Assembly: GCA_945863205.1 (NCBI GenBank)
Contig: CAMAZK010000020.1
Location: 1-32,369, forward strand
Length of the DNA stretch: 32,369 nucleotides
DNA from: Akkermansia muciniphila
GTDB lineage: Bacteria > Verrucomicrobiota > Verrucomicrobiia > Verrucomicrobiales > Verrucomicrobiaceae
Direction: 5' to 3'
Numbering within the stretch: the first letter of the stretch is position 1; every line of letters begins with the position of its first letter. The position numbers and the translations under genes are program-made. Shown piece by piece: positions 1-32,369 of the stretch. A model generated the notes under the pieces. It was given only the letters and a program-made list of their open reading frames with translations. It was not told the DNA's origin and did not search any database.

Positions 1-93
1 GGACACTTCCGCACAGCCATAGCCTTTGTCGAGCATCCTGCATCCGCGAAGCCTGCGCTTCTCCATCTCTTTGTGATCACGTTTGGCTGCCAT
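1..93 (-). CDS. Helix-turn-helix / transposase-like protein, N-terminal fragment
   Basis: An open frame starts at the ATG at 93 and runs off the left edge, so only 31 codons are visible. They read MAAKRDHKEMEKRRLRGC and end GYGCAEVS. A charged start followed by R-x-M-L-x-K-G-x-x-x-A-E-V-S resembles the first helix of winged-helix domains in IS630-like transposases and related HTH proteins; this is inferred from pattern only. The ATG lies 36 bases after the stop of the small gene at 130-375, on the same strand, so the two may be co-transcribed. No strong ribosome site stands directly before this ATG. It could equally be a non-mobile HTH regulator; the rest of the protein is outside the window. 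Confidence 0.45.
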   Translation of the reverse strand, partial: MAAKRDHKEMEKRRLRGCRMLDKGYGCAEVS

Positions 94-129
94 GCATTCA
101 GTTTGACATGCCAAATCCTCACTGTCTCC

Positions 130-375
130 TTATTTTACGAGTCTCAATAGTAGCATCGCTCGCCAGCCTTCCAACCGCTTGACACTACGATGTCCTTGAG
201 CCAGCCACCTCTCGATGTTCGCCAGCGGGATGCTCAGCAGTGACGGATCAGCTTCGATCTTGTCCGCGATCAGCCGGAAGCGGTCCGCAGACACCTCATC
301 TCCCGTGCGTTCGGTGCGCGAGTCGAGGTAGGCAAAAGCGGCGGCGGCTGACATGGCGGCATTTTGCCACAGCAC
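130..375 (-). CDS. Small conserved-looking hypothetical protein (81 aa)
   Basis: A complete frame of 81 codons with start ATG at 375; Met8 (codon at 354) is an alternative start. The middle is polar and looks helical, followed by an I-E-R-W-L-A-Q-G-H stretch and a basic R-L-E-G-W-R segment near the C-terminus. There is no signal peptide, membrane segment or cysteine motif. Its composition looks like a real soluble protein rather than a shadow frame, and nothing else is plausible on the other strand here. It precedes the truncated HTH gene by 36 bases on the same strand. I do not recognise a function. A small partner of a mobile-element gene or an antitoxin-like protein are possibilities without direct support. 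Confidence 0.55.
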   Translation of the reverse strand: MLWQNAAMSAAAAFAYLDSRTERTGDEVSADRFRLIADKIEADPSLLSIPLANIERWLAQGHRSVKRLEGWRAMLLLRLVK

Positions 376-456
376 CGGCCTGCCGCCAAGGGGCTTCTTG
401 GCATGAAAAGCGGTGGTGATATGTGGCTTCCTTCCGGTGCGTATGGTTCAGGCCGC

Positions 457-2778
457 ATGAAAACTCTTCTCATCCTCGTCCTGCTCGTCATCACGATTCA
501 AGCGGAGGACTGGGCACAATTCCGGGGCAACAACGGCAGCGGCGTCTCCGCCTCGAAAAACATTCCGCTCGAATTCTCAGCCGACACAAACATCGCATGG
601 AAAGCACGGCTCGGTGACGGTGTCGGCTCCGCCATTGTGAAAAACGGTGTCGTCTATGCCACCGGCATGGCGGGCGATGCCAAAGTCGCGGTGCAGGCCT
701 TTGACGCGGCCACTGGAGCGCCAAAGTGGAAGTCGGAGTTCGACACCGGCACGCTGCCACGCATCACGCCACCGAACAGCCATGCGGCCTCCACTCCGGC
801 CACGGATGGCGAGCGTGTGTATCTGCATTTCAGCACCATCGGCCTGCTCGCTTTCGATTCAGCGACTGGAAAGGAAGTCTGGCGCTACTCGATGCCGCGT
901 CCGGCTTATTTGATGGACTGGGGCGCGGCCGCGTCGCCCATCGTGCGTGAGGGCCTGGTCATCTTCTGCCAGGACGACGACCTCGCGCCCTTCCTCGTCG
1001 CCGTCGATGCCAAGACGGGCAAAGAAAAGTGGAAGACACTGCGCAAGGACATGCTCGCCGGTTATGCGCTGCCCGTGTTGTGCGAGGCGAATGGCCGCAC
1101 CGATCTCGTTGTCGCCGGCAGTGGCAAGATGAAGGGCTACGATCCCGCCACCGGCAAGGAACTCTGGACCTGCAACACGCTGCTGCGCACCATCATGACC
1201 TCGCCCGTCGTTCATGACGGCGTCATTTACATCGCCGTGCAGAGCTATGGCGATGCCACGCGCACGCTGAAACACGCACTGCTCGAGTGGCTGGACACGA
1301 ACCAGGACAGAATCCTCGCCCGCGACGAGACACCGAAAGAATTTCACGAACGATTCGACGCGTCCGACAAGAACAAGAACGGCCTCATTGATGCCGATGA
1401 GATCGACACCGCCTTCCAAAGCCCCGACAACATGGCCGCCGGCGGAAACATCATCCAGGCCATCAAAGGAGGTGGCAGCGGCGATGTGACCAAGACGCAT
1501 GTGCTCTGGAATCTCGATCACAAGTCGCCCTCGAACCTTTCCTCGCCGTTGTTCTACAACGACCGTCTCTACCTCGTGAAAGGCGGGGGCATGTCGAGCT
1601 GCTACGAGGCGAAGGATGGCAAGACGCTGTGGGATCGCACTCGCCTCGGCAATTTCGGCGATTACTTCGCCTCGCCCGTCGCTGCGGATGGCAAGGTGTT
1701 CATCGCAGGCAAGAACGGCTTCGTCGTCGTGCTGGAGGATGGCCCGGAATTGAAAGTGCTCGCAAAAAATGACATCGGCGAGGAGATCATCGCCACACCG
1801 AGCATCGCTGACGGCCGGCTTTATGTGCGCACCCGTGAAAATCTCTTCTGCGTGGCCGCAGGCGGCTCGAAGGCCGTGCTGGCGGAGAACGCAGCGATGT
1901 CCACCACGATAGAGATCACCTCGCAGCCTGTCAGCGGCTCCCGCGTCTGGAATGGCTACACCGGCAACGCGATGGGCCAGGAGTCATGGAGCGAGGGCGA
2001 GCTGGAAATGCGCCTCCAACAACTTAAAAAGCTCGGCTACACCACCATCGCGATTCCGAAGGCCGTCGCGCCCTTCACGCCGATTCGCGTCGATGGCGAC
2101 ACTGGTGGTCGCAAAGCCTTCCGAGGCGCGAAAACCTTCGAAAATCCCGAGGTGGCCGCCATCACTGACCGTTTCCGTGAAAAAGCCGCGAAGCTCGGTT
2201 TTGAGATCGTCACAGCCGAGCCGGTGGAGGCCTCGGTGCTTCCGAAAAACGACTTCCGCGACGAAAAAGCCCTCAGTGACCTCGTCACGCCAATGTGTGG
2301 CGAAGGCGTGGCCGAGCGCATGTGGCTTGGCTTCCAGGCCATCGACAAAGCCGCGCAGCTCATCGCAAAAAACGATCCCAAACTCGGCGTGCCAGCGCCG
2401 GACATGCTGCTGCGTCATTTGAACTCGAAGGGGGCACCGCCCGCTTGGCTCACCGAGGTCAAAACGCTCTACACCACCGCGATGAACGAGATGTATCGCG
2501 CCAACACCCGCGCCCGCGAAGGCTCGCGCAGCTTCACGCTCTACAACGCGAAGCGTCTGGAGTTCACCTTCCATTTCATCAGCGCCATCGAGTCCCTCTA
2601 TAAATCCCACGATCCCGCCACCCGCGCAGAATCCCTCGAAGCCGCGATGGAGTCCGTTTACAACTCGCTCAATTCCTACTCCGACGTGGCACGCGACTCC
2701 AGTGACCGAGGTGCCATCGCCTTGCTGAACGAATACGGCTACCGTCCGCTAGTGAAGACTGTCAAAGGCAGCAAGTGA
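457..2778 (+). CDS. Exported PQQ-type beta-propeller protein with EF-hand pair and helical C-terminal domain
   Basis: I chose the ATG at 457 (773 aa) over an in-frame ATG at 364 because it begins directly with a signal peptide (MKTLLILVLLVITIQA, then EDW). Residues 17-480 carry repeated propeller blades of the PQQ-like type: W-A-Q-F-R-G at the start and recurring A-x-D-x-x-T-G-K-x-x-W motifs. Two canonical 12-residue EF-hand loops interrupt the propeller at D280-E291 and D304-E315, with D, N, D and E at the expected ligand positions. Residues about 480-773 form a separate, mostly helical region that is not propeller-like. The protein is probably periplasmic or extracellular. Verrucomicrobia and planctomycetes have many such PQQ-like propellers; most are not proven quinoprotein dehydrogenases, and no dehydrogenase active site was recognised here. 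Substrate unknown. Confidence 0.85.
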   Translation: MKTLLILVLLVITIQAEDWAQFRGNNGSGVSASKNIPLEFSADTNIAWKARLGDGVGSAIVKNGVVYATGMAGDAKVAVQAFDAATGAPKWKSEFDTGTLPRITPPNSHAASTPATDGERVYLHFSTIGLLAFDSATGKEVWRYSMPRPAYLMDWGAAASPIVREGLVIFCQDDDLAPFLVAVDAKTGKEKWKTLRKDMLAGYALPVLCEANGRTDLVVAGSGKMKGYDPATGKELWTCNTLLRTIMTSPVVHDGVIYIAVQSYGDATRTLKHALLEWLDTNQDRILARDETPKEFHERFDASDKNKNGLIDADEIDTAFQSPDNMAAGGNIIQAIKGGGSGDVTKTHVLWNLDHKSPSNLSSPLFYNDRLYLVKGGGMSSCYEAKDGKTLWDRTRLGNFGDYFASPVAADGKVFIAGKNGFVVVLEDGPELKVLAKNDIGEEIIATPSIADGRLYVRTRENLFCVAAGGSKAVLAENAAMSTTIEITSQPVSGSRVWNGYTGNAMGQESWSEGELEMRLQQLKKLGYTTIAIPKAVAPFTPIRVDGDTGGRKAFRGAKTFENPEVAAITDRFREKAAKLGFEIVTAEPVEASVLPKNDFRDEKALSDLVTPMCGEGVAERMWLGFQAIDKAAQLIAKNDPKLGVPAPDMLLRHLNSKGAPPAWLTEVKTLYTTAMNEMYRANTRAREGSRSFTLYNAKRLEFTFHFISAIESLYKSHDPATRAESLEAAMESVYNSLNSYSDVARDSSDRGAIALLNEYGYRPLVKTVKGSK

Positions 2779-3114
2779 ACTCTACCTCAAAGCGGCCCGA
2801 AGGGCCGCAGGAGTCCAGCCCAGGGCGCAAGCCCTGGGTTTGCATCGACAAACAATGCGCATGAAGGGAGCGCTCTGAAGGAGCGCGGGAACGATCCCGC
2901 AGATGCACATGCTCCCGCGCCCATTCAGGGCGCGACCTTGGGGAAATGCGGCGCTTGGCCTGAAAACTCAGGACTGGCGTCCTGGGCTGAGTCCTGCGGG
3001 CCTTTGGCCCGCGTCTGACGCGTTGCGCCCGCTTCTTTGATTACCTCCCGGCATGAACTTGTGAAGCAACCGGCATTGGCGGAATGGACCCCGATGCCGC
3101 AGTATCGCAGTGTC
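2779..3114. repeat. Intergenic cluster of six perfect hairpins
   Basis: This 336-base gap holds no convincing gene. It contains a run of short perfect palindromes with 3-5 base loops: 2792-2808 (7-bp stem, GAA loop), 2819-2838 (8-bp stem, GCAA loop), 2870-2886 (6-bp stem), 2885-2900 (6-bp stem, ACGA loop), 2969-2984 (6-bp stem, TGGC loop) and 2996-3012 (7-bp stem, TTT loop). Two adjacent hairpins share their edge. None is followed by a T-run, so they are not classic intrinsic terminators. This style of stem-rich intergenic DNA is familiar from Verrucomicrobia and planctomycetes, where such units occur in many copies; that is recollection, not a search result. Confidence 0.7.
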
Positions 3115-3903
3115 ATGAATCGCAGACAGCTTCTCTTCAACGCAGGCCTCCTGCTCCCGGCGGCGGGCTGCCACAGCGTCCCAACTTCAAACTCCACTCC
3201 GATGAAACTCAAACTCCGCAAATCCAACGAACGCGGCCACGCCGACCACGGCTGGCTCGACAGCTATCACACCTTCAGCTTTGCCGACTACTACGATCCG
3301 GCGCACATGGGCTTCCGCAGCCTGCGGGTCATCAATCAGGACGTCATCGCCGCTGGCGCAGGCTTTCCCACGCATCCGCATCGCGACATGGAAATCTTCA
3401 GCTACATCCTCTACGGGGCGCTGGAGCACAAAGACAGCATGGGAAACGGTCGCGTGCTCAAGCCCGGCCAGATCCAGCTGATGAGCGCCGGCAGCGGCGT
3501 GACGCACAGCGAATTCAATCCGTCGAAAACCGAGCCTGGCAGCCTGCTGCAAATCTGGATTCGCCCGCGTCAGAACGGCCTGAAACCCAGCTACACCGAG
3601 TGGCACCCGAAACCCGAGCATGAAACAGCCGAGAAGGTGCTTGTCATTTCCAGCGATGGCCGCGAAGGCAGCGCCACCATCCATCAGGATGCCGACATCT
3701 ACCGCGTGCGTCTTGGCGCAGGAAAATCCACCTCGCACGAAGTCCGCGCCGGTCGCGGTGCTTGGCTCCAGCTCATCAAAGGCAGCGTCAGTGTGAATGG
3801 CACCCCGCTGAATCCCGGCGACGCCGCCAGCACCGACGACGCTGGCATCTTCACCCTCACCGCCAGCGCAGACGCGGAGGCCCTCCTCTTCGACCTCGCT
3901 TAA
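3115..3903 (+). CDS. Pirin family protein (YhhW-like), exported lipoprotein form
   Basis: The product of 262 aa closely follows the E. coli YhhW pattern: N-E-R-G-H-A-D-H-G-W-L-D-S, the cupin core and a C-terminal V-L-L-F-D-L. The pirin metal site is intact, with H87 and H89 (H-P-H-R) and H131 and E133 (V-T-H-S-E-F). Members bind iron or another metal; YhhW has quercetin 2,3-dioxygenase activity in vitro. The chosen ATG at 3115 adds 29 residues before the position equivalent to the YhhW start (Met30, codon at 3202). This extension has RRQLL near the start, a hydrophobic stretch and P-A-A-G-C19, so it reads as a Tat-like lipoprotein signal. DoxX follows after 25 bases, probably in one operon. 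An ATG at 3037 also lies in frame but adds only non-signal sequence. Confidence 0.88.
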   Translation: MNRRQLLFNAGLLLPAAGCHSVPTSNSTPMKLKLRKSNERGHADHGWLDSYHTFSFADYYDPAHMGFRSLRVINQDVIAAGAGFPTHPHRDMEIFSYILYGALEHKDSMGNGRVLKPGQIQLMSAGSGVTHSEFNPSKTEPGSLLQIWIRPRQNGLKPSYTEWHPKPEHETAEKVLVISSDGREGSATIHQDADIYRVRLGAGKSTSHEVRAGRGAWLQLIKGSVSVNGTPLNPGDAASTDDAGIFTLTASADAEALLFDLA

Positions 3904-3928
3904 CGCATCCCAACCACCGCAAACTCCC

Positions 3929-4318
3929 ATGAAACTCCTCTCCACCCTTGCCTCCGTCCTCCTCGGTCTCGCCTTCATCACCTTCGGCGCGAACTTCTTC
4001 CTCAACTTCATCCCGATGCCCGCTGATCCATCGCCAGCGGATGCGCCGCACAAGCTCTTCATGGCCGCGATGTTCCCCACGGGCTACCTGGCCTTCGTGA
4101 AGGTGCTGGAGGTCCTCGGCGGCCTGCTCGTCGCTTTGCCAAAAACGCGTAACATCGGCCTTCTGGTGCTCGGGCCCATCATCGTGAACATCCTCGCCTT
4201 CCACATCTTCCTCACCAAAGGCGCCGGCCTCACCGATCCGCCCATCCTCGTCATCTGCGGCCTCTCCGCCTTCCTGCTTCTCTCGGAGCGCAAGGCTTGG
4301 TTCGGACTGGTGAAGTGA
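3929..4318 (+). CDS. DoxX-like small integral membrane protein
   Basis: 129 aa with four hydrophobic segments at about 5-28, 55-73, 78-96 and 104-120, the usual DoxX/DoxD-like four-helix layout. The first helix contains G-L-A-F-I-T-F-G-A-N, and helix 2 has K-V-L-E-V-L-G-G-L-L, a motif common in DoxX-family proteins. Members are inner-membrane proteins tied loosely to thiol or oxidative stress, but the reaction is not established for this branch. It starts 25 bases after the pirin stop and runs the same way, so the pair is probably one transcript. Its end faces the end of the outer-membrane factor gene at 4364 with 45 bases between, and no clear terminator hairpin is visible there. Confidence 0.8.
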   Translation: MKLLSTLASVLLGLAFITFGANFFLNFIPMPADPSPADAPHKLFMAAMFPTGYLAFVKVLEVLGGLLVALPKTRNIGLLVLGPIIVNILAFHIFLTKGAGLTDPPILVICGLSAFLLLSERKAWFGLVK

Positions 4319-4363
4319 AAATTGCGGCGCAGAGGCTGTGGATCGCCCATTCGATCTTCTACA

Positions 4364-5782
4364 TCATTTCCAGCCGCCACCGAGGCTGCGGTAGAGATCG
4401 ACTTGGGCGGTGAGGAGGTCGAGTTGGGCACGCATGGCTGCGAGTTCGGCTGCGAAGAGCTGCTGGTCGTTGTAGAGCACTTCCAGGTAGCTGGTGGTGC
4501 CGTTTTCATAGTTCTGGCGGATGAGGGCCAGGGCCTCGCGACGGGCGGTGACGACTTTGTTCTGAGCGGCGACGTAGGAGCCGCTCGTTTCTTTGTCGAT
4601 CAGCGCATTGGATACGTCTCGCAAGCCATTGAGCACGGCTTGGCGGTACTGGGCGACGGCTTCGGCATGGGCTGCTTTGCTGCCGCGCAGAGCGGCCATG
4701 AGGCGGCCTCCGGTGAAAATGGGCACGCTCACGCTGGGGCCGACCTGCCAGAGGCGAGAGGGATTTTGGAAGAGATTGCTGAATTCTTTGCTCCGCAGTC
4801 CAGCGCTTGCAGTGAGGCTGAAAGTTGGAAAAAGCTGCGCTTTGGCGACGCCTATGTTTGCGGTGGCGGCGATGAGGTTTTGCTCCGCAGCGACGAGATC
4901 GGGGCGACGGCGAAGGATGTCCGAGGGCAGACCAGCAGGCGCCTGAGCGACAAGGGACGGACTCAGGCCTGCTCCGCGCCGAACGGAGCCTGGGGCGCGT
5001 CCTAGGAGGGCACTGAGCTGATTTTCGAGCTGGCCGATGCCTTTTTGAATTTGGGTGATGGTGGCTTCGGTTTCGGCGACGAGCACCTCGGCCTGTTTCA
5101 CATCGGTAAGGGCCGCTTGGCCGCCATTTTTGCGTGTGTTGACGAGTTCGAGGGATTTGTTCCGTGCGTCCAACGTGCGACGGGCTATGGCGAGTTCGGC
5201 GTCGAGTTCACGTAGGGTGAGGTAGCCCGTGGCGATGCCGGCGATGAGTCCGATCTGGACCTGACGCTGCGCTTCTTGGCTGGCAAGATGCTGTGCGCGT
5301 GCGGCATCGGTAGCACTGCGAATTTTGCCCCAGAAGTCAACTTCGTAGCTCAACAGGGAAAGGCCCATTCCCGCGCTGCGATGGCTGATTTCGGTAGGCA
5401 AGGGCAGACGGGCACCGCCAGCGGTGGATCGTGAGATGTCGGTGACTTGTTCATCAAAACTCGCGCCGATGCTCGGCCAGAGGCGCGCTTTGGTGGCCTG
5501 AAACTGCTCTTGGGCCTGGAGCACGCGGGCAGCGGCGGCTTGCAGGTCCTGATTGGCGGCCAAAGCGTCGTCAATGAGCGAGCGCAGCGTCGCGTCGCGG
5601 AAAACGGTGCGCCATTCGAGATCGCCCAGGCTGGTGCCGCTGTATTTCGAGTGCCTTCCTTCAAAGCGGAAGCTCGAAGGTGTTGCAGTTTCCGGCGGCA
5701 TGTAACGTGGACCCACCTTGCAACTGGCGAGCGTGGTGGCGACGAGAGCGGTGACGATAAAAGGACGCGAGGGCATGAACAT
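4364..5782 (-). CDS. RND efflux outer-membrane lipoprotein (NodT/OprM family)
   Basis: 472 aa from the ATG at 5782; Met3 at 5776 is an equally good start. An in-frame upstream extension into the pump gene was rejected because it is arginine-rich shadow sequence. The N-terminus is a lipoprotein signal ending L-A-S-C21, followed by K-V-G-P-R-Y, the classic start of NodT-family proteins. The body shows two long coiled-coil repeats rich in A, Q and L (for example A-A-R-V-L-Q-A-Q-E-Q-F), as expected for the trimeric TolC-type channel, plus the R-R-P-D-L-V-A-A-E motif in the second half. It is the last gene of the efflux operon, 8 bases after the pump stop. It provides the outer-membrane exit duct. 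Confidence 0.93.
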   Translation of the reverse strand: MFMPSRPFIVTALVATTLASCKVGPRYMPPETATPSSFRFEGRHSKYSGTSLGDLEWRTVFRDATLRSLIDDALAANQDLQAAAARVLQAQEQFQATKARLWPSIGASFDEQVTDISRSTAGGARLPLPTEISHRSAGMGLSLLSYEVDFWGKIRSATDAARAQHLASQEAQRQVQIGLIAGIATGYLTLRELDAELAIARRTLDARNKSLELVNTRKNGGQAALTDVKQAEVLVAETEATITQIQKGIGQLENQLSALLGRAPGSVRRGAGLSPSLVAQAPAGLPSDILRRRPDLVAAEQNLIAATANIGVAKAQLFPTFSLTASAGLRSKEFSNLFQNPSRLWQVGPSVSVPIFTGGRLMAALRGSKAAHAEAVAQYRQAVLNGLRDVSNALIDKETSGSYVAAQNKVVTARREALALIRQNYENGTTSYLEVLYNDQQLFAAELAAMRAQLDLLTAQVDLYRSLGGGWK

Positions 5783-5790
5783 GCGATGAT

Positions 5791-8700
5791 TTAAGCGGTG
5801 GTGGCCTTCTTCTCCCGTGAGCTCAGGCGCATCACGAAGGCGTAGCAGGCGGGGATGAGGAAGACGCCGATGACGGTGGCGAGGGTCATGCCGAAGACGA
5901 CGGCGGTGCCCATGACTTTGCGGGACTCGGCGCCGGAGCCGGTGGCCATGGCGAGGGGCACGGCACCGAGGATGAAAGCGAGTGAGGTCATCAAAATCGG
6001 CCGCAGACGCAGGCGGGCACCTTCGATGGCGGCTTGCATCCATGGCATGCCTTTTTCGTGCTCCATCTTGGCGAATTCGACGATGAGGATGGCGTTCTTG
6101 GCGGCCAGGCCGATGAGCATGATGATGCCGATCTGAGCATACAGATTGTTGGCAAAGCCCCGCGTTAGCAGGCCGATGAAGGTGCCCAGCACGACGAGTG
6201 GTGTGGCGAGCAGCACACTGAAGGGCAGCGACCAGCTCTCATACTGCGCGGCGAGCAGCAGGAAGACGAAGATCATCGCCAGACCGAAGATGAAGACGGC
6301 TTGGCCCTCGGCCTTCTTTTCCTGATAGGTGAGGCCGGTCCACTCGATGGCAAAGCCGGGTGTGAGCACTTGCTTGGCTACGTCTTCGATGGCCGCAACG
6401 GCATCGGCCGAGCTGTAGCCGAGTCCGGGGGCGCCGCTGATTTCGGCGGCACGGAAGAGATTGTAGCGCGTGGTGAAGGCGGGGCCGCTGGTGGGACGGA
6501 TGGTGATGAGCGTGTCCAGCGGGATCATTTTTCCATCGCTGTTGCGCACATAGAGGCGGGAGATGTCTTCGGGCTTCGCAGTGAAGTCGGCTTCGGCTTG
6601 CAGGAAGACGCGGTATCCACGGCCAAAGCGGTTGAAGTCGTTCACGTAGGCGCCGCCGAGGCAGGCCTGGAGCGTTGAATACACATCCGTGATGGTCACA
6701 CCGAGGACGCGGCATTTTTCGCGATCGAGGTCCACCTTGACCTGCGGCACTTGTGGGCGGAAACCGGTGAAGATGCGGGAAAGCTCAGGCCGCTTCTGGG
6801 CTTCGGCGATGAAGGTCTTTGTCATCGCTGCGAGATCATCCACGCTGCCACCCGAGCGATCTTGGAGCATGACGGTGAAGCCGGAGGCATTGCCGTATCC
6901 AGGCAGCGCGGGCGGGCCAAAGGGCACGACGCGGACCTCGGGGATCGGGTGACACTTCTCCATGATTTGACGCATGATACCGCGCACGTGTGTCATGCGA
7001 GTGGTGCGTTCTTTCCATTCTTTGAGGCTGACAAAGAAGGTGATGGCGTTCGAGGAGCTGACGCCGGTCAGCGTGTTGAAGCCAGTGATGTTCAGGTAGG
7101 AGTGGATGCCTTCCGTTTGGTTCAAAACGGCCTCGATCTGGCGGCTCACGGCGTCAGAGCGTTGCAGCGAGGCGGCATCGGGCAACTCCGCCGCGATGAA
7201 GAAATAGCCTTTGTCCTCATCGGGGATGAACCCGGAGGGCACGATCTTGCCCAAGGCCACGATGCCTGCCACCGCCGCCACCAGGATGAGCATTGTCCGA
7301 GCGGAGCGTCGAACCAAATAACCGACCACACCCGTGTAACCTGCCGTCATGGCATCGAATGCACGGTTGAAGAGACCGAAGGCCTTGCCGAGCACGCCTT
7401 TCGCGGGCTGCGGTGGCCGGAGCAACAAAGCGGCCAGCGCAGGACTGAGCGTGAGCGCATTGATGGCGGAGAAAATAACTGAAGCAGCGATGGTGATGGC
7501 GAACTGCTGATAAAGCGTGCCGGTGAGTCCCGGCATGAACGCGACAGGCACGAACACCGCGCAAAGGATGAGAGCGATGGCGACCACCGGGCCGCTCACT
7601 TCCTTCATGGCCTTGCGTGTGGCCTCCGCGGGCGAGTGTCCGTGCTCCAGGTGGTGCATGACGGCCTCGACGACGACGATGGCATCATCCACCACGATGC
7701 CGATGGCCAGCACGAGGCCGAAAAGCGTGAGCGTATTCACCGTGAAGCCCAGCAGCGGGAAAACCATAAAAGTGCCGAGCAAGGCCACCGGCACGGTGAG
7801 CATGGGAATGAGCGTGGCGCGGAAACTCTGCAAAAACAGGAACACCACGAGGATCACGAGCACCACAGCCTCAAACAGCGTGTGCACGATGGACTCCATG
7901 GACGCCGTGATAGGCAACGTGGAGTCCAAAACGATCTGCGACTCCATGTCCGGCGGAAATCTGGCCTCCAGCGCGGTGAGCTGCTTTTTGATCTCCCCCG
8001 CCGTGGCGAGCGCATTGGCTCCTGGAGCCAAATAAATGCCCAAAGCCGATGCGGGTGCCCCATTGAGGCTGGCTGTGCTCTTGTAGTTCTGTGAACCGAA
8101 CTCGATGCGGGCCACATCCTTGACCTTGATCTGCGAACCATCCGACGCTGAGCGGATGATGATGTTTTCAAACTCCTCCGGCTCCTCCAGCAGGCCACTG
8201 GCGACGATGTTGTATTGAAACTCCTGTCCTTTCCGAGCTGGCTCTGCACCAACGATGCCAGCTGCGGCCTGCACATTCTGCTCACGAATCGCGGAGATCA
8301 CATCGGATGCCGTGAGGCCCAATGAAGCGAGGCGATCCGGGTTCACCCAGATGCGCATGGCGTAGTCCTGAGCCGTGAAATTTTTCACCTCACCGACGCC
8401 GGGGATACGAGCCAGCGCATCGGTGATATTGATCGTGGCGTAGTTCGAAAGGAACATCGCATCATACGTGCCCTTCGGCGACACGAGGCCGATGACCATC
8501 AAAATGTCCGGGCTGGAGCGCTTCACGGTCACGCCTTCTTTGTTCACCGATTCCGGCAGCCGTGGAAAGGCGAGGCTGGCTCGGTTCTGCACGTTGACCT
8601 GGTTCAAACTCGGATTGGTGCCGATGTCGAAAGTGGCGCTCATGTTCAGCGAGCCATCGGCTGCGTTCACGGACTTCAGGTAGAGCATGTTCTCCACGCC

Positions 8701-8910
8701 ATTGATCTGTGCTTCGAGCGGCGTGGCCACGGAAGCCTCCACGGCCTCAGAGGTGGCGCCTCGGTAATTCGTGGTGACGTTCACCACTGGTGGCGAGACG
8801 TCAGGATATTCTGAAATGGGCAATCCCGTGAGCGTGAACAGCCCCACGATGACCATGAGGATGGAAAGAACCATCGCCACAATGGGGCGTCGGATAAAGA
8901 AGTCGGCCAT
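5791..8910 (-). CDS. RND efflux pump, inner-membrane permease (HAE1/AcrB type)
   Basis: 1,039 aa, full length for the hydrophobe/amphiphile efflux-1 family. The start MADFFIRRPIVAMVLSI is typical. The proton-relay acidic pair is present in TM4 at D408-D409 (G-I-V-V-D-D-A-I), and the conserved lysine lies near residue 940 in G-L-A-A-K-N-A-I-L-I. Two large periplasmic loops follow TM1 and TM7, as expected. The protein forms a trimer that drives drug or toxic compound export by proton antiport. It sits between the adaptor (14 bases upstream) and the outer-membrane factor (8 bases downstream), a complete tripartite system. Similarity appears closest to the MexF/AcrB-like branch, but the substrates cannot be read from sequence. 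Confidence 0.97.
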   Translation of the reverse strand: MADFFIRRPIVAMVLSILMVIVGLFTLTGLPISEYPDVSPPVVNVTTNYRGATSEAVEASVATPLEAQINGVENMLYLKSVNAADGSLNMSATFDIGTNPSLNQVNVQNRASLAFPRLPESVNKEGVTVKRSSPDILMVIGLVSPKGTYDAMFLSNYATINITDALARIPGVGEVKNFTAQDYAMRIWVNPDRLASLGLTASDVISAIREQNVQAAAGIVGAEPARKGQEFQYNIVASGLLEEPEEFENIIIRSASDGSQIKVKDVARIEFGSQNYKSTASLNGAPASALGIYLAPGANALATAGEIKKQLTALEARFPPDMESQIVLDSTLPITASMESIVHTLFEAVVLVILVVFLFLQSFRATLIPMLTVPVALLGTFMVFPLLGFTVNTLTLFGLVLAIGIVVDDAIVVVEAVMHHLEHGHSPAEATRKAMKEVSGPVVAIALILCAVFVPVAFMPGLTGTLYQQFAITIAASVIFSAINALTLSPALAALLLRPPQPAKGVLGKAFGLFNRAFDAMTAGYTGVVGYLVRRSARTMLILVAAVAGIVALGKIVPSGFIPDEDKGYFFIAAELPDAASLQRSDAVSRQIEAVLNQTEGIHSYLNITGFNTLTGVSSSNAITFFVSLKEWKERTTRMTHVRGIMRQIMEKCHPIPEVRVVPFGPPALPGYGNASGFTVMLQDRSGGSVDDLAAMTKTFIAEAQKRPELSRIFTGFRPQVPQVKVDLDREKCRVLGVTITDVYSTLQACLGGAYVNDFNRFGRGYRVFLQAEADFTAKPEDISRLYVRNSDGKMIPLDTLITIRPTSGPAFTTRYNLFRAAEISGAPGLGYSSADAVAAIEDVAKQVLTPGFAIEWTGLTYQEKKAEGQAVFIFGLAMIFVFLLLAAQYESWSLPFSVLLATPLVVLGTFIGLLTRGFANNLYAQIGIIMLIGLAAKNAILIVEFAKMEHEKGMPWMQAAIEGARLRLRPILMTSLAFILGAVPLAMATGSGAESRKVMGTAVVFGMTLATVIGVFLIPACYAFVMRLSSREKKATTA

Positions 8911-8924
8911 GATCTGTAAAGCGG

Positions 8925-10106
8925 TTACTTCTTGGCGGTTGCGGCTCCTGGCACGGTGGCCAGCAGTTCGGTGAAAGAGGACTCATCGACATGGGCGTCC
9001 TCCACCTTCACTTCGATGCCGTCTCGCAGTTTGATGATGCCCTCCATCACGACTTGGTCCGTCGCAGTGAGTCCTGACTCTACCACCCACAGGTTTCCCA
9101 CTCGGCGGCCCATTTTCACTCGCTTAAAGGCCACTTTGCTCACGCCGCCCTCCGTCGTGACGACATAGACATTGTGTTGTCCCTGTATCTCCTGCACCGC
9201 ACGCTGTGGCAGCAGTAGCGCACCGGGTAAAGTCCGCGCCATCACCCGCACGCGACCGAATTGACCCGGACGCAGGATTTTGTCGAGATTCGGGAACTCC
9301 ACGCGGAACTTTATCGTGCCCGTCGTCGCATTCACCGCTCGATCAATGAAGGCCAAGCGTCCCAGGTGCGGATGCAACTGCCCGTTTGCCAACACCAGAG
9401 CAAACGAGGCCAGAAACTGCGGGTCCTTGTGCTTCATGCGTTCCGCGATGTCCAGATAGGCCACCTCACTGGCCTCCACCGTGGCGTAAATCGGGTCTAG
9501 CGTAGAAATCGTCGCCAGCGTCGAAGGTGAACCTTTGCCCACCAGCGCACCCACATTCGCTTGCGTCTCCCCGATGATCCCGCTCACCGGTGCCGCTACC
9601 TGCGTGTAGCTCAGATCCAGCTCCGCCGAGGCCACCTGCGCCTTGCCCGTCTCCAGCGCCGCTTTGGCCTGCTGCTGCTGCGCCAGTGCATTATCCAGAT
9701 CTTTCTGTGGCATCGCCCCCGACTTCGCCAGCGGTGTGATCCGCTCCACGTCTTGATTTGCCTTGTCCAAGGCCGCCTGCTGCTGCCCCAGGCTACCCTT
9801 TGCCGAAGCCAGCCGCTGCTCGATGGGGGCGCGAGAAAGCACGAACAAGGGATCGCCCTCCTTCACCTCCGAGCCTTCGACGAAGAGAATCTTCTCCACC
9901 GTCGTCTCCACACGAGCCTTCACCTCCACATTCGCCGTCGCCTCCGTATGCGCCACAACCTCCGCCAGCACCGGCACATCCCGCACAAGCGGAGCTGCAG
10001 CCATCACCGTCGGTGGCGGCAAAATGAGCGGCGCGGGACGTTGAAAACAACCTACGAGGACGAGTGATCCGGCAAATAAAACTAGAGGCGAAATACAACG
10101 AGACAT
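8925..10106 (-). CDS. RND efflux periplasmic adaptor (membrane fusion protein)
   Basis: 393 aa beginning with a lipoprotein signal ending L-V-G-C20. The order of domains is as in MexA/AcrA: a beta-barrel/lipoyl half starting around residue 50 (A-E-V-V-A-H-T-E-A, then V-E-G-S-E-V-K-E-G-D-P-L-F), an alpha-helical hairpin rich in Q and A at about 95-160, the second lipoyl half (L-D-L-S-Y-T-Q-V-A-A-P-V-S-G), and the membrane-proximal beta domains. It bridges the permease and the outer-membrane duct. It is the first gene of the operon; the start faces the Old Yellow Enzyme gene across a 107-base AT-rich region that must hold its promoter. No TetR, MarR or LysR regulator gene adjoins it. Confidence 0.95.
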   Translation of the reverse strand: MSRCISPLVLFAGSLVLVGCFQRPAPLILPPPTVMAAAPLVRDVPVLAEVVAHTEATANVEVKARVETTVEKILFVEGSEVKEGDPLFVLSRAPIEQRLASAKGSLGQQQAALDKANQDVERITPLAKSGAMPQKDLDNALAQQQQAKAALETGKAQVASAELDLSYTQVAAPVSGIIGETQANVGALVGKGSPSTLATISTLDPIYATVEASEVAYLDIAERMKHKDPQFLASFALVLANGQLHPHLGRLAFIDRAVNATTGTIKFRVEFPNLDKILRPGQFGRVRVMARTLPGALLLPQRAVQEIQGQHNVYVVTTEGGVSKVAFKRVKMGRRVGNLWVVESGLTATDQVVMEGIIKLRDGIEVKVEDAHVDESSFTELLATVPGAATAKK

Positions 10107-10213
10107 CTAGCAGTAACAGCCACAACAAATTCACTGTCATCGTATAAGGCTAGTTAACCCATTAGATTTCTGTTCATTGCCTTCCATAATCAAAAATTAT
10201 ACATCACCAACCC
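10107..10213. promoter_or_regulatory. Divergent promoter region between efflux operon and OYE operon
   Basis: The two operons start back to back here. The stretch 10141-10200 has only 19 G+C in 60 bases, far below its neighbours. TTGCCT and TATACA at about 10178 and 10199 lie on the plus strand, but their 15-base spacing is short for a sigma-70 promoter. A 5-bp inverted pair CTAGC (10107-10111) / GCTAG (10149-10153) is too short to call an operator. The call rests on position and base composition. Confidence 0.4.
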
Positions 10214-11281
10214 ATGAAGCTCCTCTCCTCTCTTCAAGTCGGCACTCTAAATCTGCCAAACCGCGTCCTCATGGCCCCACTCACGCGTTGCCGTGCCGAT
10301 GCTGATCACAATCCCACGCCGCTCATGGCCGAATACTACGCGCAGCGTGCCAGCGCCGGTTTGATCATCGCCGAGGCCACGATGGTCATGGAAGGCAATT
10401 CTTCCTTCTGGATGGAGCCCGGCATCTACTCCGATGCTCAAGTCAAAGGCTGGAAAGCCGTCACCGATGCCGTGCATGCCAAAGGCGGCAAGATTGTGCT
10501 CCAGCTCTGGCACGGCGGTCGTGCCTGCCATCCGCTGCTCAATGGCGGTGCGCAGCCGGTGGCTCCGAGTGCCATTCCGATCACTGGCGATGAAGTTCAC
10601 ACGCCGGAAGGCAAGAAACCCTACGTCACGCCGCGTGAACTCCGCGACGACGAGATCCCCGGCATCGTCGCCGGATTCAAAAAAGCCGCCGAAAACGCCA
10701 AAGTGGCCGGTTTTGACGGCGTCGAGGTCCACGGAGCCAATGGCTACCTTCTCGATGAATTCCTTCGCGATGGCGCCAACAAGCGCAGTGGCCCCTACGG
10801 CGGCTCCATCGAAAATCGCGCCCGTTTGATGCTCGAAGTGCTCGATGCCGCCATCAGCGTCTGGGGCGCTGATCGCGTGGGCTTGCGCATCTCGCCGCTG
10901 AATAGCTACAACAGCATGATCGACAGCGATCCCGTCGCCATCACGACCTACATCGCCGAACAAGCCAGCGCCCGCCGAATCGCCTACCTCCACGTCATGC
11001 GCAGCGACTTCTTCCAGGCGCAGCAGGGCGATGTTGTCACGCCTGCGCGACAGCATTTCCAAGGCGTGCTCATCAGCAACATGGGCTACACCGCCGACGA
11101 AGCCGAACAAGCCATCACCGAGGGTAAACTTGACGCCGTGGCCTTCGGCACCAGCTTCCTCGCGAATCCCGATCTGCCCGCCCGCATCGCCGCCAAAGCC
11201 CCGCTCAATGCGCCCGACGCTTCAAAATTCTACACGCCCGGTCCTGCCGGTTACACCGACTACCCCGCCTTGATCGCCTAA
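10214..11281 (+). CDS. Old Yellow Enzyme family ene-reductase (NemA-like)
   Basis: 355 aa, the normal length for the NADH:flavin oxidoreductase/OYE family. It opens with the family's N-terminal strand and the P-N-R-V-L-M-A-P-L-T-R-C-R motif that packs on FMN. The substrate-binding pair is present as H173 and N176 in V-H-G-A-N-G-Y, with Y178 as the likely proton donor. Y-G-G-S-I-E-N-R and the C-terminal FMN-phosphate motif V-A-F-G-T-S-F-L-A-N-P-D-L are also intact. Such enzymes reduce activated C=C bonds, N-ethylmaleimide, nitrate esters and quinone-like electrophiles using NAD(P)H. It leads a plus-strand set with a nitroreductase 27 bases on, and is divergent from the RND pump, so a detoxification role is likely. 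Confidence 0.95.
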   Translation: MKLLSSLQVGTLNLPNRVLMAPLTRCRADADHNPTPLMAEYYAQRASAGLIIAEATMVMEGNSSFWMEPGIYSDAQVKGWKAVTDAVHAKGGKIVLQLWHGGRACHPLLNGGAQPVAPSAIPITGDEVHTPEGKKPYVTPRELRDDEIPGIVAGFKKAAENAKVAGFDGVEVHGANGYLLDEFLRDGANKRSGPYGGSIENRARLMLEVLDAAISVWGADRVGLRISPLNSYNSMIDSDPVAITTYIAEQASARRIAYLHVMRSDFFQAQQGDVVTPARQHFQGVLISNMGYTADEAEQAITEGKLDAVAFGTSFLANPDLPARIAAKAPLNAPDASKFYTPGPAGYTDYPALIA

Positions 11282-11308
11282 ACCCTCCACCACTCCACCA
11301 CTCCCATC

Positions 11309-11914
11309 ATGAACACCCTCGACGCCATCACCGCCCGCCGCGCTATCAAGCACTACGATCCTGCCCACGTCATGACCGACGCGGAAATCCACCAGCTACT
11401 TGAAGCCGCCATGCAGGCCCCCACCGCCTTCAACATCCAGCACTGGCGCTTTGTCACCGTGATCGATCCTGAATTGAGGAAGCAGATCCGCGCCGTCGCT
11501 TGGGATCAGGCGCAGGTCACGGACGCCTCATTGCTCATCGTGCTTTGTGCCGACAAAGACGCATGGCAAAAAGACGCCGCCCGCTACTGGAAAGACGCGC
11601 CACAGCCCGTGCAGGACTTCCTCGTTCCCGCCATCGGCCAGTACTATGCAGGGCGCGACCAGGTGCAGCGCGACGAATGCATGCGCTCCTGCGGCCTCGC
11701 GGGCATGACGATCATGCTCGCCGCCAAAGCGATGGGCTATGACTCCTGCCCCATGGACGGCTTCGACTTCGACGCCGTCGCCAAGATCATCAAACTCCCG
11801 GAAGATCACATCATCAGCTTCATGATCGCCGTCGGCAAAGGCACCCAGCCAGCCTGGCCGAAGCCGGGGCAGCTTCCGTATGACGAGGTGGTGATTCAGA
11901 ACACCTTTGGATGA
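11309..11914 (+). CDS. Nitroreductase family protein
   Basis: 201 aa FMN-dependent oxidoreductase. The N-terminal R-R-A-I-K-H-Y-D-P motif binds the FMN phosphate, followed by the family's A-A-M-Q-A-P-T-A-F-N-I-Q-x-W block. A helix with G-L-A-G-M-T-I-M-L-A-A-K-A-M-G-Y-D-S-C-P-M-D-G-F is the usual second FMN contact region, and the C-terminal I-A-V-G-K-G-T lies at the usual place. Members reduce nitro groups, quinones or flavins with NAD(P)H. It starts 27 bases after the Old Yellow Enzyme, and its stop overlaps the next gene's start (ATGA at 11911-11914), so translation of the EamA transporter is probably coupled to it. Confidence 0.93.
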   Translation: MNTLDAITARRAIKHYDPAHVMTDAEIHQLLEAAMQAPTAFNIQHWRFVTVIDPELRKQIRAVAWDQAQVTDASLLIVLCADKDAWQKDAARYWKDAPQPVQDFLVPAIGQYYAGRDQVQRDECMRSCGLAGMTIMLAAKAMGYDSCPMDGFDFDAVAKIIKLPEDHIISFMIAVGKGTQPAWPKPGQLPYDEVVIQNTFG

Positions 11915-12786
11915 GTGCACAAGCCCGGTCAGCGCGCTGGAATGCCGCCGTCCCGTGGCTCTTTGTGCTGCTATGGAGCAGCGGATTCATCGGATCGAAG
12001 CTGGGGGTTCCGTATGCGGAACCCTTCACGTTTTTGATGCTGCGGTACTGCATCGTGCTGGTGATTCTGGTGCCGATTGCGCTGATCACGCGGGCACCGT
12101 GGCCGAAGGGCAGGGGGCAGATGCTGCATGTGGCCTTTGCGGGCTTGCTGATTCATGCGTTGTATCTGAGCGGCTGTGTGTGGTCGCTGCGGCTGGGGCT
12201 GCCGGCGGGGATTTTGAGTTTGATCGTGTCGATGCAGCCGCTGTTCACGGCGGCGTTTGCAGGTGTGGCGCTGGGTGAGAGGGTGCTGCCGCGACAGTGG
12301 GCGGGTTTGGTGCTGGGTTTCCTCGGCACGGCCCTGGTGGTGGCGCACAAAACGGGCAGCGGGCTGACTTTTGCCATGACGCTGCCCGCCATCCTGTCAC
12401 TGATCGGCATCACGGCGGGCACGATGTGGCAGAAGCGGCATTGCCCGAGCTTCGACCTGCGCACGAGCACGGTGGTGCAGTATGCGGCCAGCTTGGTGGT
12501 GACGGCGCTTCTCGCATTCACCACGGAGACGATGCAGGTGGACTGGAGCGGTCAGTTTGTCTTTGCCCTGCTGTGGGTGGCGCTGGTGCTGTCGATCGGG
12601 GCGATCAGCCTCCTCAATCACCTCATCCGCAGCGGCACGGCGGTGAATGTGGCGAGCCTGTTTTACACCGTTCCCGCTGTGACGGCGCTGCTGGCCTGGG
12701 GCATCTTTGGGGAGATTTTGACAGGCTTGTCGCTGATCGGCATGGCCGTGGCGGTGACCGGCGTCTGGCTGGCGCGTGGGAGATGA
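11911..12786 (+). CDS. EamA/DMT-superfamily transporter
   Basis: 291 aa with about ten hydrophobic segments and the internal two-fold repeat of the drug/metabolite transporter superfamily. The opening W-L-F-V-L-L-W-S-S-G-F-I-G-S-K is the usual TM1 signature, and the second half has the P-A-V-T-A-L-L-A-W-G-I-F-G-E motif of TM8-TM9. It overlaps the nitroreductase by four bases (ATGA). Members export amino acids, metabolites or toxic compounds through the inner membrane; the substrate cannot be read here. Within this operon an efflux role for products of the flavoenzymes is possible, but this is inference from order only. Confidence 0.92.
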   Translation: MSAQARSARWNAAVPWLFVLLWSSGFIGSKLGVPYAEPFTFLMLRYCIVLVILVPIALITRAPWPKGRGQMLHVAFAGLLIHALYLSGCVWSLRLGLPAGILSLIVSMQPLFTAAFAGVALGERVLPRQWAGLVLGFLGTALVVAHKTGSGLTFAMTLPAILSLIGITAGTMWQKRHCPSFDLRTSTVVQYAASLVVTALLAFTTETMQVDWSGQFVFALLWVALVLSIGAISLLNHLIRSGTAVNVASLFYTVPAVTALLAWGIFGEILTGLSLIGMAVAVTGVWLARGR

Positions 12787-12827
12787 ATTGAGATGCGCTT
12801 GATGCTCCGATAAGCCAGCATCCCCCC

Positions 12828-13271
12828 ATGAATGATGCCTTGCTGACTGATGCCACGGCCTTCCTCCACGATCAGATCCCGCTGACGCGGGCGATGGGGG
12901 TGGAGGTGCAGAGTTGGGACGGGCGGGAGCTTTGCCTCACGGCACCGCTTGAGCCGAATCACAATCATCTCGGCACGGCTTTTGGCGGGAGTTTGAGCGC
13001 TCTGGTCACACTCGCGGGCTACAGCCTGCTCTGGCTGCTGCTCGGAGACCGCGAGGCGCACATCGTGATCCGGGACAGCTCGATTCGTTATCGGCATCCC
13101 GTGCGGGGAGAGCTGCGGGCGCTGTGCAGGCATCCTGGCGATGAGGCGTGGCGGGCGTTTCAGGCGCAGTTTTCCGCGAACGGAAGAGCGCGGCTGACTT
13201 TGCAGGTCGCCATCGTCGAGGAAGATCGGGTGTGCGTGGAGTTCGAGGGTGTCTTCGTGGCGCTGCGGTAG
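12828..13271 (+). CDS. Hot-dog fold thioesterase (YiiD C-terminal domain type)
   Basis: 147 aa, matching the stand-alone form of the YiiD C-terminal thioesterase domain. The characteristic block N-H-N-H-L-G-T-A-F-G-G-S-L-S-A-L lies at about residues 44-59, at the start of the central helix of the hot-dog fold. After it come the strand pattern H-I-V-I-R-D-S-S-I-R-Y-R-H-P-V and the expected A-R-L-T-L-Q-V-A-I-V. Members are predicted to hydrolyse acyl-CoA thioesters in the cytoplasm; no substrate is established. It follows the EamA gene by 41 bases and is the last gene in its direction. Its stop is 8 bases from the stop of the convergent gene at 13280. Confidence 0.85.
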   Translation: MNDALLTDATAFLHDQIPLTRAMGVEVQSWDGRELCLTAPLEPNHNHLGTAFGGSLSALVTLAGYSLLWLLLGDREAHIVIRDSSIRYRHPVRGELRALCRHPGDEAWRAFQAQFSANGRARLTLQVAIVEEDRVCVEFEGVFVALR

Positions 13272-13279
13272 CGGGCCGC

Positions 13280-14374
13280 TCACACTCGGGCAAGCTCCGC
13301 CGCCGCAGCTTGGCGCAGCTCCACGCCGCCGCAACTGGAGCAGGTGGCGATGCCGTCCTGATACCCGGCACCGCAGCGCGGACAAACGGGCTGCGGGGAT
13401 GGGCAGGGCGGGTCGTATTCTTCTTCGGCGATGCCTTCAGCTTCAAAAAAGATGCGCAGCGCCTCGGCAGCGGGCGGGAGGGGGGTGCTTTGCGACCAGC
13501 CGGGCACGTAGCGGGCCTCGCGCCAAAATTGCCGGGCGGTGCGCAGCCAGGCGTCGTGCTTCAGGAGGCTCCGCCAGGCGAGGGGATGGGGCAGCTCTTC
13601 CGGGCCTGCGAGACCGGGCGCATCGGCGGCCCGCATCGCGAGCTGGGGCAGCAGCGCGATGCCCAGCGCCCGCCAGAAGCGGTGCGGAATGAGGGCTTTC
13701 AGGTCACGCGTGACTCGTAGAAAGAGCCAGGCCTGGAGGATCTGCATGAGCAGCAGGACGCCCGCCGCAGCGAGGACGGCGAGGCTGTCTCCATAGTGAC
13801 GATAGACGATGCTGATGACGCCAAAGCACCAGACAAACACCAGCGTGGCCTGCAGCCGCAAGGGTCGTGTGAGGCGGGCTGCATGAATGGCGGCCCGCCC
13901 AGCGCTTGCGGTGTCCAAAGACGCACGGGCATGATGGAGGAAGGCGCTGCGGCGTTGTTCGGCGGGCAGGTCACGCCATTCGGCGAGCCTGCATGCCCAC
14001 ATCTGCGCATGCGCTGGAGATGCGAGTCGCACGCGGACGCCAGCGCCCAGGTGCAGCGTGCTGTCTTCCGCGTGCGGAGTGAGAGTCTGCCAAGGCACGG
14101 CTAGGCGCATGCCGTCCGCCACGCGCAGGTCCAGCGCATCCCGCCCCGGCACGAAAAGCCATTCCTGCCCCTGCGCATGCGCACTCGTGGGCGGAAGCGC
14201 GGAGAGCAGCAGCGGCGAGCCCCCCGCGATCTGAAAACGTGACCATGGGCGGATCACCGTCCATGGCGAGCCCTCGGTCCCTGCGGCCATCCACGACGCC
14301 GAGGGCACCAGCCGCAGGCATTCGGCGAGGTACAGCAGTGCGAAGACCGCGAAGAGCGACTGGCCATCGGTCAT
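13280..14374 (-). CDS. Hypothetical membrane protein with C-terminal zinc ribbon
   Basis: 364 aa. Two adjacent hydrophobic segments lie near residues 170-215 (F-V-W-C-F-G-V-I-S-I-V and A-V-L-A-A-A-G-V-L-L-L), preceded by a soluble region of about 160 residues with an N-terminal hydrophobic start. The C-terminus holds a clear zinc ribbon: C331-P-R-C334 and C345-S-S-C348, followed by a basic/alanine tail. Its ATG at 14374 lies 3 bases after the stop of the DUF2167 gene, so the two are translationally coupled. I do not recognise the family. The zinc ribbon may be structural or may contact another protein. Convergent with the thioesterase gene. Confidence 0.78.
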   Translation of the reverse strand: MTDGQSLFAVFALLYLAECLRLVPSASWMAAGTEGSPWTVIRPWSRFQIAGGSPLLLSALPPTSAHAQGQEWLFVPGRDALDLRVADGMRLAVPWQTLTPHAEDSTLHLGAGVRVRLASPAHAQMWACRLAEWRDLPAEQRRSAFLHHARASLDTASAGRAAIHAARLTRPLRLQATLVFVWCFGVISIVYRHYGDSLAVLAAAGVLLLMQILQAWLFLRVTRDLKALIPHRFWRALGIALLPQLAMRAADAPGLAGPEELPHPLAWRSLLKHDAWLRTARQFWREARYVPGWSQSTPLPPAAEALRIFFEAEGIAEEEYDPPCPSPQPVCPRCGAGYQDGIATCSSCGGVELRQAAAAELARV

Positions 14375-14377
14375 GGG

Positions 14378-15304
14378 CTAGGCGCCGGGTGGCTGCTGAC
14401 GGGAACCGAAGAGTTTTTTCAATCCGGCGATCGCTGCGATCACGAGGAGGATGGCCCCCTTGCCGAGCTTGGCGAAAAAGACGCCGAGCTTCCCGAACAG
14501 TCCCATCTTTGCCGCTGCAAAGGCTCCCGTGCCGGCGATCAGCGCGGTGAGGCCGTACTTCGCCACCTTGTCACCCTCGCGGAACTCGGCGTATCGCTCG
14601 CCTTCGATGTAGCTGTAGCCGTCGATGATTTCTTCATACTGCGGCAGCAGCGACTGCAGCTGTTCAGGATCGCAGATCAGCTTCACGCTCATCACGCCTT
14701 TCCGGCCGAGGAGCTTGGTGTTGTAGTTCACCGAGACGTCACCATCGGGGACGGATTTCACGCGCAGTGCCCATTCGAGGTTGTTGGTCTTGGTGTTGTA
14801 ACGCGGAGGCACGGCCCAGCCGTCCAGCACCAGTTCGTTCATGCCCATCTCCTTGCGGCGGGCGTTGGCCGCCTCCTGACTTTGACTCATCGTTTCCAGC
14901 AGGGCATCGGCGTCGATCTGGTCCTTTTCGTCGTCCTTCACGTAGCCTGACTCGTCGAATTCAAAGAGAATCCAGTGGCCGATCTCCTCGGTGGTCAGCA
15001 CGCCCAGCTCGAGGTCGGAGGGCGGGTTCCCGAAGAGGTGCTTCAGCTTGCGGGCGCCCTCACCATCGGCAAAGCGGTAGCCCCGGGGGATGAAGATCTC
15101 CGCTTTGTCGCCCAGCTTGCCGGATCCCTGGCGTGTCCAGCCGTAGGTTTCGATTTCGGCGTACACCTCCTTCATCTCCGCCTCCTCCTGCTCGCGGGTG
15201 GGTTGCGCCGGAGCTCCAGCGGGGGCGGCCTGCTGAGCGGTGATGGGCGAAAAGGCTGCCAGGCAGGCCAGCAGCACGAGAGGGCGGACAAAGGGGCGTT
15301 TCAT
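14378..15304 (-). CDS. DUF2167 family membrane-anchored protein
   Basis: 308 aa with an N-terminal signal peptide (about 1-24, ending I-T-A-Q). The DUF2167 core is recognisable: a repeated G-Y-R-F-A-D-G-E-G segment, W-I-L-F-E-F-D-E-S-G-Y-V-K-D-D-E-K, and near the C-terminus G-Y-S-Y-I-E-G-E-R-Y-A-E-F with K-V-A-K-Y-G-L-T-A-L. A hydrophobic C-terminal helix (about 270-300, A-I-L-L-V-I-A-A-I-A-G-L-K-K-L-F-G) anchors it, so the main domain is predicted outside the cytoplasm. The family is widespread but without a proven function. It is the first gene of a two-gene operon with the zinc-ribbon protein and divergent from the NADH dehydrogenase fusion, with 146 bases between. Confidence 0.88.
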   Translation of the reverse strand: MKRPFVRPLVLLACLAAFSPITAQQAAPAGAPAQPTREQEEAEMKEVYAEIETYGWTRQGSGKLGDKAEIFIPRGYRFADGEGARKLKHLFGNPPSDLELGVLTTEEIGHWILFEFDESGYVKDDEKDQIDADALLETMSQSQEAANARRKEMGMNELVLDGWAVPPRYNTKTNNLEWALRVKSVPDGDVSVNYNTKLLGRKGVMSVKLICDPEQLQSLLPQYEEIIDGYSYIEGERYAEFREGDKVAKYGLTALIAGTGAFAAAKMGLFGKLGVFFAKLGKGAILLVIAAIAGLKKLFGSRQQPPGA

Positions 15305-15450
15305 GCGGGGCGCAGTGTGGGCGGCGGCTGGGACTTGTCGTCAACGTTTTACGGCTGCTTGACCCGCTGTGCCTGGTGGCGCTGGGCAGGGCACTTTTCC
15401 CGAATCATGGCCCGCTGCATGCGCTGCATTGGGTTCTTATCAGATCAGCC

Positions 15451-17472
15451 ATGTCAGAGACTTCCTCCCGCCATTTCGACATTGCCATCATCGGCGGAGG
15501 CTTCGCGGGCGTCTCTTGTGCCCAGCAGGTGCTGAAGCGGCTCGGGCCCACCCACTTGCGTGTGGGCGTGATCGCCAGCGAGAACCACATGGTCTTTCAG
15601 CCCATGCTGCCGGAAGTGGTCGGCGGCTCGCTCTCTCCCCAGCATGTGGTCAATCCCATCCGCATGATCTGCAAAGGGGCTGACGTGCTCAAGGGCGCCG
15701 TGACGACGCTCGATCTCGGAAACCGCGTGCTCACCCTCGATGGCGGACGCTTCTCCTCGAACGTGAGCGTGTCCTTCGATCACCTCATGCTGGCGCCGGG
15801 TGCGGGCGTGGATTTGAGCCGCATTCCCGGCATGTCCGAGCACGCCTACCTCATGCGCACGGTCGGCGATGCCATGAAACTCCGCGCCGCCATCATCAGC
15901 CGCATGGAGGAGGCGAATCTGATCAACAAGGCGCAGCAGCGGAAGGACATGCTCTCCTTTTTCGTCGTCGGCGGCGGCTACTCCGGCGTGGAGACGGCCG
16001 GACAGATCCAGGACCTCATTGCCGGCGTCCGCCGCTACTACGACAACATCGACGAAGGCGAGGCCACGGTGACGCTCATCCACAGCGGCGACCGCCTGCT
16101 CGGCATGCTCGGCGAAAAGCTTGGCAACTACACCGGCGCCTGCCTGGCGAAAATGGGCGTCAACCTCGTCTTCAACAAGCGCGTGCGGGCCGTGACCGCG
16201 CGCACGGTGCAGCTCAACGACGGCACCATGATCACGTCCCATCTCGTCGTCTGCACCGTCGGCAACGCCCCGCATCCGCTCATCAAGGAGCTGGGCGCGA
16301 CCGGTGCCGTGCCGCTGGAGCGCGGCAAGCTGGTGGTGGAGGCCACAGGGCGGGTGAAGGGGCTCGAAAAAGTGTGGTCCGCAGGTGATTGCGCCATGTT
16401 TCCAAAGTCCGATGGCGGCTGCTGCCCGGAGACCGCCCAGTTCGCCATGCGGCAGGGGGCGCTCATCGGCGACAACATCGTGGCCAGCCTGCGGGAGAAG
16501 CCGCTGAAGCCCTTCACCTTCACCGGCCTCGGCGAGCTGGCGACCATCGGCCATCGCAAGGCCGTCGCCATGGTTATGGGCCTGCGCTTCTCCGGCCTGC
16601 TGGCCTGGTTCATGTGGCGCAGCGTTTATCTCATGAAGCTCCCGGGCCTCGACCGCAAACTGCGCGTCATGGCCGAGTGGACCTTCGAGATGTTCTTCCC
16701 GCGTGACATCAACCTGCTCACCCCGAGCTTCTCTTCGCCGCTCGGGGAGATGCATCTGGAGGCCGGTGACTCGCTCTTCCGCTGCGGCGAGCCCGCCCAG
16801 TCGCTCTACGCGGTGAAAAAAGGCTGCGTCGAAATCACCGACGCAAACGGTCAACTCGTGAAGTCCGCAGGCACCGGGGAGCACTTCGGCGAGCGTGCGC
16901 TGATGGGCGATGGCATCTGGCGCTTCGACGCCACGGCGAAGGAGCCCAGCGAGCTCGTCGCCATCGACGGCGGCACTTTCAAGACCCTGGTGAAAAGCAT
17001 CGGCTCCCTCGAGGCGCTCTTCAAATCCACCGCGCAGCAGTATCACCTGCCGGAGGAGATTCAGCGCACGGTTGATGCGATCTCGGAATCCACCCGCCTG
17101 GCGACTGCGGCGGATGTGATGACCCAGGACGTGGCCGCGCTGGACGCGAGCATCTGCGTGCAGGACGCCGTGGAGGAGTTTCAGCGCCGTCCGCACAGCA
17201 CCTATCCCGTCACCGAAGACGGAAAGGTCATCGGCCTGCTGCGGCGCTCCGTGGCCTACGACTGGCTCAAAAATCACGGCCTCACCTGCCGGGACGGATT
17301 GAAAGATCTGCCGCTGACCACACCCTTCTGCGTGCGTGGGAACACGCTGGTCCCCGAACTCATCCAGACCCTGATGCGCACCGGCGTGAGCAAAGCCGTC
17401 GTCGTCGATGCCGACCACCGCCTCCTCGGCATGGTCACCGTCTTCGACCTCCTCAAAGGCCCGCGTCCCTAG
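15451..17472 (+). CDS. Type II NADH dehydrogenase fused to cyclic-nucleotide-binding and CBS domains
   Basis: 673 aa from the ATG at 15451; an upstream in-frame ATG at 15376 was rejected because the extra residues lie before the Rossmann strand and are not conserved-looking. Residues 1-420 are an NDH-2-like flavoprotein: FAD motif G-G-G-F-A-G at 15-20, NAD(P)H motif G-G-G-Y-S-G at 174-179, the FAD-contact S-A-G-D-C (D313), and the amphipathic C-terminal membrane-binding region around 378-420. Residues about 431-530 form a cyclic-nucleotide-binding domain with F-G-E-R-A-L and an R491 at the phosphate-cassette position. Residues 553-600 and about 615-673 are a CBS pair. NDH-2 passes electrons from NADH to quinone without proton pumping; the added domains suggest ligand control. 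It is single and divergent from DUF2167. Confidence 0.92.
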   Translation: MSETSSRHFDIAIIGGGFAGVSCAQQVLKRLGPTHLRVGVIASENHMVFQPMLPEVVGGSLSPQHVVNPIRMICKGADVLKGAVTTLDLGNRVLTLDGGRFSSNVSVSFDHLMLAPGAGVDLSRIPGMSEHAYLMRTVGDAMKLRAAIISRMEEANLINKAQQRKDMLSFFVVGGGYSGVETAGQIQDLIAGVRRYYDNIDEGEATVTLIHSGDRLLGMLGEKLGNYTGACLAKMGVNLVFNKRVRAVTARTVQLNDGTMITSHLVVCTVGNAPHPLIKELGATGAVPLERGKLVVEATGRVKGLEKVWSAGDCAMFPKSDGGCCPETAQFAMRQGALIGDNIVASLREKPLKPFTFTGLGELATIGHRKAVAMVMGLRFSGLLAWFMWRSVYLMKLPGLDRKLRVMAEWTFEMFFPRDINLLTPSFSSPLGEMHLEAGDSLFRCGEPAQSLYAVKKGCVEITDANGQLVKSAGTGEHFGERALMGDGIWRFDATAKEPSELVAIDGGTFKTLVKSIGSLEALFKSTAQQYHLPEEIQRTVDAISESTRLATAADVMTQDVAALDASICVQDAVEEFQRRPHSTYPVTEDGKVIGLLRRSVAYDWLKNHGLTCRDGLKDLPLTTPFCVRGNTLVPELIQTLMRTGVSKAVVVDADHRLLGMVTVFDLLKGPRP

Positions 17473-17500
17473 CCGCGCCCGCCAAGGCGTGGTTCCCCTC

Positions 17501-17592
17501 GTGAAACCGGCTGCCAGCCTGTGACCTGGGAGGGCAAAGCCCAAGGGTGAAACAGGCTGCCAGCCTGTGACTTGGGAGGGCAAAGCCCAAGG
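17501..17592. repeat. Two tandem 46-bp repeats made of hairpins
   Basis: The units 17501-17546 and 17547-17592 agree at 44 of 46 bases by hand count. Each holds a palindrome around G-C-C-T (in copy 2 ACAGGCT GCC AGCCTGT, a perfect 7-bp stem) and a second one around CTTGGG...CCCAAG. A further perfect hairpin GCGAGG GCGT CCTCGC follows at 17594-17609. The array lies between the end of the NADH dehydrogenase fusion and the end of the DUF1080 gene and is non-coding. Confidence 0.75.
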
Positions 17593-17902
17593 AGCGAGGG
17601 CGTCCTCGCCCCGTCTGTCACCCAGCGCAGCCTTCCTCCCAAAAACCAGGCGAGTGGTCTGCGACACACACGCGCTCTTTGGGGACGGGGGACGGGCTGA
17701 AGCCCGAACTACGAACCAGAATCCTCTGCGTCCCCCGCCTCTTTGCACCTCTGCGGTCAACTCGCGCGTTTTTGCCCCGTTTTTCTTCGCCGCGCTCCCA
17801 TGCGAGGAAGTTTGTCCCCCCGCTTCCTGGACGGGAAGGAAAAGTAGCCCTGTTCCTGCGGAACAGTTTTCGATGCTCCAGTTCCGCAGGAACTGGACAA
17901 CT
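17593..17902. repeat. Non-coding repeat-rich gap with dispersed-type intergenic elements
   Basis: Nothing protein-coding is convincing here. A hairpin CGGGC TGAA GCCCG lies at 17693-17706. The segment 17723-17760 (CTCTGCGTCCCCCGCCTCTT, then TGCACCTCTGCGGTCAA) resembles the widespread intergenic repeat class built from CTCTGCG and CTTTGCG words, recalled from cyanobacterial, chloroflexal and verrucomicrobial genomes rather than searched. Next comes a C/T-rich stretch, then the mirror hairpin pair at 17850-17896. Confidence 0.5.
17850..17896. terminator. Pair of inverted-copy hairpins at the DUF1080 3' end
   Basis: Two perfect hairpins stand side by side: 17850-17866 (7-bp stem, loop TGC) and 17878-17896 (8-bp stem, loop GCA). 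The core of the second, GTTCCGCAGGAAC, is the exact reverse complement of the core of the first, GTTCCTGCGGAAC. They lie 7 bases beyond the stop of the DUF1080 gene, the right place for its transcript end, but no strong T-run follows directly. Termination or 3'-end protection is inferred. Confidence 0.45.
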
Positions 17903-18538
17903 TTACTTCGCGGTCAGCTTGAGGTTGCGGAACCAGGTTTCGTCGCCGTGCTCGGTCAGCATGATCTTGCCGTGGCCGGGGGCGAAGCCTTCCTTGTTCT
18001 TGAACTTGCTCTTCGCGATCATTTCCTTCCACTCCGGCGTCGTGGTGTCCGCCTCGGCGGCCAAGGCGCCATTGAGCCAGTGCTGAACTTTGCCGTCCTG
18101 AACGACGATCTTGCTCGTGTTCCACTCGCCGGCGGGTTTCACCGCCTTGTCCTTCACGCATTCCTTGATGTCGTAAATGGAAGCGGTGGTGTGCGAGCCG
18201 CCGCGCAGGCCGTCCGGATGGCCGCTGTCGTCGATCATCTGGTATTCGATGCCGAGCCATTCCTTGCCGCCGATCTGGGTGACCCAGTACTTGATGCCGT
18301 TGTTGCCCTTGGCATTGAGCTTCCACTCCCATTCGAGTTCGAAGTTCGTGTACTCGTTTTTCGAGATCAAACTGCCGCCGCCTTTGCCGGTGAGGTGGAT
18401 CATGTTGTCACCCTCGGTGCTCCAGCCGCCGGATGGCGCAGCGCCCTTCGTGTCGGTGAAGTCTGCCAGGGTCAGATAGACGGGTTCCGCAGCAGCGGCG
18501 AACGATGCGAGTGCAAGGAGCGAAAGGAGGGTGCGCAT
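17903..18538 (-). CDS. DUF1080 / 3-keto-disaccharide hydrolase family protein, secreted
   Basis: 211 aa from the ATG at 18538; an in-frame ATG 33 bases further upstream adds residues before the signal peptide and was rejected. The signal peptide is [17 protein letters not shown], then E-P. The body shows the DUF1080 lectin-like beta-sandwich pattern: [15 protein letters not shown], then G-N-N-G-I-K-Y-W-V, then G-I-E-Y-Q-M-I-D-D, and a final W-F-R-N-L-K-L. Members are exported, and some hydrolyse 3-keto-glycosides in sugar breakdown; many are uncharacterised. It is divergent from the SGNH hydrolases with 110 bases between starts, so shared control is possible. Two hairpins follow its stop. Confidence 0.9.
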
Positions 18539-18648
18539 GGGTGGGGTGGTGGTCAGTTCGGGGTGCATCAAACGTCGAGATCACGGCCATGCCATCATCT
18601 TTTTCGTTCGGACGATATTCCTCCTGCTCCCCTGCGTTTTATCCGCCC

Positions 18649-19356
18649 ATGAAACTCCGCCATCTGCTCCTCCTCATCGCTGTTTCCACCAGCGCCATGG
18701 CTCAAAAAGCTCCCGCACCGAAGAAACGCGCCCCCAATCCGGCGCTGGCCAAAATCGAGGACGTGGCCGGGCTGCCGCGCGTGCTGCTCATCGGCGACTC
18801 CATCTCCATCGGCTACACCCTCACCGTGCGCGAGCTGCTCGCGGGCAAGGCCAACGTCCACCGCATCCCCGCCAACGGCGGACCGACGACGAATGGCCTC
18901 AAAGGCATCAAGGAATGGCTCGGCGACTCGAAGTGGGACGTGATCCACTTCAACTGGGGCCTGCATGATTTGAAATACATCCAGGATGATCCGTCAAAGC
19001 GCGCCGATCCGAAGGCCGAAGGCTCGCATCTGCAGGTGGCGCTGGCGGATTATGAGAAGAACCTGACCGAACTCGTCAAAATCATGCAGGGCACCGGCGC
19101 GAAGCTGATCTGGTGCAGCACCACGCCGGTGCCGGAAGGCTCCGATGGCCGCATCATGGGCGACGAACTCAAGTACAACGAAGCCGCCGCCCGCGTCATG
19201 AAGGCCGCCGGCATTCCCACCGACGATCTGCACGCCCACGCCGCCGCCAAGCCGGACGCGCAACTCCCCGCGAACGTCCACTACACGCCGGAAGGCTCGC
19301 GTTACCTCGCGGAAAAGGTCGCCGCCGTGATCACAGAGTACCTGCCGAAAAAATGA
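18649..19356 (+). CDS. Secreted SGNH/GDSL hydrolase, copy 1
   Basis: 235 aa from the ATG at 18649, chosen because it starts a signal peptide ([18 protein letters not shown], then Q-K); the longer upstream frame has no such start. Block I is [10 protein letters not shown] with nucleophile S51. The block around N102 (H-F-N-W-G-L-H-D) supplies the probable oxyanion residue, and H211 in N-V-H-Y-T-P-E-G is the expected catalytic histidine. The residue three before this histidine is A208, where classic family members have aspartate. Likely an exported esterase or deacetylase acting on carbohydrate decorations; substrate unknown. Its stop overlaps the start of copy 2 by four bases (ATGA at 19353-19356). 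Confidence 0.9.
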
Positions 19357-20168
19357 AGCCGCTCATCTTCCTCCTCGCCTCCGTCTCGCTGCTTGGCGCC
19401 CAGGTCAAATCGCAAAACGAACCCACCAACGCCGCCGAGGCCACCGCGAAAAAAGCGGCTGCGGATCGGGCCGTCGATGAAAAGTATCAAGCGTGGAAGG
19501 CCGCGCTTCCAGCCGATCAGCAGGCCTGGGAAACCGTGCTGGAGCAGTGCCTCGGAGGCTTCTACCTGCCGATTCACAAGAAAGAGAAGATCACCGGGCG
19601 CTCGAACGCCTGGGACTTCGTCCAGGACGATCCAAAGCTCCCTCGCGTGCTCCTCATCGGCGATTCCATTTCCCGTGGCTACACGCTCGACACGCGCAAG
19701 GCGCTCGCCGGCAAGGCGAACGTGCATCGCGCACCCGAGAACTGCGGCCCGACCGCCAATGGCGTGAAGAAGATCGAGATCTGGCTCGGCGACGGCCAAT
19801 GGGACGTGATCCACTTCAACTTCGGCATCCACGACCGCAAAACGCCTGCGGCTGATTATGAGCAACGGCTTGAGACGCTGATCGCCCGCATGAAGCAGAC
19901 CGGCGCGAAGCTCGTCTTCGCCACCACCACGCCCGTCCCGCCGGACACGAAGGACGGCCCCGAACTCGTCACCCAGATCGCCGAGAAAAATGAAATCGCC
20001 CTCCGCGTGATGAAGCAGCACGGCGTCGCCATCGACGACCTCCACGGTTTCCTCGCTCCCCAGCTCGAAGATATCGCCAATCCGCAGGACGTACACTACA
20101 ACGCCAAAGGCTACGCCCTGATGGGCCAGCAGGTGGCCAGTTCGATAGAAGCGGCTTTGCGCAAGTGA
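19353..20168 (+). CDS. Secreted SGNH/GDSL hydrolase, copy 2
   Basis: 271 aa with signal peptide ([16 protein letters not shown], then Q-V). It starts inside the stop of copy 1, so the two are translationally coupled. It is clearly paralogous: both have [19 protein letters not shown] and W-D-V-I-H-F-N at the same spacing. It differs by an inserted helical segment of about 55 residues between the signal peptide and block I ([14 protein letters not shown]). Nucleophile S105, oxyanion N156, histidine H248. The residue three before H248 is Q245, with D246 two before, so the usual aspartate position is again altered. Role as for copy 1; substrate unknown. Confidence 0.9.
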
Positions 20169-20316
20169 GTGAAACAGACACTCCTGTCTGTCTCCGCAGG
20201 GCACAGGCGGGCCTGTCCGGGACCGCGATAAAGTGACGGACCGGAATGGCACTGAGCTAAGGCTCATTTGGGCTGAAAATCGAAAGCGTCCCTCGTCCTA
20301 AAACGGACATAATTCA
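20169..20316. other. Intergenic stretch with hairpins after the SGNH pair
   Basis: This gap has no gene. It carries a hairpin at 20174-20191 (ACAGACA CTCC TGTCTGT) directly after the SGNH copy 2 stop, and another at 20203-20216 around CAGGC/GCCTG. Neither has a T-run. The left arm of the miniature element described separately starts at 20245. Confidence 0.5.
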
Positions 20317-20324
20317 GTGCCATT
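20245..20324. mobile_element. 80-bp element with perfect 11-bp terminal inverted repeats (MITE-like)
   Basis: AATGGCACTGA at 20245-20255 and TCAGTGCCATT at 20314-20324 are exact reverse complements. The interior contains a hairpin TGAGC TAAG GCTCA at 20253-20266 and a GTCC...GGAC pair near the right arm. No transposase lies inside, and no target-site duplication is visible at the edges. It could be a miniature or solo IS end, or a large folded non-coding element. Confidence 0.5.
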
Positions 20325-20490
20325 ACCCGCTGACCCGTTCCTGCTGTGCCGGCGGACGGTGGTATCGCGGGGGGGGCTGGCGGCGAATGTGAGCCAGCAG
20401 TTGAGGCGTCTTCACGGGAAGTCTGCGCTCAAGAAGGTGTCGGAAGAGCTGAAACACTTTCTGGAGGAAGCCGATGCCACGAACTCATGA
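20317..20490 (+). pseudogene. C-terminal remnant of an unknown gene, overlapping 55-bp repeat copy 1
   Basis: A frame open from the stop at 20299-20301 runs to TGA at 20488. Its residues (D-P-F-L-L-C-R-R-T-V-V and KKVSEELKHFLEEADATN, then S and stop) have third-position GC bias and a normal soluble-protein composition, so it looks like a real C-terminus. No convincing start is present: GTG at 20317 is the only option and lies in the inverted repeat. A run of eight G at 20369-20376 could mark a frameshift. The last 18 codons before NS-stop are the 55-bp repeat, whose second copy at 26088 continues differently (L-F-G-G-R-G). I do not recognise the family. Confidence 0.45.
20430..20484. repeat. 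55-bp direct repeat, copy 1 (left boundary of signalling island)
   Basis: These 55 bases are identical, base for base, to 26088-26142. Both copies are in the plus orientation and both are read in the same frame relative to the peptide KKVSEELKHFLEEADATN. Copies start 5,658 bases apart, and everything between them is signalling genes and their spacers. The repeat could be an attachment-site duplication, the trace of a segmental duplication, or the shared end of a repeated gene. Confidence 0.85.
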
Positions 20491-20815
20491 ATGCGCACGT
20501 TTCGTCAGCCAGTCGAACCTGATCACGTTTCACCCGTAACCACCATGATCGCATAATTTCACTGCTGTCCTGAGTTTCGGAGCCCACCTCAGTTCGCTGG
20601 TGCAATGAGCAACGACGCGGGGTGAAGACCCCAAGGCTGAATCGACGTCGTGCTGCTATGATTGCTCCATATTCCGAATAAATCGAGCACCGCATCTCAC
20701 ATTTCCATGAATTATGTATCTATTGCCTTGAAGCAACAGCAGATTCAGTGGGCAAGCTTCCGCGCCATGAATAAATACGAATCTTCAACCCGCCACAGAG
20801 GATTCCCATCACCTC
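20491..20815. other. Leader region before the PAS histidine kinase
   Basis: Visibly less GC-rich than the flanks. It contains a nested palindrome at 20612-20651 (outer ACGACG / CGTCGT, inner GGGGT GAAG ACCCC). A 19-codon frame starting MNKYESSTR at 20767-20826 overlaps the kinase start, and could be a leader peptide or chance. No other gene is convincing on either strand. The promoter of the kinase operon must lie here, but no clear -35/-10 pair was found. Confidence 0.4.
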
Positions 20816-22435
20816 GTGACACGTAACACTGCCGAATTTAGAGAGGAGCCAAGGGCAGAAGAGCCCAGCCATGGCGCACGTATTGAACGAACTGCGATCC
20901 GCAGAGCAGAAGCGGATGGGCATTATGAGGAGGTGATCCTTGTCTCGGAACAGCGTTACCGGCGTCTGTTTGAAACGACACAGCATGGCATCCTCATTTT
21001 AGATGCTGACACCGCCCAGGTGATGGATGCCAACCCGTTCATGAAGCGATTGCTCGGCTACTCCCAGGAGGAGTTTCTGGGAAAAAAACTTTGGGAAATC
21101 GGGCCCTTTAAAGACGAGGCGGCTGCGAAGGCCACCTTCGCTGAATTGCAGCACACAGACATCATCCACTACGAGGGACTGTCCCTTGAGACAAAGGGTG
21201 GTCGGATGATCGATGTCGAGTTCATCAGCAACTCTTACTTGCTAGGCCAACAACGCCTCATCCAATGCAACTTCCATGACATCACGGAGCGCAGGCAAAG
21301 GGAACAGTCCGTGGCGCAGGGTGAGGAGGCGATCCGCGCCTCCGAATTAAAGTATCGGAAGCTTTTCGAAACAGCGCAGGATGGAATCTTGATTCTGGAA
21401 GCTGACACTGGCCGCATCAACGAGGTGAATCCATTTCTGCTAAAACTGCTGGGCTTCACCTACGAAGAAGTGGTTGGCAAGTTTGTGTGGGAGATCAGCC
21501 CATTTGAGGACATTCTCACGAATCAGGAGAAGCTGATGCAGCTGCAAATAAATGGATATGTCCGTTATGAAAACCTGCCTCTCTTAACGAAGGATGGCCG
21601 CATGATCGCGGTGGAGTTTGTCAGCAACGTGTACTCCGCCGGAGACCTCAATGTGATCCAGTGCAACATCCGCGACATCACCATCCGAAAACAGGCTGAG
21701 GACGCTCTCAAGACCTCGCACGCGCATTTGCGCGCCCTGCTTGCGCGGCTGCAAACCGTGCGTGAGGACGAGGCCACACGCATCGCCCGGGAGATTCACG
21801 ATGAGCTGGGGCAGCAGTTGACCGGACTCAAGATGGATCTGATCTGGACGGCGCGGAAGCTCAGTGAGCTGCCAGGTTCTTCCGCAGTCAACGCCATCTT
21901 GCAGCGGTTCTCTGACACGCCAAAAATGGTCGATGCCATCACCACCTCCGTGCAAGTGATAGCGGCGGAGCTTCGCCCTGTGGTGCTGGACAAACTGGGA
22001 CTGGGCACCGCCTTGCAATATGAAGCCAGACGTTTGCATGAACGCACCAGCATTTCCTGCCAGGTGCGCCTGCCGGAAAAAGAACAGGAAATGCCACCGG
22101 AACTATCAACCGCGCTCTTCCGCATTTTTCAAGAGTGCCTCACCAACATCACGCGTCACTCTCAAGCTTCCGAGGTCAAAGTAGAGCTGAAGACGGAAGA
22201 CGGATGGGTGACACTCTGCGTGCAGGACAACGGTCGGGGCATCACCGCAGCAGAACTCGCGGGCCCCGTGTCGCTGGGCCTGCTCGGCATGAAAGAGCGC
22301 GCTGCTTTGCTGGGCGGAAAGATCACCATCACCCGTGACGATGACCAAGGCACCGTCGTCACCGTAAGCATCCCAATCCACGCCATCCCACCTCGAAAGA
22401 GTCCCTCGTATGAAACGTGTGATGATCGTGGATGA
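20816..22435 (+). CDS. Soluble double-PAS sensor histidine kinase (HisKA_3 / NarX-DegS type)
   Basis: 539 aa from GTG at 20816; an in-frame stop at 20768 and the lack of an ATG before the first PAS domain make this the best start. Two PAS domains (about 44-160 and 174-290) are clear copies of each other (R-Y-R-R-L-F-E-T / K-Y-R-K-L-F-E-T; both end near D-I-T). The HisKA_3 dimerisation helix carries phosphoacceptor H328 in R-E-I-H-D-E-L-G-Q-Q-L. The HATPase has an N-box at about 436-450, G1 D-N-G-R-G-I at 471-476 and G2 G-L-L-G-M-K-E-R. There is no membrane segment or signal peptide, so it senses inside the cell. The next gene, a NarL-type regulator, overlaps its end by 26 bases and is its likely partner. 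Confidence 0.95.
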   Translation: MTRNTAEFREEPRAEEPSHGARIERTAIRRAEADGHYEEVILVSEQRYRRLFETTQHGILILDADTAQVMDANPFMKRLLGYSQEEFLGKKLWEIGPFKDEAAAKATFAELQHTDIIHYEGLSLETKGGRMIDVEFISNSYLLGQQRLIQCNFHDITERRQREQSVAQGEEAIRASELKYRKLFETAQDGILILEADTGRINEVNPFLLKLLGFTYEEVVGKFVWEISPFEDILTNQEKLMQLQINGYVRYENLPLLTKDGRMIAVEFVSNVYSAGDLNVIQCNIRDITIRKQAEDALKTSHAHLRALLARLQTVREDEATRIAREIHDELGQQLTGLKMDLIWTARKLSELPGSSAVNAILQRFSDTPKMVDAITTSVQVIAAELRPVVLDKLGLGTALQYEARRLHERTSISCQVRLPEKEQEMPPELSTALFRIFQECLTNITRHSQASEVKVELKTEDGWVTLCVQDNGRGITAAELAGPVSLGLLGMKERAALLGGKITITRDDDQGTVVTVSIPIHAIPPRKSPSYETCDDRG

Positions 22436-23042
22436 CCACGAAACCGTGCGGCGCGGTCTGAAGGAAATCTTTGCGGACGCGTTTCCGAAGATGGAGGCCG
22501 GTGAAGCCACCAATTCACGGGAGGCTTTGGAACTCATCATGGCCCACGAATGGGACCTCATCCTTCTGGATATCAGCATTCCAGGACATGGCGGGCTGAT
22601 GGTGCTGGAGGAAATGAAACGTCTGCGCCCGCACATTCCGGTGCTGGTCTTGAGCTCCTATTCGGAGGAGGAGTTCGCCATCCGTTCGCTCAAGTTGGGC
22701 GCTTCGGGTTTTCTCAACAAAAGCCAGACTTCGGATGAGGTGGTGGCAGCTGCAAAGAAGGTCATGTCCGGTGGGAAATATGTAACCCCAGCGCTGGCGG
22801 AAAAACTGGCTTTCAACCTCGGAGGTAGCACGGTGCGCGCTCCACACGAAGCGCTCTCCAGCCGCGAACTCCAAGTTTTGCAGATGATCGCCAAAGGGAA
22901 AGCGATCAAGGAGATCGCCGCAGAGCTGGCGCTGAGTGAAAAAACGGTGGGCACCTATCGCAGCCGCATTGCGACCAAGATGGATCTGTCCACAAACGTG
23001 GCTTTGACCCGCTATGCTCTAAAGCATCGGCTTGTGGATTGA
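22410..23042 (+). CDS. NarL/FixJ-type response regulator, copy 1
   Basis: 210 aa. The receiver domain has the acidic pair D8-D9, phosphoacceptor D54 (I-L-L-D-I-S-I-P-G), S82 and K104 (F-L-N-K-S). The C-terminal LuxR-type helix-turn-helix (about 148-205) contains L-S-S-R-E-L-Q-V-L-Q-M-I-A-K-G and K-T-V-G-T-Y-R-S-R-I. It is a DNA-binding output protein, expected to dimerise on phosphorylation. It overlaps the double-PAS kinase by 26 bases, a strong sign of coupled translation and of a cognate pair. It is 156/210 identical (hand count) to copy 2 at 23443; the receiver surface and the recognition helix are the least changed parts. Confidence 0.96.
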   Translation: MKRVMIVDDHETVRRGLKEIFADAFPKMEAGEATNSREALELIMAHEWDLILLDISIPGHGGLMVLEEMKRLRPHIPVLVLSSYSEEEFAIRSLKLGASGFLNKSQTSDEVVAAAKKVMSGGKYVTPALAEKLAFNLGGSTVRAPHEALSSRELQVLQMIAKGKAIKEIAAELALSEKTVGTYRSRIATKMDLSTNVALTRYALKHRLVD

Positions 23043-23239
23043 TTGACCGAAGCACGCACTGTTTGGTTCTGCTTGTTGCCCATTCTCCACAGTGACTGTC
23101 AGGTGATCTGCTGACAGCACGCAAGGTCATTGCTTACAAAGATCCAAGGCTTTAACCGACTGGCTCGATGATGCGTGCTGGGTGAACATAAAATGGGTTA
23201 ACCAACGGACTTCTTGCCGAACCATAACTCAAATCACCC
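23043..23239. other. Spacer after regulator copy 1, duplicated after copy 2
   Basis: CTGTCAG at 23096-23102 and CTGACAG at 23111-23117 form a perfect 7-bp inverted repeat with an 8-base loop, possibly a terminator-like or operator structure. From 23111 to 23192 the sequence aligns with 24144-24224 downstream of regulator copy 2 (shared CTGACA, CATTGCT, CCGACT and GAACATAAA in order). It is therefore part of the duplicated unit. Confidence 0.55.
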
Positions 23240-23446
23240 ATGGACAAAATTTATGACTTTGAGAGCGCCCAAGCCGGACAAACCAAAGTCATGTCCAACC
23301 TCAAAAAGATCGCGCTGATGGAAGGTGAGCCACGTGACGTCGAAGTGGTTTTCATGATGCCGTTGATGAGGGGCGGGAATCCGCAAGGTGCTGGGAACGT
23401 CAGCGCAAAGGCACTCAGTCTTGACGCCCGAAGGTGCCACGTATGA
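23240..23446 (+). CDS. Possible small protein between the two regulators (68 aa)
   Basis: A 68-codon frame starting MDKIYDFESAQ, with a basic-hydrophobic middle (M-S-N-L-K-K-I-A-L-M-E-G) and an ending rich in G, N and A. It overlaps the start of regulator copy 2 by four bases. The first half looks protein-like, while the second half does not. A frame beginning MDELSAGL occurs at the corresponding place after copy 2, and the bases just before both starts are similar, but the peptides diverge at once. It may be a degraded relic or chance. No function is proposed. Confidence 0.3.
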   Translation: MDKIYDFESAQAGQTKVMSNLKKIALMEGEPRDVEVVFMMPLMRGGNPQGAGNVSAKALSLDARRCHV

Positions 23447-24075
23447 CCCGAATATTGATCGTGGATGACCACGAGATTCTGCGGCGGGGCCTGAGGGAAA
23501 TCTTCGCTGTGACGTTTCCGAAAGTGGTCATAGGTGAAGCCGCCAACTCACGAGAGGCCATGGAACTGATCCTGACGCAGAAGTGGAGCATCCTCCTCCT
23601 AGACATCAACATTCCAGGCCAAAGCGGGCTGGCGTTTCTGGAGGAAATGAAACGGCTGTATCCTCATACTCCGGTGCTCGTCTTGACAGCCTATTCGGAG
23701 GAGGAGTTCGCCATTCGTTCACTCAAGCTGGGTGCTTCGGGTTTTCTCAACAAAAGCCAGACTTCGGTAGAGGTGATTGCGGCGGTCAAGAAGGTCTTAG
23801 CCGGTGGAAAGTACGTGAGCGCAACGCTCGCCGAAAGACTGGCTTCCACCCTCTGGAGAGACGTGCGACATGCACCACATGAGGCACTCTCCAGCCGTGA
23901 ACTCCAGGTATTGCAGATGATCGCTAAAGGGAAAGCGATCAAGGAAATCGGTGCGGAGTTGGCGCTGAGTGATAAAACCGTGGGCACCTACCGCAACCGG
24001 ATTTCAAAGAAGATGGGCCTGACCACCAACGTGGCACTGACCCGCTATGCTCTGAAGCACGCGCTGGTTGATTAA
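23443..24075 (+). CDS. NarL/FixJ-type response regulator, copy 2
   Basis: 210 aa from ATG at 23443, preceded by GAAGG at a suitable distance; a GTG at 23434 is in frame but adds only M-P-R and breaks the match to copy 1. Receiver residues D8-D9, D54, T82 and K104 are all intact, and the LuxR-type HTH is complete (residues 151-160 identical to copy 1). Residues 83-108 are also identical. The start lies exactly 1,033 bases after the start of copy 1, and the downstream spacer repeats at the same offset, so the pair arose by tandem duplication. No kinase overlaps this copy. It may answer to the double-PAS kinase, to the hybrid kinase downstream, or to both. Confidence 0.95.
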   Translation: MTRILIVDDHEILRRGLREIFAVTFPKVVIGEAANSREAMELILTQKWSILLLDINIPGQSGLAFLEEMKRLYPHTPVLVLTAYSEEEFAIRSLKLGASGFLNKSQTSVEVIAAVKKVLAGGKYVSATLAERLASTLWRDVRHAPHEALSSRELQVLQMIAKGKAIKEIGAELALSDKTVGTYRNRISKKMGLTTNVALTRYALKHALVD

Positions 24076-24491
24076 CTGGACGTGTCATTCATCAAATCAG
24101 CGGCACGTCAGCATGTGTCTGAATCCATATGTAAGTCAAACACCTGACAAGCCTCGAAACCATTGCTGACACCAGTTTGAGGTTCTGACCGACTTGTCAA
24201 ATAATGTGGGGCGACGAACATAAATTTAAGAATACAGAGTCCGCAAAGCGAGTCCGAATTTAAACCACTTCCAAAGATCATGGATGAACTTAGCGCAGGT
24301 CTCGTGGGCTACTCCATGGCCACCACCACTCCGCAAGCCTGTGGCATTTGCGTGCTTGCCACCCCTTGTGGAACATTAGGTTTAGCCGCTGCGGCGCGAA
24401 ACTGCAGGAGATCAGCAGCACCATGATAGCACCTCGAACTGGCGGTTAGCGCAAATCAACGAAGTCATCTACCCCGGAAGGAAATCGAAGA
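24076..24491. other. Spacer between regulator copy 2 and the hybrid kinase
   Basis: 416 bases, low in GC (26/60 at 24121-24180). 24144-24224 repeats the spacer found after regulator copy 1. A 48-codon frame starting MDELSAGL lies at 24280-24426 and is weakly supported. GAGTCCG occurs twice near 24237 and 24250. TTGTCA near 24194 followed by CATAAA near 24219 could be a promoter, but the spacing (about 19) is long. Nothing else is convincing. Confidence 0.4.
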
Positions 24492-26039
24492 ATGAGCATA
24501 CCACTGAGAGTTCTGCATTTTGAAGAGAATACCGCCGATGCTAGGCGCATCAACGCCACCTTGGAGGCTGGTGACATCGCCTGCGTGACCACCTGGGTGC
24601 AAAACCGTGGCGATTTTAAGGCGCAACTCGGTCGAGGGTGCTTTGACCTCGTTCTTTCGGACTATTCGCTGCCATCCTCCGACAGACAGTCCGCCATCGC
24701 CATTGTTCGTGAGAATTGGCCCGATCTCCCTGTCATCCTTGTAACCGACACCGTTGGAGAGCAGTTTGCCGTCGAATCCCTCAGAAGCGGCGCCACTGAT
24801 TATATCCTGAAGGACCAACCGCTACGCCTCGTCCCTGCGCTGCGCCGCGCCATGCAGGAAGTCGCGGATCGCACCGAACGCCGGCTGCTGAAGGCCCAGT
24901 GCATTGAGGCGCAAAAAATGGAGGGTCTTGGCCAGCTCGCCTCCGGCATTGCTCATGATTTCAACAACATCCTCGGTGTCACCATGGGCTACAGTGATAT
25001 CCTGCTCGCCAAACTGTCCACCGCTGACTCATTGCGCAATTATGCCGAAGAAATCCGGCGCGCCTCAGAACGTGGCGCGGGCCTGACGATGCAGCTCCTG
25101 ACCTATAGTCGCAAGCAAACCGTTAAACCCGTCGTCATGGACCTCAATGTTGTGATGCGTGACCTGGAACAAATGCTGGAGAGGCTCATTCACGAAAATG
25201 TCATACTCACACTTTCCCCCGGAACTCACACCGGCAACATCCTCGCGGACCCCGGCTACATCGGTCAGGTGCTGATGAATATGGCCGTCAATGCCCGCGA
25301 TGCCATGCCTGACGGCGGCAGCCTCACTATCGCCACCACCAGGGTCACATTTGATGAACATTCCACACATGGCTATCCCGGTTCTCTGCCCGGAGACTAC
25401 ATCTTGCTCAGTGTCAGTGACACCGGCACCGGCATGAGTGAGGAAGTGAAAGCACGCATCTTTGAGGCTTTTTTCACAACAAAACCCCTGGGAAAGGGCA
25501 CAGGTCTGGGGCTGGCCACTTGTAAGAACATCATGGACCAATCTGGCGGCTGCATGAGTGTCACCAGCGAGCTCGGCAAAGGCACGACTTTTCAGATGCT
25601 CTTCCCCTGCGTTGAGCAGCCGCTTGATCTTGCGGTACGTGCGGCAGCTAGCAGACCGCTGCCGCGCGGCACTGAAACATTGCTGTTGGTGGAGGATGAT
25701 CCCGCCATGCGCCAGTTCGCGGTGGAGGTATTGCAAACCCAAGGCTACAACGTGCTTTCGGCCGTCAACGGCAAGGATGGACTCAACAAAGCTCGCACAC
25801 ATCAGGGCCCACCGATCCAGCTGGTCGTCACGGACGTGATCATGCCACTGATTGGTGGTAGGCTGATGGTGGAGTGTCTCAAGATGAGCTATCCCGAAAT
25901 CAAAGTCCTCTTCACTTCCGGATACACCGAAGATACGATTGTAAGCCACGGAGTGCTTGAAACAGATATGGATTTTCTTCCGAAGCCCCATACTCAGGCC
26001 TCTCTGGCCCTCAAGGTGCGCGAGATAATAGATGCCTGA
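24492..26039 (+). CDS. Hybrid sensor kinase with REC-HisKA-HATPase-REC architecture
   Basis: 515 aa. The N-terminal receiver (about 5-120) has D57 as phosphoacceptor (L-V-L-S-D-Y-S-L-P), with T85 and K107; its acidic pocket is E11-E12 rather than D-D. The kinase core has phosphoacceptor H155 in S-G-I-A-H-D-F-N-N-I-L, N-box N267 in M-N-M-A-V-N-A-R-D, G1 S-D-T-G-T-G-M and G2 G-K-G-T-G-L-G-L. The C-terminal receiver (about 396-515) has V-E-D-D, D448 and K498. It has no sensor, membrane segment or DNA-binding domain, so it looks like an internal relay, with the first receiver as input. The start ATG at 24492 follows GGAAGGAAA. It is the last gene before the right 55-bp repeat. Confidence 0.95.
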   Translation: MSIPLRVLHFEENTADARRINATLEAGDIACVTTWVQNRGDFKAQLGRGCFDLVLSDYSLPSSDRQSAIAIVRENWPDLPVILVTDTVGEQFAVESLRSGATDYILKDQPLRLVPALRRAMQEVADRTERRLLKAQCIEAQKMEGLGQLASGIAHDFNNILGVTMGYSDILLAKLSTADSLRNYAEEIRRASERGAGLTMQLLTYSRKQTVKPVVMDLNVVMRDLEQMLERLIHENVILTLSPGTHTGNILADPGYIGQVLMNMAVNARDAMPDGGSLTIATTRVTFDEHSTHGYPGSLPGDYILLSVSDTGTGMSEEVKARIFEAFFTTKPLGKGTGLGLATCKNIMDQSGGCMSVTSELGKGTTFQMLFPCVEQPLDLAVRAAASRPLPRGTETLLLVEDDPAMRQFAVEVLQTQGYNVLSAVNGKDGLNKARTHQGPPIQLVVTDVIMPLIGGRLMVECLKMSYPEIKVLFTSGYTEDTIVSHGVLETDMDFLPKPHTQASLALKVREIIDA

Positions 26040-26087
26040 GACCTTCAGGTGAACGCCACTCTCCCTGTCTTTTCAATGAGTCGAAGA
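26040..26087. other. Short gap between hybrid kinase and right boundary repeat
   Basis: 48 bases from the hybrid kinase stop to the second 55-bp repeat. No terminator hairpin with a T-run is visible. Confidence 0.4.
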
Positions 26088-26142
26088 CAAGAAGGTGTCG
26101 GAAGAGCTGAAACACTTTCTGGAGGAAGCCGATGCCACGAAC
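26088..26142. repeat. 55-bp direct repeat, copy 2 (right boundary of signalling island)
   Basis: Identical to 20430-20484 in all 55 bases and in the same orientation. The frame KKVSEELKHFLEEADATN continues here into L-F-G-G-R-G-D-A-R-M-A-N-R-D-A and stops at 26188, whereas the left copy continues N-S-stop. In-frame stop TGA at 26077 means no gene enters from the left, so this copy is a fragment. Confidence 0.85.
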
Positions 26143-26160
26143 CTTTTTGGCGGGCGGGGT

Positions 26161-26272
26161 GATGCCCGAATGGCGAATCGTGATGCGTGATGCCCGAATG
26201 GCGAATCGTGAGGCGTGAGGCGTGAGGCGTGAGGCGTGAGGCGTGAGGCGTGAGGCGTGAGGCGTGAGGCGG
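26161..26272. repeat. Tandem repeats: two 28-bp units then GAGGCGT heptamers
   Basis: Two 28-bp units (26161-26188 and 26189-26216, differing at one base near the end) lead into eight perfect copies of GAGGCGT at 26210-26265, plus a partial ninth ending GAGGCGG. Both unit types share the words GAATGGCGAATCGTGA and GTGAGGCG. The array sits directly beyond the BatA gene stop. It is a simple tandem repeat prone to slippage, with no CRISPR-like spacers. Confidence 0.85.
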
Positions 26273-26276
26273 GCGG

Positions 26277-28109
26277 TCAGTACACTGCTTTGCGGTGGAA
26301 GAGGAAGCTCTCTGCTAGCAGGAGGGCGAGGGCTAGCCAGATGAGGCGCTTTGGCCAGGTGCTGAAGGCGGAGGCGGTGATGATCGGGGAGGCGGGTGGC
26401 GGGGCGGTGAGGGCATCCGGCTCGCGTTTGGCGAGGTTGGTTTCGGTTTCGGAGATGAGGGCGCAGAGGCCGGCGCGGTCACCGCCGATTTCCCAAGTGC
26501 CGATGCGGTTGAGCATGAGGTGGCCGCTGGCGGGATCGTCGGCGACGTCGATGAACTGGCTGCCGTCCCAGGCGTGCCATTGCACGAGTCCGTCCGCCTT
26601 GAGCATCTCGCCTGTGTGCAGGGTGCGGAGGTCGGAGAGCGCGTCGCTTTCTTCAGCGCACCAGTAGAGGGCGTTGCCGAGGATGAGCGGAAAGGAGGGC
26701 AGGAGGGCGAGCTGCTCGGACTGGGCGGGGGAGAAGGCGGTGACGACGAGGCGCTGGCCGTCGAATTCCCCGGAGGAGAGCACGGGTTCGTTCCCGGCGA
26801 TCCAGAGCGGCTCGATCGAGGCGGGAAGATCGAGCACGGCGGTCTGGGTCAGGGCGATGCGGCTGCTGGAGGCGCGAAAGAGCACGGGGTGGTCCGGCTG
26901 CAGGCTGCGGACGCCGTCATGTGGGAGCCCGCGCATGGGGCGGCTGCGGACGGGGCCGGAGCCCTGCTGAGGGGTCAGGGCGATGACGGGCGTGCCGGCG
27001 GGCCATTCTTTCGGCAGCCAGTTTTCGAAAATGAGCACGTCAGGCGCTGCCGGGGGCGGCCAAGCGGAGGGGGCGCCCTTCTGGATCTCGATGCGGCCGG
27101 ATTCGATGAGGGAGGACAGGGCGAGTTCGGTGAAAGGGTCGGGTTTCTCGCTGAAGTAGGCGACCTGGAGCGGGCGTGATTTTGGCAGCGGCGCGGCGAG
27201 GCCGTCGTCCCAGCCGAAGCAGTCGCCGGCGGTGGTGAGCCGCAGCTCGAGGAGCTGACCGCGCAGGCCCTCCAGGGGCAGGATGAGAGCGGTGGATTCG
27301 CCAGGCGCGAGTTCGAGCTCGCGAAGCTGGGCGATGCGACCGGCGAGGGTGAGTTCGAGCGTGGAGGTGGTCTTCGCGGCATTGCCGGCGGAGGCGGTGA
27401 CTTTGACAAAGGCCTCGTAACGGTCGCGGGCGAGCGGGCTGTGGCGGATCTGGAAGGCGGTGATGCCGCAGTTCAGCGCTTCGGGAAGCGCGGTGGAAAG
27501 CCAGTCCACGCCGTCTTCCGCAGGGCCGGCATCGCTGGCCAGCCAGATGCTGGAGCGGGATTCGAGGTCGGCGAGACGGCGGGCGACGTGAAGGGCGGAC
27601 TGCGGCTTCCCTTCCATCGGAAGGGGGGTGATTTCATCGAGCAGGCGCAGGCACTCGCGGCGGTTGCGGCTGCGGGAGAGCAGGACCTGCGGGCGGGAAT
27701 CGAAACTGATGAGGGAGAGGACGACCTGATCCGGCAGGGTGCGGACGCGTTCTCTCACCAACTGCTTCGCTTCATCGAGGCGGGTGCGGCCCTGCGGACT
27801 GCGGGCGGAGGTCGAAGCGGAGCGATCCACGACGATGACGACGGCACCGGGCGAGTCGGCGGTGACATCGCTGCTGGGCCGGGCGAGGGCGAGGATGGCG
27901 AAGATCAGGACGAGGAGCGTGAGCAGCAGGGAGAGCCACTTTTTGATGCGGCGCAGCCAGGCGGACTCCTGGTGCTCCCGGGCGAGCGACTTGAAAAAGA
28001 GCAGCGTGGAGACCGGGACGCGCTTCGCCTGCCGACGGAACAACCACAGCGCCAGCGGGATGAGCGCGAGCCAGGCGAGGTGGAGGTAGCTGGGGGCGAG
28101 GAAGCGCAT
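26277..28109 (-). CDS. BatA-like membrane protein with von Willebrand factor A domain
   Basis: 610 aa. The N-terminal BatA helix pair comprises about 8-25 and 57-77 (L-S-L-L-L-T-L-L-V-L-I-F-A-I-L-A-L), preceded by F-L-A-P-S-Y-L-H-L-A-W. The VWA domain begins at about 88 with the metal-site motif D95-R-S97-A-S99, and the later acidic residue lies in L-A-S-D-A-G. A C-terminal membrane helix follows (L-I-W-L-A-L-A-L-L-L-A-E-S-F-L-F), with a short basic tail. Such proteins usually sit with MoxR ATPase and DUF58 genes and act in envelope assembly or metal-dependent chaperone-like tasks; none of those partners is present in this window. The next gene upstream is aroB. Downstream it meets the tandem repeats and the signalling island. 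Confidence 0.9.
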   Translation of the reverse strand: MRFLAPSYLHLAWLALIPLALWLFRRQAKRVPVSTLLFFKSLAREHQESAWLRRIKKWLSLLLTLLVLIFAILALARPSSDVTADSPGAVVIVVDRSASTSARSPQGRTRLDEAKQLVRERVRTLPDQVVLSLISFDSRPQVLLSRSRNRRECLRLLDEITPLPMEGKPQSALHVARRLADLESRSSIWLASDAGPAEDGVDWLSTALPEALNCGITAFQIRHSPLARDRYEAFVKVTASAGNAAKTTSTLELTLAGRIAQLRELELAPGESTALILPLEGLRGQLLELRLTTAGDCFGWDDGLAAPLPKSRPLQVAYFSEKPDPFTELALSSLIESGRIEIQKGAPSAWPPPAAPDVLIFENWLPKEWPAGTPVIALTPQQGSGPVRSRPMRGLPHDGVRSLQPDHPVLFRASSSRIALTQTAVLDLPASIEPLWIAGNEPVLSSGEFDGQRLVVTAFSPAQSEQLALLPSFPLILGNALYWCAEESDALSDLRTLHTGEMLKADGLVQWHAWDGSQFIDVADDPASGHLMLNRIGTWEIGGDRAGLCALISETETNLAKREPDALTAPPPASPIITASAFSTWPKRLIWLALALLLAESFLFHRKAVY

Positions 28110-28207
28110 CAGGAATGATGAATGACGAATGATGAATGGCGAATGCGATCAAGTCTGAGGGACTGCGAGTCTGGAGGAGAATTCGTCATTCGTTCCTTCT
28201 GCATTCG
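28110..28207. repeat. Gap between batA-like gene and aroB, with 10-bp inverted repeat
   Basis: AATGACGAAT at 28121-28130 and ATTCGTCATT at 28181-28190 are exact reverse complements about 50 bases apart, and both sit in runs of AATGATGAAT/ATTCGTCATT-like words. Related words occur at 26161 and 29313. This looks like a degenerate dispersed repeat, possibly a folded intercistronic element. Confidence 0.55.
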
Positions 28208-29308
28208 TCATTTCCTCAACTCTTCGAGCGCCTGCTTCAGGTGGCCTTCGATCACGTCTTTGCAGACGTAGGCGTCGCCGGGCTTGCGGAGGAGGACGAA
28301 GCGGATCTTGCCGTTTTCGAATTTCTTGTCCATGCGGGCGATGCGCATGAGCTCTTCCGTGTCGAAGTCGTCGGAGAGCCTCACGGGCAGGTCGAAACGC
28401 TTGAGCAGGGAGACGATCTTGTCGTGGTCCTCGGCGGTGAGGTCGGAGATCTGGGCGGAGAGCCATGAGGCGGCCCGCAGGCCGAGGCTGATGGCCTCGC
28501 CATGCAGGAGCTTGCCGTAGCCGGCGGCGGCCTCGATGGCATGGCCGAGGGTGTGGCCGAAGTTCAGCAGGGCGCGGGTGCCGATGGTTTCGAATTCGTC
28601 GGCTTCGACGATGGCGGCTTTGATGGAGATGTTGCGGCGGATGAGGGCCACGAGATCGCCCTTGCCGTCGGCGATGTTTTTGATCGCGTCGAACATGGAG
28701 GCATCACGGATGGCGGCATGCTTGATGATTTCGGCAAAGCCCTCGTTCCATTCCCGCTTCGGCAGCGAGTCCAGCGTATCGACATCGGCGACGACGTGCA
28801 CGGGCTGGTGGAAGCAGCCGACCATGTTCTTGGCGGCCGGCAGGTTCACGCCGGTCTTTCCGCCGACGGAGCTGTCCACTTGGGAAAGCACGGTGGTGGG
28901 CACCTGGACGTAGGGGATGCCGCGCTGGTAAACGGCGGCGCAAAAGCCGCCGAGATCGCCGATGACGCCGCCGCCGAGGGCGACGACGAAGCTCTTACGG
29001 TCGAGACCGGCGCGGACCATCTCACCGAGCACGGACTCGCTCCAGGAGAGTGATTTGGAGGACTCCCCGGCAGGCACGGTGATGAGGTGCGGCTCCTTGC
29101 CAGCGGAGCGCAGGCTTTCGAGGACGGTTTCGGCGTAGAGCGGGCCGACGTTCGAGTCGGTGACGACGGCGCACTTCACGCGGTCAGGCAGCTTTTTGTT
29201 CACTTCCTCGCCCAGCGTCTTCAGCAGGTCACGCCCGACCTGCACGAGGTAGCTGCGGGGGCCGAGATTGACAAAGACGGGGCGGACGGGCTGGACGGGC
29301 GGGGGCAT
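28208..29308 (-). CDS. aroB: 3-dehydroquinate synthase
   Basis: 366 aa, typical length. The NAD-binding glycine motif is G-G-G-V-I-G-D-L-G-G-F (112-122) and the substrate loop is V-D-S-S-V-G-G-K-T-G-V-N (144-155). The zinc ligands are intact: E189 in N-E-G-F-A-E-I-I-K-H, H252 in F-G-H-T-L-G-H, and H269 in L-L-H-G-E. It converts DAHP to 3-dehydroquinate, the second step of the shikimate pathway, in the cytoplasm. It lies between miaA (15 bases upstream) and the BatA-like gene (about 100 bases downstream) on the minus strand. An aroB-miaA pair is unusual in model bacteria and may reflect local operon order only. Confidence 0.98.
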   Translation of the reverse strand: MPPPVQPVRPVFVNLGPRSYLVQVGRDLLKTLGEEVNKKLPDRVKCAVVTDSNVGPLYAETVLESLRSAGKEPHLITVPAGESSKSLSWSESVLGEMVRAGLDRKSFVVALGGGVIGDLGGFCAAVYQRGIPYVQVPTTVLSQVDSSVGGKTGVNLPAAKNMVGCFHQPVHVVADVDTLDSLPKREWNEGFAEIIKHAAIRDASMFDAIKNIADGKGDLVALIRRNISIKAAIVEADEFETIGTRALLNFGHTLGHAIEAAAGYGKLLHGEAISLGLRAASWLSAQISDLTAEDHDKIVSLLKRFDLPVRLSDDFDTEELMRIARMDKKFENGKIRFVLLRKPGDAYVCKDVIEGHLKQALEELRK

Positions 29309-29323
29309 CTTGGAATGACGAAA

Positions 29324-30238
29324 TCAGAATGACGAGTGAGGAACGCGGCAGGCGGCGAGAACCGTGTCGAGCGCGAACTGTGCCGTTGGAAGGGAATCGA
29401 GGCAAATCGTTTGGAAACAGCGTTCGCGGCGGAACCAGGTGATTTGGCGCTTCGCGTAGCGGCGGGTGGCCTGCTGGATGGCGGCGATGGTTTCCGGGAG
29501 TGAAACTCGGCCCGCCAGATGCTCGCGGACCTCGCGAATGCCGATGGCCTTTTCAGCGGTGGGGGAGAGATCCTCCAGCGCGGCGACTTCGGAGGTCAAA
29601 CCGGCCTCGAACATGGCCAGCGTGCGTTGGTTGATGCGGTCGTAGAGGGTCTCGCGGTTCCAACTGAGGATGACGCCGTTCACCTGCGGTTCGTTTTGGA
29701 CGAAGGAGTGCCGCAGCTCGGACTGGGGCTGGCCGGTGAGCAGGCAGATCTCCAGCGCACGCTCGACGTAGCGCGGATTGCGCAGGTTCACGGTCGTTTC
29801 GGCCTCGGGATCGCGGAGGATGAGCCAGGCGATTTTTTCCGCGCTGGTGAGGTGCTGAAAGCGCTCCCGCAGTCCCGGCGATGCGGCGGGCAGGGGAGAG
29901 AGGCCGTGGGTGAGCGCCTTGATGTAGAGGCCGGAACCGCCGACGACGACGGGCACGCGTCCCCGCGCGGCGATGTCCTCAATGACGGGCATGGCGAGGC
30001 CGTGGTAGCGCTGGGCATCGCAGGATTCGGAGAGCGGCAGCACGCCGTAGAGGTGGTGCGGCACTCGGGCGAGGTCCGCAGGCGGCGGCTTGGCGGTGAG
30101 GAGGTCCATGCCCGCGTAGAGCTGGAAGGCGTCCGCATTCACGATCTCGCCGCCGATTTTCTCCGCCACGGCGAGCGCCAGCGTCGACTTGCCGGAGGCG
30201 GTCGGGCCGACGATGAAAAGGGTGTGCGGAGGGAGCAT
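29324..30238 (-). CDS. miaA: tRNA dimethylallyltransferase
   Basis: 304 aa. P-loop G-P-T-A-S-G-K-S-T at 11-19, D-A-F-Q-L-Y-A-G-M-D (the D-S-x-Q motif with A in place of S), T-A-K-P and V-V-G-G-S-G-L-Y-I-K-A. The C-terminal half has the usual R-R-Y-A-K-R-Q-I-T-W-F-R. It adds a dimethylallyl group to A37 of tRNAs that read codons beginning with U. The last five codons (P-H-S-S-F) are made of the AATGACGA repeat seen elsewhere in this gene cluster. It is the first gene of the minus-strand set and is divergent from the large hydrolase at 30335, with 96 bases between. Confidence 0.97.
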   Translation of the reverse strand: MLPPHTLFIVGPTASGKSTLALAVAEKIGGEIVNADAFQLYAGMDLLTAKPPPADLARVPHHLYGVLPLSESCDAQRYHGLAMPVIEDIAARGRVPVVVGGSGLYIKALTHGLSPLPAASPGLRERFQHLTSAEKIAWLILRDPEAETTVNLRNPRYVERALEICLLTGQPQSELRHSFVQNEPQVNGVILSWNRETLYDRINQRTLAMFEAGLTSEVAALEDLSPTAEKAIGIREVREHLAGRVSLPETIAAIQQATRRYAKRQITWFRRERCFQTICLDSLPTAQFALDTVLAACRVPHSSF

Positions 30239-30277
30239 GGACGACCTGAATCATGACGAGAAACACGCATCTTGCCA

Positions 30278-30295
30278 CGCCGGGATGCGCCGGCG
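30278..30295. promoter_or_regulatory. Perfect 6-bp inverted repeat in the miaA/hydrolase divergent region
   Basis: CGCCGG and CCGGCG flank a 6-base loop between the miaA start and the hydrolase start. It may be an operator or a 5' hairpin; position is the only support. Confidence 0.25.
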
Positions 30296-30334
30296 GAATA
30301 AACGGCCTGCAGCGGCGTTATGGTCTCCCGCCTC

Positions 30335-32369
30335 ATGAACCGATTCCTCCTTTGCTCCCTCGTCACGCTGGCCGGCGCGTCAGCCGCCTCCGCACAACTC
30401 AGCCCCAACGGCGCCACGGCTTCCTTCAAAGGCAGTCTGCCGCCGAAGCCGGTCGCCGCTCTGTCCGCGGAGCAGGAGGGAGCCATCGACGCGCGGCTGA
30501 AGAGCCTGACGCAGGACTTTCAGGCGGTGAAGAAGCATGCGCGGGCGGCGGACGCGGACATCTTTCTCAAGGCGGTGCGCTACGCGCTCGACTTCGACGA
30601 ATGGTATGACAAGAAGCCCGAAGACGGCATGAAGAAGGCGAATGCGCTCCTCGATGAAGCGGAACTGCGCATCGCGGCGCTGAAGAAAAACAAGACGCCC
30701 TGGATGGAAGGCGCGGGGCAGAAGGTGCTGGGTTTTTACTCGAAGATTGACGACTCCCCGCAGCCCTACGGCGTGGAAATCCCGGAAGGACTCGACTACG
30801 CGGTGAAGAAGACGCCGATGTGGATCTGGCTGCATGGTCGCGGAGACACGGCCACGGACCTGCATTTCGTGTATGGCAAGCTGAATGCCAGCAAGCCGGG
30901 GCAGTTCACGCCAGCGGGGACGATCGTGATTCACCCCTTCGGCCGCTACTGCAACGGCTGGAAGAGCGCCGGTGAGACGGATGTGTTCGAAAGCCGCGAC
31001 GATGCTATGAAACGCTTCAACATCGACCCGAACCGGATCGCGCTGGCGGGCTTCAGCATGGGCGGTGCGGGTGCGTGGCACCTCGGCGCGCACTACGCGG
31101 ATCAGTGGGCTTGCGTGCACACCGGTGCCGGCTTTGCGGACGTGAAACGCTACCAGAAGCTCACGCCGGACAAGTATCCCGTGTGGTATGAGCAGACGCT
31201 GTGGGGTGTCTATGACGTGCCGGACTACGCGCGGAATTTTCTCAACGTCCCGCTGATCAGCTACAGCGGAGAGCAGGATGCCCAGCGCGACAGCGCGGAG
31301 TACATGATGGAAGTGCTGGCGAAGGAGGGGCTCAAGCCGCCGCATCTCATCGGCCCCGGCATGGGACACAAGTATCACCCGGAGGTGATCAAGGAAGTGC
31401 AGGCGTGGATCGAGAAGGCGGTGGCGAAGGGGCGCGACCTGTTTCCCGACGAAGTCCACATCCAGACGAAGACGGCGTTTTACGGAGGCATGAAATGGAT
31501 GAACCTCCACGGCCTGGAGGAGAGCTGGAAGGAAGCCCGCCTCGACGCGAAGGTGATCGACGGCAAAAGCATCGAGATCAAAACGAGCAACGTGTCACGC
31601 ATCGTCTTCTACCCGCCTCCACAGGCGCGGAAAGGTGGCGGAAAGCTTCAGGTGACGATTGATGGAGAGAAGCTGGAACTCGCCGTGGGTCCGGAACTGC
31701 CACGGTTCGAGACTTTCAAGAGTCCGGGGCCACGCGTGCCGAATTCGATGTGCCGCTTGATCAAGCAGAACGGCGGCTGGCGTGACTTTGGCAATGCGCA
31801 GCCCTTTGAGCACGAAGGACCGGAGGGCGGCAAGCCGTCCTCCCATCCGGGTCTGATGGACACGTCCTTCCAGAAGCGCTTCCTCGTCGTCCTACCGGAC
31901 GGGAAGTCCTCCGCGCCCGCCGTCGATGCCTGGGTGCAGGCGGAGTCGCAGCACTTCCTGCGGCGCTGGCGCGGCTTGATGCGCGGGGACGTGCGCGTGG
32001 TCAATGCGCACGATGTGAAGGACGTTTTCGAGGAAGGGAAGACGCAGAGTTTGATTCTGTGGGGCACTCCGGAATCGAATTCCTGCATCAAGGCCGTGCT
32101 TGGGCGTCTGCCCGTGGTCTGGGATGCGAAAAAGGTCGGCATGAAGTCGCAGGCCTCCTTTGATGCCGCCAGTCATGTGCCCCTGCTGACCTATCCCTGC
32201 CTGAAGTCAGCAGGTTTCGAGGTGGTGATCAATTCCGGCCTCACCTTCCGCGAGGCGCATGATCGGACGAACTCCCTGCAGAATCCCAAGCTGCCCGACT
32301 GGGCGATCCTCGACATCACCCAGCCGCCGAACGCGGAGACCGCTGGGAAAGTCGTCGCGGCTGACTTCT
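30335..32369 (+). CDS. Large secreted alpha/beta hydrolase, prolyl-oligopeptidase/esterase-like (right end cut)
   Basis: The frame is open from ATG at 30335 to the right edge (678 complete codons, no stop). The signal peptide is MNRFLLCSLVTLAGASAASA, then Q-L. A helical region follows (about 40-125). The hydrolase core begins with W-I-W-L-H-G-R-G-D-T and has a G-F-S-M-G-G elbow with nucleophile S241, D315 in S-G-E-Q-D-A and H345 in G-M-G-H-K-Y-H, which together make a complete triad. After it, about residues 380-678 hold a beta-rich part with V-S-R-I-V-F-Y-P and a second alpha/beta-like part (F-L-V-V-L-P-D-G). Members of this type are frequent in Verrucomicrobia and planctomycetes and are predicted esterases or peptidases; the substrate is unknown. 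Divergent from miaA. Confidence 0.85.
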   Translation, partial: MNRFLLCSLVTLAGASAASAQLSPNGATASFKGSLPPKPVAALSAEQEGAIDARLKSLTQDFQAVKKHARAADADIFLKAVRYALDFDEWYDKKPEDGMKKANALLDEAELRIAALKKNKTPWMEGAGQKVLGFYSKIDDSPQPYGVEIPEGLDYAVKKTPMWIWLHGRGDTATDLHFVYGKLNASKPGQFTPAGTIVIHPFGRYCNGWKSAGETDVFESRDDAMKRFNIDPNRIALAGFSMGGAGAWHLGAHYADQWACVHTGAGFADVKRYQKLTPDKYPVWYEQTLWGVYDVPDYARNFLNVPLISYSGEQDAQRDSAEYMMEVLAKEGLKPPHLIGPGMGHKYHPEVIKEVQAWIEKAVAKGRDLFPDEVHIQTKTAFYGGMKWMNLHGLEESWKEARLDAKVIDGKSIEIKTSNVSRIVFYPPPQARKGGGKLQVTIDGEKLELAVGPELPRFETFKSPGPRVPNSMCRLIKQNGGWRDFGNAQPFEHEGPEGGKPSSHPGLMDTSFQKRFLVVLPDGKSSAPAVDAWVQAESQHFLRRWRGLMRGDVRVVNAHDVKDVFEEGKTQSLILWGTPESNSCIKAVLGRLPVVWDAKKVGMKSQASFDAASHVPLLTYPCLKSAGFEVVINSGLTFREAHDRTNSLQNPKLPDWAILDITQPPNAETAGKVVAADF

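Follow-up and report, generated by a model that had tools for sequence, protein, structure and literature searches.

Background

Type II NADH dehydrogenases (NDH-2) such as Ndi1, mycobacterial Ndh and the enzymes of C. thermarum and S. aureus combine two dinucleotide-binding motifs with an AQxAxR motif and a C-terminal membrane domain; for most bacterial representatives we know of no allosteric control. The dinucleotide motifs and the AQxAxQ and AQxAxR variants have been defined previously, and a WxxG motif in the NADH domain is present in 99% of 1762 NDH-2 sequences (PMC5299459). The acidic residue E272 of Ndi1 has been proposed to exclude NADPH, although the donor specificity of NDH-2 is not predictable from one residue, and fungal NDH-2 with an EF-hand regulatory domain are known (PMC11670749).

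CBS pairs that bind AMP, ATP or c-di-AMP (CorB/CorC CNNMs, CBSX, DarB and OpuCA) carry T-x-x-D in their second domain. The cyclic-nucleotide-binding (CNB) domains of PKG and CNG channels contain an FGE(R/K)A segment and a phosphate-binding Arg; in CNB domains the Glu of this cassette contacts the ligand ribose. The CNB domains of trypanosomatid PKA regulatory subunits bind purine nucleosides rather than cAMP (PMC10959531).

The locus described here lies in a window (the whole stretch of DNA analysed) of 32,369 nucleotides from Akkermansia muciniphila. Its product shares with NDH-2 the fold and the elements listed above, and differs in an additional CNB-CBS tail of 250 residues, a His at the position equivalent to E272 and the lack of the WxxG Trp. 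Like the fungal EF-hand enzymes it joins an NDH-2 core to an added regulatory domain, with calcium-binding EF-hands in that case and CNB and CBS domains in this one. An earlier, sequence-only reading had stated that NDH-2 enzymes normally lack regulatory domains; exceptions exist in the fungal types (PMC11670749), but no description of a CNB- or CBS-fused NDH-2 was found in the searchable literature. The NDH-2-like enzyme with a CNB-CBS tail is thus undescribed in that literature, and its CNB domain is probably not a receptor for cAMP or cGMP.

Gene and domain architecture

The gene and its domains were delimited as follows:

15451..17472, + strand: whole gene, 673 aa, with an ATG start at 15451 and a stop at 17470–17472
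15475..16458, + strand: FAD and NAD(P)H dinucleotide-binding domains, residues 9–336 (Pfam PF07992, conserved columns)
16528..16707, + strand: NDH-2 C-terminal membrane-anchor domain, residues 360–419 (PF22366, conserved columns)
16750..16995, + strand: CNB-fold domain, residues 434–515 (PF00027, fold matches)
17092..17457, + strand: CBS pair, residues about 548–669 (two PF00571 domains, fold match, conservation)

The reading frame was open throughout. The ATG at 15451 was preferred to a longer GTG form from 15376, because most relatives start at the ATG position and have no match to the GTG form. An antisense ORF of 768 aa (15454–17760, − strand) was considered, and regarded as a mechanical shadow of G+C-rich codons.

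A domain search of the full protein placed all five Pfam domains above their curated cut-offs: Pyr_redox_2 (4.7e-43), NDH2_C (2.7e-11), cNMP_binding (8.6e-18) and two CBS domains (1.1e-15). A full-length AlphaFold model, made with 48 family members as input (mean pLDDT 86), matched NDH-2 structures with Z of about 40–48; Ndi1 was matched over residues 1–424 and the top Foldseek match was mycobacterial NDH2. When the CNB-CBS tail was modelled alone (pLDDT 89), its CNB part gave Z of 15–18 against CNB structures (about 17.8 for a CNG channel and 16 for PKG I), while its CBS part gave Z of about 15–16 against known CBS pairs. Pfam, the AlphaFold model and Foldseek thus confirmed the earlier proposal that NDH-2-like, CNB and CBS parts are combined in one chain.

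The catalytic core retained the motifs expected of the fold. GxGxxG (G15, G17 and G20) and GxGxxGxE (G174–E181, with G176, G179 and E181) were invariant in the family, and E181 corresponds to the catalytic Glu of S. aureus NDH-2, E172. A GD pair was found at residues 312–313, and the quinone-site motif AQxAxR at 329–334 (A329, Q330, A332 and R334). The membrane domain showed the family-conserved pattern WR..YL.KLP...R....W....FF.RDI. The whole protein was under purifying selection.

Relatives and phylogeny

One scan of a species-representative collection recovered 44 loci, nearly all full length, from Verrucomicrobiota and Kiritimatiellota. When 387 genomes of the phylum were searched in six frames, the fusion appeared in several families, where it coexists with a shorter, CBS-less form and with an ordinary NDH-2 of about 430 residues. 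Occurrence outside the phylum was sampled through plasmid records, which contained a cousin fusion with CNB and CBS domains in Gemmatirosa (L076; Gemmatimonadota) and a CNB-only cousin in Rhodobacter sp. CZR27 (Alphaproteobacteria). A chimeric assembly join was ruled out, since about 40 independent loci in other genomes share the same architecture in a single ORF. One member of the full family (L075 and neighbours, on contig C64 of genome G189) was spread over several frames; it is a frameshifted pseudogene, or the assembly is in error.

For the tree, the CNB columns were dropped and the catalytic part was used by itself. The window protein and its close relatives, which have Trp or Tyr at residue 490 (the aromatic clade; 41 members, on which all residue counts below are based), formed one group with support of 89, nested among CNB-bearing relatives of which most have Arg. 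A sister clade (L059–L063) has an NDH-2 core and a degenerated CNB domain, in which FGE is replaced by I/V-D-Q and Trp is kept, and has no CBS domains; this is apparently a later stage of the same loss. Among the cousins L064–L072 and L076, the canonical P-R cassette was present in nearly all.

The phosphate-binding cassette

The cassette of the CNB domain was located as follows:

16885..16938, + strand: phosphate-binding-cassette segment FGERALMGDGIWRFDATA, residues 479–496
16918..16920, + strand: Trp490, at the canonical phosphate-binding Arg position (W or Y in 41/41)

FGERAL occupied residues 479–484 and its FGE was invariant in the clade; Glu481 was kept in all members of the 41-sequence alignment and the following Ala, A483, was retained. 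Position 490 was Trp in 35 sequences, Tyr in six and Arg in none, while position 491 was Arg in 35, Leu in five and His in one. Members of the Pelagicoccus group have Leu and L037 has His, with conserved surroundings in both.

Several comparisons bore on the register of these two positions. HMMER aligned the cassette of Plasmodium PKG (PfPKG) with FGERALMGDGIWRFDATAKEP without gaps, and the PKG Arg fell opposite W490, not R491. BLOSUM scores against PKGs and L058 were 40–45 when ungapped and 30–32 when R491 was forced onto the Arg, a penalty of 8–13 units. Column 490 was Arg in 12 of 13 cousin fusions outside the aromatic clade, and the canonical P-R occurred in at least five other CNB-domain proteins of the same genome. 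Judged by alignment, it is W490, and not R491, that takes the place of the phosphate-binding Arg; R491 is both out of register with the PKG, own-genome and sister-clade sequences and poorly conserved.

The sequence-only reading had cited FGERAL and R491 for its cyclic-nucleotide-binding domain. Both are present, but R491 lies one residue away from the pocket position; of the two cassette residues expected in a functional CNB domain, sequence alignment recovered the Glu and found Trp where the Arg should be. A classical switch, with the CNB domain binding cAMP or cGMP and thereby changing dehydrogenase activity, would require R491 to act as the phosphate Arg within a longer, CRP-like cassette. 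CRP-type cassettes have one extra residue ahead of the Arg, and to place R491 in the pocket would take a one-residue deletion after it. The retention of Glu481 and the following Ala, the frequency of Arg at 491, the canonical cassettes of the cousin clades and the presence of several class III cyclases in the genome are all consistent with such a switch. It is nevertheless improbable, given the alignment register, the substitutions at 491 amid an otherwise conserved segment, and the best structural matches (5v4s and 7tj6), in which every model residue of the matched span was aligned and no space was left for an insertion on the model side. Control by a cyclic nucleotide, as first proposed, was consequently not supported for the aromatic clade, where an invariant aromatic replaces the Arg and R491 is unaligned and variable.

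R482 of FGERA was considered as a substitute Arg and rejected because PfPKG carries the same FGERA together with the canonical P-R; L056 has Ala at this position.

The phosphate-binding Arg was probably lost once, since the earlier-branching cousins retain the canonical P-R cassette. The simplest reading of the sequences is one replacement, early in the aromatic clade or just before it; the earlier placement is suggested by the Trp in the same column of the degenerated, CBS-less sister clade. The domain shares its fold and FGE(R/K)A segment with those of PKG and CNG channels, whose phosphate Arg is Trp here. Trypanosomatid PKA has likewise lost this Arg and kept a ribose-contacting Glu, and it demonstrates that CNB domains without the Arg can turn into nucleoside receptors (PMC10959531); it differs in having an extra Glu in place of the cassette Ala, whereas the window protein keeps A483 and has an aromatic in place of the Arg.

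Selection on the CNB domain and motifs of the CBS pair

In each of the 10 estimable pairs of close relatives, the CNB domain had a lower dN/dS than the catalytic core (e.g., 0.021 against 0.065 in comparison with L003), these values being used just to rank the domains because dS was close to saturation. A decaying CNB domain was ruled out on this ranking. Since it held in every estimable pair, the CNB domain performs some sequence-dependent role.

The adenosyl motif G-h-h-T/S-x-x-D was present in CBS2 as GMVTVFD, with T663 in 35 of 41 members and D666 in all. It was not found in CBS1, which reads GLLRRSV in the window protein and had no T-x-x-D among the members listed; the described ligand-binding pairs share the fold and the CBS2 motif, and the window protein differs from them in this first domain. 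There is thus at most one canonical adenosyl site, and from the motif one such site in the pair is plausible. The earlier suggestion of control by adenine nucleotides through the CBS pair is plausible and half-supported, one motif being kept and the other lost. Cousins L064–L072 and L076 have T-x-x-D in CBS1 and not in CBS2, so that their surviving motif lies in the opposite half to that of the aromatic clade.

These observations also bear on whether the CNB-CBS tail is a ligand-free structural or oligomerisation module that holds the enzyme assembled or placed at the membrane. Such a role would fit the loss of the phosphate Arg and the persistence of a CNB-like remnant in L059–L063, which lack FGE and CBS domains, and a packed interface would match the very low dN/dS. 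We consider it rather unlikely, however, because the CBS2 pattern is retained, with D666 invariant and T663 mostly so, and no member has lost the ribose-contacting Glu481.

The NAD(P)H site

Two residues of the NAD(P)H site departed from ordinary NDH-2:

16081..16083, + strand: His211, aligned with E272 of Ndi1 (comparison with Ndi1 and further NDH-2 sequences)
16252..16254, + strand: Cys268, where NDH-2 have the WxxG Trp (alignment with paralogues)

His211 was found in 41 of 41 members of the aromatic clade, while the ordinary paralogues have Glu or Asp. The WxxG Trp was replaced by Cys, Ser or Thr in the CNB-bearing clade and was Trp in the ordinary NDH-2 paralogues of the phylum. L112 and L074, which are NDH-2-like and have no CNB domain, already have His at 211 and retain the WxxG Trp; His211 may therefore predate the fusion.

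The earlier reading had likened the protein to NDH-2. Its motifs, fold and membrane domain agree with this; the acidic residue that selects for NADH has changed, as has the WxxG Trp, and the name 'NDH-2-like' is used here for that reason. This unusual site also makes the electron donor uncertain. Instead of a respiratory NADH dehydrogenase, the enzyme could chiefly be a quinone reductase that uses NADPH, or both NADPH and NADH, with for instance an antioxidant or quinone-pool-reducing function. The invariant His211, Cys268 and the retention of Glu/Asp and Trp by the ordinary paralogues make this a real possibility, if somewhat short of an even one, and against it stands the finding that no single residue predicts NDH-2 donor specificity (PMC11670749). 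Use of NADPH would agree with the explanation preferred below, and would alter what the tail regulates.

Genomic context

In the window, the fusion gene is flanked by ORFs of the opposite strand. A constant operon partner was not seen among the relatives, whose adjoining ORFs vary (judged on position and size alone). Upstream in the window are a DUF2167 protein gene (14378–15304, − strand; 5e-68) and, adjoining it, an ORF whose C-terminal segment is zinc-ribbon-like (13280–14374, − strand). Two neighbouring SGNH/GDSL hydrolase genes (18646–19356 and 19458–20168, + strand) are apparently a tandem duplication. Between 20000 and 26000, G+C falls to about 0.55, compared with 0.60–0.67 elsewhere, and this stretch encodes a PAS histidine kinase, a LuxR-type response regulator and a hybrid kinase.

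The same genome encodes an ordinary NDH-2 and complex I, together with several class III cyclases and one c-di-AMP synthase. The cyclases and synthase indicate that candidate ligands exist in this genome, with no tie to the NDH-2-like fusion. Given these enzymes and the two other dehydrogenases, the fusion appears to be an extra, possibly regulated, entry point for electrons.

Proposed explanation and significance

The preferred explanation, to which we give about even credence, is an NDH-2-like NAD(P)H:quinone reductase whose conserved CNB-CBS tail is regulatory and whose CNB domain has been repurposed away from cAMP and cGMP. The protein would be a peripheral-membrane FAD enzyme; most likely it oxidises NAD(P)H and hands the electrons on to the quinone pool. 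Its CNB domain derives from a genuine cyclic-nucleotide-binding domain in which the phosphate-binding Arg became an invariant Trp or Tyr; with that Arg lost, the CNB domain of the clade is probably unresponsive to cAMP and cGMP. It might sense a non-cyclic ligand through the retained ribose-binding Glu481, or act as a conformational relay from the CBS pair to the membrane domain that immediately precedes it in the chain. The CBS pair, in which one adenosyl motif is intact, would be the more likely nucleotide sensor, responding to ATP, AMP or c-di-AMP. By analogy with trypanosomatid PKA, it can be suggested tentatively, as a possibility we hold to be on the doubtful side, that one Arg-to-aromatic change made the CNB domain a receptor for a non-cyclic metabolite, i.e., a nucleoside or other adenosyl compound.

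With its fused sensor tail, this conserved family allows control of electron entry by a ligand to be tested directly, and its canonical-cassette and aromatic branches are a natural experiment on the change or loss of a CNB ligand. If the CNB domain is indeed a receptor for a non-cyclic metabolite, a metabolite would directly control how electrons enter the quinone pool, and the family would be a bacterial counterpart to the nucleoside-responsive PKA of trypanosomatids.
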